Below the pieces are notes generated by a model, which saw only the letters and a list, made by a program, of their open reading frames with translations, did not search any database and had not been told where the DNA came from. The translations under genes were made by a program, and so were the position numbers. Below, in pieces: positions 1-64,000 of a DNA stretch of 64,000 bases (position 1 is the first letter of the stretch; each line of letters starts with the position of its first letter). The DNA is from Betaproteobacteria bacterium (lineage in GTDB: Bacteria; Pseudomonadota; Gammaproteobacteria; Burkholderiales; Burkholderiaceae). The stretch is taken from positions 1-64,000 of the forward strand of contig WRHV01000002.1 of assembly GCA_009783065.1 (NCBI GenBank), written 5' to 3'.

Positions 1-593
1 AATTTTTCGGCAATTTTATCGGCGATTCCGCTATAGTCCTCTTCAAAATAAGCGTCATCTTCGCGCCCGTTGTGGATAAACCACAACACATCCAAAAACG
101 CAAAAAACGACGATTTCGGCGCGAAGGAGTGAAACAAAATGGTTGAATAATACGACCTCCGCGACAGCGTCCCAAACAATACATGCTTTGACACACGGCC
201 AAAGAAGCGGTCCATGGCTTCACATATTTTAGTACGCGGGAGCCACTTCGTCGCCCACGGCGAGTTTCCGAACAGCTTCTTTTGAATAAATACGTATAAA
301 TTATCTTCCCCTTGTAAATCATAGTCCCGGCAGATATTGACAATGGCAAGCGTAGTTAGGGCAACCGTTAGGGTGGTATGCCGGCCTGTCCCGGTCGAAT
401 ATATACCGCTGACAATATCGTACAAGTCGCTAAGCTGCTCATCGGATAAGATGAAATCTCCTACCGCGAGCGTTTTGTCCCGGTCGATGATGCGCCCGAT
501 ATAGGAAAAATGCTTGCGGCAGTTTTCTCCGCCGTAAAGATCCCCGTAGCAAAGCTCGTTGATTATCGCCGTCTTTTGCTCTGACGTGAGCAT
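1..593 (-). CDS. Unrecognised protein, 3' end cut by the window edge
   Basis: An open reading frame begins with ATG at 593 on the minus strand and stays open for 197 codons to the window edge, so the C-terminus is missing. The start is supported by a GGCGAGGTG ribosome-binding sequence 7 bases upstream and a TATAAT-like box further up (665-670). The N-terminus reads MLTSEQKTAIINELCYGDLY and the composition is that of a soluble globular protein rich in aromatic and charged residues, with no signal peptide. I do not recognise the family. It is divergent from the small gene at 768. Nothing around it suggests a housekeeping role, so it may be accessory. The absence of stops and the good start make it very likely coding; its function is unknown. 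Confidence 0.7.
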   Translation of the reverse strand, partial: MLTSEQKTAIINELCYGDLYGGENCRKHFSYIGRIIDRDKTLAVGDFILSDEQLSDLYDIVSGIYSTGTGRHTTLTVALTTLAIVNICRDYDLQGEDNLYVFIQKKLFGNSPWATKWLPRTKICEAMDRFFGRVSKHVLFGTLSRRSYYSTILFHSFAPKSSFFAFLDVLWFIHNGREDDAYFEEDYSGIADKIAEK

Positions 594-664
594 GAATAAC
601 ACCTCGCCGTATTTTCGTCCCGGGGAGGATGGCCTCCATGAACTGCAGATTAATCCTGCTGATT

Positions 665-758
665 ATTATACTACTTTTTACCCAATCCCAACAGGTTTCT
701 GAGGTTTTGTGTCAACCTAGGGGTTTATGGTAAACTGAGGTAGAAGATAGTGAGGAGG
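665..758. promoter_or_regulatory. Divergent promoter region between two unknown genes
   Basis: On the plus strand TTGTGT (707-712) and TAAACT (731-736) are 18 bases apart and precede an AGGAGG ribosome-binding site (753-758). On the minus strand a TATAAT box lies at 665-670, followed by an imperfect palindrome around ATTAAT (644-660) that could be an operator for the left gene. The boxes are seen; promoter activity is inferred. Confidence 0.4.
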
Positions 759-767
759 CAAACACCT

Positions 768-950
768 ATGGCAAATCCATCAACAGCCACAGGAACTATG
801 CGCCTGGCAGGCGTCTGGAACGAACGTGCGATATGTTTATTGAATCCCGTTGTGAAATCCTGGTGTTCCGGAGAGTGGTATATTGAGTCCAGTGGTTCCT
901 TTCATCCCGATTGCGGTTTTCACGCATTCATACGACTACTGGCGGCTTAA
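768..950 (+). CDS. Small unrecognised protein or 5' fragment of a gene
   Basis: ATG at 768 follows a perfect AGGAGG (753-758) at 9 bases and a plausible promoter, and gives a 60-residue product beginning MANPSTATGTMRLAGVWNE. The stop at 948-950 overlaps the stop region of ggt on the other strand, so the two genes are convergent with no spacer. A strong initiation signal on such a short frame suggests either a real small protein or the 5' piece of a longer gene cut by a rearrangement next to ggt. No domain, signal peptide or membrane segment is visible, and I do not recognise the family. Confidence 0.4.
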   Translation: MANPSTATGTMRLAGVWNERAICLLNPVVKSWCSGEWYIESSGSFHPDCGFHAFIRLLAA

Positions 951-2698
951 TATCCAGCCGCCAGACCATCTCCACGCGGGTCCGTCGCGCCATACTTCAG
1001 ACCCGTTTTCTGATCAACCATAATCGCGCCAGCGTGTCCCATAGTATCGGTAAAATCATCCACCTTGGTGACAGGATGCCCTCGACGCTTCAACTCGGAA
1101 AGGACTTCTTCCGGAACACGTCCTTCTATTTTCAGGTCATTTGAAGCAGCCCCCCAGGTTCTACCATTAAGCCAGCGTGGTGCAGTAATCGCATCCTGCG
1201 GGTACATCCCGAAATCAACCACACGGGTTGCTATGGCTGCCTGGGTCTGAGGCTGGCCTTCTCCGCCCATGGTGCCGTAGATAAGATAAGGCTTATTATC
1301 CTTCAGCAGCATGGCTGCATTTAATGTATGGAATGTCCGTTTCTTCGGTTCCAGTTTGTTGACATGCGTACTGTCAAGCGAGAAGAAACTGCCGCGATTC
1401 TGTAGGAGAACACCTGTTCCTTTCGGCACAATGGCAGAACCGAAGTCGTGATAAATACTCTGAATGAGTGAAACAGCATTGCCATCCTTGTCAACAACAC
1501 CTAGCCAAATGGTGTCGCCTTTCGGCTCAAGCGGCTTTACGCTTTGCGCAGACTGGTCCATCCTGATGCGTGCGGCCTGCTCCTGGCCATGTTTTTTGGA
1601 CAACAGCCGCTCCAGCGGAATGTTGACGAAATCCGGATCAGACAAGTATTTGTCCCTGTCGGCAAAAGCTTCCTTGGTCGCTTCGACAATGACGTGATAA
1701 TAATCCGCTGTTCCTTCACCGAGCTTCTTCACGTCAAAATTATTCAGGATATTCAGAATTTCAAGCGAAGCCATTCCCTGTGTGTTAGGTGGCAGGTTGT
1801 AAGCTTTGTAGCTACGATAATCGACTGTGAGCGGCTTAACCCAGTCTGCGCGATGATTGGCAAAATCCTTTTCAGTCAAGACACCACCGTTAGCCTGGAG
1901 ATCCGCTACGATTTTTTTAGCGATCGAACCCCGGTAAAATACATCTGCCCCCTCTTTTGCAATTAGCTTGAGAGAACCCGCCAAATCAGGCAATTTCATG
2001 ATTTCGCCCACTTTGTAAGATGATCCATCGGGTTTTAGGTAAGTCTGACGAAAACCGTCAAAACGCTGCAAATTACGGAATTCGGAATCGTTCGGATTAA
2101 CATTGATTTCACCCCAGCGCTGTAACGAGGGAGCGACGGGAAACCCATTTTCAGCATAAGAAATAGCGCTGTCAAAGAGCTTGTTCCATACTATCCCGGT
2201 ATTGCCCATGCTGCTGCGAGCATACTTGTGCGCGGCATCCCATCCCGAAACAACACCGGGAACCGTATTGGCAGCAAGATATCCACGCGCAGGAATTTTT
2301 TCCAATCCTTTGCTCTTGTAAAACTCAATACTCGTTTTTTCACCGGAACGGCCACTGGCATTCAGTGCTTTTACCTCGCCGGTCTTTGCGTTGTATATCA
2401 ACCAGAAGTTATCACCGCCAATCGTATTCATTTGTGGATAGACAACCGCAAGTGTCGAAGCCGCTGCAATCGCTGCATCTACGGCATTTCCTCCCTGTCT
2501 CAAAACAGCCAGTCCGGCTTCAGATGCCAGATAATGTGGTGTCGTTACAACGCCATTTTTTGCAATCGGATTAATGCAGCGTGAGGCCGTTTCGCAGTAC
2601 TTACCTGGTGATTTCTCCGCAAGCGCCTGCCCCGTCACAGACAGGCAGCCCAAAGCGATGAGCGATCCTATTGTGATGTTTTTGCTTGTCTTTTTCAT
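947..2698 (-). CDS. ggt: Gamma-glutamyltransferase (periplasmic, Ntn-hydrolase)
   Basis: 583 residues, the usual length of the single-chain precursor. A signal peptide (MKKTSKN..., hydrophobic to about residue 25, ending AQALAE-like) directs it to the periplasm. Family members self-cleave before a conserved Thr to give large and small subunits and cleave or transfer the gamma-glutamyl group of glutathione. Here the expected nucleophile is about Thr396, in a GDTIWLGVVD context, and the glycine-rich TMGGEGQPQTQA motif of the small subunit is present. The GDT-I and LLQNRGSFFSLD motifs resemble the YwrD-like branch, so the true substrate may be another gamma-glutamyl or acyl amide. It is divergent from a GntR regulator with palindromes between them, which probably control it. 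Degradation of glutathione would feed cysteine to the sulfur amino acid block nearby. Confidence 0.9.
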   Translation of the reverse strand: MKKTSKNITIGSLIALGCLSVTGQALAEKSPGKYCETASRCINPIAKNGVVTTPHYLASEAGLAVLRQGGNAVDAAIAAASTLAVVYPQMNTIGGDNFWLIYNAKTGEVKALNASGRSGEKTSIEFYKSKGLEKIPARGYLAANTVPGVVSGWDAAHKYARSSMGNTGIVWNKLFDSAISYAENGFPVAPSLQRWGEINVNPNDSEFRNLQRFDGFRQTYLKPDGSSYKVGEIMKLPDLAGSLKLIAKEGADVFYRGSIAKKIVADLQANGGVLTEKDFANHRADWVKPLTVDYRSYKAYNLPPNTQGMASLEILNILNNFDVKKLGEGTADYYHVIVEATKEAFADRDKYLSDPDFVNIPLERLLSKKHGQEQAARIRMDQSAQSVKPLEPKGDTIWLGVVDKDGNAVSLIQSIYHDFGSAIVPKGTGVLLQNRGSFFSLDSTHVNKLEPKKRTFHTLNAAMLLKDNKPYLIYGTMGGEGQPQTQAAIATRVVDFGMYPQDAITAPRWLNGRTWGAASNDLKIEGRVPEEVLSELKRRGHPVTKVDDFTDTMGHAGAIMVDQKTGLKYGATDPRGDGLAAGY

Positions 2699-2737
2699 AT
2701 ATACCTCTTCAAAAGTGATGAAGCATTTCTTTTATCC

Positions 2738-2777
2738 ATATCAATTGATATATCATTTAATTAATCTGATATGTCAG
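2738..2777. promoter_or_regulatory. Nested palindromes between ggt and the GntR gene, candidate operator
   Basis: ATATCAATTGATAT (2738-2751) is a perfect 14-bp palindrome. TGATATATCA (2746-2755) is a second perfect palindrome overlapping it, and CTGATATGTCAG (2766-2777) is a near-palindrome downstream. All share the TGATAT core. They lie about 40-80 bases upstream of the ggt start and 150-190 bases upstream of the GntR start. FCD-type GntR proteins bind short AT-centred palindromes, so these are likely sites for the adjacent regulator; this is inference. Confidence 0.45.
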
Positions 2778-2925
2778 ATAGGCATTTTGAGTATACACTT
2801 TTTTGAAAGCACACAAGCATCCTAAGTGGAAAAAAGAATCTCTTTTCCTGTTTTCAAAATACAATTCGGGAATATCGCATCTTGCTTTTTCTCATGTGCG
2901 TTTAATCGCTTCCCATAAAAACCAT

Positions 2926-3585
2926 ATGGATATATTTGAAAATAAAATGCCCAGCCAAGCTCAAAAAGCTTACGAGCTTATCGAAGAAATGATCGTCAAT
3001 CTCAAATTGGAACCCGGTCAGAAAATTTCTGAAAACCTGTTGAGTGAACAACTCGGTATCGGCAGAACACCTATTCGCGAAGCTTTGCAAAGGCTTGCCT
3101 ATGAGGGAACAGTTATTATCATACCCCGTTCCGGCATTACCATATCTGAAATCGATATGACAGACCAGTTCAGATTAATTGAAGTGCGGCGCGAACTGGA
3201 GCGCATCATGGTTATCCGCGCCGCACAATTTGCCGGCACAGAAGAAAAAAAGCACTTTGCCGTCCTGAGCACAGCATTTCTGAAAGCGGCCAAAACCAAC
3301 GATGAAAACCTGTTCATTCAGACTGATAGAGAATTCAACCATCTGCTGGCCTTTTCCGCCCGTAATAAATATGCAAAGCTAGCCATGTCAGCCATCCAGG
3401 CTCAAACCCGCCGTTTCTGGTTCCTTTATTTTAAACACTTCGGCGACCTGCCGAAAACATGCCGTCTGCATGCCGACATAGCCAGTGCAATTGCCGAAGG
3501 AAACGAAGAAAAAGCAAAAAAAGCCTGCGACCGTCTCATTGATTACGTCGAAGACTACACCACCCGGACAATCAAAGCCATTTGA
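2926..3585 (+). CDS. GntR-family regulator, FCD (FadR-like) subfamily
   Basis: 219 residues from the ATG at 2926; an in-frame ATG at 2947 (MPSQAQKAYELI) is an alternative, and the frame is open further upstream to 2803 without a convincing start. The N-terminal winged helix-turn-helix is clear, with the GntR signature LSEQLGIGRTPIREALQRL at about residues 36-55. The C-terminal half is an all-helical FCD effector domain, with an RRELE segment and a conserved D-x3-H pattern in the DREFNHLLAF helix. Effectors of this subfamily are usually carboxylic acids. Its position divergent from ggt, with palindromes between, suggests control of ggt and of itself. The ligand cannot be read from the sequence. 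Confidence 0.85.
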   Translation: MDIFENKMPSQAQKAYELIEEMIVNLKLEPGQKISENLLSEQLGIGRTPIREALQRLAYEGTVIIIPRSGITISEIDMTDQFRLIEVRRELERIMVIRAAQFAGTEEKKHFAVLSTAFLKAAKTNDENLFIQTDREFNHLLAFSARNKYAKLAMSAIQAQTRRFWFLYFKHFGDLPKTCRLHADIASAIAEGNEEKAKKACDRLIDYVEDYTTRTIKAI

Positions 3586-3739
3586 TTACCTGGTTATTAT
3601 TTGGCTCCCTATTCCAACTTTATTGATTTTCATTTTGTGTTATCGCAGGCAGTGCGATAACATAGAGAATGTTTTCATCAATAACTGCCAAATATCTGCC
3701 GAAATGCACATGCTTGCACCAGGCAGAAACTTTCAAACA

Positions 3740-4330
3740 ATGTTGAGATCTATTTGTGTTTATTGTGGTTCACGCATGGGAAAATCCGAAGTCCATGCGG
3801 AGGCTGCGCGAGCACTGGCCCAGGAAATGGTCAATGATAATATTGCCCTCATCTATGGAGGAGCCAGAATCGGTTTAATGGGCATTCTTGCAGATGAGAT
3901 ACTACGGTTAGGTGGAGAAGTGACTGGCGTTATCCCCAAAAACCTGCTCGAAAAAGAGGTCGGGCATGATGGCCTCACCCGCCTTTATATTGTTAAGGAT
4001 ATGCACGAAAGAAAATCCATGATGGCCGATCTGGCTGATGGATTCATCGCCATGTCCGGCGGTATGGGCACACTGGATGAATTGTTTGAAACCTTTACCT
4101 GGAGCATGTTGGGTTTGCATAAAAAACCCATCGGCATTCTGAACATCAACGGCTTTTATGACAGTTTGATCGGTCTGGTGGACCATCTGGTCAACCAGGG
4201 ATTTCTTGAATCCCACTATACCAATACGCTGTTCACGGCATCTGACCCCAAAGCGCTTGTCAATAAACTCCGCGAAGCGCCCGCTACCGAAGAAACAGAA
4301 AGCAAAACCGCTGCGCGTTTTCTAATTTAA
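3740..4330 (+). CDS. LOG-family protein (nucleoside 5'-monophosphate phosphoribohydrolase)
   Basis: 196 residues from ATG 3740, where the family similarity begins (MLRSICVYCGSRMG). The frame is open back to 3485 but that part overlaps the GntR gene and looks non-coding. It has the Rossmann-like lysine decarboxylase-like fold of the LOG/YvdD family, with YGGARIGLMG and an SGGMGTLDELFETF loop. The family removes ribose 5'-phosphate from cytokinin-like or purine nucleotides; the in vivo substrate in bacteria is uncertain. The canonical PGGxGTxxE loop has Ser in place of Pro, while the Gly, Thr and Glu residues are kept. Its last 4 bases overlap the convergent cystathionine beta-lyase-like gene. 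Confidence 0.85.
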   Translation: MLRSICVYCGSRMGKSEVHAEAARALAQEMVNDNIALIYGGARIGLMGILADEILRLGGEVTGVIPKNLLEKEVGHDGLTRLYIVKDMHERKSMMADLADGFIAMSGGMGTLDELFETFTWSMLGLHKKPIGILNINGFYDSLIGLVDHLVNQGFLESHYTNTLFTASDPKALVNKLREAPATEETESKTAARFLI

Positions 4331-5499
4331 GACAACACAGAAAAAGCCTGTTCAAGATCAGCGATCAGATCTGAAGTTTCCTCAAGGCCAATATACAGCC
4401 GCACCAGTTGATGGCCGTGATAATTCCAATCCTTGCGTGTAACAGGAATACGGAATGGCGCGCACAAACTGTGTTCCCCACCCCAGCTAAATCCCAATTT
4501 AAAAAGCTGCAATGCCTCTACAAAACGGTCTGTTTGCGCTTCGGTATAACGCTTATCAAAGAGAATGGAAAACAAGCCGCCTGAACCGGTAAAATCCCGC
4601 TTGAAAAATTCATGCCCCGGACAATCCTCAAACGCAGGATGTAATATACGGCTGATCTCCGGACGCGTCTTGAGCCATGTGGCAACTTCCATCGCCGCAT
4701 CGCCATGTTTTTCAAATCGAAGCTTCATCGTAGGAAGATTGCGCAAAACGAGATACACATCATCTGCGCCTACCCCCATCCCTAAACGCATATGCGCCAA
4801 ACAAAGCCTGCGGTACAAATCGTCATCCCGCGTCATGACGGCGCCCATAAGCAAATCGGACGCCCCCGCCTGGTACTTGGTCAAGGCATGCAAAACGACA
4901 TCTGCCCCATGCCCAAAAGCATCAAAAGCCAGCCCGGCAGACCAGGTATTATCCAAGACGACAATAACGCCTCTATCGTGCGCCGCCTTGCAAATAGCGG
5001 GAATATCCGGCACTTCCATGGTAACCGAGCCCGGCGTCTCAGCCCAGATCAGGCGGGTATTGGGCTGGATCATTTCGGCAATGCCGGCACCTGTCATTGG
5101 ATCATAATAGCGGGCAGTTACCCCAAAATCTTCCGCCAGCCAATCACCCAGTTCACGATTAGGGTTGTAGACATTTTCAGGTATCAATACATCATCACCC
5201 GCACGCAGAAAAGCAAAATCCACTACGGCAATGGCAGCCAGTCCGCTAGGAGCCAAAATACAGTGTTTTCCCCCTTCTATTTCCGCCAGTCGCGCTTCCA
5301 GCGTAAAGGTCGTCGGTGTACCCTGGAGCCCATACGTATAAGCATCTCGTCTCTGCCAGTCGCGGGCACGCATGGCTGCAACACTTTTGAAAAGCACAGT
5401 TGATGCACGATATACCGGCGGCGGGAAAGCGCCAAAATCAGCGGGAGGCTGATAATCACTGTGAAGGAGCCTGGTTTGACGTTTTTTTGATTTATTCAT
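4327..5499 (-). CDS. metC: Cystathionine beta-lyase-like PLP enzyme
   Basis: 390 residues, the usual length for the Cys/Met-metabolism PLP family (cystathionine gamma-synthase fold). The PLP lysine is K208 in the ALTKYQAGASD segment, and DNTWSAGLAF carries the PLP-binding Asp. Cystathionine beta-lyase splits cystathionine into homocysteine, pyruvate and ammonia in methionine synthesis. The motif spectrum (TYGLQGTPTT, ETPGSVTMEVPDI) matches the MetC branch better than MetB. The ATG start has a CAGGA sequence about 9 bases upstream. The gene heads a run of sulfur-related genes with the ThiF-like and MetB-like genes. A role in cysteine desulfhydration is an alternative. Confidence 0.85.
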   Translation of the reverse strand: MNKSKKRQTRLLHSDYQPPADFGAFPPPVYRASTVLFKSVAAMRARDWQRRDAYTYGLQGTPTTFTLEARLAEIEGGKHCILAPSGLAAIAVVDFAFLRAGDDVLIPENVYNPNRELGDWLAEDFGVTARYYDPMTGAGIAEMIQPNTRLIWAETPGSVTMEVPDIPAICKAAHDRGVIVVLDNTWSAGLAFDAFGHGADVVLHALTKYQAGASDLLMGAVMTRDDDLYRRLCLAHMRLGMGVGADDVYLVLRNLPTMKLRFEKHGDAAMEVATWLKTRPEISRILHPAFEDCPGHEFFKRDFTGSGGLFSILFDKRYTEAQTDRFVEALQLFKLGFSWGGEHSLCAPFRIPVTRKDWNYHGHQLVRLYIGLEETSDLIADLEQAFSVLS

Positions 5500-5679
5500 A
5501 TGCGATCTTCCTGCATCATTTTGCTTGCGTGCAATTTAGCTTGGACTGAAAAGACCGGACTTTTCCAGCGTCTTTGCTTTGATTCCAGTATGCGGCCTAA
5601 ATGTGACAAATCCGTAACGCAAAATCACCCCCATTTGCTCTTACAGGCCGCATTAATCCCCAATATTATTATCAGGACT

Positions 5680-6426
5680 TTATAAAGAACAAACAACACA
5701 TGCGGGATTCTTTTCCAAGGTAAAACTGGACCATTCCATTTTGAGTGCGTCCATAAGCAACAAACGACCCGCAAGTGATTCACCTATTCCTGCCGCCAGT
5801 TTGACAGCTTCCGCAGCCTGCATGGTTCCCAGTATACCTGTCATCGGAGCGAAGACGCCAAACTGCGAGGCTTTCCTATCATCAAAATCAAGATCTGATG
5901 AATAAAGGCATGAATAACAAGGCGAATTTGCGTCACGCATATCATAAACAGATATTTGTCCTGAAAAATGTAAGGCGGCGGCAGACACCAGCGGACGCAT
6001 GAATTTGACACAAGCACGATTAATCAGATGACGGGTCGCAAAATTATCACAGCAATCAAGCACGATGGTTGCTGCTTCGACCAGCTCATCAACACTTTTT
6101 TCATTTAACCGTTCCATCACTGGATAAATCTGCACATCCGGATTAATCCAGTTCAACGTCTGTTTAGCTGACAGCGCCTTGGGAATACCGATTCTGTCCG
6201 TCCCATGAAGAATCTGTCGCTGCAAATTGGTCAGATCAGCAACATCATCATCTACCACCGTAATCTTCCCGACTCCTGATGATGCCAGATAGTAAAGAGC
6301 AGGAGACCCAAGTCCTCCCGCTCCCACAACCAGCACATGCGCTTTCATGATCTTTTCCTGGCCCACTTCACCCAATTCACTTAAAAGAATGTGCCGGGAA
6401 TACCTGCTCATTTGTAACGAATCCAT
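5680..6426 (-). CDS. ThiF/MoeB/HesA-family adenylyltransferase
   Basis: 248 residues. This E1-like enzyme adenylates the C-terminal glycine of a small sulfur-carrier protein (MoaD, ThiS or a CysO-like protein). Visible features are the N-terminal RYSRHILL motif, the nucleotide-binding GAGGLGSPALYYL at about residues 35-47, the CCDNFATRHLIN segment, and two CxxC pairs (PCYSC and ACVVC near the C-terminus) that bind structural zinc in this family. MoeB and ThiF cannot be separated by motif alone. Its place beside cysK and metB suggests it could activate a sulfur carrier used in cysteine, thiamin or molybdopterin synthesis. It is divergent from metB with a shared palindromic control region. Confidence 0.85.
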   Translation of the reverse strand: MDSLQMSRYSRHILLSELGEVGQEKIMKAHVLVVGAGGLGSPALYYLASSGVGKITVVDDDVADLTNLQRQILHGTDRIGIPKALSAKQTLNWINPDVQIYPVMERLNEKSVDELVEAATIVLDCCDNFATRHLINRACVKFMRPLVSAAALHFSGQISVYDMRDANSPCYSCLYSSDLDFDDRKASQFGVFAPMTGILGTMQAAEAVKLAAGIGESLAGRLLLMDALKMEWSSFTLEKNPACVVCSL

Positions 6427-6506
6427 AATCTGCTTCCACCGCCTTTTCGGTTTGATTCAAAAACCAATCCTCAAAACCATAAAAAATTTTTTTATCGAGA
6501 ATTCAT

Positions 6507-6536
6507 ATACTATAATTCCTGTAGGAATTATAGTAT
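6507..6536. promoter_or_regulatory. 30-bp perfect palindrome over the metB promoter, candidate Rrf2 operator
   Basis: Two 14-base arms (left ATACTATAATTCCT, right its exact reverse complement) face each other across GT. The left arm contains a TATAAT box (6511-6516) for metB and the right arm gives the same box on the minus strand for the divergent ThiF-like gene. The metB ribosome-binding AAGG starts 2 bases after the palindrome. A bound protein would block both directions. Related half-sites occur upstream of cysK and of the Rrf2 gene. Confidence 0.6.
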
Positions 6537-6549
6537 AAGGTAAAAAATA

Positions 6550-7683
6550 ATGAAGATTGAAACCTTGCTGGCTCAGGCCGGCATACATCGGGATCCCCAA
6601 ACCGGCGCGATCTCAACACCTATATACCAATGCGCCACTTTCAGTCATCCGGCATTAGGAAAAAGCACTGGATATGACTATTCTCGCACAGCTAATCCCA
6701 CACGTTCAGCCCTTGAGTCGGTTTTACAGGAAATGGACAAGGGTGAACGCGCATGCGCATTCGCTTCCGGAATAGCGGCACTTGATGCAACATTAAGGCT
6801 TTTGCCTTCTCACAGCCGGATTGTCGTCACCGAAGATCCTTATGGAGGCACAATCCGTTTGCTGGAACATTTTTATAAAACAATCGGCATTACTCCGCTA
6901 TATGTAGACACATCCGACACAGATGCTACCATTAAAGCTCTTCAGGAAGAGGGTGTAAAAGCGCTTTTTCTCGAATTGCCGACCAACCCTCTTCTCAAGG
7001 TCGCGGAAATCAGCAAACTCTCGGAAGCTGCTCATAAAAAAGACTGTATCGTCATTGTCGACAATACCTTTTTAACGCCCTATCTTTTTCGCCCTCTTGA
7101 GCATGGGGCAGATGTGGCTGTTTACAGCGCCACAAAATATTTGGGTGGACATAACGATCTCGTGGCGGGAACGGTCACCACAAAAAGTGAGGCTCTAGGC
7201 AACCGGCTTGCATTTATTCAGAACGCCACAGGCGCATCACTTGGCCCAATGGATTCCTGGCTGCTTTTGAGGGGATTAAAAACCCTGGCTTTGAGAATCG
7301 AACAACAGCAGGCTAATGCCCAGAAAATTGCAGAATATCTGCGCAACCATCCAAGAATCAAAAAAGTCTACTATCCCGGGCTCATTGACAGCGAAGGACA
7401 CACCAGACTTAAACAGCAAGCCAATGGATTTGGCGCCGTACTTTCATTTGAAGTCACCGAACCCGAACGCATTGCCGCCATCCTTGAAAAAACAAAAGTT
7501 TTTTCTTTTGCTGAAAGTCTTGGCGGCGTTGAATCCCTGATCACCTATCCGGTCGCTCAAACACATGCAGATGTGCCGGAAGATACGAGACAACGCCTTG
7601 GCATCAATAATAGCCTGCTGCGACTATCTGTCGGAATCGAAAATGCAGCAGACCTGATTGCCGACTTGGAAAATGTCCTGTGA
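6550..7683 (+). CDS. metB: Cystathionine gamma-synthase / gamma-lyase-type PLP enzyme
   Basis: 377 residues of the Cys/Met-metabolism PLP family. K196 in SATKYLGGHNDLVAG is the PLP lysine, DNTFLTPYLFRPLEHGADV precedes it, and YDYSRTANPTR near residues 42-52 is the substrate- and phosphate-binding segment. Family members either build cystathionine from an activated homoserine and cysteine (MetB/MetI) or cleave it (MccB/MetC); motifs fit the MetB/MetI and MccB group. The short N-terminus (KIETLLAQAG) resembles the low-GC Gram-positive MetI/MccB type. The promoter sits inside a 30-bp palindrome, so strong regulation is expected. It is convergent with cysK. Confidence 0.85.
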   Translation: MKIETLLAQAGIHRDPQTGAISTPIYQCATFSHPALGKSTGYDYSRTANPTRSALESVLQEMDKGERACAFASGIAALDATLRLLPSHSRIVVTEDPYGGTIRLLEHFYKTIGITPLYVDTSDTDATIKALQEEGVKALFLELPTNPLLKVAEISKLSEAAHKKDCIVIVDNTFLTPYLFRPLEHGADVAVYSATKYLGGHNDLVAGTVTTKSEALGNRLAFIQNATGASLGPMDSWLLLRGLKTLALRIEQQQANAQKIAEYLRNHPRIKKVYYPGLIDSEGHTRLKQQANGFGAVLSFEVTEPERIAAILEKTKVFSFAESLGGVESLITYPVAQTHADVPEDTRQRLGINNSLLRLSVGIENAADLIADLENVL

Positions 7684-7709
7684 AATAAAAGCATGTCCTG
7701 ATAATGGAC

Positions 7710-7740
7710 GGTGAGCAGCAAACAGCATTTGCGGCTCACC
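7710..7740. terminator. Strong hairpin between convergent metB and cysK
   Basis: GGTGAGC (7710-7716) pairs with GCTCACC (7734-7740), and the inner GCAAA pairs with TTTGC around a CAGCA loop. This gives a long nearly continuous stem in the gap between the two stop codons. There is no T-run on either side, so it is a possible transcript-end stabiliser or bidirectional terminator and not a classic intrinsic terminator. Confidence 0.45.
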
Positions 7741-7773
7741 CATGTCCCGAACAGGCTTTACCGGCAAAATCAG

Positions 7774-8697
7774 TCAGAAAAGAAGCGACAAGTAGCGTTC
7801 ACCCGTATCCGGCAGCAATGCGACAACGGTTTTTCCTTTATTTTCCTCGCGGCCGGCAATCTGCATGGCAGCCCAAAGCGCGGCACCTGAAGATATCCCG
7901 ACCAGAACGCCCTCGAAACGGGTAATAGCGCGTGCCGTCTCAAAAGCATCCTCATTTTTCACGCGAATGATGGTATCAATCAGGTCTGTTTTCAGGACGT
8001 TAGGCACAAAGCCTGCTCCAATTCCCTGTATTTTATGCGGCCCACTGCGTCCCCCTGACAATACCGGCGAATCATCAGGTTCAACAGCGACAAGCTGGAT
8101 AGATTGATTATGCTGCTTCAGCCACTCTCCGACCCCTGTTATCGTCCCGCCTGTACCAACACCGGCGACAAAAAAATCGATTTGTCCATCGAGGTCATCC
8201 CAAATTTCAGGACCGGTTGTTTCAAAATGAGCCTGAGGATTCGCTTCATTTTCAAACTGCCCAGGGATAAAACTATTGGCAATACCCGCAGCCAATTCGT
8301 GCGCCTTTTCAATAGCGCCTTTCATGCCTTTGGCGCCATCCGTCAACACCAGTTCCGCGCCATATGCCTTAAGCAGGCTTCTTCTCTCCATACTCATGGT
8401 TTCCGGCATCGTCAGGATCAGACGATACCCGCGTGCGGCTGCGATCATGGCCAGCCCAATACCGGTGTTGCCAGATGTCGGCTCAATAATGACTGAATCC
8501 GGTTTCAGTTTCCCCGCATTTTCTGCCGACTGAATCATGTACTGGGCAACACGATCCTTGACGCTACCGCCAGGATTAAAATACTCCAGTTTCACAATCA
8601 GCCTCGCTTTCAAGCCATACTGCCTGGAAAATCGGGTCAACTCCAGAAGCGGCGTCTTTCCAATCAGCTCAGAAACGCTTTGATATACGTGTGCCAT
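7774..8697 (-). CDS. cysK: Cysteine synthase (O-acetylserine sulfhydrylase)
   Basis: 307 residues from the ATG at 8697, chosen because AGGGGA lies just before it; the in-frame ATG at 8709 is itself part of that ribosome-binding region. K47 in [10 protein letters not shown] is the PLP lysine, and SGNTG at 75-79 is the substrate loop. The enzyme makes cysteine from O-acetylserine and sulfide in the cytoplasm. The C-terminus ([13 protein letters not shown]) is typical of CysK. It lies directly downstream of an Rrf2 regulator on the same strand, with a 41-bp inverted repeat between them. In Firmicutes CysK is the co-repressor partner of the Rrf2 protein CymR, so this linkage may be functional and not only metabolic. 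Confidence 0.93.
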
Positions 8698-8758
8698 TTT
8701 TCCCCTCATATATGCTTGTCACTCAAGTATCCGACCGCCCCATACTGTGCCGCAAGCA

Positions 8759-8799
8759 TACTATATAAATCCTATATATTAAATAGGATTTATATAGTA
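8759..8799. promoter_or_regulatory. Perfect 17-bp inverted repeat upstream of cysK, candidate Rrf2 operator
   Basis: TACTATATAAATCCTAT (8759-8775) is repeated as its exact reverse complement (8783-8799) around the 7-base spacer ATATTAA. The outer TACTATA and the inner TCCT/AGGA bases match the metB palindrome, but the spacing between the CCT and AGG triplets is 11 instead of 2, about one helical turn more. It lies about 60-100 bases upstream of the cysK start and downstream of the Rrf2 gene, so it probably carries the cysK promoter. Confidence 0.6.
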
Positions 8800-8858
8800 A
8801 ATAGTCTCATCAACCGTTACGAATACCTCGTCATTAGAAACTGACGTTTATTTTCCAT

Positions 8859-9293
8859 TCAGATAAAGTAATCCGGCATTCTCTTTTCTTTTTGAGCCTT
8901 TGCCAGATCCTCAAGCGTGATGCTTTTCAAATACTGACGGAGATGCTCATGCAGATCGCACCAGAAATCATTCGTTGCACACTGGCTCATCCTGTTGCAA
9001 ACATATCCCTTTTCAAGGCAAGGCGCCGGGGCAAAACTTCCTTCCGTTGCCTGCAAAATATCGCTAACCGTCATATCTGAAGCTTTTTTGGCAAGCCTGT
9101 AACCTCCCTGAGCGCCACGCATGCTCAGAAGTAAACCCGCTTTTGTCATCAGAGAAACGATCTGTTCCAGATACTTCAGCGAAATATCCTGGCGCTGGGA
9201 AATATTCTTAAGGGAGACGGAACTGTCATTCTCATTCAGAGCCAGTTCTACCATCAAACGCAACGCATATCTGGATTTGGTAGAAAATCTCAT
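8859..9293 (-). CDS. Rrf2-family regulator with IscR-like cysteines
   Basis: 144 residues. The N-terminal winged helix (MRFSTKSRYALRLMVELAL and the SLKYLEQIVSLMTKAGLL recognition region) is diagnostic of Rrf2 proteins. In the C-terminal part Cys92, Cys99 and Cys105 echo the IscR 2Fe-2S ligands (spaced 6 and 5, against 5 and 5 in IscR), and a fourth Cys112 follows in NDFWCDL. Known members are IscR, NsrR, RsrR and CymR. The setting next to cysK and near metB favours a CymR-like control of cysteine metabolism, while the cysteines suggest Fe-S or thiol sensing; both are inference. Its own upstream region carries a related inverted repeat that reaches the ribosome-binding site, so autoregulation is likely. 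Confidence 0.88.
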   Translation of the reverse strand: MRFSTKSRYALRLMVELALNENDSSVSLKNISQRQDISLKYLEQIVSLMTKAGLLLSMRGAQGGYRLAKKASDMTVSDILQATEGSFAPAPCLEKGYVCNRMSQCATNDFWCDLHEHLRQYLKSITLEDLAKAQKEKRMPDYFI

Positions 9294-9297
9294 AAAT

Positions 9298-9328
9298 TAA
9301 AATACCTAAACTTAAGTAGGAATAATAT
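9298..9328. promoter_or_regulatory. Degenerate inverted repeat at the Rrf2 gene start, candidate autoregulatory site
   Basis: Read on the plus strand, AATACCT (9301-9307) and AGGAATAATAT (9318-9328) flank AAACTTAAGT. The AGGAAT half matches the right arm of the metB palindrome, and the CCT-to-AGG spacing of 10 resembles the cysK site. On the gene's own strand the AGGT of the site is also the likely ribosome-binding sequence, so binding could block both transcription and initiation. Confidence 0.4.
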
Positions 9329-9424
9329 GTCATCTTAAACGATGATTGCATATTATTGCCCAACCCTCCTGATAACGACCATCGGCATCACGAATTTTGC
9401 GGGCACCGTCCCTTCTCAAAGCAG

Positions 9425-10783
9425 CTAGACAGACTCCAGCTCTCCCCACATATCATGCGCATCTGCACTCGTGATTTTGACATTGACAAATTCGCCTGCT
9501 TTCAATTTTTTCCGCATCCCTTTCGGCTTTTTGACATAGACCACCCCATCAATCTCCGGCGCGTCGGCAGAAGACCTTCCGACTGCGCCACCACGGATTG
9601 GCTCATCCAATAAGACGCGTACCGTTTTTCCGATTTTTTGCTGTAGTTTTTCACGCGAAATGGCTTCCTGCATCATCATGAGCTGCGCCCTGCGTTCCTC
9701 ACGAACGGTTTGCGGCACCGGATTTGCCAGTGCATTTGCTGCCGCGCCTTCTACCGGCGAATAGGAAAAACATCCAAGCCGGTCTATTTGGGCCTCTTTG
9801 AGAAAATCCATCAGGTAGCCAAATTCCGCCTCTGTTTCTCCCGGGAAACCGGTAATGAATGTGGAACGGATGGTTATATCCGGACACATTTCACGCCATG
9901 CAGCAATCCGTTCGAGATGCTTTTCACCACTGGCAGGCCGCTTCATCCTTTTTAACACATCCGGATGCGCATGCTGCAAAGGCACGTCAAGATAAGGCAA
10001 TATCAGGCCATCCCTCATCAACGAAAGCAATTGGTCAATATGGGGATAGGGATAGATGTAATGTAAACGAATCCAGGCATCATACCGTTGCGCCAGATTT
10101 CCCAGCGCTTCCGCCAACTGGGTAATGTGCGTCTTAATTGGCCGCCCTCCCCAAAACCCTGTCCGGCATTTCATGTCCAGACCATAGGCACCGGTATCCT
10201 GTGAAACCAAAAGCAGTTCTTTTACACCTGAATCAAGCAGCCTCTCCCCTTCAACTAGAATATCGCCAACAGGACGCGTAACGAGCTGGCCTCTAAGCGA
10301 TGGAATAATGCAAAAGGTACAGCCGTGATTACACCCTTCGGAAATCTTAAGGTAGGCATAATGCCGAGGAGTCAGCTTGACGCCTTGCGGCGGAACCAGA
10401 TCAACAAAGGGTTCATGCGGTCGCGGTAAATGCTGGTGGACAGCGTGCATAACCTCTTCCAATGCATTGGGTCCGGTTACCTCCAGCACATCCGGTAAGG
10501 TTTGATGGATAAATGTTTTGCCTTCACGATCTTTTCTGGCACCTAGGCAACCGGTCACAATCACCTTGCCGTTTTCAGACAATGCCTCGCTAATGGTTTC
10601 GAGCGATTCTTCAACGGCTGCATCAATAAATCCGCACGTATTGATAATAACAAGATCAGCTTCGCCATAGGTAGCAACCGTCTCATAACCTTCTGACCGC
10701 AAACGTGTCAAAATATGCTCGGAATCCACCAGCGCCTTGGGACAGCCCAACGAAACAAAACCAATCCTTTTTCGTATACTCAT
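9425..10783 (-). CDS. rimO: Ribosomal protein S12 methylthiotransferase
   Basis: 452 residues, standard for RimO. It adds a methylthio group to the conserved aspartate of ribosomal protein S12 using radical SAM chemistry. The N-terminal UPF0004 domain carries Cys14, Cys50 and Cys79 for the auxiliary 4Fe-4S cluster. The radical-SAM motif is CNHGCTFC (Cys151, Cys155, Cys158), and the C-terminal TRAM domain is visible from about residue 375. The opening [16 protein letters not shown] is characteristic of RimO over MiaB. It lies alone between the Rrf2 gene and pgeF. Confidence 0.95.
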
Positions 10784-10856
10784 TTGATAAGATGTCTTTC
10801 TATTTGCAATACAAACCGTATTATGGCGGGAAGGAGGCCATTCTGTATGAGAAGCC

Positions 10857-11621
10857 CTACCTCAACCAGATGCAGCTTGCCATTCTACCCGTGATACCAT
10901 CACGACGATATGAATAAAAGCGGGCCGCATCAGATACCGTACAAAAATTTCCCCCGCTGATTTTTCTGACATCATGCTTTTCAAGTATCTTTCTGGCAAG
11001 GGCATATATGTCAGCCAGGTATTTACCAGGCTTTTCGATTTGAGGTTTGAAATACCTCCTATTGTCTTTATCCCCTGCTACAAATACTTCCAGCACATCC
11101 GTGCCGACTTCAAAATGATCAGGTCCGATAGCTGGTCCCAGCCACGCCAATATCTCACCGGCTCCATAGCGGCGCATCGACCGCAGGGTTTCTTCCAGAA
11201 TTCCTTTAGCCAGACCGCGCCACCCGGCATGTGCTGCTGCAACCACCCTTCCAGCCGTATCGCAAAACAGTACCGGCAAACAATCAGCCGTCTGGACAAG
11301 GCAGATAGCATGGCGTTTTGTTGAAAAGCTCGCATCCGCATCCGGTAAACCTGATACCGATTCCACACGAACCACTGTCGTGCCATGCACCTGATTCAGC
11401 CACAATGGTTCATTCGGCAACCATTGCCTGATCCGGTTCCGGTTTTGTTCAACACAATCCACCATATCTCCAACATGCATAGCCAAATTGAGGCCGCCTT
11501 CAGAAATTCGCCTGCCATGATAGGGATGAGGACTGACGCCACCATAACGTGTTGTGGAAAACCCGCATACATTGTCGGGGGCGCTCCAATCGGGGAAAAT
11601 CAAATCAAGTTCGTTTTTCAT
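10857..11621 (-). CDS. pgeF: Peptidoglycan editing factor (multicopper oxidase-fold purine nucleoside phosphorylase family)
   Basis: 254 residues of the YfiH/PgeF (DUF152, laccase-domain) family. Motifs include [20 protein letters not shown] and [15 protein letters not shown], which supply the His-Cys-His metal or substrate site, followed by [15 protein letters not shown]. coli PgeF removes misincorporated L-Ser from UDP-MurNAc; other members act on purine nucleosides, so the exact activity is open. Its start overlaps the end of rluD by 17 bases, so the two are translationally coupled, an arrangement common in proteobacteria. Confidence 0.9.
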
Positions 11622-12612
11622 CTTCTGTTTCTATGATTCCCGCTTCACTGAGCAGCGCGGCAAAATCATCCGGAACAGCAGCCTGCCATTCATATTCCTG
11701 GCCGCTTACGGGGTGAATCAATCCCAATTTCTGCGCATGCAGCGCCTGTCTTTTAAAGAATGCTGACAAATGCGGCTTGCCGTAGACCGGATCACCTACC
11801 AGCGGAAATCCCGCTGACTGCATATGTACCCTGATCTGATGGGTACGACCGGTTTCCAGTCTGCACATCAACAAGCTGACATCCATATTGCCCAGCCGGC
11901 CTGTCGACAAACGTTTGTAATGCGTTACAGCTGTCTTGGCGTGCGGACTCTGGGATACCGCCATTTTGACACGATCGCGCGGATGACGTCCAATAGCCGC
12001 ATTGATAGTCTGCCCAGGTGAAGGTATGCCCCAAACAAGCGCCAGATATTCCCTGCGAACGGTTCTATCCTGCAATTGACGTACCAGACTGGTTTGAGCC
12101 TCCAATGTTTTAGCAAGCACCATGAGGCCGCTGGTATCCTTGTCCAGACGGTGCACAATGCCGGCACGAGGAATGGCCGCGATAGCCGGAAAATGATGCA
12201 AAAGCCCATTTAACAGCGTTCCTGACCAGTTGCCGGAGGCGGGATGAACCACGAGGCCCGGCGGCTTATTAATGATCATGATATCCGGATCTTCATGTAT
12301 GACCCTCAAATCCATCATTTCGGGTTGGTATGCCATTTCCTCGGCAGACGACTGCGGCAAAACCACAATCTCCTCATCCCCGATCACGCTGTGCTTGCTT
12401 GGAAAATGTCTCCCATTAACGGTAACAAAACCATCATCAATCCAACGCTGGATGCGCGCCCGGGAAAACTGTGGCAGAAGCCTGGTCACGACCTTATCCA
12501 GACGTTCTCCACTATCTCCCACTGTCAGCAAAAAGCGGTATACTTCCTTTCGTTCAGGAAATTCGTCGAGGTCTTCTTCCTCTTCAATGCTTGTTTTTTC
12601 CTGGTAAGGCAT
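11605..12612 (-). CDS. rluD: 23S rRNA pseudouridine synthase
   Basis: 335 residues from the ATG at 12612; an in-frame GTG at 12636 is an alternative start. An acidic N-terminal tail (EEEEDLDEF) precedes an S4 RNA-binding domain at about residues 36-85 and then the RluA-type catalytic domain. The catalytic aspartate is about D157 in HRLDKDTSGLMV. RluD modifies U1911, U1915 and U1917 of helix 69 of 23S rRNA. It is divergent from bamD, an arrangement found across proteobacteria, and is followed by pgeF. Confidence 0.92.
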   Translation of the reverse strand: MPYQEKTSIEEEEDLDEFPERKEVYRFLLTVGDSGERLDKVVTRLLPQFSRARIQRWIDDGFVTVNGRHFPSKHSVIGDEEIVVLPQSSAEEMAYQPEMMDLRVIHEDPDIMIINKPPGLVVHPASGNWSGTLLNGLLHHFPAIAAIPRAGIVHRLDKDTSGLMVLAKTLEAQTSLVRQLQDRTVRREYLALVWGIPSPGQTINAAIGRHPRDRVKMAVSQSPHAKTAVTHYKRLSTGRLGNMDVSLLMCRLETGRTHQIRVHMQSAGFPLVGDPVYGKPHLSAFFKRQALHAQKLGLIHPVSGQEYEWQAAVPDDFAALLSEAGIIETEDEKRT

Positions 12613-12708
12613 ATTCAGGCTCTCATTTTTTTTCACTTTGGTCTATATCAGCTATAATCTTAAGATTATCGAATCATTTTTGTGCCTTATTCACATTTTG
12701 CAAAAATC

Positions 12709-13509
12709 ATGCAAAAGAATCTATTAAAATTTTTCGCCACCATCATGGTTCTTCTCATCGCCGGCTGCGGACTGTTGCCCGATGAAATTGATGAGACTGT
12801 ATCCTGGCCTGCCAGCAAATTGTACCGGGAAGCCAAGGACATGATAGCAGGAGGCGACTACGAAAAAGCCGTCAAATATCTTGAAAAGCTGGAAGCGCGC
12901 TATCCCTTTGGGGTTTATGCACAACAGGCACAGATCGAGATTGCCTACGCTTATTATCGCGATAATGACCAGCCGCAGGCTCTTGCTGCCGTCGAGCGCT
13001 TTATCAAGCTGCATCCTAATCATCCTAATATCGACTACATGTATTACCTACGCGGTTTGATCAACTTCAACGACCGTGTGGGCATCATGAATTTTGCATT
13101 TAAACAAGATTTGTCAGAACGCGACTCCAAAGCGGCACAAGAAGCTTTTGATTCATTCAAATTACTGGTTACCCGTTTTCCGGATAGTATTTACGCTCCG
13201 GACGCCCGTATCCGCATGCGTTACCTGTTGAATATACTGGCACGATACGAAATTCACGTCGCCAAATATTATTATAAACGGGGAGCCTATGTTGCCGCCG
13301 CTAATCGCGCCCAGGGCACCATTGCCAAATATCCGGACTCGCCTTCAAGTGAAGAAGCGCTCTTCATTATGGTGCGTGCTTATGACAAAATGGGGTTAAA
13401 TGACCTGCGTGATGATGCCAACCGCATTTTTCAGCAGAACTACCCCGACAGTGTCTTGCCTTCTGGAGGAACAAAAGGCCCCGAACCCGTCTGGTGGCAA
13501 TTCTGGTAA
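12709..13509 (+). CDS. bamD: Outer membrane assembly lipoprotein BamD
   Basis: 266 residues from ATG 12709, chosen because it places a lipoprotein signal (MQKNLLKFFATIMVLLIAGC) directly at the N-terminus; Cys20 would be lipidated. The mature part consists of tetratricopeptide-like repeats (AKDMIAGGDYEKAVKYLEKL, YARYPFG-like LEARYPFGVYAQQAQ), the hallmark of BamD/ComL. It is the essential partner of BamA in inserting beta-barrel proteins, including autotransporters such as the one at 61425. A TTTCAC-N16-TATAAT promoter (12631-12658) lies upstream in the rluD-bamD gap. Confidence 0.95.
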   Translation: MQKNLLKFFATIMVLLIAGCGLLPDEIDETVSWPASKLYREAKDMIAGGDYEKAVKYLEKLEARYPFGVYAQQAQIEIAYAYYRDNDQPQALAAVERFIKLHPNHPNIDYMYYLRGLINFNDRVGIMNFAFKQDLSERDSKAAQEAFDSFKLLVTRFPDSIYAPDARIRMRYLLNILARYEIHVAKYYYKRGAYVAAANRAQGTIAKYPDSPSSEEALFIMVRAYDKMGLNDLRDDANRIFQQNYPDSVLPSGGTKGPEPVWWQFW

Positions 13510-13572
13510 AACCTGTTTTTTGAACAATTTGCTCGTTGTTTCATCCAGTACCATTTTGTTTCTCATAACAAT

Positions 13573-14229
13573 ATGAAAACTGCTATATCAGTCACACCTT
13601 TATCCGGCAGCACGCTATTCATTGTGACCGCCCCTTCCGGTGCGGGCAAATCATCTCTGCTTCAGGCACTGACAAAGCTGGATTCCACCCTGGGGCTCTC
13701 TATATCCCATACCACACGCCCACCCCGTCCCGGCGAGGAAAACGGCAGGGAATATCACTTCACCACACTCTCCAATTTCCTGGAAAAACAGCGCAACGGT
13801 GAATTTCTCGAATCAGCTGAAGTGCATGGTAATTATTACGGCACATCTCGCCACGCTATTTTAGAACGTCTGACAGCCGGCAAAGACACCTTGCTGGAAA
13901 TCGACTGGCAGGGTGCATTGCAGATCAAGAAACTCATTCCAGGTGCCATCAGCATCTTCATTTTGCCTCCTTCCATCGCCACACTGGAAAAAAGGTTACA
14001 TCACCGCGGACAGGATTCACCCGAAATCATCGCCAAAAGGCTCCATGCAGCGAATGGTGAAATATCACACGTCTCCGAATTTGATTATGTTATTATTAAC
14101 GATGACTTTGATTTCGCGCTTTCCCAGCTAATGGCAATTATCAAAGCCGCTCGCTGCAAACTATCACGACAAGTTGTAACCCATTCCGAATTATTTGAGC
14201 AATTCGGTATCATTTCTGATATCAATTAA
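13573..14229 (+). CDS. gmk: Guanylate kinase
   Basis: 218 residues. The P-loop [11 protein letters not shown] lies at about residues 20-30, followed by [20 protein letters not shown], the GMP-binding segment of guanylate kinases. It phosphorylates GMP to GDP and feeds GTP and (p)ppGpp synthesis. It is the first gene of gmk-rpoZ-spoT, a conserved proteobacterial operon linking guanine nucleotide supply to the stringent response. Confidence 0.96.
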
Positions 14230-14261
14230 TTTTCTATTCTTATTATCAGGCAGGAGTATTT

Positions 14262-14465
14262 ATGGCCCGCATTACTATTGAAGATTGTCTTGACCATATT
14301 CCAAACCATTTCGAACTCACGCTATGCGCAACATACCGCGCACGGCAATTGTTGCAGGGACACACCCCTTTGGTTGATGCAAAAGACAAAATGTCTGTTC
14401 TCGCATTGCGGGAAATCGCAGCAGGCAAAGTCGGTACCGAGATGCTAAAAAAAGTACCCGGCTAA
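14262..14465 (+). CDS. rpoZ: RNA polymerase omega subunit
   Basis: 67 residues beginning [20 protein letters not shown], the invariant start of omega, with a GGCAGGAG ribosome-binding site. Omega helps assemble the beta' subunit and forms part of a (p)ppGpp-binding site in proteobacteria. It sits 32 bases after gmk and 89 bases before spoT in the usual operon order. Confidence 0.96.
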
Positions 14466-14554
14466 CTTCTTGTCCCAGATCACGTTCTTTTGCGGCAGCC
14501 GTGTTTTTTTTCACAGCTGTGTTATCGTTAAAGCATCACTGAATACTTTCATCT

Positions 14555-16846
14555 ATGCTGATGCCAGATAAGTCCGGTCTTTCTTCACGCCAAAAGGAAG
14601 AACCCCGCGTTCTTCCTGCAAGTAACGCGCCACTGACGGAACCGCCAACTATTCCTACGGCATTGTCAGCACCTGTTGATCATAAGCCTATACCGGGCGT
14701 CGCGACCTTCTCTCACCTTACCCAAAAACTTGAAACCTATCTCTCAAAAGCGGATATGCAGCGTGTGAGAGAAGCGTTTCGTTACTCGGATGAAATGCAT
14801 CTTGGGCAAATCCGCAAATCAGGTGAACCTTATATTTCGCATCCATTGGCCGTTGCGGAAATCTGTGCAGACTGGAAACTGGATACACAAGCCATCATGG
14901 CCGCTCTTCTTCACGACGTCATGGAAGATCAAGATGTCAAACTTGAAGAACTGATCGAACGGTTTGGCGCGCCGGTCGCCGGATTGGTTGACGGGCTGTC
15001 CAAACTGGAAAAGCTGCAGTTTCAAAACCATATTGATGCGCAGGGAGAAAACTTCCGGAAAATGCTGCTGGCTATGGCAAAAGATGTGCGCGTCATTCTA
15101 ATCAAACTGGCGGATCGCCTGCACAATATGCGCACACTGGATGCCATGGATATTTCCAAACGTAAGCGTATCGCCCGCGAGACCATGGAAGTGTATGTCC
15201 CCATTGCGCACCGGCTTGGCATTAATAACCTGTACCGCGAAATGCAGAATATGGCTTTCCATAGCCTGTATCCTTATCGCTATGAAGTCCTGGAAAAAGC
15301 CGTTAATACCGCACGGGGGAACCGGCATGAAGTATTGGGCAGAATTTATGATACCGTTGGCGAAGAACTGAAAAAAAACGGCATTCATGCGGAACTCTAC
15401 AGCCGGGAAAAAACCCTTTACGGCATTTACCGCAAAATGCGTCAGCAAAATCTGGCATTCTCACAGGTTTTAGATATCTACGGCTTCAGAGTCGTCGTTG
15501 ATACGGTCGCGGCATGCTATGCCACACTCGGTGTCTTACATTCCCTTTACAAACCGATGCCCGGCAAGGTACAGGATTACATTGCCATTCCCAAGCTGAA
15601 CAAATACCAATCTCTGCACACCACATTGGTTGGCCCCTATGGTGCGCCGGTAGAATTCCAAATCCGAACGCATGACATGCACCATGTTGCTGAAACCGGC
15701 GTCGCAGCGCATTGGCTATACAAAAATCCAAACGAAAATCTGACGGATATTCAAAAACACAGCCTCGGCTGGCTGCAATCACTTCTGGACATTCAGCAGC
15801 AAACCGGTAATTCAGCCGAATTTCTGGAACACGTCAAGGTCGACCTGTTTCCGGATTCCGTCTATGTTTTCACGCCAAAATCAGAAATCATTGCTTTGCC
15901 GCGCGAAGCCACTGCTCTGGATTTTGCCTACAATATTCATACCGATGTGGGTAACCAGACCGTTGCCGTCAAAATCAATAATGAACCAGCACCGTTACGA
16001 ACCGAACTTAAAAACGGCGATATCGTTGAAATCATCACCTCTCCCACATCCCGTCCCAACCCTTCATGGTTGTCATTTGTCCGGACAGGGAAGGCCCGTT
16101 CGTGTATCCGCAGCCACCTGCGATCCATTAACATAACCGATTCCATTGAACTTGGAAAACGGCTCCTAAACCAGGCGTTGCAGTCTGTTGATATGAATCC
16201 CGCCATACCTCAGCCCGTTGTCGAAAAACTGTTATACGAAACCGGCTCAAAAACGATTAATGACATTTATATGGATATCGGTGTGGGTAAACGGCTTGCT
16301 GCACTGGTTGCCCGCAGAATTATCGGACTCACCGATGAGGTCAAGCGTAAAAAACGGTCTAAATCGGAAGAAGAAAAAAAAGAACCGAAGACGAGAGAAC
16401 CGCAACCTGTCATTATTTACGGCAGCGAAGGCGTGAATGTTCAACTTGCAACGTGCTGTCTTCCCATTCCCGGCGATGTCATTATGGGAGAGCTGAATAT
16501 GACACGCGGGCTGGTGGTTCACAATGCCGAGTGCTCACAGGCAAAAAAATTCATTTCCAAAGAACCCGAAAAGTGGATCAATGTCGCCTGGGGCGAGGAT
16601 CTCAATCGCAGTTTTGACTGCCGGCTGAGAATAATGGTTCATGAAGAAAAGGGCATTCTGGCTCGTGTAGCGGCAGAAATCAGTGAATCCAATGCCAATA
16701 TTGTGCATGTCAACATGGAAACGCAGGAAGACTTTACTACCTTGCGATTCACCGTACAAGTTGAAGACCGAACCCATCTGGCCAACTTAATGCGACGGGT
16801 CCGGCATATTCCTGGCGTCACTCAAATCGGACGTGAGCGCAATTAA
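14555..16846 (+). CDS. spoT: Bifunctional (p)ppGpp synthetase/hydrolase
   Basis: 763 residues with the complete RelA/SpoT layout. A hydrolase HD domain has intact metal ligands (SHPL at about 95-98, HD at 120-121, and the HDVMED motif). The synthetase domain follows (KTLYGIYRKMRQQN, DIYGFRVVV, NKYQSLHT), then a TGS domain (VFTPKSEIIALPREATALDF) and a C-terminal ACT domain. An unusual proline-rich extension of about 50 residues precedes the HD domain. The intact HD motif makes this the hydrolase-competent enzyme of the pair, the other being relA at 29851. It is downstream of gmk and rpoZ. Confidence 0.95.
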   Translation: MLMPDKSGLSSRQKEEPRVLPASNAPLTEPPTIPTALSAPVDHKPIPGVATFSHLTQKLETYLSKADMQRVREAFRYSDEMHLGQIRKSGEPYISHPLAVAEICADWKLDTQAIMAALLHDVMEDQDVKLEELIERFGAPVAGLVDGLSKLEKLQFQNHIDAQGENFRKMLLAMAKDVRVILIKLADRLHNMRTLDAMDISKRKRIARETMEVYVPIAHRLGINNLYREMQNMAFHSLYPYRYEVLEKAVNTARGNRHEVLGRIYDTVGEELKKNGIHAELYSREKTLYGIYRKMRQQNLAFSQVLDIYGFRVVVDTVAACYATLGVLHSLYKPMPGKVQDYIAIPKLNKYQSLHTTLVGPYGAPVEFQIRTHDMHHVAETGVAAHWLYKNPNENLTDIQKHSLGWLQSLLDIQQQTGNSAEFLEHVKVDLFPDSVYVFTPKSEIIALPREATALDFAYNIHTDVGNQTVAVKINNEPAPLRTELKNGDIVEIITSPTSRPNPSWLSFVRTGKARSCIRSHLRSINITDSIELGKRLLNQALQSVDMNPAIPQPVVEKLLYETGSKTINDIYMDIGVGKRLAALVARRIIGLTDEVKRKKRSKSEEEKKEPKTREPQPVIIYGSEGVNVQLATCCLPIPGDVIMGELNMTRGLVVHNAECSQAKKFISKEPEKWINVAWGEDLNRSFDCRLRIMVHEEKGILARVAAEISESNANIVHVNMETQEDFTTLRFTVQVEDRTHLANLMRRVRHIPGVTQIGRERN

Positions 16847-16863
16847 GCCTCCTGCCGCTTCCT

Positions 16864-18111
16864 TTAATGCAGGATCACCTTGGCAAATTTGCGCTTGCCG
16901 ACCTGAACAATAAATGTGCCGGCCTCCACCTTCAAACCACGATCATTGACAACGGCACTGTCAATCCGGACCCCCCCCTGGTCAACCATGCGAAGCGCCT
17001 CTGAAGCAGACGCGCACAACTCTGCCTGTTTCAGTAATTGCCCGATACCCATAGGCGCACCGGAAATATTGACAACCGGCACATCATCCGGAATGCCGCC
17101 ACGTGCACGCAGCATGAAATCTTCCAGCGCCGACTCTGCAGACTGCCTTGAATGAAAGCGCGTCACAATTTCCTGCGCCAGTTCAACCTTCGCGTCACGA
17201 GGATTACGTCCGTTTTTCACTTCTTCTTTAAGATTACTGATATCGGAAAGTGACCGGAAAGAAATCAGATCATAGTATTTCCACATCATTTCATCAGAAA
17301 TACTCATGATCTTCGCAAGCATGATATTGGCCGGCTCGGTAATGCCAATATAGTTACCTTTTGACTTGGACATTTTCTCCACACCATCGAGCCCCTCAAG
17401 AAGCGGCATCGTTAAGATGCATTGCGGTTCCTGGTCGTACATCCTCTGAAGTTCACGACCAACCAGCAAATTGAATTTCTGGTCTGTCCCGCCTAATTCC
17501 ATATCTGCATTCAGCATGACCGAATCGTAACCCTGCATGAGCGGATAAAGCAGTTCATGGATGGCAATGGGGGAACCGGTCTTAAAACGTGTTGAAAAAT
17601 CATCACGTTCCATGATGCGGGCAAGCGTATAGTGGGAGGACAGTTGAATCATATCACGCGCCGTCATCTTATCGCTCCATTCGGAGTTGTAGCGGATTTC
17701 CGTTTTTTCCGGATTCAACACCAGACTGGCCTGACTAAAATAAGTCATGGCGTTTTCCTGTATCTGCTCACGTGTCAGCTTGGGCCGTGTGACATTGCGC
17801 CCAGACGGGTCGCCAATCATCGACGTAAAATCGCCGATCAAAAAAATGACGGTATGACCCAAATCCTGTAACTGCCGCATCTTGTTTAAGACAACCGTAT
17901 GCCCCAAATGCAAATCCGGTGCTGTCGGATCAAGCCCCAACTTGATTCTCAGCGGCTGCCCCGTCTTCTCGGAACGCGCCAGTTTCTGCGCCAGTTCTGT
18001 ATCAACCAGCAATTCTTCCGTACCTCGTTTAATCACCGCCAGCGCTTCTTTAACAGCTGATGAGAGTGGCAAATCGTTAGAAATTTCGGGAGGCGAATGT
18101 TTTTTATTCAT
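16864..18111 (-). CDS. tyrS: Tyrosyl-tRNA synthetase
   Basis: 415 residues. The HIGH-type signature is DPTAPDLHLGH at about residues 61-71, the KMSKS loop reads KMSKSKGNY, and a C-terminal S4 RNA-binding domain (GGVRIDSAVVNDRGLKV) completes the enzyme. The HLGH variant and the spacing fit the second TyrRS clade (TyrZ type), common in betaproteobacteria. It charges tRNA-Tyr in the cytoplasm. It is divergent from the M23 peptidase gene, with about 130 bases between the starts. Confidence 0.95.
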   Translation of the reverse strand: MNKKHSPPEISNDLPLSSAVKEALAVIKRGTEELLVDTELAQKLARSEKTGQPLRIKLGLDPTAPDLHLGHTVVLNKMRQLQDLGHTVIFLIGDFTSMIGDPSGRNVTRPKLTREQIQENAMTYFSQASLVLNPEKTEIRYNSEWSDKMTARDMIQLSSHYTLARIMERDDFSTRFKTGSPIAIHELLYPLMQGYDSVMLNADMELGGTDQKFNLLVGRELQRMYDQEPQCILTMPLLEGLDGVEKMSKSKGNYIGITEPANIMLAKIMSISDEMMWKYYDLISFRSLSDISNLKEEVKNGRNPRDAKVELAQEIVTRFHSRQSAESALEDFMLRARGGIPDDVPVVNISGAPMGIGQLLKQAELCASASEALRMVDQGGVRIDSAVVNDRGLKVEAGTFIVQVGKRKFAKVILH

Positions 18112-18242
18112 TTTTTTGCTTCGTGTTTGTTATAATGCTGTCTTAAATCAATATTACCTTCTGTTAAGATTTTTCTTGGAACAGAAAAAATCTTGCTAAA
18201 AAGAGATTTTAACTGATTGTTCCACGAAGAGAAGAGGATTTC

Positions 18243-19592
18243 ATGCGCGATGTTTTTCAAAAAATAAGCTTAACTCTTTTAGGCACAACAAGAAAAACCC
18301 GTATCGTTTCAGGTGTATCGCTTTTGCTTGGCATATTTGCCATTGGCGCTGCCGCTGTCGCGCCCAGTGCACCGCCTGATACCAGCCATATTGAAATCCG
18401 TTCCATTTCCGAAGAAATCAAACTTCCTTCACTGGCAGAACAAATCGCCACACTCAGCCAGGAAAAACACTATTTTATGCGGGAAGAAAAAGTCCGTACC
18501 GGTGATACGCTCGGCTCCGTGCTAACCAGATTAGGTGTGGATGATGTCGCCGCCATTGCATTTATCAAGTCGGATAATATCGCAAAAGAAATGCTGCAGC
18601 TAAAAGCCGGAAAAGTCATTCAAGCCAAAACAGATAATGCCGGGCAATTGCACTGGCTGTACATGTCCACTACGGATAAAGACAATATGCCGAGTGACAT
18701 TGTTGTGACGCGTACCGAAAAAGGTTTCATCTCATCAAATGATAATGTAGCGATTGAGCGGCGTATTGAGATGCGTTCCGGCGTGATTTATTCCTCATTG
18801 TTTGCCGCAACCGACTTGGCGGAAATTCCCGACATTATCACTCACAAGCTAGTAGACATGTTCGCCACCAATATTGATTTCAGTTCGGATCTGCGCCGGG
18901 GTGACCGTTTTAATATTGTGTATGAATCCTTCTGGCGAAACGGCACCCTCCTGCGTTCGGGCCGCATTCTAGCCGCTGAATTCATCAATGCGGGCAATAC
19001 CTATCAGGCTGTCTGGTTTGACGGTATCGGCAGCCGGTCAGGCGGTTATTACAGCTTTAACGGCAAGTCGCAGAAAAAGGCTTTCCTGAAATACCCGCTT
19101 GCTTTCACACGTATCTCATCTGCGTTTTCCATGCGCAAGCACCCCATCACCGGCTCGTGGAAACAGCACAAAGGCATTGATTTTGCCGCCCCTACCGGCA
19201 CCCCGATCCGCTCAGCAGCTGACGGAACGGTCGAATCTGTCGGGCGGCAGGGCGGTTACGGCAATGTCATCGTTATCAAGCACTGGGGAGCTTACACAAC
19301 AGCTTATGGCCACATGAGCCGTTTCAACCCGGATATAAAAAAGGGGACCAAGGTCAAGCAGGGCGACATTATTGGCTATGTCGGTTCAACAGGCATGAGC
19401 ACCGGCCCGCATTTGCACTATGAATTCCGGGTCAATGGCGTGCAGCACGATCCAAGACAGATTGAGATGCCGAATATCCAGCCGCTGACTGCCAGCGAAA
19501 TGGAACAATTCCGGATTGTTGTTGCCGACATGCGTCATCGTTTCTCGCTCATGAATCCCGGCAGTGCCTATGAAAAAGTGGCTGCAAAATAG
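18243..19592 (+). CDS. M23-family murein endopeptidase, membrane-anchored
   Basis: 449 residues with an N-terminal signal anchor (about residues 18-40), a middle OapA/LysM-like region (VRTGDTLGSVLTRLGV) and a C-terminal LytM/M23 domain. The zinc site is intact: HKGIDFAAPTGTPI supplies the His-x3-Asp pair, and GPHLHYEF supplies the HxH pair. It resembles MepM/YebA, which cuts peptidoglycan cross-links in the periplasm during growth. It is followed 2 bases later by anmK, so cell wall cutting and cell wall recycling appear to be coupled in one transcript. Confidence 0.88.
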   Translation: MRDVFQKISLTLLGTTRKTRIVSGVSLLLGIFAIGAAAVAPSAPPDTSHIEIRSISEEIKLPSLAEQIATLSQEKHYFMREEKVRTGDTLGSVLTRLGVDDVAAIAFIKSDNIAKEMLQLKAGKVIQAKTDNAGQLHWLYMSTTDKDNMPSDIVVTRTEKGFISSNDNVAIERRIEMRSGVIYSSLFAATDLAEIPDIITHKLVDMFATNIDFSSDLRRGDRFNIVYESFWRNGTLLRSGRILAAEFINAGNTYQAVWFDGIGSRSGGYYSFNGKSQKKAFLKYPLAFTRISSAFSMRKHPITGSWKQHKGIDFAAPTGTPIRSAADGTVESVGRQGGYGNVIVIKHWGAYTTAYGHMSRFNPDIKKGTKVKQGDIIGYVGSTGMSTGPHLHYEFRVNGVQHDPRQIEMPNIQPLTASEMEQFRIVVADMRHRFSLMNPGSAYEKVAAK

Positions 19593-19594
19593 TC

Positions 19595-20797
19595 TTGGTA
19601 AATTACAACGATCCTGATAACCGTCTTTATATAGGCCTGATGACCGGCACCAGCATGGACGGTGTTGATGGTGTGCTGGTCGCGATTTCGGATAGTTATA
19701 CAGGCGGCTCTTTACCGCTAATGGCGACAGCGCACATCCCTTTTAGTGAACCGCTTTGTCATCTCCTGATGTCCTTACAACGATCCGGTGATAATGAAAT
19801 CGAACACGAAGCCATCGCGGCTAATGACCTTGCCAATCTATACGCGCAATGCGTTTTTCGCCTGCTAGATCAAGCTCGCCTCTCTCCAGACTGTGTGACA
19901 GCTATCGGCGTGCATGGACAAACCATCCGGCACCGTCCAGAACTGGGCTATACCTGGCAAACCAATAACCCCGCCCTCTTAGCCGAACTAACCGGCATTG
20001 ATGTCATCGCGGATTTTCGCTCCCGCGACCTTGCTGCCGGCGGCCAGGGTGCACCACTCGTTCCCGCTTTTCATCGCGCGTTTTTTGATCGTAACGGCAA
20101 TGCCTGCACTATCGTCAATATTGGCGGCATCGCCAACGTCACCATATTGGGAAGCGATGGAAAAACAACCGGTTTTGATACGGGACCAGGCAATGTGCTA
20201 TTGGATGCCTGGATCGCAAAAAACCAGAATCGGCTTTATGATGAAAATGGAACATGGGCTGCAAGTGGTAAACCGGATAGAGAATTGCTGGCGCTCATGC
20301 TAAAAGAACCCTTTTTGTCCCTTCACCCGCCAAAAAGCACCGGTCGCGACCTGTTTAATGCAGAATGGATTGAAGCTCAACTATCCTCTGCTCTCGAATT
20401 CACCACTTTATCTCCAGCAGACATTCAGGCAACCCTTACTGCATTCACTGTTACAACCATTGCCGATGCCATTAGCCGGCATGCTCCTGGCACAGATCAA
20501 GTCTTTATCTGTGGCGGTGGCGCTAAAAACACACACCTTGTCAGCCAGCTTCAGGCGGCACTCAAGCAATCGATGCCGGATACGAAAGTCATAACCAGCG
20601 ACACGGCCGGTATTGATCCCATGCATATTGAAGCTCTGGCTTTTGCATGGCTGGCCCACCGTTTCACCAACAGACTTCCCGGCAACCTTCCGGATGTGAC
20701 CGGCGCACATGGCTTGCGTATTCTCGGCGCGCTCTATCCTGGCTTGTACAACGAGCATGCCGGAATCCCTACCATCACAGCAAGTATGCAAGAATGA
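19595..20797 (+). CDS. anmK: Anhydro-N-acetylmuramic acid kinase
   Basis: 400 residues. It phosphorylates and opens 1,6-anhydro-MurNAc during peptidoglycan recycling. The ASKHA fold is shown by [17 protein letters not shown] at the N-terminus, [20 protein letters not shown] and FDTGPGN. The start is a TTG 2 bases after the M23 stop, since no ATG lies near the family's N-terminus; initiation probably depends on coupling to the upstream gene. Its stop overlaps the dtd start (ATGA), so M23 peptidase, anmK and dtd form a tight operon. Confidence 0.93.
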
Positions 20798-21255
20798 TCG
20801 CCCTGCTCCAGCGCGTCAGCCATGCACGGGTTATAGTCGATGGCGATACGGTCGGTCATATTGGAAAAGGGCTGGTTGTTTTGCTGTGCGCTGAACGCGG
20901 AGATACGAAAAAAGAAGCGGATAACCTGCTTAATCGTCTGGTGAACTATCGCGTTTTCAACGACAACAATGGCAAAATGAACCTCTCCCTGATCACTGTT
21001 GAGGGAGAATTGTTATTGGTTCCGCAGTTTACCCTGGCTGCCAATACCCGGTCAGGAACCCGGCCTTCTTTTTCTCATGCGGCTCCGCCCGATATTGGCC
21101 AGCACCTGTTTGATTACTTTGCCCAACAAGCGAAAGAAAAGGGTATAAAGGTCGAAACAGGCCGCTTTGGCGCCCACATGGAAGTCGAACTGGTCAATGA
21201 CGGACCGGTCACCCTCTGGCTGCATGTGCCACCTTCTTTTGATGGCACCCACTAA
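20794..21255 (+). CDS. dtd: D-aminoacyl-tRNA deacylase
   Basis: 153 residues from the ATG at 20794, which overlaps the anmK stop by 4 bases and matches the family start ([17 protein letters not shown]). DTD hydrolyses D-amino acids and glycine mischarged on tRNA. The signature [11 protein letters not shown] and the cis-Gly-Pro motif NDGPVTLWL near the C-terminus are present. The frame is open upstream but only as an overlap with anmK. Confidence 0.94.
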
Positions 21256-21341
21256 AAGTTCAGATAAATGGTACGAAAACCACCCTCATCTGGCAAAATA
21301 AGCATATGTTATCGTAAAAACGACCCGAAAAAGGAGAAAAC

Positions 21342-21977
21342 ATGAAAATATGGAGTCATTCTTTCAAGGACAATCAGGCCATCCCTCCCAAATACGCTTT
21401 TGGATTGATTGACCCTCAAAACCATGTTGCACTGTCAGACAACCATAATCCGCACCTGGCCTGGAGCGAACTACCTGCCGGAACGAAATCCCTCGCTGTT
21501 ATTTGCCACGATTATGATGTTCCTTCAAAAGGCGATGATGTCAACCAGGAAGGCAAAAAAATTCCTGCTGATCTACCGAGAGTCGATTTTTATCACTGGG
21601 TCCTGATTGATTTGCCTCCAACTTTGCAATCTATCAGTGAAGGGGAATTTTCCAGCGGCATCACGCCTCGCGGCAAAAGCGGCCCCGCTGCTCTGCATGA
21701 TGCACGGCAAGGCATTAATGACTATACCCCCTGGTTTGCCGGCGACAAGGATATGTCCGGCGATTACTACGGATATGACGGCCCCTGCCCGCCCTGGAAC
21801 GATACGATACTGCACCATTATGTTTTTACCGTCTACGCGCTGGATGTGGGCAAATTGCAGGTAGGGGACAAATTCACCGGTCCTGACGCCATGACAGCCA
21901 TGGAAGGCCATATTCTGGCTAAGGCCAGTATGACCGGTATTTATACGCTCAATCCTGAATTAGCCGGAAAAATCTGA
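21342..21977 (+). CDS. YbhB/YbcL-family (PEBP-like) protein
   Basis: 211 residues with an AAGGAG ribosome-binding site just upstream. It belongs to the bacterial phosphatidylethanolamine-binding protein family: NPHLAWSELPAGTKSLAVIC, FYHWVLIDLPPT, YDGPCPPWND and HHYVFTVYALD are the ligand-pocket motifs. No signal peptide is seen, so it is probably cytoplasmic. The family's role in bacteria is not settled; some members inhibit proteases or bind small ligands. It is slightly longer than the 150-180 residue norm because of an insertion after about residue 60. Confidence 0.85.
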   Translation: MKIWSHSFKDNQAIPPKYAFGLIDPQNHVALSDNHNPHLAWSELPAGTKSLAVICHDYDVPSKGDDVNQEGKKIPADLPRVDFYHWVLIDLPPTLQSISEGEFSSGITPRGKSGPAALHDARQGINDYTPWFAGDKDMSGDYYGYDGPCPPWNDTILHHYVFTVYALDVGKLQVGDKFTGPDAMTAMEGHILAKASMTGIYTLNPELAGKI

Positions 21978-21989
21978 GTCTGTAAAGAC

Positions 21990-22658
21990 ATGGACATGGA
22001 CGGTTCAACCGAAATTCTGATTATCCGTCACGGACAAACAGAATGGAATGTGACCAAACGCTTGCAGGGACACACCGACATTCCTCTAAACGAGAAGGGC
22101 ATGGAACAGGCGCTTGTACTTGCCCAAACGTTGCAGAAAGAAAAACTGGATGCCGTTTTTTCCAGCGATCTTCAACGCGCGCGGAAAACCGCAGAGGAAA
22201 TCGCAAAATGGCACAACCTGCCGGTTCAGGTCGATATGGCCTTTAGGGAACGTTCTTATGGCGCCTTTGAAGGACTCAGCCGCGAAGAAATTAAAATCCG
22301 TTATCCAGAATCCCATGCAGCCTGGTACGCAGCAGATCCTGACCATGTCTTTCCACCCGGAGACCGTCCTGCCGAGAGCATACGTTCTTTTCACAATCGC
22401 GCTATGGAGTCCATTTACGGGATTGCAGGACAATTTACAGGAAAAAAGATTGTCCTGATTGCCCATTTCGGCATTATCGAGTCGGCCTACCGGGTTGCCC
22501 ACCATTTACCGCTCGAAACCAGAAGCCGTGTTCCCATCTCCAATACCAGCATCAACCGTTTTCTGATCCGTGAAAACCGAATTGAGCTGCTGAAATGGGG
22601 AGATGACGACCATCTGGAGTCCCCGCAAAAACCGGTCGATTACCTCAAACATTTTTGA
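21990..22658 (+). CDS. Histidine phosphatase superfamily protein (phosphoglycerate mutase-like)
   Basis: 222 residues. The catalytic RHG motif is IIRHGQTEWN near residue 12, with the second histidine in LIAHFGI and the arginine and glutamate in SDLQRARKTAEEI and FRERSYGAFEG. Such enzymes remove phosphate from small metabolites; close family members include GpmB-like and CobC-like phosphatases. The cofactor-independent fit and the substrate cannot be resolved here. The start is ATG 21990, 12 bases after the PEBP gene; a second ATG at 21996 is possible. Confidence 0.85.
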   Translation: MDMDGSTEILIIRHGQTEWNVTKRLQGHTDIPLNEKGMEQALVLAQTLQKEKLDAVFSSDLQRARKTAEEIAKWHNLPVQVDMAFRERSYGAFEGLSREEIKIRYPESHAAWYAADPDHVFPPGDRPAESIRSFHNRAMESIYGIAGQFTGKKIVLIAHFGIIESAYRVAHHLPLETRSRVPISNTSINRFLIRENRIELLKWGDDDHLESPQKPVDYLKHF

Positions 22659-22730
22659 AAAGTCATCGAAGTTCTGCCTATTTTTCACGCAACAGCTTTG
22701 CTAGAATAATTGATTTTCAAGTTTCATGTC

Positions 22731-23777
22731 ATGCAACTCGGCCCCTATACCCTTCCCAACAACGTCTTTGCCGCTCCCATGGCAGGCGTGACAGATCGCC
22801 CGTTCCGTCAGCTTTGCCGCCAGCTCGGTGCGGGGTATGTCGTATCCGAAATGGTCGCAGCCAATCCCTTATTGTGGAAATCCGGCAAAAGCATGAAACG
22901 GATAGCACATCTGGATGAGACTGAACCTCGGGTTATTCAGATGACAGGAGCCGACCCTCAAATGATGGCCGATAGTGCACGTTACCATGTTGAACAAGGC
23001 GCCCAGATCATCGATATCAATATGGGATGCCCGGTAAAGAAAGTCTGTAACAATTGGTGTGGATCAGCACTTCTGCAGGATGAAAAACGCGTGGCCGCCA
23101 TACTTGATGCTGTGGTAAAAGCGGTAGACGTTCCTATTACCCTGAAATACCGTACCGGATGGAACCGTGAAAACAAAAACGCCGTTAAAGTGGCACAAAT
23201 GGCTGAATCCATTGGCATTGCCATGTTGACCCTGCACGGACGGACTCGTGAAGATGCTTATCGTGGAAATGCCGAATATGAAACCATCGCCCAGGTCAAA
23301 AAAACCGTTGCCATTCCTGTTGTAGCCAACGGTGATATTGATTCACCTGAAAAAGCACAAAAAGTGCTGGAAATGACTGGTGCCGACGCGATCATGATAG
23401 GCCGCGCTGCACAGGGCAAACCCTGGATATTTCGTGAAATTACACATTACCTTCAGACGGGAAAACGCATGCCTGAGCCCTCCGTTGAAGAAGCTCACCG
23501 CCTGATACGTCAGCATTTATTAGAACATTATGCATTTCATGGTGAAATAGTGGGTGTACGGAGTGCGAGAAAGCATATAGGATGGTATATTAATAACCTA
23601 CCCAATTCGGAAGCTTTCAAAAAGCAAATCAATCAAATTGAATCCTGTGAAGCCCAACTCAGGAATGTTGATGTATTTTTTGAATCGCAGTTGAAGTATG
23701 GTGAAAAATTACAATACAGCAAACATACGCAAAAGTTGATTTACCCGGACGCCGACTTTTCGCAAACTCGTCAGTAA
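22731..23777 (+). CDS. dusB: tRNA-dihydrouridine synthase B
   Basis: 348 residues from ATG 22731. The frame opens 7 codons earlier at a TTG, but MQLGPYTLPNNVFAAPMAGV is the family start. The FMN-binding TIM barrel carries the catalytic cysteine at about residue 100 in INMGCPVKKV, matching DusB numbering. It reduces U17 in the tRNA D-loop. It is directly upstream of fis, the dusB-fis operon conserved in proteobacteria. Confidence 0.95.
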   Translation: MQLGPYTLPNNVFAAPMAGVTDRPFRQLCRQLGAGYVVSEMVAANPLLWKSGKSMKRIAHLDETEPRVIQMTGADPQMMADSARYHVEQGAQIIDINMGCPVKKVCNNWCGSALLQDEKRVAAILDAVVKAVDVPITLKYRTGWNRENKNAVKVAQMAESIGIAMLTLHGRTREDAYRGNAEYETIAQVKKTVAIPVVANGDIDSPEKAQKVLEMTGADAIMIGRAAQGKPWIFREITHYLQTGKRMPEPSVEEAHRLIRQHLLEHYAFHGEIVGVRSARKHIGWYINNLPNSEAFKKQINQIESCEAQLRNVDVFFESQLKYGEKLQYSKHTQKLIYPDADFSQTRQ

Positions 23778-23782
23778 TAAAA

Positions 23783-24016
23783 ATGAGTAAAGAGCAAATT
23801 CAGGAAATCGTATCAAAAAGTCTGCAAGATTATTTTGAAGTTTTAGATGGACAAAAACCCATCGGCATTTACAACATGATCATGCACATCGTTGAAAAAC
23901 CGGTTCTTGCTGCTGTGATGGCCCACGCCAGAAATAACCAGTCACTGGCAGCGGAAATGCTGGGCATCAACAGAAACACGCTACGAAAAAAGTTACTTGA
24001 GCATGAGTTGTTGTAG
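23783..24016 (+). CDS. fis: DNA-binding protein Fis
   Basis: 77 residues, typical of the shorter betaproteobacterial Fis. The C-terminal helix-turn-helix reads SLAAEMLGINRNTLRKKL. Fis bends DNA and activates rRNA and tRNA promoters in fast growth. It begins 5 bases after the dusB stop and precedes purH, so it is probably co-transcribed with both. Confidence 0.95.
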   Translation: MSKEQIQEIVSKSLQDYFEVLDGQKPIGIYNMIMHIVEKPVLAAVMAHARNNQSLAAEMLGINRNTLRKKLLEHELL

Positions 24017-24073
24017 TTTGTGCTCCGGCATGCCCGCATTTGATTCCAATTATTTCACTTATTCTGATTTGTC

Positions 24074-25639
24074 ATGACCCGATATGCCCTGATTTCCGTC
24101 TCTGATAAAACGGGTGTCGTTGATTTTGCCCGTGCGCTTACTGATATGGGAATAACCATCCTCTCTACCGGCGGCACAGCTGACCTGCTCCAGAAAAACG
24201 GCATTGCCGTAACTGAAGTAGCCGATTACACCGGATTCCCAGAAATGCTGGATGGCCGCGTTAAGACATTGCATCCCAAAATACATGGGGGCATTCTTGC
24301 CAGGCGTAATCTGGATGCACATACTTCAGCCATTACAAAACACGGCATTTCTGCCATCGACATGGTCGTAGTCAATCTTTATCCCTTCCAGCAGACGGTT
24401 GCCGCTCTCCAGTGCACACTGGAAGATGCCGTTGAAAACATTGATATCGGTGGACCGGCCATGTTGCGTTCTGCCGCAAAAAATTATCGCGATGTAACGG
24501 TTATCTGTGACCCGGCTGATTATGCCCATGTGCTCGAAGAAATGAAAAATCACGACGGCATCCTGACGGAAAACAGCCGTTTTGAACTAGCCAAAAAAAC
24601 TTTCTCGCACACAGCCCAGTACGATGGCGCAATCGCCAATTACCTATCCAGCCTGGGTAAAGACAAAAAACACACCGAACGTAACCTATATCCTCAAATG
24701 CTGAACCTTCACTTTGAAAAGGTACAGGAGATGCGATATGGGGAAAATCCGCACCAGTCTGCTGCTTTTTATCGTGAGCGGACCGTTCCCTATGGCACGT
24801 TTGCCGATTACACGCAATTACAGGGAAAAGAGCTTTCCTACAACAATATCAGTGATGCCGATGCCGCATGGGAATGTGTCAAAGTATTCAACGAACCGGC
24901 CTGTGTCATCATCAAACACGCCAATCCCTGTGGCGTCGCCATCGGAAACAATCTAGCCCAGGCTTATGAAAAAGCGCTCCGGACCGATCCCGAAGCGGCA
25001 TTTGGGGGCATTATTGCCTTTAACCGGGAACTGGATCAGAAAGCGGCTGAAGCGGTCGCCAATCTTTTTGTGGAAGTATTGATCGCGCCAGCTTTTTCAC
25101 TTGAAGCCCGAGCGATCTTCACCAACAAGAAAAATGTCCGCCTGCTGGAAATTCCTCTTGGTAAAGACCTGAATAAATACGAAATCAAGCGGGTTGGCGG
25201 AGGATTACTACTGCAATCCCCCGATGCAGCTGATATCGCCATATCAGACCTGAAATCCGTCACCCAAAAACAACCTGACCCCCAACAATTGCAGGATATG
25301 CTCTTTGCCTGGCGAGTCGTCAAATTTGTGAAATCGAACGCTATCGTTTTTTGTCGTGACGGCATGACCATAGCCATCGGCGCCGGTCAGATGAGCCGGG
25401 TAGACGCCGCGCGAACGGCTGTCATGAAAGCCGGCAATGCCGGCCTGTCATTGGCAGGAACCGCCGTTGCATCTGATGCTTTTTTCCCGTTCCGGGACGG
25501 ACTCGATATCATAGTTGATGCTGGAGCGACATCCATCATCCAGCCGGGCGGCTCCATACGTGATAAGGATATTATTGACGCAGCTGATGAACGCGGCATA
25601 ACAATGGCTTTTACTGCTATACGCCACTTTCGGCACTAA
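24074..25639 (+). CDS. purH: Bifunctional AICAR transformylase / IMP cyclohydrolase
   Basis: 521 residues. The N-terminal MGS-like IMP cyclohydrolase domain shows STGGTADLL and [19 protein letters not shown]; the C-terminal AICAR transformylase domain shows the [11 protein letters not shown] motif with its catalytic Lys-His pair. It performs the last two steps of de novo IMP synthesis. The gene is complete and lies between fis and ruvC. Confidence 0.96.
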
Positions 25640-25671
25640 CCGCAGCCGGCCAATCAGGGACATAACGGCAC

Positions 25672-26217
25672 ATGAGAATTCTCGGCATTGATCCCGGACT
25701 GAGAATAACCGGTTTTGGGATTATCGAAAAAAAGGGAATGGATCTCTCTTATATCGCTTCCGGAACGGTTCACACACCGACGCAAGCAGATTTGCCTGAA
25801 CGCCTAAAAACCATCTTAAACAGTATCGCCGAAATTATCGACACATACCATCCACATTGCGCCGCCATTGAAAAAGTATTTGTGAATGTAAACCCTCAAT
25901 CCACATTGCTGCTGGGGCAGGCAAGAGGAGCCGCCATTTGCGCGCTCGTCAAAAGCAATCTGACCATATCGGAATATACCGCGCTACAGATCAAGCAAGC
26001 TGTTGTGGGCCACGGAAAAGCCCAGAAAAAACAGGTGCAGGACATGGTGAAACGCCTGCTTTCCCTACCGGCTCCGCCCAAAAGCGATGCCGCAGACGCG
26101 CTTGGTGTCGCCATTTGTCACGCTAATATGTTTGACGCACTCAATGCCATGCATGAAGCCGCCGGACTAAAATCAAAAAGCGGATTTCGTATCCGGCGCG
26201 GGCGACTCATCCGGTAG
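25672..26217 (+). CDS. ruvC: Crossover junction endodeoxyribonuclease
   Basis: 181 residues. The acidic catalytic residues are in [16 protein letters not shown] (Asp7), [15 protein letters not shown] (Glu) and [15 protein letters not shown] (two Asp). RuvC resolves Holliday junctions with RuvAB. It is the first of ruvC-ruvA-ruvB, all on one strand with short gaps. Confidence 0.96.
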
Positions 26218-26265
26218 CAGATGTGGTATATATAAAATCATTATCCATTTTTCCGGAACGCACTC

Positions 26266-26850
26266 ATGATTGGTCGTATTAGTGGCATCCTGCTCCAAAA
26301 AACACCTCCCGCCATTCTTGTTGACTGCCAGGGCATTGGTTATGAAATCGATGTATCAATGGGCACGTTTTATAATCTGCCGGCTATAGGCGAAAAAGTA
26401 ACCCTCTTTACCCATCTCTCGGTCAGAGAAGACGCCCATCTTTTGTATGGGTTCGGCAGTCTTGAAGAACGCGGTCTATTCCGTCTGTTGATCCGCATCT
26501 CCGGTATCGGCGCCAGAACAGCGCTTTCCCTGCTTTCCGGCATGTCTGTTTCAGAAATGGTGCAGGCGGTAGCTTTTCAGGATACAACACGCTTTTCCCG
26601 TATTCCCGGCATCGGCAAGAAAACCGCCGAACGGTTACTGCTGGAACTGAAAGACAAATTGGGAGCTGATATGGATATCGCCAGAGACCATGATGCCGCA
26701 CAGAGCGATAGCATGGCCGACATTCTCAATGCCTTAATTGCGCTGGGTTATTCTTCCAAAGAAGCCAACACCGTACTCAAACAGATACCGGCTGACAGTT
26801 CCGTTTCGGATGGCATCAAACTTGCACTCAAGGCCCTGTCAAAAGGATAA
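26266..26850 (+). CDS. ruvA: Holliday junction DNA helicase subunit RuvA
   Basis: 194 residues. The OB-fold N-terminus ([20 protein letters not shown]) is followed by two helix-hairpin-helix motifs ([16 protein letters not shown] and [16 protein letters not shown]) and the C-terminal RuvB-contacting domain ([16 protein letters not shown]). It binds four-way junctions and loads RuvB. Confidence 0.96.
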
Positions 26851-26881
26851 TCACTGACAGCCTGTTATTGAAAGAACCTGC

Positions 26882-27955
26882 ATGAGCATACAAACCGACG
26901 ATTTCAGTGAACAACGAATTATTTCGTCGATACCTGCGTCGCCCAATGAAGAAGCCATTGAGCGCGCGTTGCGTCCCAAACATCTGGATGAATACGTCGG
27001 CCAGCATAAGATTCGCGAGCAGCTTGAAATATTTATCACGGCAGCCCGAAAACGCAACGAAGCGTTGGATCATACGCTCCTGTTTGGTCCTCCTGGGCTG
27101 GGCAAAACCACACTGGCCCATATCATTGCGCGGGAAATGGGAGTAAACCTGCGCCAGACATCCGGGCCTGTGCTCGAAAGACCCGGCGATCTGGCCGCCC
27201 TTCTAACCAACCTCGAAGCCAATGACGTGCTGTTTATTGATGAAATTCATCGCATGTCACCCGTTGTGGAGGAAATCCTATATCCTGCACTTGAAGACTA
27301 TCAGATCGATATTCTGATTGGTGAAGGACCTGCCGCGCGCTCTGTCAAACTGGACCTCCAGCCCTTTACACTCGTCGGCGCCACCACAAGAGCAGGAATG
27401 CTGACCAACCCGCTTCGGGATCGTTTCGGTGTCGTTGCCCGTCTTGAGTTTTACAATACCGAAGATCTGACCCGTATCGTCATGCGAAGCGCCGGTCTGC
27501 TGAATACACCGGTTACAGAAGAAGGCGCACAAGAAATCGCGCGCCGCGCACGCGGTACCCCCCGCATTGCCAACCGTCTGCTTAGACGCGTCAGAGATTA
27601 TGCAGAAGTCAAGGGAACCGGTGAAATCACCCGTAAAATGGCCGATGACGCCCTGAAAATGCTGGATGTCGATCCAGTCGGATTGGATGTCATGGACCGG
27701 AAGTTGCTGGAAGCCGTGCTCTTCAAGTTTGGCGGCGGCCCTGTCGGCATCAACAATCTTGCTGCTGCAATCGGTGAAGAAGTCGATACGATTGAAGATG
27801 TGCTTGAACCTTATCTGATCCAGCAGGGTTATCTACAGCGCACGCCGCGCGGCCGGATGGCAACGTCAATCACTTATCGCCATTTTGGCGTCACGCCTCC
27901 CTCTTCCAGTCCCAATGCAGAATTGTGGGATCCTTTACAGGACCGTCCAACGTGA
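26882..27955 (+). CDS. ruvB: Holliday junction DNA helicase subunit RuvB
   Basis: 357 residues. AAA+ motor with Walker [14 protein letters not shown], Walker [10 protein letters not shown], the sensor [18 protein letters not shown] and the C-terminal winged helix ([13 protein letters not shown]). The stop TGA overlaps an in-frame GTG that could start mutT, so the repair gene and the nucleotide-cleaning gene may be coupled. Confidence 0.96.
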
Positions 27956-27969
27956 ATAGAAACGGCTGT

Positions 27970-28377
27970 ATGACACCCATTGATGTTGCAGTTGGCATTT
28001 TGATGCGGGAAAACGGGGAAGTGCTTTTGGGCAGGCGGCCAAAAGGCAAGCCTTATCCGGGATATTGGGAATTTCCCGGCGGGAAGGTTGAACCAGGCGA
28101 AAGCATTGAATCTGCCCTGAAACGGGAATTTATTGAAGAACTGGATGTGACGATTTTGTCACAGGACCCCTGGTGTTGTGTTGAGCACGTCTATCCGCAT
28201 GCCCATGTCCGCCTTCACTTTTTCATCAGCAAAAATTGGCAGGGACAACCCAAAAGCCGTGAAGGACAGGAATTCATCTGGCAAAGCCACATCCATGTCG
28301 AACCATTGCTTCCGGCAACCATTCCTCTGATTGCCTGGCTGGACAAATATCGTTTTCCTAGGGTCAGCCCTCATTAA
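27970..28377 (+). CDS. mutT: 8-oxo-dGTP diphosphatase, NUDIX family
   Basis: 135 residues from ATG 27970; a GTG at 27952 overlapping the ruvB stop is an alternative start. The Nudix box is canonical (GGKVEPGESIESALKREFIEEL). It sanitises oxidised guanine nucleotides. The last residues (RVSPH) and the stop codon are encoded by the left end of a 178-bp inverted-repeat element that begins at 28360, so insertion of the element has replaced the original C-terminus of the protein. Confidence 0.92.
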   Translation: MTPIDVAVGILMRENGEVLLGRRPKGKPYPGYWEFPGGKVEPGESIESALKREFIEELDVTILSQDPWCCVEHVYPHAHVRLHFFISKNWQGQPKSREGQEFIWQSHIHVEPLLPATIPLIAWLDKYRFPRVSPH

Positions 28378-28537
28378 TATGTCGTCGCGAAAAGTTGATT
28401 TTTTCCGTCTGCCAAGGCGCAGGGACAAAATGGGACGATGGCGTATTGAACATACGGCGAGTTCTATTTTGAACCGGCAACACAGGCAGACGGGAAAGGG
28501 CAGCTTTGCAGCAGACATATTAATGAGGGCTGACCCT
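28360..28537. repeat. 178-bp inverted-repeat element, copy 1 (MITE-like)
   Basis: The ends are a perfect 24-base terminal inverted repeat beginning AGGGTCAGCCCTCATTAAT (28360-28383 against 28514-28537). Inside, CCGTCTGCC pairs with GGCAGACGG and the centre is GTATTGAACATAC, so the whole unit can fold into one long imperfect hairpin. It contains no ORF. Copies of the same length and orientation lie at 29675-29852 and 56351-56528. It supplies the last codons and the stop of mutT. Confidence 0.9.
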
Positions 28538-28557
28538 AATTCCTGACTATATGTATA

Positions 28558-28586
28558 TTGCCGCCAGCGCATAAATCAGCGATAAT
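28558..28586 (+). promoter_or_regulatory. Promoter of tRNA-Leu
   Basis: TTGCCG (28558-28563) and GATAAT (28581-28586) are 17 bases apart and 11 bases upstream of the tRNA 5' end. It begins 20 bases after repeat copy 1, so the tRNA promoter is independent of mutT. Confidence 0.6.
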
Positions 28587-28597
28587 GCACAGGCGTT

Positions 28598-28684
28598 GCC
28601 GGAGTGGCGAAATTGGTAGACGCACGAGACTCAAAATCTCGCGGGGGTGACCCCGTGCCGGTTCGATTCCGGCCTCCGGCACCA
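28598..28684 (+). tRNA. tRNA-Leu (anticodon CAA)
   Basis: An 87-nt class II tRNA with acceptor GCCGGAG/CTCCGGC, encoded CCA end, long variable arm (GCGGGGGTGACCCCGT) and TTCGATT T-loop. The anticodon loop CTCAAAA gives CAA, which reads UUG. It stands alone between two copies of the 178-bp repeat. Confidence 0.95.
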
Positions 28685-28732
28685 CAATAAAAATAACAAT
28701 AAAATCAAATGGCTGTAATAATTCCAAACTTC

Positions 28733-28759
28733 AAAAAACTCGCTTTTAGCGAGTTTTTT
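28733..28759 (+). terminator. Intrinsic terminator after tRNA-Leu
   Basis: A perfect 12-bp stem (AAAAAACTCGCT and AGCGAGTTTTTT) around a 3-base TTT loop, ending in a T-run. It is 49 bases after the tRNA and also faces the convergent Lar-like gene, so it may work in both directions. Confidence 0.85.
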
Positions 28760-28841
28760 GCTTCTCATCACGGAAATGGAAAGTGCCAACTTACAGAAAA
28801 AGACCTCTGCGAAACAAAACCTGCTTCTAGTCGCATCTAGT

Positions 28842-29213
28842 TTAAACTACGGCATCTTCTTCAGGATTTTTCACCGATTTCAACTGCGCTTCAGTCAGCG
28901 TAATACGGGTATTCCATGTTTGAGCCGACCAGGTCGTTGCGCCGCAATCATCACAAGCCGGCCCGGTTGCGCCTCCCTGTGTCCGCCATCCATGCGGCAT
29001 CCCCTTGCCGCCGCAAAACGGACAAGGCAAAAGCGGCGGTTCTTCGGCTGCGCCTTTCCAGACAGCTGAAAATATCTCGGCAAATTCCGTTAATGCGCCC
29101 ATCATGGCTTTGCCTATCCGCATACAAAAAATCAGTATCAACAGAACCGGCGTCAGGAGAATCATCAGGAAACGCCTGATCAGCGCGGACTGAATATGGA
29201 TTAGCGGGATCAT
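28842..29213 (-). CDS. Membrane-anchored protein with Lar-like zinc ribbon
   Basis: 123 residues. A single hydrophobic segment (about residues 11-31) near the N-terminus is followed by a cytoplasmic-looking domain LLPCPFCGGKG...ACDDCGATTW...WNTRI. Cys64, Cys67, Cys87 and Cys90 form a zinc ribbon. The pattern LPCPFCGG...CxxCGA...WNTR is that of the Lar family (restriction alleviation proteins of phages and prophages). Lar itself has no membrane anchor, so this is a fused or divergent form. The gene lies alone between tRNA-Leu and a small membrane protein, flanked by two copies of the 178-bp repeat. Its function is not established. Confidence 0.6.
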   Translation of the reverse strand: MIPLIHIQSALIRRFLMILLTPVLLILIFCMRIGKAMMGALTEFAEIFSAVWKGAAEEPPLLPCPFCGGKGMPHGWRTQGGATGPACDDCGATTWSAQTWNTRITLTEAQLKSVKNPEEDAVV

Positions 29214-29357
29214 AAAAGCGATTGCTTTGGGACAGTTTAAAATAAACGGGCCGCTGAAAAACGCAACAGGCCGTAACCGATCATCGTGGCGAAATACCGA
29301 TCAGGATAGCGTTATCTGCATCAATATACTGACATGCCATCCTTGTCAGCCATCTGT

Positions 29358-29543
29358 TTAATACAGTTTGCCTTTACTCTTGAGGTATTTGGTCGCGACA
29401 AAACCAATCAGCGCGGCAACCAAAAGGGTATCCAGAACCCATGCGTGAATCCCATCTTCGCTGAAATTGGTGGAAATCACCGAATTGATCGTCACAGTTG
29501 CGCCAATAACGAGTGTGAGAAGGAACAAATGCAGTTTTTTCAT
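29358..29543 (-). CDS. Small hydrophobic protein, two membrane segments
   Basis: 61 residues from the ATG at 29543, which follows GAGAG at 8 bases; the frame is open to 29570. The N-terminus (MKKLHLFLLTLVIGATVTIN) is a signal-like or membrane helix, and a second hydrophobic helix (VLDTLLVAALIGFVATKYL) precedes a basic tail (KSKGKLY). I do not recognise a family. It shares a strand with the Lar-like gene but is 144 bases upstream of it. Confidence 0.5.
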   Translation of the reverse strand: MKKLHLFLLTLVIGATVTINSVISTNFSEDGIHAWVLDTLLVAALIGFVATKYLKSKGKLY

Positions 29544-29674
29544 GATCGTATCTCTCATGCTTAAATACATAAACGGGCGCTGTGACCTTATCGGCTGACT
29601 TGCCCCAATTTTATAGTTTAACAGTTAACAGGCAAATTGATCAAAAAAATCACCGGCCTGTCTCTGCATAATCC

Positions 29675-29852
29675 AGGGTCAGCCCTCATTAAATTGTCGT
29701 CGCGAAAAGTTGATTTTTTCTGTCTGCCAAGGCGCAGGGCCAAAATGGGACGATGACGTATTGAACATACGGCGAGTTCTATTTTGAACCGGCAACGCAG
29801 GCAGACGGGATAAAGCCGCTTTGCAGCAGACAATTTTATGAGAGCTGACCCT
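29675..29852. repeat. 178-bp inverted-repeat element, copy 2 (MITE-like)
   Basis: Same length and orientation as copy 1. The terminal repeats are AGGGTCAGCCCTCATTAAA on the left, with a right arm differing at two positions. Where the inner end of the left arm differs from copy 1 (AAATTGTC instead of AATATGTC) the right arm has the matching complement (GACAATTT). The right end shares its final bases with the relA stop codon (29851-29853). Confidence 0.9.
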
Positions 29853-32094
29853 AAAGACGCTTAACGTCAATGACACCCGGCACGTCTCTGAGTACCTGGA
29901 TAACCTTGTTCAGATTGTTTGTCGAGGAGACTTCTGCTGTAAAGGACATGCGCGCCTGTCCTTTGCTGCTTTGGGTATTCACGCCAATCACATTCAGTTT
30001 CTCCCGCATGAAGATATCGGAGATATCGCGAAGCAATCCCTGGCGATCTCTGGCAAGAACAAAAATATCCACCGGATAAACCGTATCGGGATCAGTTGTG
30101 CCCCAGCTCGTCTGGATAACACGCTCTGGTGATTTGCTTTGCATTTCCAAAAAATTCTTGCAATCAGGCCGGTGGATGGATACACCCTTTCCTCGGGTAA
30201 CAAAACCAATAATCGAATCCGGCGGCGCCGGTTTACAGCATTTTGCCATCTGAGTCAGCAACCCTTCTGCCCCAACAACGAGAACGCCGGACTTGGCTCC
30301 GCGCATGATACTGGATGCCTGACTTTTTCTTGGAAGAACAATATCCTCCGTTTTAGCTTCCTTAAGCGGTTCTTCATCATGCAAGGCTTGCTCGATCGCG
30401 CGTGTATTGATCTTATCCTTGCCTGCCGCCAGGAAAAACTCCTCTACCTTGGCATAACCCAGTTTATGCGCCAGATATTCCAGATTGACTGATGTTTTGC
30501 CTTCCCGCTGCATGACTTTGTCGATCATGCTACGTCCGGTAGCGATTGTCTCTTCATGCTCAATCACATTAAACCAGGCGCGAATCTTGGTACGGGTTCG
30601 TGAGCTGACTGTAAAACCAGGAGTAAGCCAGTCACGCGATGGCCCGGCATCCATGTTTTTTGTTGTAATAATTTCAACCGTTTGCCCGCTTTTTAAAGGG
30701 ACATTCAGTGATACCATGACACCGTCAACCCGCGCTCCACGGCAACGGTGCCCGACATCAGTATGAACCTGATAGGCAAAATCAATAGGCGTCGCCCCTT
30801 TTGGTAAATCAATAACCCGTGCATGCGGCGTCAGCACATAAATCCGGTCATCAAGCGTTGTCGCCTTGATTTTCTTGACCCAGTCGCTGTGCACATCTTC
30901 TTGTTCTACAATGGAATCCGCTACTTCCGTTTTCCACGAAAGTAACTGGCGCAGCCAGGAAATCTTTTCATCATACTGTTGTGCCGTAAAATCGGAGCCG
31001 CCCGTTTCTTTGTATCGCCAGTGGGATGCAACACCGTATTCGGCAAAATTGTGCATCTCCTGTGTACGTATTTGCACTTCCAGTGTCTGGTTATCCTCCG
31101 CAATGACAATCGTATGCAACGACTGGTAACCGTTTGGCTTGGGACGTGAAATATAGTCGTCGAACTCCTCCAGGATCGGTGTCCACATCCTGTGAACGAT
31201 ATCCAGTACGGCAAAGCAGGTCTTGATATCCGCAACAATGATCCGAAGTGCCCGAAGATCATGCATTTGTTCAAAATTCAGCGATTTTCCGTGCATCTTG
31301 TTCCAAATGCTGTAAATGTGTTTGGGACGACCAGAAATGTCTGCTTTGATTCCAACCGCATCCAGCTCTTCCCTGACACGCTCGACGGCCCACTCAATGA
31401 AATTCTCACGTTCTGTCCGCTTTTCTTCCAGCTTTTTTGCGATGGCCGTATAGGCCTCAGGCTTTAGAAAACGAAATGACAGATCTTCCAGTTCCCATTT
31501 CATCTGCCATATGCCGAGCCTGTTTGCCAGCGGCGCATACAACTCCAATGTTTCACGGGCATACTGTTCACAGACTTCATTTTGTTTCTTGATTTCGGCA
31601 ATGTAGCGTAAACCAGCGACCCTCGCGGCCAACCTGATTAGTACCACACGCATATCAGATGCCATTGCCAGCAGCATTTTCCGCAGAGTCTCTGCCTGAT
31701 CTTTGCGGAACTGAGCCGCATTTTTACCGCTAACCTGCTGCTGAAGTAAACCACTGCTGATGTCCTTGAGCCTTAAGAGCTGTCGAACATTATCAACAAG
31801 ATTGACAATATCCGCTCCAAAGCGGTTTTCAATTTTTCCCCATTCTTCAGGACTGATCTCAGGAAAAGGAAACAGCAAACCGGCAATACGGGTTTCCGAA
31901 TCCGTATTCAAAGTCGCCAGAATAAGGCAAACCGTACTGACGAAATCAATGACAGGCTGCCCCGAATCGAGCTTTTTATTCCGATATGTTTCGATGGCAA
32001 ACTCATACGTTTCCATAACCAGTTTGCCAGACTCAGGCGAGAGTCCCGCCGCAATTTTTTCCTTGATATTAATAAAGGTGATGGGTGAGGCCAT
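29851..32094 (-). CDS. relA: (p)ppGpp synthetase RelA
   Basis: 747 residues with pseudo-hydrolase, synthetase, TGS and ACT domains in order. The HD motif is lost: the equivalent of HDVMED reads FPFPEISPEEW, so hydrolysis is not expected. The synthetase motifs are intact (RPKHIYSIWNKM, DLRALRIIV, NGYQSLHTIV). A TGS domain (VLTPHARVIDLPKGATPIDF), a conserved CCKPAPPDSI segment and a C-terminal ACT domain follow. It would respond to uncharged tRNA on ribosomes, while spoT (14555) balances it. The stop codon abuts copy 2 of the repeat. Confidence 0.94.
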   Translation of the reverse strand: MASPITFINIKEKIAAGLSPESGKLVMETYEFAIETYRNKKLDSGQPVIDFVSTVCLILATLNTDSETRIAGLLFPFPEISPEEWGKIENRFGADIVNLVDNVRQLLRLKDISSGLLQQQVSGKNAAQFRKDQAETLRKMLLAMASDMRVVLIRLAARVAGLRYIAEIKKQNEVCEQYARETLELYAPLANRLGIWQMKWELEDLSFRFLKPEAYTAIAKKLEEKRTERENFIEWAVERVREELDAVGIKADISGRPKHIYSIWNKMHGKSLNFEQMHDLRALRIIVADIKTCFAVLDIVHRMWTPILEEFDDYISRPKPNGYQSLHTIVIAEDNQTLEVQIRTQEMHNFAEYGVASHWRYKETGGSDFTAQQYDEKISWLRQLLSWKTEVADSIVEQEDVHSDWVKKIKATTLDDRIYVLTPHARVIDLPKGATPIDFAYQVHTDVGHRCRGARVDGVMVSLNVPLKSGQTVEIITTKNMDAGPSRDWLTPGFTVSSRTRTKIRAWFNVIEHEETIATGRSMIDKVMQREGKTSVNLEYLAHKLGYAKVEEFFLAAGKDKINTRAIEQALHDEEPLKEAKTEDIVLPRKSQASSIMRGAKSGVLVVGAEGLLTQMAKCCKPAPPDSIIGFVTRGKGVSIHRPDCKNFLEMQSKSPERVIQTSWGTTDPDTVYPVDIFVLARDRQGLLRDISDIFMREKLNVIGVNTQSSKGQARMSFTAEVSSTNNLNKVIQVLRDVPGVIDVKRL

Positions 32095-32141
32095 ATTCCG
32101 TATACCTGTCTTTTTCGTCTTTGTAATTCTTCAAAGAAACA

Positions 32142-33119
32142 CTATAACAACCAGCCTATTATGACAAAGAATAAAAAGAGCAAAAGCCACAACAGTAACG
32201 CTCGCCATATCAGGCCGATTGTATTCTGGAAAAAACGGACAGAGGGCTCTTCACCTGGCTGGCTTTCTGTTTCGCCCTCTTCCAAATCGATGGCACTGAT
32301 ATCAATGGAAACGACTCTGGCTGCTTTTTCATCCGGCGCGCCTAGCCGTACACCCAGTGCGCCACCGCCTGCCGAAAGCAGCACACCGATATTTTTATTT
32401 TCCCAGCGGTCAGCAAAGTTGCGCCATGAAAAAATGGCATCTTCAAAATTACCCATTACGGCAAAACACATCGCTGTCAGTCTCGCCGGTATCCAGTCTA
32501 TCCAGAAAAAAATGCGGGATGCAAAACGCCCAAAAGCCTCATGCTGGACATCCCTGTTTTCTGCCCAAGCCCGAACGAGATAGGCAGCCAATCTGTAAAA
32601 TACAGCGCCGGCCGGCCCCAGAAAGGGGATCATAAACCAGAAAAACACGCCAAAAACATGCTGATGGGATGTCAAAAGCGCCCTTTCGATGGAAAGACGG
32701 ATGATTTCAGGCGTTTCCATCGCACTGGTATCCCGTCCGCTCCATTCCGCCAGCAACTTTCGCGCCTTGACTTCATCACCCACAATCAAAGCAACCTGAA
32801 TGGCTGAAAAATACTGGCTGTAATCCCTAAATCCCATGCACAAATACAGAATCAGGATATTGAAAATCAGCGCCAGAAAAGCATTGACATAAAGACAAAC
32901 CCAATAGATGGCCAATACAGGCAAAGTTATCCCCAAAACCAGGGTGAACCAGCCGATCCTGCCGTGTTGCAGATGTCCCGCATTAAACCATGTCTCAACT
33001 TTATCAGCCAAAGCACGAACAGCCCCCAACACGGGATTACTCATCCGCATCGGTTTGAAATGATCAATGACAAGTGCAAAAAGAATCGAGAAAAAAATCA
33101 TGGTAATTCCGAACAACAC
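32142..33119 (-). CDS. CobD/CbiB-like integral membrane protein
   Basis: 325 residues. Hydrophobic segments lie near the N-terminus (ITMIFFSILFALVIDH), at about 58-75, 77-95 and 160-180, and at the very C-terminus (LLLWLLLFLFFVIIGWLL). It matches the CobD/CbiB-related proteins that betaproteobacteria carry outside cobalamin operons. CbiB attaches aminopropanol in cobalamin synthesis, but no other cobalamin genes are here and a role in regulatory signalling (AmpE-like) is equally possible. It lies upstream of relA on the same strand, 47 bases away. Confidence 0.7.
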   Translation of the reverse strand: MLFGITMIFFSILFALVIDHFKPMRMSNPVLGAVRALADKVETWFNAGHLQHGRIGWFTLVLGITLPVLAIYWVCLYVNAFLALIFNILILYLCMGFRDYSQYFSAIQVALIVGDEVKARKLLAEWSGRDTSAMETPEIIRLSIERALLTSHQHVFGVFFWFMIPFLGPAGAVFYRLAAYLVRAWAENRDVQHEAFGRFASRIFFWIDWIPARLTAMCFAVMGNFEDAIFSWRNFADRWENKNIGVLLSAGGGALGVRLGAPDEKAARVVSIDISAIDLEEGETESQPGEEPSVRFFQNTIGLIWRALLLWLLLFLFFVIIGWLL

Positions 33120-33219
33120 CTTAAGTTGCTACAATACCTCAGCATCCTGCCGGAATCAAACCCGGCCTTTTTGGATGGATTTCCGCACCAGCTTGCACAA
33201 TCACGAGCCCGACGCATTT

Positions 33220-33891
33220 TTATGCCCGCATAAAATGGAACAGATTGCGCAATATACCTGCCGTGGCTCCCCAGATCATGTAGTGCTTATAAGGAATGGT
33301 GTAAACCGTCCGGCGACCGACTTCTGGAAATTCGGCAGAACGGCGCTCATAATGTGACCCGGTCATAAGATAGGAAAAAGGCACCTCAAACACTTCTGCG
33401 ACTTCCATAGGATCGGTACGAATTACAAAGGGAGGGCGAACAATGGCTATAACAGGCGTAATGCGGTAACCGCTTCCCGTTCTATATTCAGGCAAAGTTC
33501 CTAAAATTTCGATCTGTTCGCGTTCAATTCCAACTTCTTCTTCCATTTCCCGCAACGCCGTTTCAATGCGGGATGAATCGGTCAAATCCACGCGCCCGCC
33601 AGGAAAGCTGATCTGCCCGGCATGGTCATGCAGATGGGCCGCACGGCGTGTCAGCATCAACCACAAATCATCTTCTTTTTTAGCCACAAGCGGAACCAAT
33701 ACTGCCGCAGGAACCCATTTGTTTTGTCCTTTTGCTATGAATTTCTCAAGCAAATCCTCCGGTTCCCATTTCAGAGGATTAGCAAAACGGTAACGCAACC
33801 ACCCGACATTTAGCCTATCTGTTGACACAGCCGGTTCATCAGCGACTGAATCAATGGCAAAATTTTCGGGGTTCATACCCAGTTCAGCCAC
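33220..33891 (-). CDS. CoA pyrophosphatase-type NUDIX hydrolase
   Basis: 223 residues from a GTG at 33891, preceded by GGAGGAAAC. The extended NudL/YeaB pattern is present: LMLTRRAAHLHDHAGQISFPGGRVD followed by the Nudix helix ETALREMEEEVGI. The HAGQISFPGG segment is diagnostic of the CoA pyrophosphatase group, which cleaves CoA to 3',5'-ADP and phosphopantetheine. It is downstream of the rplS terminator, so it probably has its own promoter or is reached by read-through. Confidence 0.88.
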   Translation of the reverse strand: MAELGMNPENFAIDSVADEPAVSTDRLNVGWLRYRFANPLKWEPEDLLEKFIAKGQNKWVPAAVLVPLVAKKEDDLWLMLTRRAAHLHDHAGQISFPGGRVDLTDSSRIETALREMEEEVGIEREQIEILGTLPEYRTGSGYRITPVIAIVRPPFVIRTDPMEVAEVFEVPFSYLMTGSHYERRSAEFPEVGRRTVYTIPYKHYMIWGATAGILRNLFHFMRA

Positions 33892-33908
33892 GTTTCCTCC
33901 TTAAATGC

Positions 33909-33938
33909 AAAAGGGGCACCGGTTGCGATGCCCCTTTT
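33909..33938 (-). terminator. Intrinsic terminator of the rpsP-rplS operon
   Basis: AAAAGGGGCA (33909-33918) pairs perfectly with TGCCCCTTTT (33929-33938) around a 10-base loop. On the minus strand the stem ends in TTTT and sits 20 bases after the rplS stop. Confidence 0.8.
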
Positions 33939-33957
33939 ATCCGACACTAAAACCGGC

Positions 33958-34338
33958 TTATTCTGCTGCCTGCTTGGCAACCCGGCTGGGCAGTTTTTCC
34001 TTGATACGTGCGGATTTGCCTGAACGCTCACGCAAATAATACAGCTTGGCACGACGAACGTCACCACGACGTTTGACTTCAATCGAAGCGATTTGCGGCG
34101 AATATAGCTGGAATGTTCTTTCCACACCTTCACCGGATGAAATCTTGCGCACAATAAAGTTGGAATTCAAACCACGGTTGCGGCGTGAAATAACAACACC
34201 TTCATAAGCCTGCACACGTTTACGATTGCCCTCAACCACATTCACGTTGACAACGACCGTATCACCAGGGGCAAAATCGGGAATGGTCTTTCCCAGACGT
34301 TCTATTTCTTCTTTTTCAAGTTGTTGAATCAGATTCAT
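33958..34338 (-). CDS. rplS: 50S ribosomal protein L19
   Basis: 126 residues with the L19 signature [19 protein letters not shown] and [12 protein letters not shown]. The C-terminal extension ([15 protein letters not shown]) is typical of proteobacteria. L19 sits at the 30S-50S interface. It is the last gene of rpsP-rimM-trmD-rplS; a 133-base gap separates it from trmD. Confidence 0.97.
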
Positions 34339-34471
34339 CTTATCTCCTATACCATCATGCCAGCATATGGTCTCTATCCGGCTATCTTTTTTCTATCCGG
34401 AAAGAATATCTGACAGAGGATGGTTCATTATACAAAGCGAACTCGCGTTCATGTTTACTGCAAATTAAAAA

Positions 34472-35224
34472 CTACATGTTACTACCTAAAAAACTCTCAT
34501 CCATTTCTGAAAGTAAACCGGCTGAACGTGCTCTTTCCAGCAAATCCGGCCGTTTCCGACTGGTGACAAGCAACGCCTGTTCCCGCCGCCATTTTTCTAT
34601 CTCAGCATGATGACCTCCCATCAAAACAGGAGGCACCGCCATATTCTCATATACCGACGGTCTTGTGTAATGCGGGCAGTCGAGTATACCTGAAACAAAA
34701 CTATCCTGTATAGCGGACAGATCATCATGCAGGACACCCGGCAACTGCCGGATCATGGCATCCATCAAAGCCATCGCTGGAATTTCACCACCAGACAGCA
34801 CAAAATCACCAATACTGATTTCCTCATCAACACAACGCGCTATCAGACGCTGATCAATCGCCTCATATCGCCCACACAACAAAATCAGGCCCGGCTTTTC
34901 TATCAACTCGACCACCCGCTTATGGGTTAACGACCTTCCCTGCGGAGACAGATAAATGACATGGGGCATTTCAATACCCATTGCCAGTTGGTGTTTCCTC
35001 GCTGCTTTTACAGCCTTCTCCAGTGGCTCTGCCAACATGACCATGCCCGGACCACCACCATAAGGCCGATCATCAACCGTCCGGTGCCGGTCTGTGGTGA
35101 AATCTCTGGGATTCCACAACTTGAGCGAACATTTTTTTTCCTCAAACGCCCGTCGGGTAATACCTGATTCAGTCAAGGCTAAAAACATTTCAGGAAAAAG
35201 CGTGATCACGTCAAACTGCACCAC
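34472..35224 (-). CDS. trmD: tRNA (guanine-N1)-methyltransferase
   Basis: 250 residues starting at GTG 35224, directly after GGAGGAGGT. The SPOUT trefoil knot is shown by [25 protein letters not shown] and [19 protein letters not shown]. It makes m1G37 in tRNAs reading CNN codons and prevents +1 frameshifting. It follows rimM by 35 bases in the conserved operon. Confidence 0.96.
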
Positions 35225-35259
35225 ACCTCCTCCGAAAACTGGCCATGCCCGACAGCCAT

Positions 35260-35856
35260 TTAATAATCAAGCTCCCAATCCACTGTAATCGTCGCTGCTG
35301 CCAAATCAATTTTGCCAACAAACTTGTCGATAAAAGGAATCAGCAATTCACGGCGCTTTCCAGCGTTTTCTGCCATTTCAGCCGCATCAACCCGCAAAAC
35401 CTGATGTACACCGTTATCCATCAGATCATGTACCGTACCTAACTGCTCTCCACGGAGATTAACTACTTTGAGGCCAATCAGATCAACCCAGTAAAACTCG
35501 TTTTCGTCCAACTGAGGAAAAAGACTGCGGGAAACACGGACCAGCGTTCCTTTTGCCGCCTCAGCATCCTCACGAAATTGGATTGTTGAAAGGCGCGCCA
35601 GCACTTCATCGGCATGCAGACGGGTCCTTAGCGCCTTCACATTGTGAAGCACCGGTTTATCCAACCACCATTCCGTAACGGTCAAAAGGGTTTCCGGATC
35701 GCCAGAATATGGCCGGATACGCACCCATCCCTGAACCCCGTATGCACCGGTTATCTGAGCAACCGTAATCAGATCGTCAGGTACTTGACTGTCTATTGCC
35801 GTTTTTTCGGCTAATTTATGCGGCCTGCTTTTGATTTTCACGAACCAGGCGCTCAA
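35260..35856 (-). CDS. rimM: 16S rRNA processing protein RimM
   Basis: 198 residues if the ATG at 35856 is used; a GTG at 35841 is a possible later start. Either choice overlaps the end of rpsP (41 or 26 bases), longer than usual, because no other start codon lies before the family similarity begins at [20 protein letters not shown]. The N-terminal RimM barrel and the C-terminal PRC-barrel ([15 protein letters not shown]) are complete. RimM binds S19 and assists 30S head assembly. Confidence 0.93.
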
Positions 35857-36067
35857 CAGTAGCGCTCAGTTTTGCGCCAACACCCTGCCAGTATGCCAAT
35901 CTATCGGCTGCGATATTCAGCCCCTTCTCATTTTCGGCGGCAAAAGGGTTGTATGTACCAATACGCTCGATAAAGCGGCCATCACGGCGGCTGCGTGAAT
36001 CAGCAGCGACAATTCTGTAAAAAGGACGCTTTTTGGCGCCTCCACGTGCTAAACGAATAACGACCAT
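35816..36067 (-). CDS. rpsP: 30S ribosomal protein S16
   Basis: 83 residues beginning [20 protein letters not shown], the S16 signature. It is the first gene of the rpsP-rimM-trmD-rplS operon, and its promoter must lie in 36068-36221. The 3' end overlaps rimM in another frame. Confidence 0.97.
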
Positions 36068-36221
36068 AATCTTCCCAAAAAAAGTTCGTACGGAAAATTT
36101 TGAGATTATATCTCAAATTCGGATAAAAACCATAGAAAATGCAAAGCAGGATCAAATATCCTGATTCTACTGGCATCCTGCGAAGATAACGGGCACGACC
36201 CAAGTAAAAAAACAGCAGAAA

Positions 36222-36974
36222 TCAGCCTTCCTTTGTTACGATCAGCTTTTGGTACAGATTACCGAAATAGGTTGTTTTACCGGTAATTTTATATTTTACA
36301 TCGCTCGGAAAATAGTGTGTCAGTTCGTGGCGCCACATATCCATAGCAAAAGGCTCAAATAAAAGAAATACCAGACGCTGCCATAACCGAAGCGGATGCA
36401 GGTTATTCGGGCGATGAAACTCGACCAGCACTAATTTGCCGCCTGGTTTCAGAACCCGTAGTGCTTCAGAAAATGCCAGCCGACGCCGGTCTTCCGGCAA
36501 TTCGTGCGGCAGAAAAAACATGAGTACCGCATCGTAACTGTTATCCGGACATTGCAGTGACGTAGCATCACATTGAAACACCCTGATCCGCTCGTCCGGT
36601 AATTTCAGTTTCCTGCCTGTTTTTTCCAGCTGGATCTGCAACACATCAATCAGGTCAAAATGCGCAGCAACACCAAGCTGCTGCTGCAAACGCGGCACAA
36701 GCTGTCCGTATGCGTTGGAAATTTGAAGCATCGTTCCCGTTATCGGCTTGGGGAACTCTTCCAGAACGGCGTTGACGAGGCGGGTGTAATTGCCGAGCAA
36801 AATGAAATTGATGAGAAAATCACGATCCCAGAACCAGACGGCAAGCGGATGCTCGTATGCCCACCAGTAAATCTTCCGCAAATAATCCGGTGTCTCAAGC
36901 GGTACAACCGGTGCATGAAAGTCTGGAAGCGAAACGCCTGATGTGACTGTCTGGGTCTGTTTCTCCACCTTCAT
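36222..36974 (-). CDS. rquA: Rhodoquinone biosynthesis protein RquA (methyltransferase-fold)
   Basis: 250 residues with a GGAGTG ribosome-binding site. The sequence follows the RquA family throughout: DYLRKIYWWAYEHPLAV, INFILLGNYTRLVNAVLEE, MLQISNAYGQLVPRLQQ, NSYDAVLMFFLPHELPEDRR and GGKLVLVEFHRPNNLHPLR. RquA replaces a methoxy group of ubiquinone by an amino group to give rhodoquinone, the low-potential quinone used for fumarate reduction without oxygen. The usual glycine-rich SAM motif I is absent (ISNAYGQL), as in known RquA, which uses SAM as amino donor. It faces away from the ackA region. A generic methyltransferase is the alternative call. Confidence 0.8.
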   Translation of the reverse strand: MKVEKQTQTVTSGVSLPDFHAPVVPLETPDYLRKIYWWAYEHPLAVWFWDRDFLINFILLGNYTRLVNAVLEEFPKPITGTMLQISNAYGQLVPRLQQQLGVAAHFDLIDVLQIQLEKTGRKLKLPDERIRVFQCDATSLQCPDNSYDAVLMFFLPHELPEDRRRLAFSEALRVLKPGGKLVLVEFHRPNNLHPLRLWQRLVFLLFEPFAMDMWRHELTHYFPSDVKYKITGKTTYFGNLYQKLIVTKEG

Positions 36975-37326
36975 TTTTTCACTCCATCCCTGATTTTTTA
37001 TCAGACAAAAAACGACCTGCTGATATTTCCTTCATTTCCTTTGAGACATATCGTTACCCTTATCTCAAATTTATAGATTCTACTCTTTTATTCATGAACA
37101 GGTAACTTGCCCACAACAATATTGCTTTCATGCAACTTGTTTGCACATATTGTCCCCTCAGGACATAATTGAAACTGATGACTTCGATTTGCAGAATAAA
37201 TTAATAGATCGAAAACAAGACGTGACGATGTATCAGGAGGAATTTGTATTTTTGTTTGATACACCTATCCTGGAAAGAAGTGATGACCGCTGTTTTTGAA
37301 TAACCTATCAGCATGGGAAACAACGG
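36975..37326. other. Intergenic region upstream of rquA and ackA
   Basis: 352 bases between divergent rquA and ackA. Both promoters must lie here; the best plus-strand guess is TTGAAA near 37169 with a weak -10. An unused-looking AGGAGG at 37235-37240 precedes a short frame (TTG 37252 to TGA 37299; also open from ATG 37228) encoding about 15-23 residues, which could be a leader peptide or chance. Nothing else is seen. Confidence 0.3.
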
Positions 37327-38541
37327 ATGAACGATTCAAAACCTGTACCTGCCCCGCGCTATTTTGCTGTCATTAATGCCGGCTCTTCCAGCTATAAGTT
37401 TTCCTTGTTTGAGGAAATGGACGATAATAGGCTGGAACGGCGAACTTTTGGCGAAATAGAGGGCGTCGGCAGTCACGAACCGTATTTCATCGCCCGGGAT
37501 AGCAACCGCAAGATTCTCAGCCAGCACAGTTGGGGAACCAACCTGCCGAGCAATACCCTTCTTGAATTTTTGATTGACTGGATAGAGGCGCACCTCTCCC
37601 CAAACAAGCTTCGCGCTGTGGGTCATCGGATGGTTCATGGTGGTCCTGATTTTTTGGAACCGACGCTGATTACGCCGGAAATACTAAAGCGGTTGCAGCG
37701 GCTGATTCCGCTTGCGCCGCTTCACCAGCCCAGAGTATTGAATGTCATCAATTCCCTTTCCAAACGCGATCCTGATTTGTGCCAGGTCGTCTGTTTTGAT
37801 ACTTCTTTCCACCAGACCAACCCCTATATTTCCCGCCTCTACGGCATCCCTGGCCATTTGACCGAAAAAGGGATTGTGCGATACGGATTTCACGGCCTTT
37901 CCTATGAATACGTGATTGACGAATTGCGGCAGATTGCTCCGGAAAATGCTCGTGGCCGCACCATCATTGCCCATCTGGGCAGCGGCGCAAGTATGTGTGG
38001 CCTCGTCAATGGTAGAAGTGTCGCCAGCACGATGGGGTTTTCCACACTGGATGGGCTCGTCATGGGAACGCGTACCGGCACACTAGATCCTGGTGTCATC
38101 CTGTACCTGCTTCAGCATGAGAAGATGACGGTTGATGAACTGGAAACGATGCTATACAAAGAATCCGGTCTTCTGGGTGTATCCGGTATTAGCCCGGATA
38201 TGCGGGACCTGCTGACAACAGGTAATCCGGCATCCCGAACGGCACTGGATCTTTTTGTCTATCGCGTCGCACGTGAAACCGGTTCGCTGGCAGCCGCGTG
38301 CAAGGGGCTCGATACGTTTGTTTTCACTGCCGGTATTGGTGAGCGCTCTCCCGAAATCCGGCTGGCAATATGCAAGCAACTCGGTTGGCTTGGCATTGAA
38401 ATTGATGAGGAAGCCAACCAGGCCGGACACATTCGCATCAGCAAACCCGACAGCCGCGTTTCGGTCTGGATTATTCCGACTTTTGAAGAACTGATGATCG
38501 CACGGCATGGTGCTCGCATATCCGCCATGTGCACTGCTTAA
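37327..38541 (+). CDS. ackA: Acetate kinase
   Basis: 404 residues. The ASKHA signatures are present: INAGSSSYKFSLFEE at the N-terminus, HRMVHGGPDF, VCFDTSFHQTNP, RYGFHGLSYEYV and MGFSTLDGLVMGTRTGTLDPG. The motif AHLGSGASMCGLVNGRS replaces the more common HLGNGSS form, as in a proteobacterial AckA subgroup. It interconverts acetyl phosphate and acetate with ADP/ATP. No phosphotransacetylase is adjacent, so acetyl phosphate must come from elsewhere (a distant pta, or a phosphoketolase or oxalate-linked route). It converges with tsaD. Confidence 0.93.
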   Translation: MNDSKPVPAPRYFAVINAGSSSYKFSLFEEMDDNRLERRTFGEIEGVGSHEPYFIARDSNRKILSQHSWGTNLPSNTLLEFLIDWIEAHLSPNKLRAVGHRMVHGGPDFLEPTLITPEILKRLQRLIPLAPLHQPRVLNVINSLSKRDPDLCQVVCFDTSFHQTNPYISRLYGIPGHLTEKGIVRYGFHGLSYEYVIDELRQIAPENARGRTIIAHLGSGASMCGLVNGRSVASTMGFSTLDGLVMGTRTGTLDPGVILYLLQHEKMTVDELETMLYKESGLLGVSGISPDMRDLLTTGNPASRTALDLFVYRVARETGSLAAACKGLDTFVFTAGIGERSPEIRLAICKQLGWLGIEIDEEANQAGHIRISKPDSRVSVWIIPTFEELMIARHGARISAMCTA

Positions 38542-38550
38542 CAAGGTTGG

Positions 38551-39582
38551 CTACGTTTTTCCGGCCAGTTCCTGCAAGGGCCATCTGGGACGCACGGTAA
38601 AAGTATAATCCTTTTTTGCCGAGGCCGGATCGTTCATGATACGCATTGCGCCTGCAAATGCAATCATTGCGCCATTATCAGTACAAAATTCCATCTCAGG
38701 GTAATAAACACGGAAGTCCTTTTTCTTCGCCATCGCATTGAGTTTTGCCCGTAACTGCCGGTTGGCCCCTACCCCTCCTGCAATTACCAGTCGGTTGAAT
38801 CCGGTTTCTTTCAATGCCAGCATACACTTTGCCGTCAGCACATCAACAATCGCATCAACGAGCCCGCGAGCAATATCCTGTTTTTTCTGTTGATCCAGCC
38901 CGTCACCATCTTTCCTAACGGCTGTCAGCACTGCCGTTTTCAAACCGGAAAAACTGAAGTTCAGATCTTTTGAATGCAACATAGGGCGGGGCAATGTGTA
39001 TTTTTCAGCATTTCCTGTTTCAGCCAGAAGCGAAATTTCTGGACCGCCCGGATAAGACAGGCCCAGTAGCTTGGCGGATTTGTCAAAGGCTTCCCCGGCA
39101 GCATCATCGAGTGTTTCACCCAGCAGAGTATAGCGGCCCACGCCATCAATCCGCATCAATTGGGTGTGTCCTCCCGAAACCAGCAGCGCCACAAAAGGAA
39201 ATTCGGGCGGATCAGATGATAATCGCGGAGAAAGCAAATGCCCCTCAAGATGATGAATACCGATAACAGGCACATCCAGTGCCATAGCCAGACTGCACGC
39301 AACTGAAGCGCCTACCAACAGCGCCCCCGCAAGACCAGGCCCCTTTGTATAGGCAATGGCATCAATATCGGACTGAGCGATGCTGCTTTCTTTCAATGCC
39401 TGTTCTAAAAGCAGGATAATCCGGCGAACGTGGTCGCGCGACGCCAGTTCCGGCACAACACCACCGTATTCTGCGTGCAGCGCAATTTGCGAATACAAAG
39501 TATGTGACAAAAGCCCTCGCTCGGTGTCATACACGCCAACCCCGGTTTCATCACAAGACGTTTCGATGCCCAGAACAATCAT
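38551..39582 (-). CDS. tsaD: tRNA N6-threonylcarbamoyladenosine synthase subunit TsaD
   Basis: 343 residues starting [19 protein letters not shown]. The metal-binding HHLEGH motif and [10 protein letters not shown] are present. TsaD transfers threonylcarbamoyl to A37 of ANN-decoding tRNAs with TsaB, TsaC and TsaE; tsaE is at 59290 here. It is next to tRNA-Lys, itself a t6A substrate, which is probably coincidental. Confidence 0.96.
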
Positions 39583-39646
39583 AAAGCTGCACCAGCTAAC
39601 AGTGAAAAAATTTCTTAAAATAAAGATGTAAGTGTATTCTAATTCA

Positions 39647-39676
39647 TTGACAGGTATATTTTTAACTGATTATAAT
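39647..39676 (+). promoter_or_regulatory. Consensus promoter of tRNA-Lys
   Basis: TTGACA (39647-39652) and TATAAT (39671-39676) are both perfect, with an 18-base spacer, ending 11 bases before the tRNA. This is the strongest sigma-70 promoter seen in the window. Confidence 0.85.
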
Positions 39677-39687
39677 AATTGTTTGTC

Positions 39688-39763
39688 GGGTCGTTAGCTC
39701 AGTTGGTAGAGCAGCGGACTTTTAATCCGTTGGTCGCAGGTTCGAATCCTGCACGGCCTACCA
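39688..39763 (+). tRNA. tRNA-Lys (anticodon TTT)
   Basis: 76 nt with GGGTCGT/ACGGCCT acceptor (one G-T pair at the end), D-arm GCTCAGTTGGTAGAGC, anticodon loop CTTTTAA giving TTT, T-loop TTCGAAT and an encoded CCA. Confidence 0.97.
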
Positions 39764-39770
39764 GTTGCAC

Positions 39771-39801
39771 AAAAAGCATCCTTTTATGGGTGCTTTTTCT
39801 T
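39771..39801 (+). terminator. Intrinsic terminator after tRNA-Lys
   Basis: AAAAAGCATCC (39771-39781) pairs with GGGTGCTTTTT (39788-39798) with one wobble pair, followed by CTTTTT. The remaining 350 bases to the next gene (39802-40152) show no further gene; an AT-rich stretch near 40060-40090 may carry its promoter. Confidence 0.85.
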
Positions 39802-40152
39802 TTTCTGCAATATTATTCCTACCCTTCATTTTCTTTTCACCGGTTTGCCGGAATAAGCTTTTCATTTTTCATCAACTTTGCAAACAACCTGCTATTCCTG
39901 AAAACAGCAGGCGGTTTTTGTTTCATCCGAAAAAACAGGATAGCCCCATCATCTAATATCCAGCCGTTTCAAGAAAAACGTTACCCTTTCCAGCGTCAAC
40001 ACCTATGCCGGAATGCGATTTGATAAAAAAGAATACGCATAAAACCATAAAGAATCCGGTAAATCTGTCGTTTAAAAATAAAAAGTTTTGCCTGTGCTGT
40101 CTTTCTTCACAGACAAACATGGCAAACAAAAGGAAAAGAAAGGAGCCAGATC

Positions 40153-40695
40153 ATGCAAATAGCGGATACGTCATCAGCCACCACGATGCGCCGTACTAAC
40201 GGGTATACTTCTGAAATGACATCTGGCGCCGTCACTGCTGTTCAGGAGTCCAAAGCCTCTTCTGCGGACAGCACAACCGTTAAACTTTCCGGCAAAGCGA
40301 TGGATCAGTATGCCGCAGATCAAAACAACGCCGCTATTAAAAATGAAACCTCTCAAAGCCCTATCGAGCAGGCTGGGCAAGAAACAGCAGAAAAGGCAAG
40401 CAGTAGCGTAACCGGTGGATCAGATTCGATTACCGAAATATTGGAGCGCTTGCAGGCATTGCTAAAGGAAGCACAAGAACGCCTCAAAATCGCCCTACAG
40501 CAAATGACCCAGGCAATGGCTGAAATGCAAAATGCCGGAGATGAATCACAAAAAATGGCCGCCATGATGAAAGTTCAGGCGGCACAAATACTGGTCATCG
40601 GCGCACAGGGCGAAGTTTTGGAAATTTACACCCAGATCAACAAAATCCTGGAAGAACAGCAAAAACAGACCAAAGGAACCGGTAGCGGCGGCTGA
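40153..40695 (+). CDS. Unrecognised protein with C-terminal coiled coil
   Basis: 180 residues with an AAGGAGCC ribosome-binding site, so clearly translated. The N-terminal half is low-complexity, rich in Ser, Thr, Ala and Gln, with a VKLSGKAMDQYAA segment and no signal peptide. The C-terminal half (about residues 90-170) is a long amphipathic helix rich in Gln, Glu, Ala and Met (LERLQALLKEAQERLKIALQ, MAEMQ repeats), predicted coiled coil, ending in KGTGSGG. Such an unstructured head with a helical tail recalls secreted filament or anti-sigma proteins, but no family is recognised and no secretion genes are near. Confidence 0.75.
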   Translation: MQIADTSSATTMRRTNGYTSEMTSGAVTAVQESKASSADSTTVKLSGKAMDQYAADQNNAAIKNETSQSPIEQAGQETAEKASSSVTGGSDSITEILERLQALLKEAQERLKIALQQMTQAMAEMQNAGDESQKMAAMMKVQAAQILVIGAQGEVLEIYTQINKILEEQQKQTKGTGSGG

Positions 40696-40708
40696 CCTGA
40701 AAGGAAGA

Positions 40709-41371
40709 TCAGAACCCGAGCGACTCCCCGACCAGGATAATCTTTATCCTGCCCCTTCTTCGGGACATCCGGGTTTCCACAATGCTTGAGCAAATACTAT
40801 CATCGGTTTTGCAGTCAAAGCAGCTGCCGCCGGTCGCGCAAGGCGTCATCATCCTTTGCCCCAACGCGAGGACACGCTGGACATTAATAGGCGCTGCGAT
40901 ATTTCTCGCCCGGATTCTTGCCGCTTCCAGCGTCTTGCATACTTTATTCATCCCCACGACAGCGACAATACTTTTGGGGCCAAAAGCAATGGCAGCCACA
41001 CGATTGCCGACATTATCCACGTTGACCAGGATGCCGTCTTCGCTGACGGCATTAAAGCTGGTCAGATAAGTGTCACACAAAAGCGACTGCCGCATGACCT
41101 CCACTCGCTCGCTTGTGCTCTTTGCCGTATCACGGTCAATGACGGCATACCCGTTTTGCCGGATGCGATCAACCAACCCTATCTCCTGGATCGTGACAGA
41201 ACCGCCCCACGACACGCGATCGGATGAGGGAATAAGCGACAGGGCCATATCCACCGCCTCGTCGGCCGTTTCGCAATACCACGCGTCAAATTTTCGCTCC
41301 TGAAGATTCTTTATAAGCCGCTTTGACAATACACGGTTTCTTTGACGGACAGGGTCCTCTTTTTCCTGCAT
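40709..41371 (-). CDS. LUD-domain protein (LutC/YkgG-like)
   Basis: 220 residues from the ATG at 41371, preceded by GAGGGAGGC; the frame extends to 41413 without need. The LUD domain shows DRVSWGGSVTIQEIGL, ISVDNVGNRVAAIAFGP-like VDNVGNRVAAIAFGPKSIVAVVG and NKVCKTLEAARIRARNIAAP. A cysteine cluster near the C-terminus (CATGGSCFDCKTDDSIC) may hold a metal or Fe-S site. LutC acts with LutA and LutB in L-lactate oxidation, but those partners are absent, so it belongs with the stand-alone LUD proteins of unknown role. Confidence 0.8.
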   Translation of the reverse strand: MQEKEDPVRQRNRVLSKRLIKNLQERKFDAWYCETADEAVDMALSLIPSSDRVSWGGSVTIQEIGLVDRIRQNGYAVIDRDTAKSTSERVEVMRQSLLCDTYLTSFNAVSEDGILVNVDNVGNRVAAIAFGPKSIVAVVGMNKVCKTLEAARIRARNIAAPINVQRVLALGQRMMTPCATGGSCFDCKTDDSICSSIVETRMSRRRGRIKIILVGESLGF

Positions 41372-41487
41372 ATTTGCCTCCCTCTCAACGTGGATAACTT
41401 TTACCCGGACCATACCAGCAGAGATAGCTTACTATTTCCCAGCCCGCGTCCGCAATATTTTTGCGCAAAAAACACCCCCCCTATAAG

Positions 41488-41519
41488 AAAAAACCGCCGG
41501 CAAACGCAAGCGGTTTTTT
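41488..41519. terminator. Intrinsic terminator downstream of actP
   Basis: AAAAAACCGC (41488-41497) pairs perfectly with GCGGTTTTTT (41510-41519). It lies 25 bases beyond the actP stop and has T-runs on both strands, though the LutC-like gene reads away from it on the same strand as actP. Confidence 0.8.
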
Positions 41520-41543
41520 CTGTCCCACAACATGGATGAACGG

Positions 41544-43214
41544 TTAATGTTCGGTTGCCCCTGCCGCACCAATGCCCGTCACGGATCGGATATATTGCAG
41601 CTTAAACCCGACCTGATCCCTTCTTGCTTGCATAGACCTGTCGGCAAGCGATACCAATATCGCTACAATAAAGGCAACAGGAATGGTAAAGATCGCCGGG
41701 TTGCTATAAGGGAAAACAGGCGATGAATAGCCCAGTACAGACACCCATATTGATGGGCCCAGGATAATCAGGGCCACTGCCAAAAATAAGCTCAAAAAGC
41801 CGCCAATGACGGCTCCCCGCGTTGTCAGGCCCTTCCAGAACATGGCCAAAGCCAGAATAGGAAAGTTAGCCGAAGCAGCAACAGCAAACGCCAGCCCCAC
41901 CATGAACGCCACATTCTGGTTTTCAAAAGCGATTCCCAGCACAACAGCGATCAATCCCAAAGCGACGGTAGTTACACGCGAAACCCGCATTTCCTCTTGT
42001 GGATTGGCTTTACCTTTCTTGATAACTGACGCATAAAGATCGTGGCTAACCGCAGATGCTCCCGACAAAACCAATCCGGAAACCACCGCAAGAATGGTTG
42101 CGAATGTAACGGCAGAAATAAACCCGAGGAAAGCATTACCGCCAACCGCCTTTGCCAGATGAACCGCAGCCATGTTACTCCCGCCAATCATTTGGATGGT
42201 TGCGCGGCCTTCAACAAGAAGCGTTTGAAAATAGTGGGGATCATTCGTCAGTAAAATGATGGCTCCAAACCCGATGATAAAAGTCAGGAGATAAAAATAA
42301 CCAATAAAACTGGTTGCAACAAATACAGATTTCCGTGCTTGCTTAGCATCCGGCACCGTGAAAAAGCGCATCAGAATGTGCGGCAAACCCGCTGTACCAA
42401 ACATTAAGGCCAATCCGAGGGAAAGACTTTCAACCGGGTTCTTGATCAGCCCGCCGGGACTCAGGATAGCGCTTCCCTTATCATGAATGGCAACAGCCTG
42501 CCGAAACAACCCTTCAAAGCTGAAATTAACCGATTTGAGTACCATGAAAGCCATAAAAGTCGCGCCTGCCAATAACAGGATGGCTTTGATTATCTGCACC
42601 CAGGTCGTCGCCAGCATCCCGCCATACAGGACATAAACGACCATCAGTACGCCGACAATCAAAATGGCGTAGGTATAACTTAATCCGAACAACAGCTCGA
42701 TTAATTTGCCGGCCCCCACCATCTGGGCAATCAGATATATAAGGATGACCAGCAAAGAAGCAATGGCCGAAAAAATACGGACAGGTTTTTGCTTGAGACG
42801 GTACGCAATCACATCGGAAAAGGTAAATTTCCCAAGATTGCGCAAACGCTCGGCAACCAGAAACAAAACAATCGGCCAACCGACAAGAAAGCCCGTTGAA
42901 TAAATCAGACCGTCATAGCCTGTCGTAAAAACCATGGCGGAAATACCCAGAAAAGAAGCCGCAGACATAAAGTCCCCTGCAATCGCAAGACCGTTTTTAA
43001 ACCCGCCTATACCACCTCCAGCTGTATAAAAATCGGTTGTGGACTTGTTTTTCTTCGACGCCCAATACGTAATCAGCATCGTCGCCATGACAAAAACCAA
43101 AAACATCAAAATCGCCGTTATATTGAGCGGTTGTTTTTCTACAGGGCCTGTCAGGGCATCAGCATAGGCAACCGGACTGAAAGAAACCAGAAGCAAAATA
43201 ATGAACTTATCCAT
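41544..43214 (-). CDS. actP: Cation/acetate symporter
   Basis: 556 residues, a sodium:solute symporter family protein with about 13 hydrophobic helices. The N-terminus is a cleavable or first membrane helix ([15 protein letters not shown]); [33 protein letters not shown] and the segment around [27 protein letters not shown] helices mark ActP. It takes up acetate and related short-chain acids. It is co-transcribed with the DUF485 gene upstream (TAATG overlap), the standard yjcH-actP pair, and complements acetate kinase at 37327. Acs, usually beside it, is absent. Confidence 0.92.
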
Positions 43215-43531
43215 TATTCCCCTCCCTCAATATCATGAATCACCTTTTGGGTTACCTCATCAAATTTCTTGTTCACCTTTCTGACATAAATGCCTGTCAG
43301 AATAATTGAAAACAAGATAATTCCTATTCCGGCATAAATGCCGATCGTGATTGCCGAGCCTGCAACAAGCGGGCGGCTGAAAAATTCCGGGTTTATCCCG
43401 ATATACAAAATGTATGCGACATAAACCGCAAACACCAGAAAGGAAAAAAACCAGCTTATCCTGTTTTTTTCCATTTCCATTTTTTTAAAATCCGGGTGCT
43501 GAAGCACCAGGTTCATTGAAGATTTATTCAT
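43214..43531 (-). CDS. DUF485 (YjcH-like) membrane protein
   Basis: 105 residues from ATG 43531; the frame can be read back to a TTG at 43576, and ATG 43516 is a second choice. Two membrane helices ([19 protein letters not shown] and [19 protein letters not shown]) end in an acidic/basic tail ([19 protein letters not shown]) typical of DUF485. It partners the acetate symporter; the stop and the actP start share one base. Confidence 0.9.
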
Positions 43532-44351
43532 ATCCTTTTTTCTTTCTAAAAAAACTGTTCCTATTTCTGATATCAAATCAGATGAACATTTTTCAATTTG
43601 ATTGGTTCTTTATCTAAAGACATCAACCATAAAACAAGCACGGCCTCGCAAAGAAAGGAGGACATAACAGCAAAAACAGCCAGGCTACACGGCTGAACCT
43701 GTTCAAGAAGAACGATGCTTATTGTGTAATTGAATCTCCGGATACAGAGGAGCGAACGGCATGCCCCCCTTTTCCAGCCCTGCTTTCATGATCCGTTCAG
43801 ACCATTAACTCAGGGCATGCTTCTGAACGTGCCGCTACGATAGGGATAGTCGTCGGCAGTTAAGAGTGGAAAGCAGCACATTGTTGAATGCTGATTCGCA
43901 AAGATAAGATGCGGTATCGTTAATACCAAAACAAATGCAAGCCACGTCCGTCGCTTCGTGGTTGCCGGACATAATGGGTTTTACTTGCTTTTTCATGTTT
44001 ACATAGCCTATGTCAGGTTTTAAAAAACGGACATCTTGCGCCGAGGATGGAGGCACAAAGGCATGGACAACCCGTAGGTCAGGCTGCGCCCGTCATAAGC
44101 TTGATAAATTATATTGATAATACAAAAAATACGAAATCATTATATTGCTACTTCTTAAATGAAGCAACTTTCGTAAAACCATCCGTAGATTGGAGAGAAA
44201 AAAGTAAAGTGATATGATGCGCGGATGCAAAGGCCAATATCATCAAAACACGGGAAGATTATCCCGCACGAAAAAAAGAACCAGGCGCATCATGTTTCAT
44301 CCAGCCACCTGCTGATAACATGCCAGCATCGGAAATAAGGAATAAGCTGAC
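43532..44351. other. Long intergenic region, no supported gene
   Basis: About 820 bases between the DUF485 gene and the epimerase gene. Promoters for both are expected. An AT-rich block lies at 44098-44160. A minus-strand frame at 43835-44056 (73 codons) lacks a ribosome-binding site and shows no family, so it is not called. The stretch is unusually large for this compact chromosome and may be the remains of lost genes. Confidence 0.4.
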
Positions 44352-45359
44352 ATGAATATTCTTGTAACAGGCTCTGCCGGTTTCATCGGTGCTGCGCTGA
44401 CACTGCGTCTTCTGGAACGGGGCAACATCGTTATCGGCCTGGATAATCACAATGATTATTATGACCCAGCGTTAAAAGAAGCGCGACTTGCGCGTTTTGC
44501 AGCACATCCTAATTACACCCACATTCGCATGGATCTTGCTGACCGTGCCGGCATACAAAGTGTTTTTGCGCAGCATCGTCCTCAACGTGTCGTGCATCTA
44601 GCTGCCCAGGCCGGTGTCCGCTATTCCATCGAAAATCCACTAGCCTATATTGATAGCAATATTGTCGGTTTTGCTCATATTCTGGAAGGTTGCCGCTGGC
44701 ATGGCATAGATCATTTGGTCTATGCCAGCAGCTCAAGCGTTTATGGCGCCAACACAACCATGCCTTTCTCGGTTCACGATAATGTAGACCATCCGCTCAG
44801 CTTTTATGCCGCAACCAAAAAAGCTAATGAATTAATGGCCCATTCATACAGCCACCTATACCGGCTACCCACAACCGGCCTGCGGTTTTTCACTGTGTAT
44901 GGCCCATGGGGACGTCCCGATATGGCGCCCTTCCAGTTTGTCCGTGCGATCCTTGAGAACAAACCGCTGAAAGTTTTCAACTACGGCCATCACCGCCGGG
45001 ATTTTACCTATATTGATGACATCGTTGAAGGTGTCATCCGTGTTCTTGACCGTCCGGCTCAAGGCAACCCCGCATGGTCAGGAAATCACCCGGACCCGGC
45101 AACCAGCACCACTCCCTGGCGGGTTTACAACATCGGCAACAGCCAGCCCGTACAACTCATGGATTACATCGCGGCATTCGAGGAAGCACTGGGCAAAACC
45201 GCCGAAAAAGAAATGCTGCCCCTCCAGCCCGGCGATATGCCGGATACCTATGCCGATGTATCCGACTTGGAACAGGAATTTGGCTACAAACCCCATACGC
45301 CTGTCAAGGAAGGCGTCCGCCGTTTCGTCGAATGGTACCGTCATTATCACGGTGTCTGA
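44352..45359 (+). CDS. NAD-dependent epimerase, UDP-glucuronate 4-epimerase type
   Basis: 335 residues of the extended SDR family. [20 protein letters not shown] is the NAD-binding Rossmann motif, and [13 protein letters not shown] carries the catalytic Tyr-x3-Lys. The segments [34 protein letters not shown] and [13 protein letters not shown] match the UDP-glucuronate 4-epimerase (Cap/Uge) group, which makes UDP-galacturonate for capsule or LPS. No other glycan genes are nearby, so it is an isolated surface-sugar gene, possibly acquired. Confidence 0.88.
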
Positions 45360-45430
45360 GAAAAGAAAAAACTGGCCTGAGTAAAAGGTTGGCTGTAAAC
45401 ATATAACTTGACCAAAGCTCCATAAAATAA

Positions 45431-45760
45431 TTACTTCAGTTTTCTTGTACTTCTACAATTAATGCACTGGCAAAGATTGCACAAATCGCAATCGGTATTG
45501 CAAAACAAGGACAGGATGTAAAAGTCATTGTCGCCAAGGAAAAATATAAAACCGACACCATAAATCATTTTGCGATGTTTTTCGCAGACTCTTTATTTAG
45601 CACAATCAATCAATATGATCTCAATCGAACTGATTTTTTCGCTGTACTCAAGATCATCAGCTATGCGCAGTTTGGGAATTTGGTTGCCATGTCGCAGACA
45701 AAGCTTGCCAAAGACATTGGAATAGATAAAGCAAACATGTCCCGCGTCATGAAAATTTAG
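45431..45760 (+). pseudogene. Remnant of a helix-turn-helix replication or regulatory protein
   Basis: The frame runs from after a TAA at 45428 to a TAG at 45760 without a start codon near its beginning; a late ATG at 45575 gives only 61 residues. It encodes a coherent protein segment (NALAKIAQIAIGIAKQG... DRTDFFAVLKIISYAQFG... MSQTKLAKDIGIDKANMSRV), where the last part is a winged helix-turn-helix. The pattern resembles plasmid or phage replication proteins or MarR-like regulators. Both ends are missing, so it is probably a decayed fragment of mobile origin. Confidence 0.5.
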
Positions 45761-45891
45761 GCATCCCGCCGAACGTAGTAACAGCAAGGATGAAAAAGCA
45801 GGCACTACGCCCCCTCCGGCTTTTTAGATTGACGACTCTATTGGCTGAAAATAATGGTTAGGCGGGTAGCCGTATGCCTCTGGCAAATAGC

Positions 45892-45917
45892 GGTTCATCC
45901 GGCTTACCGGATGAACC
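45892..45917. repeat. Perfect 11-bp inverted repeat
   Basis: GGTTCATCCGG and CCGGATGAACC are separated by CTTA. No T-run follows, so it is not a standard terminator. It lies in a gene-free stretch (45761-46021) after the HTH remnant and may be a leftover of a mobile element or an RNA hairpin. Confidence 0.5.
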
Positions 45918-46021
45918 TAAGAAAACCGCAGTGCGATCCACCGTTACCGGAACTGTGCCGCATCGCGCATGAAGCATATGTAATCTGAAGAGAACCCCAT
46001 ACATCAGGGTGATGCTTAGCC

Positions 46022-46330
46022 TTACTTTTTGAGGAATTCCGTTCCATCAATAATCAACTTGTTTCCCTCCTGCTTGAACTTACTTGTAACACGCTTACCG
46101 ATGGCATTAGTGAAGATCAATTTACCATCTTTAATTTCATAAGAACTTTCCTTCTTCACACCATAACCAGCAAATGTAAGTTTGTCCCCAGAAAAACTAT
46201 AGGACTCTCTGCCTTTTTTATCAACATAAGTACCGTTGAGGGCATCGGCACTGTAAGCGCTACCCCCGCAAACTATCAGAGTCAATGCCATGACAGCACT
46301 GATGAATGAGATTACCAATGATTTTTTCAT
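46022..46330 (-). CDS. Small secreted protein, unknown family
   Basis: 102 residues from ATG 46330, with GGAGTG 6 bases upstream; the frame is open to 46411 but that part looks non-coding. The N-terminus is a signal peptide (MKKSLVISFISAVMALTLIV) with a Cys at 21 followed by GG, so it could be a lipoprotein or be cleaved after AYSA. The mature part (LNGTYVDKKGRESYSFSGDK, LIFTNAIGKRVTSKFKQEGN, KLIIDGTEFLKK) has the alternating pattern of a small beta-barrel or lipocalin-like fold. I do not recognise a named family. Confidence 0.65.
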   Translation of the reverse strand: MKKSLVISFISAVMALTLIVCGGSAYSADALNGTYVDKKGRESYSFSGDKLTFAGYGVKKESSYEIKDGKLIFTNAIGKRVTSKFKQEGNKLIIDGTEFLKK

Positions 46331-46723
46331 AATGAAATCACTCCATTTCATAATAAGTTGTAGTGTTGATGGTTGGCCGCATAAAATAGCATCATGCTTT
46401 GAAAAACACAAGGCGGCAGGAGCCGGGGCGGGAAGTATTCATGCCTTTGGAGCAAAGCCCCAGCTTACCCCTCCGGGAAAAATCATGCCCAAAAAATTCC
46501 CTTCCCATACCATGTCTAAAAAATTCTCAGGGATCGAAAGAGCTTTTGCTAAGTACTGAGACAGATGCTGAGGGGGCGTGGTGCTTGAGTTTTATGCTTA
46601 CGGCTCCTGCCTGCCGGAGGCAGGTGAGCAGGTAGGAGTATCTTTTGGATTCCCGTTCTTGACGCGCGATTCGCTGTGAGATTAAAAAAGACTCACGAAA
46701 ATACCCATCATAATCAAAAAAAT
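46331..46723. other. Intergenic stretch, no supported gene
   Basis: About 390 bases. It holds the upstream region of the secreted-protein gene and a GC-rich hairpin (CCTGCCT/AGGCAGG near 46603-46623). The reading frames here lack starts and families. Nothing else is seen. Confidence 0.3.
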
Positions 46724-46757
46724 ACAAAAAAGGACTCACGATTTTTCGTAAGTCCTT
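46724..46757 (-). terminator. Intrinsic terminator after initiator tRNA
   Basis: On the minus strand AAGGACTTACGA pairs with TCGTGAGTCCTT (one mismatch) and is followed by a T-run. It lies 9 bases after the tRNA 3' end. Confidence 0.8.
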
Positions 46758-46765
46758 GATTTTTC

Positions 46766-46842
<77 letters not shown>

Positions 46843-46856
46843 TCTGTAAGTATGAG

Positions 46857-46885
46857 ATTATAACAATTTTTTCCTTATATGACAA
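46857..46885 (-). promoter_or_regulatory. Promoter of initiator tRNA
   Basis: On the minus strand TTGTCA (46885-46880) and TATAAT (46862-46857) are 17 bases apart, 15 bases upstream of the tRNA 5' end. Confidence 0.75.
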
Positions 46886-47004
46886 CCCGTCGGAAAAAAC
46901 GGGACCATTCAGATAGATCAAAAATGATAAAATGAATATATGGCTTACTCTCGCTAGAGGATTTTTTTGTCCTTACTCTATTATTCTAATTACTGGTTTT
47001 CGCA

Positions 47005-47571
47005 ATGAAATTTTGTTCACAATGCGCTCATCCTGTCATTTTTGATATTCCACCAGACGATACCCTGCCACGACATATTTGCCCAAGCTGCAAAACGATT
47101 CATTACAAGAATCCCAAGATCGTGGTTTGCACGATTCCTTTCTGGAAGAAAAAGCAGGAAATTTCGATCCTGCTGTGCCGCCGCGCTATTGAACCCCGGC
47201 AAGGTTATTGGACGCTGCCCGGCGGATTTATGGAAAATAATGAAACAACCCGGGAAGCCGCTTTGCGGGAAACTGAAGAAGAAGCCGGGGCCGACGTGAT
47301 TGTGCATGACTTGTTTTCCCTGATGAACCTGCCGACCGTCCAGCAGGTTCACCTGTTTTATCTTGCCGAATTGCAAAGCCTTTCCTTTGCGCCCGGCCTG
47401 GAAACACTGGAAACACAAATGTTTACCGAAAAAGAAATCCCCTGGAATGAAATCGCTTTCACCAGCACCCGGCAGGCTCTTGAACTGTTTTTCGCTGATC
47501 CGGAAAAACCGCTTAACGGTCACGGACGGCTACATGCACTGGATTTGACAAGACTCTTTTATCCAACTTGA
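47005..47571 (+). CDS. NUDIX hydrolase with N-terminal zinc ribbon
   Basis: 188 residues. Cys4, Cys7, Cys26 and Cys29 form an N-terminal zinc ribbon (KFCSQC and ICPSCK), and the Nudix box follows (GGFMENNETTREAALRETEEEAG). The layout matches the YjhB/NudC-related COG1051 group, often described as ADP-ribose pyrophosphatases, though the NudC SQPWPFPxS motif is absent. Likely substrates are ADP-ribose or NADH-like dinucleotides. It is 79 bases upstream of a TIR-like gene on the same strand, a pairing of interest because TIR proteins release ADP-ribose products from NAD. Confidence 0.82.
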   Translation: MKFCSQCAHPVIFDIPPDDTLPRHICPSCKTIHYKNPKIVVCTIPFWKKKQEISILLCRRAIEPRQGYWTLPGGFMENNETTREAALRETEEEAGADVIVHDLFSLMNLPTVQQVHLFYLAELQSLSFAPGLETLETQMFTEKEIPWNEIAFTSTRQALELFFADPEKPLNGHGRLHALDLTRLFYPT

Positions 47572-47650
47572 TGCCGAAAATATTTGTAAGAAAAACCTTC
47601 CAGCAATTATGATGCTGGCTATATTCCGAATGTAAAAGGAGATTTTTTCT

Positions 47651-48067
47651 ATGGCGACTTACCCTCTTTTTGTCAGTTATGGCTGGTTGCCAGATGACGG
47701 TACGCAACGGCTGTACGGCCTGCTCGAAAATTACAGGATTCGCCACGTACCGGATTTCGCCTACCAGCTTTTCAGCGTCTCCAAGGATGACCCCGTCCAG
47801 CAGCTGCCGTCGAAAAAAGCGCTTGCTATGGCGATTGAGGAAAAAATGCGGCCCTGTTCGTGCCTGCTCATCCTGACCGGCGTTTTTAAGGAGTACAAAC
47901 GGTGGATTGATCTCGAACTTGATATTGCCAAAAAGCTGAAAAAACCGGTTATTCTGGTTGAAGCCGCTGATCCCAAACACACCACAGACAAAGAAAAACG
48001 GGCTGCAAAAAAAATCGTGAAATGGGATTTTAAAGAACTGGGCGAAGCCATTGAACAGGTGAGTTAG
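47651..48067 (+). CDS. TIR-like (MTH538/DUF1863) domain protein
   Basis: 138 residues, a single domain, with an AAAGGAG ribosome-binding site 8 bases upstream. Hallmarks are the first strand LFVSYGW, a central strand CLLILTGVF, and the KRWIDLELDIAKKLKKPVILVEA stretch, where Glu89 lies where TIR enzymes keep their catalytic glutamate. This family includes the ThsB sensors of Thoeris anti-phage systems, which make NAD-derived signals, and also stand-alone proteins of unknown role. No ThsA-like effector is present within the window. Its neighbours are a NUDIX hydrolase and aat. Confidence 0.75.
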   Translation: MATYPLFVSYGWLPDDGTQRLYGLLENYRIRHVPDFAYQLFSVSKDDPVQQLPSKKALAMAIEEKMRPCSCLLILTGVFKEYKRWIDLELDIAKKLKKPVILVEAADPKHTTDKEKRAAKKIVKWDFKELGEAIEQVS

Positions 48068-48167
48068 CCTCATTTTTGCCGTCTGATTCATCATCGTTTG
48101 TGTTATTCCTGCAAAAAGGTATCTCTCCTCTTCTCCAATCGCTCTTCTGTTAAAAACGGATAGTAAT

Positions 48168-48896
48168 GTGATTCCCTGGCTGGAACCGAAAGACCCTTTT
48201 CCTGATGTTTCCTTTGCACTGCCTAAATCCAGTGGTGCTGGCGGATTGCTGGCGGCCAGCGCAACGCTCTGGCCGGATCGGATTCTTGAAGCCTACAGAA
48301 AGGGCATCTTTCCCTGGTTTTCCACTGGCCAGCCGGTTCTCTGGTGGAGCACCGATCCGCGCATGGTATTGCCAACCGGCCGTTTTATTGTCTCCAAAAG
48401 CCTGAGTAAGAAACTGAACCAGGTCAAAAAAAGCATGTTATCCGGCGGACAATGGCAGATTCGTTTTGACTCGGCTTTTGACGCTGTCATGCACGCCTGT
48501 GCCGCCCCTCGAAAGCGTGACCCCGGCACATGGATTTCAGAGGAAATGATTGAATGCTATGCCCGCCTCCATAAAATGGGCTTTGCGCACTCTTCCGAGC
48601 TCTGGCTGGATAATGAACTGGTGGGAGGCGTGTATGGCGTCTCGATCGGAAAGATGTTTTACGGAGAATCGATGTTTTCCAAAGTCAGTGACGCTTCCAA
48701 AATTGCCTTGGCCTGGCTTGTTTGGTTCCTTCATCAAAATGGGGTTATGCTAATCGATTGCCAGCAGGAAACAGCCCATCTGGCATCGCTCGGCGCTATT
48801 TCCATTTCAAGAAAAATCTTTTCAACCCACCTGGCCGAAACCATTGACCAGCCTCCGGTTACCGACTGGATTCCCTGCACTCCGGAATGGTTTTAG
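48168..48896 (+). CDS. aat: Leucyl/phenylalanyl-tRNA-protein transferase
   Basis: 242 residues. The diagnostic [21 protein letters not shown] and [28 protein letters not shown] motifs are present, with [12 protein letters not shown] near the C-terminus. It adds Leu or Phe to proteins with N-terminal Arg or Lys, marking them for ClpAP (N-end rule). Confidence 0.95.
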
Positions 48897-49034
48897 TACC
48901 GGTTGCTCTATTTAAAGAAAAACTTCATGTCCTTTCAGTTACAATAATCACATCCTGTATCAAGCACCTGTATTTTGATCGCTTTTTGTTTCTAAAACGG
49001 CTTATTTCCTTATTTCAATTGGCAGGCTACTCCC

Positions 49035-50069
49035 ATGATGGAAAAATTAATGTATGCGTTCGTTCGTCCGATTCTCTTTTCAATGGACCCGGAAAACGCG
49101 CATGAATTCACCATGAAATCGCTCAAGCTGGCCGGCGCAACAGGCCTGTCCCGTCTGAATCCGAAAGTACCGGATTCACCAAGAACGGTTATGGGCATCA
49201 CTTTTCCCAACCCGGTCGGCCTCGCTGCCGGATTGGATAAAAATGGTTCATCGATTGATGGCATTGCCGCGCTTGGTTTTGGATTTATTGAGCTGGGAAC
49301 GGTTACACCGCGCCCTCAGCCAGGCAATCCCAAACCCCGCATGTTTCGTATCCCTTCAGCAGAAGGCATCATCAACCGCATGGGGTTTAATAATGCCGGC
49401 GTGGACGTCTTAGTCAAGAACGTACAAGCCTCGCGATACTTTCGTCATAAAGAAGGTGTATTAGGACTCAATATCGGGAAAAATGCGGATACGCCAATTG
49501 AACGGGCTGTGGAAGACTATCTGATCTGTCTGGATAAAGTCTATCCGGTTGCTGATTATATCGCCATCAATATTTCTTCTCCGAACACCAAAGACCTGCG
49601 ACAACTTCAGGGAAAATCTGAGCTTGATAGTTTATTATCCCAAATCAAAGATGCACAAAAGCGCCTGGCGGATACTCATTCCAGATACGTTCCACTGGCT
49701 CTGAAAATTGCGCCCGATATGGATGATGAACAGATCAAAAGTATTGCGGCCATACTGCTGAGATACGGTATTGATGGTGTTATTGCTACGAATACAACGA
49801 TTCGGCGCGATCTTATTAAGGACCTGCCGCATGCGGAAGAAACCGGAGGATTATCGGGAGCGCCTGTAAGAGATTTGTCAACTCATGTTATCCGGCAATT
49901 AAAAAGCGAACTGGGAGATGAAATTCCTATTATCGGTGTTGGCGGAATCATGAATAGCATGGATGCAAGGGAAAAAATAGAAGCTGGCGCATCTTTGGTA
50001 CAGTTGTTGACCGGCATCGTATATAGAGGACCTGCTTTGATTAGGGAATGTGTTAAGGCACTCCGTTAG
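49035..50069 (+). CDS. pyrD: Dihydroorotate dehydrogenase (quinone), class 2
   Basis: 344 residues with the N-terminal amphipathic membrane-docking helices of class 2 enzymes ([27 protein letters not shown]). FMN-site motifs include [26 protein letters not shown] (the catalytic Ser) and [19 protein letters not shown]. It oxidises dihydroorotate and passes electrons to a membrane quinone, so it depends on the ubiquinone or rhodoquinone pool. Two adjacent ATGs (49035 and 49038) are possible starts. Confidence 0.95.
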
Positions 50070-50117
50070 CGGTTTGATGCTGTTGCCGTACCATTCATTT
50101 TAAAGAGTTGGCGGACT

Positions 50118-51161
50118 ATGCAAAAAATACCTTTGGGTACAAGTGGATTGTGTGTTTCAAAGCTCTGCCTGGGAAGCATGACCTTCGGTGCCCAGAATAC
50201 GGAAGCGGAAGCGTTCAGCCAACTCGATTATGCGATTGAACGCGGCATTAACTTTATTGACACCGCTGAGGGTTATCCGGTTATGTCAAACCCGGAACAC
50301 CAGGGAACCAGTGAAACCATCATTGGGAACTGGCTCAAAAAAACCGGGAATCGGGACAAAATTATCCTGGCGACCAAAATCATTGGCCCATCCCGTAATC
50401 TTACCTGGATACGCAGGGGTACAACTGATCTGAATGAAACCAGTATTCGCGAAGCTGTGGAAGGCAGCCTAAAGCGGTTGCAGACGGATTACATCGACCT
50501 GTACCAATTGCACTGGCCCAGCCGTAATGTACCGATTTTCGGACAAAGCATTTTCAATCCCCAAGCCGAGCGCCCTTCTGTTCCCATTGAAGAAACATTA
50601 ACCGCACTGGACAAATTAATAAAAGAAGGCAAGATTCGCCACATTGGCGTATCCAATGAGTCCGCCTGGGGCATCTGCGAATACATCAAGCAATCTGAAA
50701 TGAAAGGCTTGCCCCGGATTGTTTCTATCCAAAATACGTATAATTTGACCAATCGCCACTTCGAGATTGGTCTGGATGAAGTATGTTTTCGGGAAAATGT
50801 GGGATTACTTGCATACAGCCCCCTGGCGTTCGGCCAGTTGACCGGCAAATATATAGATGATCCGGCATCACTCGGCAGACTCACCGTTTTTCCGGTTTCA
50901 TGGACACCGCGTTATCTGCGCCCGGCTGTTTTAGAGGCCGCAAAACGATATGTGACACTGGCACGTGACAATAATATGTCGCCGGCACAAATGGCGCTTG
51001 CCTGGTGTTACTCCCGATGGTTTATTGATTCGACCATCATCGGCGCCACACGTCTGGAATATTTGAAAGAAAACATTGACGCCCTCTCCATCGTCCTGCC
51101 TGATGAAATCCTCGATGGTATTGATACCATCCACGCCACCATTACGAATCCGGCCATGTAA
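50118..51161 (+). CDS. Aldo/keto reductase, Tas type
   Basis: 347 residues. The AKR catalytic set is visible: Asp and Tyr in FIDTAEGYPV, Lys in IILATKIIG and His in LYQLHWPSRN, with the NADPH-site IGATRLEYLKENIDAL near the C-terminus. The long insertion after the catalytic His (VPIFGQSIFNPQAERPSVPI) is typical of the Tas subgroup. The physiological substrate is unknown. It is alone after pyrD. Confidence 0.9.
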   Translation: MQKIPLGTSGLCVSKLCLGSMTFGAQNTEAEAFSQLDYAIERGINFIDTAEGYPVMSNPEHQGTSETIIGNWLKKTGNRDKIILATKIIGPSRNLTWIRRGTTDLNETSIREAVEGSLKRLQTDYIDLYQLHWPSRNVPIFGQSIFNPQAERPSVPIEETLTALDKLIKEGKIRHIGVSNESAWGICEYIKQSEMKGLPRIVSIQNTYNLTNRHFEIGLDEVCFRENVGLLAYSPLAFGQLTGKYIDDPASLGRLTVFPVSWTPRYLRPAVLEAAKRYVTLARDNNMSPAQMALAWCYSRWFIDSTIIGATRLEYLKENIDALSIVLPDEILDGIDTIHATITNPAM

Positions 51162-51227
51162 AAAAAACCGCGCCTTTAGCCTGCTAATAGGCATACCGGG
51201 CGCGGCAGAACAAGAAATATGCAACAA

Positions 51228-51770
51228 CTATAATGCAACCGCTGCGGAAAAACTTTTGATTGGGACTGGCGGCGGCAATGGCATAGCCGCATCTGCTACG
51301 GTTTCATCTTCACCCGTGATCCCAAGTATTTCATTTTGTTTCATCAGCCAGTCACGCAATGGCCCTGTTACCGGCAAACCGGATATTTTCTTGGAAACAG
51401 ACAGATTAACTGTCAGCAGAATCAGTATCTTGGAAAACGGAATGTCAGGAAAATGATCCAAAAAAAGATTCAAAAATGAACGGGATTCCAGCACCCATAA
51501 CGCCTTGCGGCTGCTTATATACTGCAACACACTGGTAATGCTGTGACCACGACCAACAACGTCAAAAATGAAACGATTGAAATTCTTGTCGATAGCCTTA
51601 AAATCCAGCTCGTCCTCAACCATGATGCGTGAAAGGTAATACAGGCCAATAGCCAGCCTGAAAAAGCCGACAGCCTGTTCACGATTATTGCCAAACAGAC
51701 AGATGTTAGTCAGCTTCTGCTTAACACTATCATCAAGCAGAAGATAGGAATAATAAGAATATTTTTTCAT
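51228..51770 (-). CDS. Unrecognised protein, mostly helical
   Basis: 180 residues from the ATG at 51770, preceded by AGGTTGGAA; an upstream ATG at 51800 is possible. It has no signal peptide. A moderately hydrophobic helical middle (REQAVGFFRLAIGLYYLSRI, FSKILILLTVNLSV) and a proline-rich C-terminal tail (MPLPPPVPIKSF) are the only marks. It converges with the aldo/keto reductase. I do not recognise a family; coding is supported by the start signal and the absence of stops. Confidence 0.55.
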   Translation of the reverse strand: MKKYSYYSYLLLDDSVKQKLTNICLFGNNREQAVGFFRLAIGLYYLSRIMVEDELDFKAIDKNFNRFIFDVVGRGHSITSVLQYISSRKALWVLESRSFLNLFLDHFPDIPFSKILILLTVNLSVSKKISGLPVTGPLRDWLMKQNEILGITGEDETVADAAMPLPPPVPIKSFSAAVAL

Positions 51771-52169
51771 TTCCAACCTTTTCCCCGGTACCCCGGACAT
51801 AAAAACTAAACCTGTTCCCTGTTTACGGCAGGAAATAATCAGACTTTAAGGCCCTTCCAATTTTAATGTTTTCTGAATTGCCGGATCGGTTGCGGCACAT
51901 TGCCGGAAAGCCTGTAAAAATGGCCAAACCAGCTTCACACAGAAAAATACAGGGTAAAGCCGGAATTTCATTATTTTTCTTCCGACTTGAAAGTTGTCAA
52001 AATAGAACAAACATTGATACGATAACAATCTGTTTGCTTGCATTTTCCAGAGTGGAAACGGATTAGCAAAGCAGTTTCGGGACACCGGTTATCGTTCTAT
52101 CCGGATATTCGGTTAATTGCTTTCATTTTTCCAGAAAATTCCCTGTTGAATCCGGTTAGGAGACTTTCC
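51771..52169. other. Intergenic region upstream of the M48 peptidase
   Basis: About 400 bases between divergent genes. The promoters of both must lie here. Frames on either strand (for example minus 51846-52085) lack ribosome-binding sites or families and are not called. Confidence 0.3.
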
Positions 52170-52997
52170 ATGAAACGAATCATGTATCTTTTTGCCGTTA
52201 TCGTATCCGGCGCATTGGTTTTATCCGGCTGTCAAAGCACGACTGCCAGCGGCATCACCGGTTCTTCGCGCAGCCAGTTTTTGCTGATCTCTTCCGAGGA
52301 TGTTAATACCGGAGCCGCCCTAGCCTACAAGCAGGAAATCAATAAAGCCCGTTCGGCCAAAGCACTGGACACCAATGCAAGCTATACCAAAAGAGTCAAT
52401 GCCATCTCCAAGCGTTTGATTGAACAGGTCGGTGTTTTCCGCCCGGATGCCAAGAACTGGAACTGGGAAATGCATGTGATTACCAGTAAATCCATTAATG
52501 CCTACTGTATGCCTGGAGGCAAAATTGCCGTTTATACCGGTATTATTTCGACGCTCAACCTGACAGATGACGAACTCGCCGCCGTAATTGGTCACGAAAT
52601 AGCCCATGCGCTTCGCGAACACAGCCGTGAACAGATTTCACAACAGATAGCGAAAGATCAGGTCCTTTTAATTGGCGGTTCTTTACTGGGAATGGGATCA
52701 ACCACACAGAATCTGGCAAATATCGCCAGCAAGTATGCCTTCTCACTGCCGTTTTCCCGCACTATGGAAACGGAATCGGACATTATAGGAATGGAATTGA
52801 TGGCACGTGCCGGTTTCAATCCGGAAGCCGCCATTAACGTGTGGCGCAAGATGAATGCGCTTGGCAACGAAGCACCGCCAGAATTTATTTCAACCCATCC
52901 ATCTGACAAAACCCGCATTGCCAACCTGGAAAAAGAACTGCCCAAAGTGATGCCATTGTATGAAGAGGCAAAGGCAAAAGGCGCCAAAAGTAACTGA
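52170..52997 (+). CDS. M48-family metalloprotease lipoprotein (LoiP-like)
   Basis: 275 residues from ATG 52170, with TTAGGAGA upstream. The frame is open to 52038, but only this start gives a lipoprotein signal (MKRIMYLFAVIVSGALVLSG then Cys). The zinc motif is HEIAHALREH, with the third ligand Glu in METESDIIGME. It matches LoiP/YcaL-type periplasmic proteases that act in outer membrane protein quality control alongside the Bam machinery (bamD at 12709). Confidence 0.9.
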   Translation: MKRIMYLFAVIVSGALVLSGCQSTTASGITGSSRSQFLLISSEDVNTGAALAYKQEINKARSAKALDTNASYTKRVNAISKRLIEQVGVFRPDAKNWNWEMHVITSKSINAYCMPGGKIAVYTGIISTLNLTDDELAAVIGHEIAHALREHSREQISQQIAKDQVLLIGGSLLGMGSTTQNLANIASKYAFSLPFSRTMETESDIIGMELMARAGFNPEAAINVWRKMNALGNEAPPEFISTHPSDKTRIANLEKELPKVMPLYEEAKAKGAKSN

Positions 52998-53040
52998 GTA
53001 ACGCCTATTCAGGCTGAACCATTTTCTGCCCGAAAAACAA

Positions 53041-53079
53041 AACCCTGCAATATCCGTTTAAAACGGCCGCAGGGCTTTG
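53041..53079. terminator. Hairpin between the M48 gene and glnS
   Basis: ACCCTGC (53042-53048) pairs with GCAGGG (53069-53074), and an inner CCGTTT/AAACGG pair extends the stem. A short CTTTGT follows. It lies between convergent genes and probably ends transcription from the left. Confidence 0.55.
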
Positions 53080-53116
53080 TCATATCTGAACCTAAAAAAG
53101 AACCTTTCAGGAAAAA

Positions 53117-54871
53117 TTATTTTCCCCAGGAATCGCGCAATGTCACGATCCGGTTAAAAACCGGTTTACCTGGTTTGGAAACTTCCCGATCGGCAATAAA
53201 ATAGCCATGGCGCTCAAATTGGAAACGATCTTCAGGCATGGCCGTCGCCAGTCCAGGTTCCAAATAAGCCGTAATGACTTCTTTGGCGTTCGGATTTAAT
53301 GTCTCCCTAAAATCCCGGCCGCCGGCATCAGGATGCGGTTCGGAAAAAAGTCTGTCATACAACCGGACTTCTGCCTGAAAAGCATGATGAGCACTAACCC
53401 AGTGAATATTGCCTTTGACCTTGTAATTCGCGCTGCCAGGCGTACCGCTCTTGCTATCAGGAAAGTACACACAATGAACCGCGATGATATTGCCGCTTGC
53501 ATCCCTATCGGCATGCGTGCACTCTACAACATAACCATAACGCAAACGCACCCGATTACCGGGAAAGAGACGGAAATAACCCTTTACGGGATCTTCCATG
53601 AAATCCTCATGCTCTATCCATAATTCCCTGCTGATAGGAAACTGGCGGTTGCCACGCTCCGGATAATGCGGATGAACCGGCGCCGAACACCTATCTTCCA
53701 GATTCTCAGGAAAATTATCAATGACGAGTTTCAATGGATTCAATACGGCAACGGCACGGGGCGCCTTGGAATCAAGATCATCTCTTAAACTGGCTTCGAG
53801 CGTTGCCATGTCAATCCAGCCATCCGATTTAGCCACACCAATCCGTTCACAAAAGAGCTGGATCGATTCCGGCGTATAACCGCGCCGACGCAGCCCGACA
53901 ATAGTCGGCATGCGCGGATCATCCCAACCTTCAACAATACCTTCTTCCACGAGTTGAAGCAGCTTACGCTTGCTCATGATGGAATAGGTCAGATTCAGGC
54001 GCGCAAACTCATATTGATGGGGCAAAGGCCTGGCAAGAAAACCGCCAATCACCCGTCCATCAGGCAAATTCACGGTTTCAGCCAGACGCTCTAAAATCCA
54101 GTCATAAAAAGGCCGGTGATCTTGAAATTCAAGCGTGCAGATGGAGTGCGTAATCTGTTCCAGCGCATCCGAAATCGGATGTGTGTAATCATACATGGGA
54201 TAAATGCGCCACCGTTCCCCAGTACGGTGATGATGCGCGTGGCGTATCCGGTAAATAACCGGATCACGCATATTCATGTTGGGTGACGCCATATCGATTT
54301 TTGCCCGAAGAACAAGCGCGCCATCCGGGAATTCGCCACTTTTCATTCGCCTAAACAGGTCCAGTGATTCAGCTACAGGACGATCCCGATAGGGTGAATT
54401 TTTGCCCGGCTCGGAAAAGCTGCCGCGTGTCGCCGCAATTTCCTCAGCCGTCTGATTGTCGACATAAGCATATCCCGCTTCAATGAGGTACTCGGCCATC
54501 ACGTAAAGCGTTTCGAAATAATCGCTTGCATAATTCAAATAAGCCGTTTCATTGTATTGCCATGAAAAGCCAAGCCACTGCACGCTATCAATAATCGTGT
54601 CAACAAATTCCTGGTCTTCCCGTGTTGGATTGGTATCATCAAAGCGCAGGTGACAACGTCCCCCATAGTCTTTAGCCAAACCAAAATTCAAGCAGATCGA
54701 TTTGGCATGCCCGATATGCAGATAACCATTCGGCTCGGGCGGAAAACGTGTGACGACATCCGGCGTGCCTAGCCGTTTATATGTACCTTTTTTATTATCC
54801 CGCTCGATAATGGCCCGCAGGAAATTCGAGTTTGAAGGTTCTGAGTGGCTGTTTTTGCTATCGTTGCTCAT
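53117..54871 (-). CDS. glnS: Glutaminyl-tRNA synthetase
   Basis: 584 residues from ATG 54871 (MSNDSKNSHSEPSNSNFLRA, the family start); the frame reaches ATG 54901. The class I motifs are FPPEPNGYLHIGHAKS and IMSKRKLLQL, and the GlnRS-specific segment DDTNPTREDQEFVDTI is present. The C-terminal two-barrel anticodon-binding region is complete. The presence of glnS with no gatCAB in the window fits direct Gln-tRNA charging. Confidence 0.96.
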   Translation of the reverse strand: MSNDSKNSHSEPSNSNFLRAIIERDNKKGTYKRLGTPDVVTRFPPEPNGYLHIGHAKSICLNFGLAKDYGGRCHLRFDDTNPTREDQEFVDTIIDSVQWLGFSWQYNETAYLNYASDYFETLYVMAEYLIEAGYAYVDNQTAEEIAATRGSFSEPGKNSPYRDRPVAESLDLFRRMKSGEFPDGALVLRAKIDMASPNMNMRDPVIYRIRHAHHHRTGERWRIYPMYDYTHPISDALEQITHSICTLEFQDHRPFYDWILERLAETVNLPDGRVIGGFLARPLPHQYEFARLNLTYSIMSKRKLLQLVEEGIVEGWDDPRMPTIVGLRRRGYTPESIQLFCERIGVAKSDGWIDMATLEASLRDDLDSKAPRAVAVLNPLKLVIDNFPENLEDRCSAPVHPHYPERGNRQFPISRELWIEHEDFMEDPVKGYFRLFPGNRVRLRYGYVVECTHADRDASGNIIAVHCVYFPDSKSGTPGSANYKVKGNIHWVSAHHAFQAEVRLYDRLFSEPHPDAGGRDFRETLNPNAKEVITAYLEPGLATAMPEDRFQFERHGYFIADREVSKPGKPVFNRIVTLRDSWGK

Positions 54872-55028
54872 AAGCTGTCTATTAAAAAATATCGACATCA
54901 TTGTACCGTAGCGTCCTTCTTCCGCACAAAAGAATCTTGTTTTCCTGTGTCAGAATCTTTTATATTTGATATAAAATAAACAACATATTTCATTCCATTT
55001 TCTATGAATCTGTCTTTTCCATCTGACC

Positions 55029-55673
55029 ATGATCCGCATCGTTATTGCAGATGATCACACCATCATGCGTGAGGGATTAAAACGCATTCTTGAAGGCGTA
55101 AACGATATTCGTGTCGCAGGAGAATCCGTCGATGGCTCCAGTACCCTTGCTAAAGCACGGGAAGGCGGATTTGATGTTCTCTTGCTTGATCTCTCCATGC
55201 CGGGCCGCAACGGCATTGAGCTGATTCGCCAGATCAAGCAGGAAACACCCAAATTACCTATACTGGTTCTGACCATGTATGAAGAAGAGCAATATGCCGT
55301 TCGCGCCATCCGTGCCGGAGCGCTCGGTTATCTGACGAAGGAAAGCGCAGGCACCCAACTTGTCAGTGCTATCCGCCGGGTAGCATCAGGACGCCCTTAT
55401 ATCAGCATGGAGGTCGCTGAACAACTGGCCTTAAACATCATCGCGCCAGGGAATGAATTGCCTCACAAACTGCTTTCAAACCGTGAATTTGAGGTTTTCA
55501 TTATGCTGGCAGCAGGCAAATCCATTACCGAAATAGCCGCCCAACTTCATCTAAGCGTCAAAACCATCAGCACACACAAGACCCGCATCCTGACCAAAAT
55601 GCAGATGAACTCGCTTTCGGAAATGGTGCAATATGCCATCATGCATCATCTGCTTACCCCAATTGAGGGATAA
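55029..55673 (+). CDS. NarL/FixJ-type response regulator, orphan
   Basis: 214 residues. The receiver domain has Asp54 as phosphoacceptor in LLLDLSMPGRNG, the acidic pair in IVIADDH, Thr in VLTMYEEE and Lys in YLTKESAG. The C-terminal LuxR-type helix-turn-helix reads LSNREFEVFIMLAAGKSITEIAAQLHLSVKTISTHKTRIL. It resembles UvrY/GacA-type regulators. No histidine kinase gene is adjacent, so its partner lies elsewhere. It converges with plsY, with 10 bases between the stops. Confidence 0.9.
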   Translation: MIRIVIADDHTIMREGLKRILEGVNDIRVAGESVDGSSTLAKAREGGFDVLLLDLSMPGRNGIELIRQIKQETPKLPILVLTMYEEEQYAVRAIRAGALGYLTKESAGTQLVSAIRRVASGRPYISMEVAEQLALNIIAPGNELPHKLLSNREFEVFIMLAAGKSITEIAAQLHLSVKTISTHKTRILTKMQMNSLSEMVQYAIMHHLLTPIEG

Positions 55674-55683
55674 AAAACCGGTT

Positions 55684-56292
55684 TTAGGCTTTTTTGCGGC
55701 CGATCTTGCTTTCCTTGCCTTTCACCAGATTATTGATATTCTGCGCATGCCGACCCAGCAGAAGAAAACTGATGACCGTAATGGCGACAAACTGGAGATC
55801 GAATCCAGTCATCAAACCATAATAAAGCGGCGCTAAAATCGCTGTCATCATGGCTGCCAATGAAGAATAGCGCCAAATAAACGCAATCAGCAGCCAGGTC
55901 AATAACGCCAGCAATCCCAACAATGGATTGATTCCTAAAAGAATGCCCAATGCGGTGGCAACGCCTTTTCCACCTTGAAAGCGGGAAAAAACCGGCCATA
56001 AATGCCCAAGAAATACCGCTATACTGGCGCAAGCAATTCCGGCACTGTCAATGCCCCACCGGCTGCCATAATATATTCCAAACCAAACTACCACCCATCC
56101 TTTTGCCGCATCTCCAATCAGCGTCAGCAAAGCCGCCTTTTTATTGCCGGTTCGAAGCACATTGGTAGCGCCAGGATTGCCTGAGCCATACGTGCGTGGG
56201 TCGGCCAATCCGAAAAGTTTGCTGGAAACCAAAGCAAATGAAATCGAACCGATCAGATAAGCTGTAATGATATAAATCGCCGTATTCATCAT
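55684..56292 (-). CDS. plsY: Acyl-phosphate glycerol-3-phosphate acyltransferase
   Basis: 202 residues with about five membrane helices. PlsY motifs are YLIGSISFALVSSKLFGLADPRTYGSGNPGATNVLR, GDAAKGW and FRGGKGVATALG-like FQGGKGVATALG. It transfers acyl from acyl-phosphate to glycerol-3-phosphate, the first step of phospholipid synthesis. Its start faces copy 3 of the 178-bp repeat, which begins 59 bases upstream, so the repeat may affect its promoter. Confidence 0.94.
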   Translation of the reverse strand: MMNTAIYIITAYLIGSISFALVSSKLFGLADPRTYGSGNPGATNVLRTGNKKAALLTLIGDAAKGWVVVWFGIYYGSRWGIDSAGIACASIAVFLGHLWPVFSRFQGGKGVATALGILLGINPLLGLLALLTWLLIAFIWRYSSLAAMMTAILAPLYYGLMTGFDLQFVAITVISFLLLGRHAQNINNLVKGKESKIGRKKA

Positions 56293-56350
56293 TCAAAATA
56301 GAAAAAATTTTCCCATTGGAATTATACCTGTATGATTAGCCAATATAACT

Positions 56351-56528
56351 AGGGTCAGCCCTCATTAATTTGTCGTCGCGAAAAGTTGATTTATTCTGTC
56401 TGTCAAGGCGCAGGGACAAAATGGGACGATGGCGTATTGAACATACGGCGAGTTCCATTTTGAACCGGCAACGCAGGCAAACGGAATAAAGCGGCTTTGC
56501 AGCAGACAAATTAATGAGAGCTGACCCT
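56351..56528. repeat. 178-bp inverted-repeat element, copy 3 (MITE-like)
   Basis: Same length and orientation as the copies at 28360 and 29675. The terminal arms differ from a perfect match by one base. The inner end of the left arm is AATTTGTC and the right arm has the matching GACAAATT, again compensating. It lies between divergent plsY and the nuclease-fold gene and ends 20 bases before the latter's start. Confidence 0.9.
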
Positions 56529-56548
56529 CAGACACGTCAGGAGCGCCA

Positions 56549-57526
56549 TTGCAGATTGAAACAAATATAACGCCGCATGAAATCCGATTGGCAAGTTTTA
56601 ATGTCCGTAATCTTGCGCTGCCGGGGTTGGTCTACTATGAGAACAAACCGCCCTATTCCATCGCTGAATATGACATGAAAACCACATGGATAGCCGGCCA
56701 GCTCGATCAAAGCAATGCCGACGTTATCGGCCTGCAGGAAATCTTTTCACCGGAATCACTGGCGGACATTCTGGCAAAAACCCGGCATTATCGAAACGCA
56801 AAACACATTACAGTGGAATCCCATTCGAGCAATTTGCCTAAAAGTCCGAATGTCGCCCTGATTTCCCGTCTTCCGATCGTGTGCTCTCCCGTTTTCCATA
56901 CGCTTTTGCCTGACAATCTGGCAGTTACGCTACCTGGCGACAATATGGTTATCGACCATTTTTCCCGTCCGGTATTGCACGCCTGCATCCGCTTTCCCAA
57001 TAAAACCGATGTCCATATTCTGCTGGCCCATCTCAAATCCAAAAAACCGGATTATCCGGAAAACGCGAATCCAGCAACACCCCTGATGTCTGAGCTAGGA
57101 TCATTGCGCTCATTAATCAGACGGGGAACCGACGCCCTTGGCATCCGCCATCTCGTTTCAAATCTGCGCAACATAAACCAGACGCCCCTGATCGTCATGG
57201 GAGACTTTAACGATTTTGCTTTTGCCGCCTCTACGCAAATTATCATTGGTGAGTCTGAGACGATAGGCGCTCCATCCCCCAACCGGCTATATAACTGTTT
57301 TGAAATCCAATCCGGCATCTCATATGATGAAAAAAACAGTCTGTTTTTCCCAGGAACCGATATCCCCCGAATCGATCATATCCTTGTTTCCAAGGAATTC
57401 ACCGCGCAGTCCGGATTTAAACTGGGCAAAGTGCGTAACGTCAGGTATTTCAACCATCATCTGGGCAAAGACCGGCCCGAAATCTCTGATCATGGGCTGG
57501 TCATGGCGACGATTCAGCTGAAATAA
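56549..57526 (+). CDS. Endonuclease/exonuclease/phosphatase-fold protein
   Basis: 325 residues from a TTG at 56549, with AGGAG (56539-56543) 5 bases upstream. The metal-dependent EEP motifs are present in order: IRLASFNVRNL, VIGLQEIFSPE (Glu), ILLAHLKSKKPD, VMGDFNDFAFA and the C-terminal SDHGLVMATI. No signal peptide is seen. Targets of this fold include DNA, RNA and phosphoinositides; the true role is unknown. The 178-bp repeat ends 20 bases upstream, so the native promoter is displaced or is supplied by the repeat. Confidence 0.85.
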   Translation: MQIETNITPHEIRLASFNVRNLALPGLVYYENKPPYSIAEYDMKTTWIAGQLDQSNADVIGLQEIFSPESLADILAKTRHYRNAKHITVESHSSNLPKSPNVALISRLPIVCSPVFHTLLPDNLAVTLPGDNMVIDHFSRPVLHACIRFPNKTDVHILLAHLKSKKPDYPENANPATPLMSELGSLRSLIRRGTDALGIRHLVSNLRNINQTPLIVMGDFNDFAFAASTQIIIGESETIGAPSPNRLYNCFEIQSGISYDEKNSLFFPGTDIPRIDHILVSKEFTAQSGFKLGKVRNVRYFNHHLGKDRPEISDHGLVMATIQLK

Positions 57527-57579
57527 CCGGTATAGGATATTTTCGCTATTTCAGCAATCGTAAGAACCCATCGTTTTCG

Positions 57580-58512
57580 TCAGGACTTCCCGCCGCGCGG
57601 GTGGTGATCCGCATGCAGTTGTTTGAGACGTTCACGGGCGACATGGGTATATATCTGTGTTGTGGAAATGTCGGCATGCCCCAAAAGGAGCTGCACCACC
57701 CGCAAGTCAGCACCATGATTAAGCAGGTGAGTGGCAAACGCATGCCGCAATGTGTGTGGCGACAAAGGGGAATGAACGTCTGCCTGTACAGCGTATTTCC
57801 TGATCAGAATCCAGAACATCTGCCTTGTCATGGCGCCACCGCGCGCCGTAACAAACAGGGCATCGGAAATCTGCCCATTTAAAATCTGGGGACGTGCCTC
57901 TTTCAGGTAGCGGTCGAGCCAAACACGCGCTTCTTGCCCAAAAGGTATCAGCCTTGTTTTTCCGCCTTTACCAATAACTCTCAGAATACCCTCATTCATG
58001 CTTAATTCAACTGATTTCAACGTCACAAGCTCTGAAACACGCAAACCGCTGGCATACATCAGTTCGATCATCGTACGGTCACGCAAACCCAACGGCGCAT
58101 TCACATCCGGTGAAGCAAGCAATGCCTCAACCTGGAATTCGGACAGGGTTTTCGGAAAACGTTCCGGTTGTTTGGCGGATTTAAGCTTCAAGCAGGGGTC
58201 GCTCTTAATCCGGTTTTGTCTAAGAAAAAGCTGGTAAAAACGTTTCAGCACCGTCAGGCGCCGGTTAGCCGAAGTCGCTTTCGTCTCGAAATGCCGCGCG
58301 GCAAAATAAGCGTTCAAATCCTCCGGCGCGGCATGAAGCAAATCGGGATGAGAATATCGGCCCTCCAGCCAGCGCGCAAACTGCAGCAAATCACGGCGGT
58401 AAGCTTCCATCGTATTTTTGGCAAGACCGTCTTCAAGCCAGAGCGTGTCACAAAACTCATCAATCAGCGATTGATTGTGGGGTGTAATATTTCTTCTTTC
58501 AGGCATCGTCAA
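57580..58512 (-). CDS. xerD: Site-specific tyrosine recombinase XerD
   Basis: 310 residues. The catalytic set is Arg158 (SGLRVSELV), Lys182 (GKGGKTRLIP), His253 and Arg256 (SPHTLRHAFATHLL), His279 (LLGHADIST) and Tyr288 (TQIYTH). The N-terminal core-binding domain (FCDTLWLEDGLAKNTMEAYRRD) is of XerD type. With XerC it resolves chromosome dimers at dif. Its ATG overlaps the ogt stop by 4 bases, so the two are coupled. Confidence 0.94.
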   Translation of the reverse strand: MTMPERRNITPHNQSLIDEFCDTLWLEDGLAKNTMEAYRRDLLQFARWLEGRYSHPDLLHAAPEDLNAYFAARHFETKATSANRRLTVLKRFYQLFLRQNRIKSDPCLKLKSAKQPERFPKTLSEFQVEALLASPDVNAPLGLRDRTMIELMYASGLRVSELVTLKSVELSMNEGILRVIGKGGKTRLIPFGQEARVWLDRYLKEARPQILNGQISDALFVTARGGAMTRQMFWILIRKYAVQADVHSPLSPHTLRHAFATHLLNHGADLRVVQLLLGHADISTTQIYTHVARERLKQLHADHHPRGGKS

Positions 58513-59018
58513 TTCTTTAAAGCACCTTCGTGCCTAAGCAACCAGCGTTTGATCTTCAGAAAAACACTGTCAGGATCCGTTTCGCCAGAAAAACCCCCAA
58601 TCCCTCCCGAAGCCACAATACGATGACAAGGATAATACAGAACCAGGGGATTACCCCCGCAAGCGCCGCCAACCGCTCGCGGAGCGGATTGGATACGGCG
58701 CGCCACATCACCATAGGTCCGTATCTGCCCTGCGGGAATTTTTTTCATCTCTTCCCAGACCCGTTTCCGAAAATCAGTACCTGAAACGATGACCGGAAAA
58801 TCCAAATCAAAAACAGGATCAGCCAGATAATTCTCCAATTGACGGCTAACCTCTTTGGAAAAAGAATCTGTCGCTTTTTTTTCCATTGTATGCCCAGGCA
58901 AAAATGACAACCGGCTAACCTTTTCCCCATTGGATATGAAGCCTACCGCGCCGAAAGGCGCCAGGACAATTGCAGAAAACAGATCGGGGGGCACTACCGG
59001 TTTGATTTCATTTTTCAT
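58509..59018 (-). CDS. ogt: Methylated-DNA-protein-cysteine methyltransferase
   Basis: 169 residues from ATG 59018, which has AGGTGG upstream; the frame extends to 59162 but without family similarity. The active-site motif is YYPCHRIVASGG (Cys131), preceded by the winged-helix RTYGDVARRIQSAPRAVGGACGGNP. It removes O6-alkyl groups from guanine by suicide transfer. It overlaps xerD downstream. Confidence 0.92.
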   Translation of the reverse strand: MKNEIKPVVPPDLFSAIVLAPFGAVGFISNGEKVSRLSFLPGHTMEKKATDSFSKEVSRQLENYLADPVFDLDFPVIVSGTDFRKRVWEEMKKIPAGQIRTYGDVARRIQSAPRAVGGACGGNPLVLYYPCHRIVASGGIGGFSGETDPDSVFLKIKRWLLRHEGALKN

Positions 59019-59289
59019 CTGGCCACCTATTCTCATGAGATATTCCAAAACAGCAAAATCCATACGCCTTCTTAAATCATAACAGTTCACTCGAAAAGTG
59101 GAAAATAACGCAACATTCTCTCTCCAATTAAGAAAAACTGCTTGATTTTTTGATAAAACCACAAAAAATCAACTGCTTGGACTATAATTTGCAACAAAAA
59201 TGATAAAAATTATGGCAAAATTCGCTTAACCTGTTAATGTTGTCAAAAGGCAAGCCGTAAAAACATTAAAGCTTGAGCTGATAACAGAC

Positions 59290-59787
59290 GTGAGTGATCC
59301 TATGCGGCAAAAGACGATTTATCTAAATAGCGAAACGCAAACCCTGGCACTGGGAGCCTCGCTTTCCCGCACACTCCAATCAGGCATGAAGATTTATATG
59401 TACGGTGATCTGGGTTCCGGAAAAACCACGCTAACAAGGGCTATCTTGCAGGCTGCCGGTCACGATGAAACGGTAAAAAGCCCGACTTATGCCCTTGCCG
59501 AGCACTATACAATCGATATTGACGGCACACCAACTGAATTGATTCACTTCGATCTCTTCCGGCTGGAAAGCCAGGAAGAATTTATAGAAGCCGGTTTTCT
59601 TGAGTATTTTGACAGTGATGCTATCTGCATCGTTGAGTGGCCCGAAAAAGCAGCTGACATCCTGCCGCAAGCCGATATAGAAGCCATTTTTCTGATTATC
59701 GGCACGGGACGAAAACTCAAACTATATGGCCGGACGGAAGCGGGTGCAGAAGCAATAGGCAAAATCTGTATGGAAACCCATGAGTGA
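59290..59787 (+). CDS. tsaE: tRNA threonylcarbamoyladenosine biosynthesis ATPase TsaE
   Basis: 165 residues, starting at GTG 59290 or ATG 59302. Walker A is MYGDLGSGKTTLTRAIL; the LIHFDLFRLESQEEF segment holds the TsaE-specific residues, followed by ICIVEWPEKA. TsaE is the ATPase of the t6A complex and partners TsaD (38551). Its end overlaps amiC by 8 bases, the usual tsaE-amiC pair of betaproteobacteria. Confidence 0.94.
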   Translation: MSDPMRQKTIYLNSETQTLALGASLSRTLQSGMKIYMYGDLGSGKTTLTRAILQAAGHDETVKSPTYALAEHYTIDIDGTPTELIHFDLFRLESQEEFIEAGFLEYFDSDAICIVEWPEKAADILPQADIEAIFLIIGTGRKLKLYGRTEAGAEAIGKICMETHE

Positions 59788-61093
59788 TGGGGTATTTAAT
59801 CGAATGAACCGCGCAAGTAACAATCCGATGAAGCTCATGACAGGATTATGTCTTTCCCTCATCCTGTCAATGATACTGGCATTGCCTGCCTGGGGCGCCA
59901 AAGTGCTTGCTGTCCGTGTCTGGCCTGCGCAGGATTACACGCGCATCACACTTGAACATGACGGAGAAATCAAGGCCTCTCATTTTACCTTGAATAATCC
60001 GGACAGGCTCGTCGTCGAAATCGATGGGACCGATCTCAACCCGGCACTCAAGGAACTCGCCGCCAAAATGGAGGCCGACACCTTTTACGTCAAGCAGGCC
60101 AGAGTTGGTCAGGCCAGGCCCAATGTCGTCAGGCTGGTTTTTGACCTGAAAGAAACCGTCAATCTCCAGATGTTCAAACTCAAACCGGTCGATAAATACA
60201 AGCACCGCCTTATTCTGGATTTATATCCGACTGTTCCGCTGGACCCCATTGCATCGCTGATCCGCAATGGTGAACTGGGAGATTTGCAAAAATCCGATGC
60301 CCCCACAGCAGAAAACAAAAAAGAATCTGCGCCGAAAGCCCCCCCATCCAAACCCATAAAAAACACTGACAAAACTCAGCTTAACCGCATGGTCACCATC
60401 GTCTTAGACCCGGGACACGGAGGCGAAGACCCTGGCGCCATCGGTTATAGAGGCAGCCGTGAAAAGGATATTGTTCTTGCCATCGCACGCAGACTCAAGG
60501 CGCTTATTGAGCAGGAACCGAACATGCGGGTTGTGATGACCCGAAACGGGGATTATTTTGTTCCGCTGCATGTGCGTGTGGAAAAAGCGCGGCAGGCACA
60601 GGCAGACCTTTTCATCTCCGTTCATGCAGACGCCTTTATTGAGCCGCATGCGAACGGATCTTCTGTTTTTGTCCTGTCGGAAAAGGGCGCCTCATCCACG
60701 TCGGCCAAATGGCTGGCCCGCAAGGAAAATAACGCGGACCTGATCGGCGGCGTCAATATTCATAACCACAATCGGCAGTTAGCCAGTGTGTTGCTTGATC
60801 TGTCCACAACAGCACAGATCAACGACAGTTTAAAGCTCGGCGGCGCGATTCTCAATGAAATCGGCGGCATTAACCGGCTGCATAAACCCCATGTGGAACA
60901 AGCCGGATTTGCCGTGCTCAAGGCGCCGGATATTCCCAGCATTCTGGTAGAAACCGCTTTTATTTCCAATCCGGAAGAAGAAGCGAAGCTAAATAACAAT
61001 GCTCATCAGGAAAGCATTGCCAAAGCCATCCTAAATGGAATCAAGGGCTATTTTGCCAAAAATCCCCCCAAAACCCGAAACAAGATGCTTTAA
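59780..61093 (+). CDS. amiC: N-acetylmuramoyl-L-alanine amidase, AmiC type
   Basis: 437 residues. A signal peptide (MKLMTGLCLSLILSMILALP, after a short extension) leads to the periplasm. An AMIN domain (about residues 35-140) targets the septum, a Pro/Lys-rich linker (APPSKPIKNTDKTQL) follows, and the Amidase_3 domain carries VLDPGHGGEDPGAIG, SVHADAF and VETAFISNPEEE with the zinc His and Glu ligands. It splits septal peptidoglycan during division. It is translated from within the end of tsaE. Confidence 0.93.
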   Translation: MSDGVFNRMNRASNNPMKLMTGLCLSLILSMILALPAWGAKVLAVRVWPAQDYTRITLEHDGEIKASHFTLNNPDRLVVEIDGTDLNPALKELAAKMEADTFYVKQARVGQARPNVVRLVFDLKETVNLQMFKLKPVDKYKHRLILDLYPTVPLDPIASLIRNGELGDLQKSDAPTAENKKESAPKAPPSKPIKNTDKTQLNRMVTIVLDPGHGGEDPGAIGYRGSREKDIVLAIARRLKALIEQEPNMRVVMTRNGDYFVPLHVRVEKARQAQADLFISVHADAFIEPHANGSSVFVLSEKGASSTSAKWLARKENNADLIGGVNIHNHNRQLASVLLDLSTTAQINDSLKLGGAILNEIGGINRLHKPHVEQAGFAVLKAPDIPSILVETAFISNPEEEAKLNNNAHQESIAKAILNGIKGYFAKNPPKTRNKML

Positions 61094-61203
61094 GCATGGC
61101 CTAGCCGGTCTTTTTACAATGATCAGCCGCGAACGGTTTAATTAAGGTAGAATAACGCGGTCATGGTGGACGATTATCATTTGACGTGCCGCCTGCATCT
61201 GAA

Positions 61204-61279
61204 GCGCTCGTAGCTCAATGGATAGAGTACTGCCCTCCGAAGGCAGGGGTTGTGGGTTCGATCCCCGCCGAGCGCGCCA
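61204..61279 (+). tRNA. tRNA-Arg (anticodon CCG)
   Basis: 76 nt with GCGCTCG/CGAGCGC acceptor, D-arm GCTCAATGGATAGAGT, anticodon loop CTCCGAA giving CCG (reads CGG), T-loop TTCGATC and encoded CCA. It stands between amiC and the autotransporter gene, where no clear promoter or terminator is seen. Confidence 0.96.
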
Positions 61280-61424
61280 AGACCCTGTTTGGAATTAATT
61301 CTATTGAAGCACGCCCAAGTTGAAATCTCATATAGCCCCACAAGCCTAAAAAAAACAAGCGGAACTTGTCTTTTGCATATCGTTTCCGAGGCCTGTCGCG
61401 CTACCCCCCTGAAGGACTTTTCTC

Positions 61425-64000
61425 ATGATCCGCGCTTTACGCCGTTTTACCCTGTATTGTTTTACCCTGTTCTGGCTCGGTTTCGCGCTTTACCCTGGCG
61501 CGGCTCACGCCAACAATGTGACGATAGGCCATTTTAATCTTATTTACGGCAAAGTCGGCGGGAATGCCGTTCTCGATTTTGTGCCCTGGAGCATGCTTGA
61601 TTATGACGACCTGAATGATATAAACGGCATGCGGGACATGCTGGATATCACGCGGACATTTTCCCCCGACGAAAAACAGGCTATTGAACTCGCCACCGCT
61701 TATTGGGCCGAACGCGTCAGCGCGAACACGCCGATGGGCAAAGCAACGATCTATGCCGGGTTCGTCGACGACCCGACCAGTTCGGCCTTCAGCCTTTCGC
61801 CGGACATGTTTTTGCTGGAAAGCCTCACAAAAAACATTTCGCCCAACGGGACCGTGTACGACAAATTTATCTATGGGCGGCCAAGCCCCTACCCCCCCGG
61901 ACTTGCCGACAATATTATCATCTTCAACAGACCGTATGACACCAGGCCACCCCGCCAGCTGTTGCCCGACGGAACCTTTTCCACGATGATCCACGAGTTT
62001 GGCCATGCCCTGGGGATTATGGGCTGGCACGATGTCATCAATCGCGATGACAAAGGAGTCGGAACCAAAGCGATATTCAACGCTAATCGCTTTACCGCAT
62101 GGAACGCCCATCTCCGCGATGTTTTCGGCAAACAAGCGCGGCCTGACATGATGATCGAGATGAATGTCATGACCGGCGCGCCGGGAGAAAACCAGGCCGG
62201 CGTATTCCAGATTTTCGACCAGGACGGCAACGCTGCCGACTATAAATACCCGACCTTCCACGGAAAAAATGTCGATGCCCTTACCGGCGGCATGGGCATG
62301 CCGGTCATGGGCGGCTTTTCCAATGCGGGAAACGCTATGGACGGCGCCAATTCCCTTGGGCATCCCGGCATCACACAGTCGGCCATGTCCTACGGCATCA
62401 TCAGGAACATGGGCTTTACCGAAATGGAACTCGCCGCCTTTCAGGACATGGGCTACGATATAGACAGATCGCAGTTTTTCGGAAAGAGTTATTATCATGC
62501 CGTCGGCGGCGATAACCAGGTCAATAACGCCTTTTTCGGCACGGCGGACAAACCCAATACCGCCATTCTCGGCCTGGGCGTGCATGTTTTGCGGGATAAC
62601 CTTACGCTCACCCAGGCGGCGGATATTTACGCGAACGGCTATGGCGGCGGCGGCGTCCGCATTGACGGGGTAAACAACGCCCTGGCCATTCCGCGAGGCG
62701 TCACTGTGGCCGCCAACGGCCCCTTTGGAACCGGCCTGCTTGTCGCCTACGGGAACGCAAACACCATACGCCTGGACGGCAAGGTGGAAGCCGTCGGCCC
62801 CGGCGGCATCGGAGCGCATTTCGGCATCCAGGCCGCCGGCAGCAAGGGTTTAGTCACATCGTATATGCGCGATCCCAGTTCCCACATCGTTTCCTTTTCT
62901 GACCTCTCTATCCAGAATCAATATGAATATTTGAAGGCATACCAGGACCTGCAAGGCCCTTTGGTGGAAGAATTCGCCATATCCGGGCGACTGGCCGGAC
63001 AACTTGCCGCCATCAGGATAGAAGATGACGTCCATGTCGGAAAAATTGCGGTCCAGTCAGGCGCCGTTATTGCCGGGGATATTGCTTCGGAATGGGATCG
63101 CAAAACCTCGGGGGGCGATTTTGCCACCACCATCAGCTTCGGGCAAACGGGATCGGGCGGAGCGATGCGCATGGACGGAGACATCATCTGGAACAATGAC
63201 GCCCTCGCCGCTGAAAATTCTTTGGACATCCGGCAGCTTGGGGGGCATCTGAGCTACAACGGCGAAGCCAACGTCTACGCATGGCAAATCGATCCGGGAG
63301 CCAGTCTTGGGGGAAACAGCGCCATAACCATTGACGGCCCTGATCCTTTTCTCAACGCGGGCCAGATTTCTCCCGGCAACAGCATCGGCATCATCATCAT
63401 CAACGGCGACTACCGGCAAAGCGCATCAGGCAACTTGCTCATGGAGTTCACGCCCACAGCAACAGACCAGTTTATCGTCACCGGCGCTGCAACCATAGAC
63501 CCCGGAGCGAGTCTAAGCCTGCAAGCCCTGCCCGCCTTCTATGCCACCGGTTCACAACGCGCACTGACGAATACGGAATTATTCGATAATTCGTTATCAA
63601 CGGGGGATTTCATTCTGGATTTGTTGCCTGTCGCTTCGCCAACACTGATCGCCTCATGGGATAATTCGGGCATAAACCCCGTGTTCAACGTCACTCGCGC
63701 GGCCAATGCTTACAGCCAATACGCCTCCGGCGCCACCGGAACGTCAGTGGGCGGAGCACTGTTTGGCATAGCCGCGCAGCAGGTCACGGGCGACATGCAA
63801 AACCTTTTTGCCGCCATCGATTTTTCAAGCCCTGACGGCGCGGGCGTGCGTTCCGCCTTGCGCCAGCTTGCACCCACAGCCTACGATAACACCGCCCAAA
63901 CCGCCTTGTATACCGGATATGCTCTCTCCGGCCTCTTGCTCGAACAGATCGCCCGCATCCGTCCTCATCAGCAAGAAATCGCTTTCAGCCCGGAAATGCC
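61425..64000 (+). CDS. Autotransporter with metzincin-like protease passenger, 3' end cut by the window edge
   Basis: The frame opens at ATG 61425 (AAGGA 8 bases upstream) and runs 858 codons to the edge without a stop. A long signal peptide (MIRALRRFTLYCFTLFWLGF, cleavage near AAHA) is followed by a zinc protease domain: HEFGHALG at 190-197 supplies two His and the catalytic Glu, a SAMSYG Met-turn holds Met321, and His313 just before it may be the third ligand. Glycine- and Asn-rich beta-helix repeats follow (GGGGVRIDGVNN, VTVAANGPFG, DPGASLGGNSAITIDG), then a linker typical of the junction to the barrel (ALRQLAPTAYDNTAQTALYTG). The beta-barrel itself lies beyond 64000. The codons look more GC-rich than the neighbours, hinting at acquisition. 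BamA/BamD would insert the barrel. Confidence 0.85.
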   Translation, partial: MIRALRRFTLYCFTLFWLGFALYPGAAHANNVTIGHFNLIYGKVGGNAVLDFVPWSMLDYDDLNDINGMRDMLDITRTFSPDEKQAIELATAYWAERVSANTPMGKATIYAGFVDDPTSSAFSLSPDMFLLESLTKNISPNGTVYDKFIYGRPSPYPPGLADNIIIFNRPYDTRPPRQLLPDGTFSTMIHEFGHALGIMGWHDVINRDDKGVGTKAIFNANRFTAWNAHLRDVFGKQARPDMMIEMNVMTGAPGENQAGVFQIFDQDGNAADYKYPTFHGKNVDALTGGMGMPVMGGFSNAGNAMDGANSLGHPGITQSAMSYGIIRNMGFTEMELAAFQDMGYDIDRSQFFGKSYYHAVGGDNQVNNAFFGTADKPNTAILGLGVHVLRDNLTLTQAADIYANGYGGGGVRIDGVNNALAIPRGVTVAANGPFGTGLLVAYGNANTIRLDGKVEAVGPGGIGAHFGIQAAGSKGLVTSYMRDPSSHIVSFSDLSIQNQYEYLKAYQDLQGPLVEEFAISGRLAGQLAAIRIEDDVHVGKIAVQSGAVIAGDIASEWDRKTSGGDFATTISFGQTGSGGAMRMDGDIIWNNDALAAENSLDIRQLGGHLSYNGEANVYAWQIDPGASLGGNSAITIDGPDPFLNAGQISPGNSIGIIIINGDYRQSASGNLLMEFTPTATDQFIVTGAATIDPGASLSLQALPAFYATGSQRALTNTELFDNSLSTGDFILDLLPVASPTLIASWDNSGINPVFNVTRAANAYSQYASGATGTSVGGALFGIAAQQVTGDMQNLFAAIDFSSPDGAGVRSALRQLAPTAYDNTAQTALYTGYALSGLLLEQIARIRPHQQEIAFSPEM

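Follow-up and report, generated by a model that had tools for sequence, protein, structure and literature searches.

A gene for an Rrf2-family regulator lies beside cysteine and methionine genes in the window, the stretch of 64,000 nucleotides of betaproteobacterial DNA analyzed here. This raises the question of whether the regulator controls its neighbors through the inverted repeats at their promoters and whether it belongs to the genome in which it is found. Based on the computed sites and their statistics, conservation, Rrf2 phylogeny, insertion point, and protein tail, we consider it probable that this is a horizontally acquired cassette at the metC-rimO junction, whose Rrf2 uses 25-bp operators and responds to a signal read through CysK. 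The genes of the cassette are as follows.

5680 to 6426, minus strand: moeB/thiF-like adenylyltransferase gene, divergent from metB (NCBIfam PRK05690, 288.7 bits, cut-off 266)
6550 to 7683, plus strand: metB/mccB-like gene for a PLP enzyme of the cystathionine gamma-synthase or gamma-lyase type (Pfam PF01053)
7774 to 8709, minus strand: cysK, O-acetylserine sulfhydrylase, clostridial type (TIGR01139, 455 bits, cut-off 350.95)
8859 to 9293, minus strand: rrf2, 144-residue Rrf2-family regulator with Cys92, Cys99, and Cys105 and the C-terminal tail PDYFI (PF02082, 134.7 bits)

CysK has TSGNTG from residue 78 and Gln151, and the best NCBIfam match of the metB product is PRK07671 (468 bits, under the cut-off of 594). 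Three repeats lie upstream of these genes.

6506 to 6537, 32 bp: metB palindrome, 15-nt arms, 100% complementary, 2 nt between
8759 to 8799, 41 bp: cysK inverted repeat, 20-nt arms, 95% complementary, 1 nt between
9301 to 9324, unstranded: possible rrf2 autoregulatory site, CCT-N10-AGG, degenerate, with CCTAAACTTAAGTAGG within these bases

The original prediction described a perfect 30-bp repeat at metB, perfect 17-bp arms at cysK, and a degenerate repeat at rrf2, with CCT-to-AGG spacings of 2 at metB and 10 to 11 elsewhere. This description holds on re-measurement: both 15-nt arms at metB pair fully (the start is 6506 rather than 6507), the outer 17 nt of the cysK arms are perfect, the rrf2 site is imperfect, and the spacings are 2, 11, and 10. 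One pair of perfect arms of at least 15 nt with a gap of 0 to 3 nt is found in the window, and 0 of 200 Markov-1 windows have such a pair. When gaps of 0 to 20 nt are allowed, the window has four, and 1 of 60 simulated windows contains any. The metB and cysK repeats are genuine and improbable by chance, while the rrf2 site is marginal.

Counts of plain CCT-N10-12-AGG are convincing at cysK (13 of 31, compared with 3.2 in shuffles, maximum 7) and at metB-like genes (8 of 24, compared with 1.9, maximum 4). At rrf2 promoters, the count is unconvincing (16 of 81, compared with a shuffle mean of 9.6 and a maximum of 19), and for this reason we learned a full matrix. It was trained without the window on rrf2, cysK, and metB-like promoters from 80 mostly clostridial loci, and the operator it describes is a 25-bp palindrome, aaaTCcTA-N9-TAgGAttt. 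In the training sample, upstream stretches reach 15 bits at 40 of 81 rrf2 genes (1.0 in shuffles), 11 of 31 cysK genes (0.2), and 12 of 24 metB-like genes (0.6). The three best sites in the window are the following.

8767 to 8791, unstranded: cysK operator, CCT-N11-AGG, 27.4 bits, rank 1, inside the 8759-8799 repeat
6505 to 6529, unstranded: metB/moeB operator register 1, ACT-N11-AGG, 23.3 bits, rank 2
6514 to 6538, unstranded: metB/moeB operator register 2, CCT-N11-AGT, 16.1 bits, rank 3

The top score over 40 Markov-1 windows has a mean of 12.5 and a maximum of 23.8, so that at least one of these chance windows exceeded the metB score and none exceeded the cysK score. Over 300 Markov-2 windows, the top score was never as high as the metB value (the maximum is 23.3 after rounding). 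Neither column-shuffled palindromic matrices (0 of 1,000) nor local shuffles (0 of 2,000) attained the cysK or metB value in the gene's own promoter. The AT-rich composition of the repeats, their position in 5' regions, and the Markov-1 excess over metB could be taken to mean that they are chance palindromes or RNA elements such as terminators, attenuators, or riboswitches. The other shuffle controls and the conservation in relatives described below oppose this reading. In addition, four tRNAs are the only Rfam matches above gathering cut-offs in the window and a terminator scan lists nothing in these repeats, and we rejected an RNA element on these grounds. We regard this explanation as extremely improbable.

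The 25-bp matrix gives the rrf2 site 10.4 bits (rank 7), a value equalled or exceeded by 41 of 2,000 local shuffles and 32 of 1,000 shuffled matrices. With a 24-bp matrix, whose spacer is one base shorter, it scores 14.7 bits and ranks first (the next is 12.5), but this matrix was built after the site had been seen, and the rank is no independent test. Of the predicted local Rrf2 regulon, metB (with moeB) and cysK are thus upheld by the two top-ranking sites, and rrf2 itself is only a probable member. A site at ggt (2748-2772; 14.1 bits, rank 5) scores above rrf2 and is equalled or exceeded by 34 of 2,000 local shuffles. It overlaps a palindrome, TCTGATAT(G/A)TCAG(A/G)T, that is also found upstream of ggt in two other genomes, G1309 and G1368. 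Because of this shared palindrome, we rejected ggt as a fourth Rrf2 target; the palindrome is more likely the operator of the neighboring GntR/FCD regulator.

The unequal spacings had been taken to suggest that one Rrf2 protein binds in two geometries, its half-sites separated by 2 bp at metB and by 10 to 11 bp elsewhere. The spacings do stand as claimed. In O. vibrioformis, the TATAATTCCT...AGGAATTATA arms recur in an operator whose spacer is 11 bp, and the metB repeat may derive from such a form by loss of about 9 bp. However, after such a loss the outer elements yield ACT-N11-AGG and CCT-N11-AGT, which is the standard spacing. The two metB registers mirror each other at an offset of 9 bp, the standard register scores 23.3 bits by itself, and the TAGT partner half-site occurs in the rrf2 promoters of three other loci (L054, L058, and L064). 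A second geometry is unneeded, since the metB palindrome is two overlapping registers of the standard 11-bp spacing, and we consider it quite improbable.

Outside the training sample, O. vibrioformis has an operon metB-metB2-cysK-rrf2-moeB with one operator upstream of metB (26.7 bits; the next best site in 15 kb is 9.7 bits), and its last gene is a homologue of the window moeB (66%; locus L198). Operators also precede rrf2-cysK-metB in G1253 (23.5 bits) and metY-cysK-rrf2 in G1293 (18.7 bits). The motif is thus enriched at rrf2, cysK, and metB-like genes within the training sample and has sites before Oxalobacter-like operons outside it. Conservation among relatives that keep the rrf2-cysK pair is divided: it extends to O. 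vibrioformis, G1253, and G1293, but no good operator was found at cysK in three Burkholderiales with a convergent rrf2-cysK pair, although in one of them a 15-bit site precedes rrf2 by about 220 bp.

A host IscR, rather than the cassette Rrf2, could in principle use these sites as IscR type 2 sites, which have the same 17-bp CC...GG frame (PMC4055776, in part); IscR and CymR motifs are alike (PMC3828012, in part), and an IscR-clade protein is encoded by five of the six Oxalobacter-like relatives, G1293 being the exception. Compared by eye with the type 2 consensus CCxYAxxxxxxxTRxGG as given in the excerpted text of PMC4055776, the cysK operator CCTATATATTAAATAGG breaks it at the inner bases, with A at Y, T at A, A at T, and T at R, and the type 2 assignment was rejected on these bases. 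Moreover, the sites co-occur with cassette-type Rrf2 in the clostridial, Treponema, and Succinatimonas loci of the training set and in Oxalobacter-like loci. We judge control by IscR to be improbable.

The window Rrf2 belongs to the Rrf2 superfamily (PF02082, 134.7 bits, cut-off 30; TIGR00738, 137.8 bits, cut-off 73.3) and falls under the equivalog cut-off for CymR (NF047409, 112.1 compared with 195 bits) and under those for IscR (TIGR02010, 132.5 compared with 207.55; NF008110, 109.2 compared with 275). In two trees, its neighbors are Rrf2s of the Bacillota type, and the IscR-like proteins of Pseudomonadota form a separate group with support of 99/98 in the larger tree and 100/100 in the second; each tree was built from only 145 columns, and bootstrap values for the larger had not settled. 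L081-L084 and L124-L126, which duplicate other loci, were excluded from the larger tree along with any match shorter than 120 residues, and the copies L127, L129, L130, L132, and L133 were kept. For the second, 36 loci among the first 80 and six weak Rrf2 matches (L175-L180) were set aside, and of the further Pseudomonadota loci only nine were used.

CysK tells a similar story, with 67 to 69% identity to CysK of G002, G003, and G004, genomes found via Clostridia, Treponema, and Desulfosporosinus loci, compared with 41 to 57% for the top CysK match per genome in 12 Pseudomonadota picked by RimO similarity and 42 to 60% for three further Oxalobacter-family genomes (G174, G913, and G320). MetB is not clostridial, which makes the cassette composite. 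The moeB-metB-cysK-rrf2 cassette occupies the metC-rimO junction, and in five of six Oxalobacter-like genomes this junction is without it. RimO matches at E 1e-215 number 0 of 399 in the family of G023, and MetB matches at E 1e-120 number 0 of 67 in the family of G884. A plasmid search returned 50 records with partial matches at 60 to 80% identity, none covering 80% of the query; among the five listed, three are annotated cysK. Judging from the trees, the window Rrf2 is not native. The proposed betaproteobacterial counterpart of CymR is therefore not one that arose in place: its Rrf2 groups with the Bacillota type, its CysK is nearest the clostridial type, and the cassette is inserted at metC-rimO. 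It appears that a complete control circuit, with a switch protein and DNA sites of a kind found mostly in clostridia, has passed from one bacterial lineage to a distant one.

What signal the regulator reads is suggested by its C terminus. The window Rrf2 ends in DYFI, and its structure model has a mean pLDDT of 89.1, with residues 141-144 below 50. Among the 109 listed relatives, the window protein included, 91 end in [FY]xI (last residue Ile in 91, Phe or Tyr at position -3 in 92), after 11 of 120 proteins were dropped for lengths outside 138 to 152 residues; L045 was dropped from the locus tail count, as no stop codon precedes the contig end. An Ile end occurs in 0 of 30 IscR-like proteins of Pseudomonadota and is absent in L110-L112, which end in RLL. 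An Ile tail is described as a CysK ligand (PMC12895370 and PMC4961446, in part), and CysK is the partner of CymR in cysteine control (PMC2940859 and PMC9239247, in part), by a mechanism that has been described (PMC2940859, PMC3828012, and PMC9239247, in part). A C-terminal Ile motif is also reported for Bacillus subtilis CymR (PMC12895370, in part). The linkage to cysK together with this tail suggests that CysK may be a co-repressor of the window Rrf2. The tail is itself weakly associated with linkage, being present in 30 of 36 loci with cysK or metB near and in 25 of the 43 other loci (Fisher p 0.026; the rows are not independent).

The protein also has the three IscR-type cysteine ligand positions, C92, C99, and C105 (C92, C98, and C104 in E. 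coli IscR; PMC4055776, in part). Rrf2 might control the cassette while sensing only Fe-S clusters or thiols through these residues, with CysK merely a target. The triad is invariant in the 36 aligned relatives and kept in 35 of 36 loci with cysK or metB near, no Cys is seen in the B. subtilis CymR chain aligned with the window Rrf2, and the cassette Rrf2s of three Oxalobacter-like relatives, G1309, G1253, and G1293, have the triad and no Ile tail (they end in CMR, ICF, and ISM). Against this, Asn108 stands in the alignment where IscR has its histidine ligand, His107, the CysE-like tail is found on the window Rrf2 and 90 other listed relatives, and 31 of the 80 loci include cysK in the stretch that was fetched. 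We consider sensing without CysK somewhat unlikely.

We infer DNA binding, repression, sensing of CysK and O-acetylserine, and an Fe-S input as follows. Bases 5680-9293 would be a self-contained, horizontally acquired cysteine and methionine cassette (moeB, metB, cysK, and rrf2) in an Oxalobacter-like genome. An Rrf2 dimer would bind the 25-bp palindrome, at one strong site at cysK, at two overlapping sites of the same spacing in the divergent metB/moeB region, and at a weaker site with one base less at rrf2. Repression at ample cysteine is the likely action, given that the genes begin shortly after the sites and that a TATAAT hexamer (6511-6516) falls inside the metB repeat; a promoter scan lists a sigma-70-like promoter neither at metB nor at cysK. 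The signal would most likely be read via CysK, with the free C-terminal [DN][FY]xI tail plugging the active site in the manner of the CysE tail. Bound CysK would stabilize Rrf2 on DNA, and O-acetylserine would free Rrf2 under cysteine shortage, in line with what has been described for CymR; the three cysteines may supply an Fe-S or thiol input. A broader proposal, which we hold only tentatively, is that a large, mostly Bacillota Rrf2 subfamily, so far undescribed, reads both Fe-S or redox state (through the Cys triad) and cysteine supply (through a CysK-docking tail that mimics CysE), and that its compact cassette of regulator, operator, and enzyme genes was transferred to Oxalobacter-like and other Pseudomonadota and, in the window, split from a single operon into several units with an operator apiece.

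Our literature search found no report joining Rrf2, cysteine biosynthesis, horizontal transfer, and Betaproteobacteria, and none joining Rrf2 with "C-terminal isoleucine"; among the papers searched, CymR and Oxalobacter are co-mentioned solely in an Arctic glacier study. The excerpted texts of PMC2869319 and PMC5480029 contain no CymR consensus. The locus offers a testable case of a regulator crossing phyla along with its DNA sites and target genes, and the terminal Ile is a sequence-level prediction of how CymR-kind Rrf2 proteins could read cysteine status via CysK. The 25-bp matrix is a simple means of marking out cysteine regulons in clostridial genomes. Control of cysK in these bacteria is explained only in part: in three clostridia, cysK is without a T-box and other control has been inferred (PMC2940859, in part).

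Compared with CymR of B. subtilis, Staphylococcus aureus, and Listeria, the window regulator shares the Rrf2 fold, the C-terminal Ile motif (reported for B. subtilis in the excerpted PMC12895370), and cysteine genes as targets, which here are predicted. The operators predicted at cysteine and methionine genes support the CymR-like role first proposed for it and are its CymR-type trait as read from DNA. It differs in scoring under the CymR cut-off, in having three IscR-type cysteines absent from the aligned CymR chain, and in sharing a cassette with its targets in a Pseudomonadota host. In Clostridium acetobutylicum, the predicted CymR, CAC2236, adjoins cysK, CAC2235 (PMC3828012, in part), and likewise has predicted operators at cysK and the regulator; this host is clostridial. 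With IscR of E. coli and Yersinia, which has type 1 and type 2 sites, it shares the fold, the Cys triad, and the CC...GG site frame, but it falls in a separate tree group, has other inner site bases, lacks the His ligand, and scores under the IscR cut-offs. Finally, as in the cysteine synthase complex, where the C-terminal Ile of CysE enters CysK, the aromatic-x-Ile tail of the window Rrf2 is a candidate CysK plug, with the difference that this tail is carried by a DNA-binding protein.

The cassette, the genes next to it and its putative control sites are arranged as follows.

4327-5499, metC, next to the cassette
5680-6426, minus strand, moeB/thiF-like gene
6505-6529, predicted metB operator, first register (23.3 bits, rank 2 of the window)
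6506-6537, metB inverted repeat (perfect arms of 15 nt each, separated by 2 nt)
6514-6538, predicted metB operator, mirror register (16.1 bits, rank 3 of the window)
6550-7683, plus strand, metB/mccB-like gene
7774-8709, minus strand, cysK
8759-8799, cysK inverted repeat (20-nt arms with one mismatch, outer 17 nt perfect)
8767-8791, predicted cysK operator (27.4 bits, rank 1 of the 64-kb window)
8859-9293, minus strand, rrf2
9301-9324, degenerate rrf2 site, before rrf2
9425-10783, rimO, next to the cassette

The inverted repeats claimed at metB and cysK are present, with their arms found again; perfect arms of at least 15 nt with a gap of 0 to 3 are found at one place in the window and in 0 of 200 first-order Markov windows. 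On re-count, the CCT-to-AGG spacing is 2 at metB, 11 at cysK, and 10 at rrf2. TATAAT (6511-6516) lies inside the metB repeat, and the promoter scan listed no complete sigma-70-like promoter at metB or cysK.

The operator matrix used for scoring was learned with the window left out. Genome contigs supplied the Rrf2 relatives: of 578 confirmed places the best 80 were retained, and by title these loci are Bacillota except for five (L019, Coriobacteriaceae; L023, Succinatimonas; L039 and L042, Acholeplasmatales; L040, Treponema). Palindromic expectation-maximization over the 136 upstream stretches found in them via tblastn (81 rrf2, 31 cysK, and 24 metB-like) gave the consensus aaaTCcTAttaaattaaTAgGAttt. 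In-sample, sites of at least 15 bits occur in 40 of 81 rrf2, 11 of 31 cysK, and 12 of 24 metB-like stretches, where shuffles average 1.0, 0.2, and 0.6. In their own promoters, the cysK and metB values are attained by 0 of 1,000 column-shuffled palindromic matrices and 0 of 2,000 local shuffles. Across 40 Markov-1 windows the best score averages 12.5 and peaks at 23.8, which exceeds the metB value but not the cysK value; of 300 Markov-2 windows, none attains the metB value.

Of the three related sites originally predicted, those at metB and cysK thus stand, but that at rrf2 is weak (10.4 bits, rank 7 of the window; 41 of 2,000 local shuffles are as good). With a 24-bp matrix (central column removed, a form built after the site had been seen) it is rank 1 of the window at 14.7 bits, and 24-bp sites of at least 15 bits occur in 9 of 81 rrf2 promoters versus a shuffle mean of 1.4 and maximum of 5. 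Rank 5 with the 25-bp matrix (14.1 bits) is a place upstream of ggt. The palindrome there, TCTGATATGTCAGAT (window 2740-2790), lies in the stretch that separates ggt (947-2698) from the gene for a GntR/FCD regulator and is also found upstream of ggt in two Oxalobacter-like genomes (G1309 and G1368); it is probably the regulator's own operator.

Because the best named match of RimO is Oxalobacter vibrioformis (84%), we term the host Oxalobacter-like. (P0138, an Oxalobacter-like RimO filed as Alistipes senegalensis, is probably from a mislabeled MAG.) Six Oxalobacter-like genomes, of 304 in the G174 family, were reached through RimO at the cut-off; their loci were not used in building the matrix, and each stretch was scored with its own base composition. 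In G1309, taken to be O. vibrioformis, metB-metB2-cysK-rrf2-moeB run in one direction with a single predicted operator of 26.7 bits directly ahead of metB; the runner-up in the 15-kb stretch scores 9.7 bits. A site of 23.5 bits precedes rrf2 in rrf2-cysK-metB of G1253 (next, 13.8), and one of 18.7 bits precedes metY in metY-cysK-rrf2 of G1293 (next, 13.0, overlapping). In G1368 (metB2-cysK-rrf2-moeB) the contig ends inside metB2, leaving the operon head beyond view. The other two assemblies are small (1.2 and 1.4 Mb): G1379 yielded cysK and no cassette-type Rrf2, and G1390 yielded neither. Another cysK gene in O. vibrioformis is preceded, at 137 bp, by a site of 15.7 bits. One more sister (Rrf2 68%, MetB 84%, RimO 82%; contig 51,897) and a MAG of Burkholderiaceae (Rrf2 51%, MetB 64%; contig 11,234) seem to have the rrf2 and metB pair too, apparently linked on one contig.

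Conservation of the repeats in relatives that keep the rrf2-cysK pair therefore holds for G1309, G1253, and G1293, but not for loci L124 to L126. These loci come from G884, G843, and G956 (3 of 399 genomes in the order of G023, which holds O. vibrioformis and is thus Burkholderiales), genomes of 2.2 to 2.5 Mb in which rrf2 is convergent with cysK. Their Rrf2 is of Bacillota type with the C-terminus RLL, and cysK has no good operator; they may be a separate branch with changed specificity. The matrix scan found no site above 6.0 bits in L124 and L125, and the sole notable site in L126 (15.0 bits) lies some 220 bp before rrf2. An rrf2-cysK pair can, on these sequences, exist without a matrix-type operator.

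The differing spacings had suggested one protein binding in two geometries. This is not required, since the metB repeat can be read at the usual spacing in two registers that overlap, one giving ACT-N11-AGG and the other CCT-N11-AGT. TAGT as second half-site is also present in the rrf2 promoters of L054, L058, and L064, and the O. vibrioformis operator has identical TATAATTCCT...AGGAATTATA arms with an 11-bp spacer. It is plausible that about 9 bp were lost from the middle of the metB repeat and that outer ACT elements then restored standard spacing.

That the betaproteobacterial counterpart originally proposed arose in place is not what the trees indicate. In the 137-row tree the window Rrf2 groups with P0002, P0003, P0007, and P0075 (99/92), nested in a 14-row set that also contains proteins of Faecalibacterium and Subdoligranulum (98/93), and 30 IscR-like Pseudomonadota proteins form one group (99/98). 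In the 79-row tree the IscR-like versus cassette-type split is 100/100, and G1309/G1368 fall near the window Rrf2 in a 12-row set (98/81). G1253 and G1293 fall elsewhere, so that cassette-type Rrf2 likely entered this lineage more than once. Among 398 Pseudomonadota genomes sampled, the sole Rrf2 match above 108.2 bits is the seed genome G001 (134.6). The window CysK is 67 to 69% identical to CysK of G002, G003, and G004, 59% to that of G001, 61 to 63% to that of G884, G843, and G956, and 57 to 69% to the 31 cysK matches of the first 80 loci; its best matches are 41 to 57% in 12 other Pseudomonadota genomes chosen for RimO similarity, and in the Oxalobacter-family genomes G174, G913, and G320 they are 42, 55, and 60%. 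The nearest named matches of MetB are Oxalobacter, Planctomycetota, Lentisphaerae and similar, not clostridia, which makes the cassette composite. The top-scoring model for the MetB-like protein, PRK07671 (bifunctional cystathionine gamma-lyase), is below cut-off; the enzyme may be of the cystathionine gamma-synthase or the gamma-lyase type. In G1309, G1368, G1293, G1390, and G1253, metC directly adjoins rimO without the cassette, which is therefore best read, from gene order, as having been inserted in the lineage of the window. In G1379 the metC place beside rimO is taken by a cysK with 80% identity to that of the window (L159 1772-4082); the metC-rimO junction looks like a site at which sulfur amino acid genes are exchanged. 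The MoeB/ThiF-like gene is part of the cassette in both the window and O. vibrioformis (window 5680-6426; L198 4616-5398), and its product may activate a sulfur carrier for cysteine/homocysteine synthesis or simply be MoeB. Two training loci, L040 (Treponema, 5967-6501; 22.2 and 19.3 bits) and L023 (Succinatimonas, 5930-8299; 16.9 and 14.6 bits), hold the same rrf2 circuit with predicted operators, likely further transfers out of Bacillota.

Rrf2 Cys92, Cys99, and Cys105 are invariant among 36 aligned relatives, whereas the B. subtilis CymR chain has no Cys in the alignment; the IscR histidine ligand (His107) is replaced by Asn108. The protein ends in PDYFI; with it included, 91 of the 120 relatives listed have an aromatic-x-Ile end. 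Among the 109 that are 138 to 152 residues long, 91 have Ile at the last position, 92 have Phe/Tyr at -3, and 79 have Asp/Asn at -4, and positions -5 to -9 vary widely; none of the 30 IscR-like Pseudomonadota proteins has an Ile end. In the AlphaFold2 model (mean pLDDT 89.1), residues 141 to 144, after the last helix, are below 50. According to PMC12895370, the CysE C-terminal Ile anchors CysE in CysK, high O-acetylserine dissociates the complex, B. subtilis CymR is among proteins with a C-terminal Ile motif, and T71, S72, T75, and Q145 of PaCysK bind the peptide. TSGNTG and Gln151 of the window CysK are taken as their counterparts, matched by motif rather than alignment. The Ile tail, these precedents, and the CysK residues lead us to favor CysK as the sensor for Rrf2, at evenly balanced confidence: the tail would dock in CysK as that of CysE does, and CysK would read the cysteine signal. 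The Ile tail is missing in the cassette Rrf2s of G1309, G1253, and G1293 and in L110 to L112, and is only moderately commoner near cysK or metB (30 of 36 versus 25 of 43; P = 0.026, kinship ignored).

In the literature searched, which covers few subscription journals, we found no report of a regulator being transferred with its operators and enzymes to an Oxalobacter-like genome, or of a Cys triad combined with a CysE-like tail. The kind of arrangement is already known, since PMC3828012 proposed that in C. acetobutylicum the Rrf2 encoded beside cysK is that organism's CymR.
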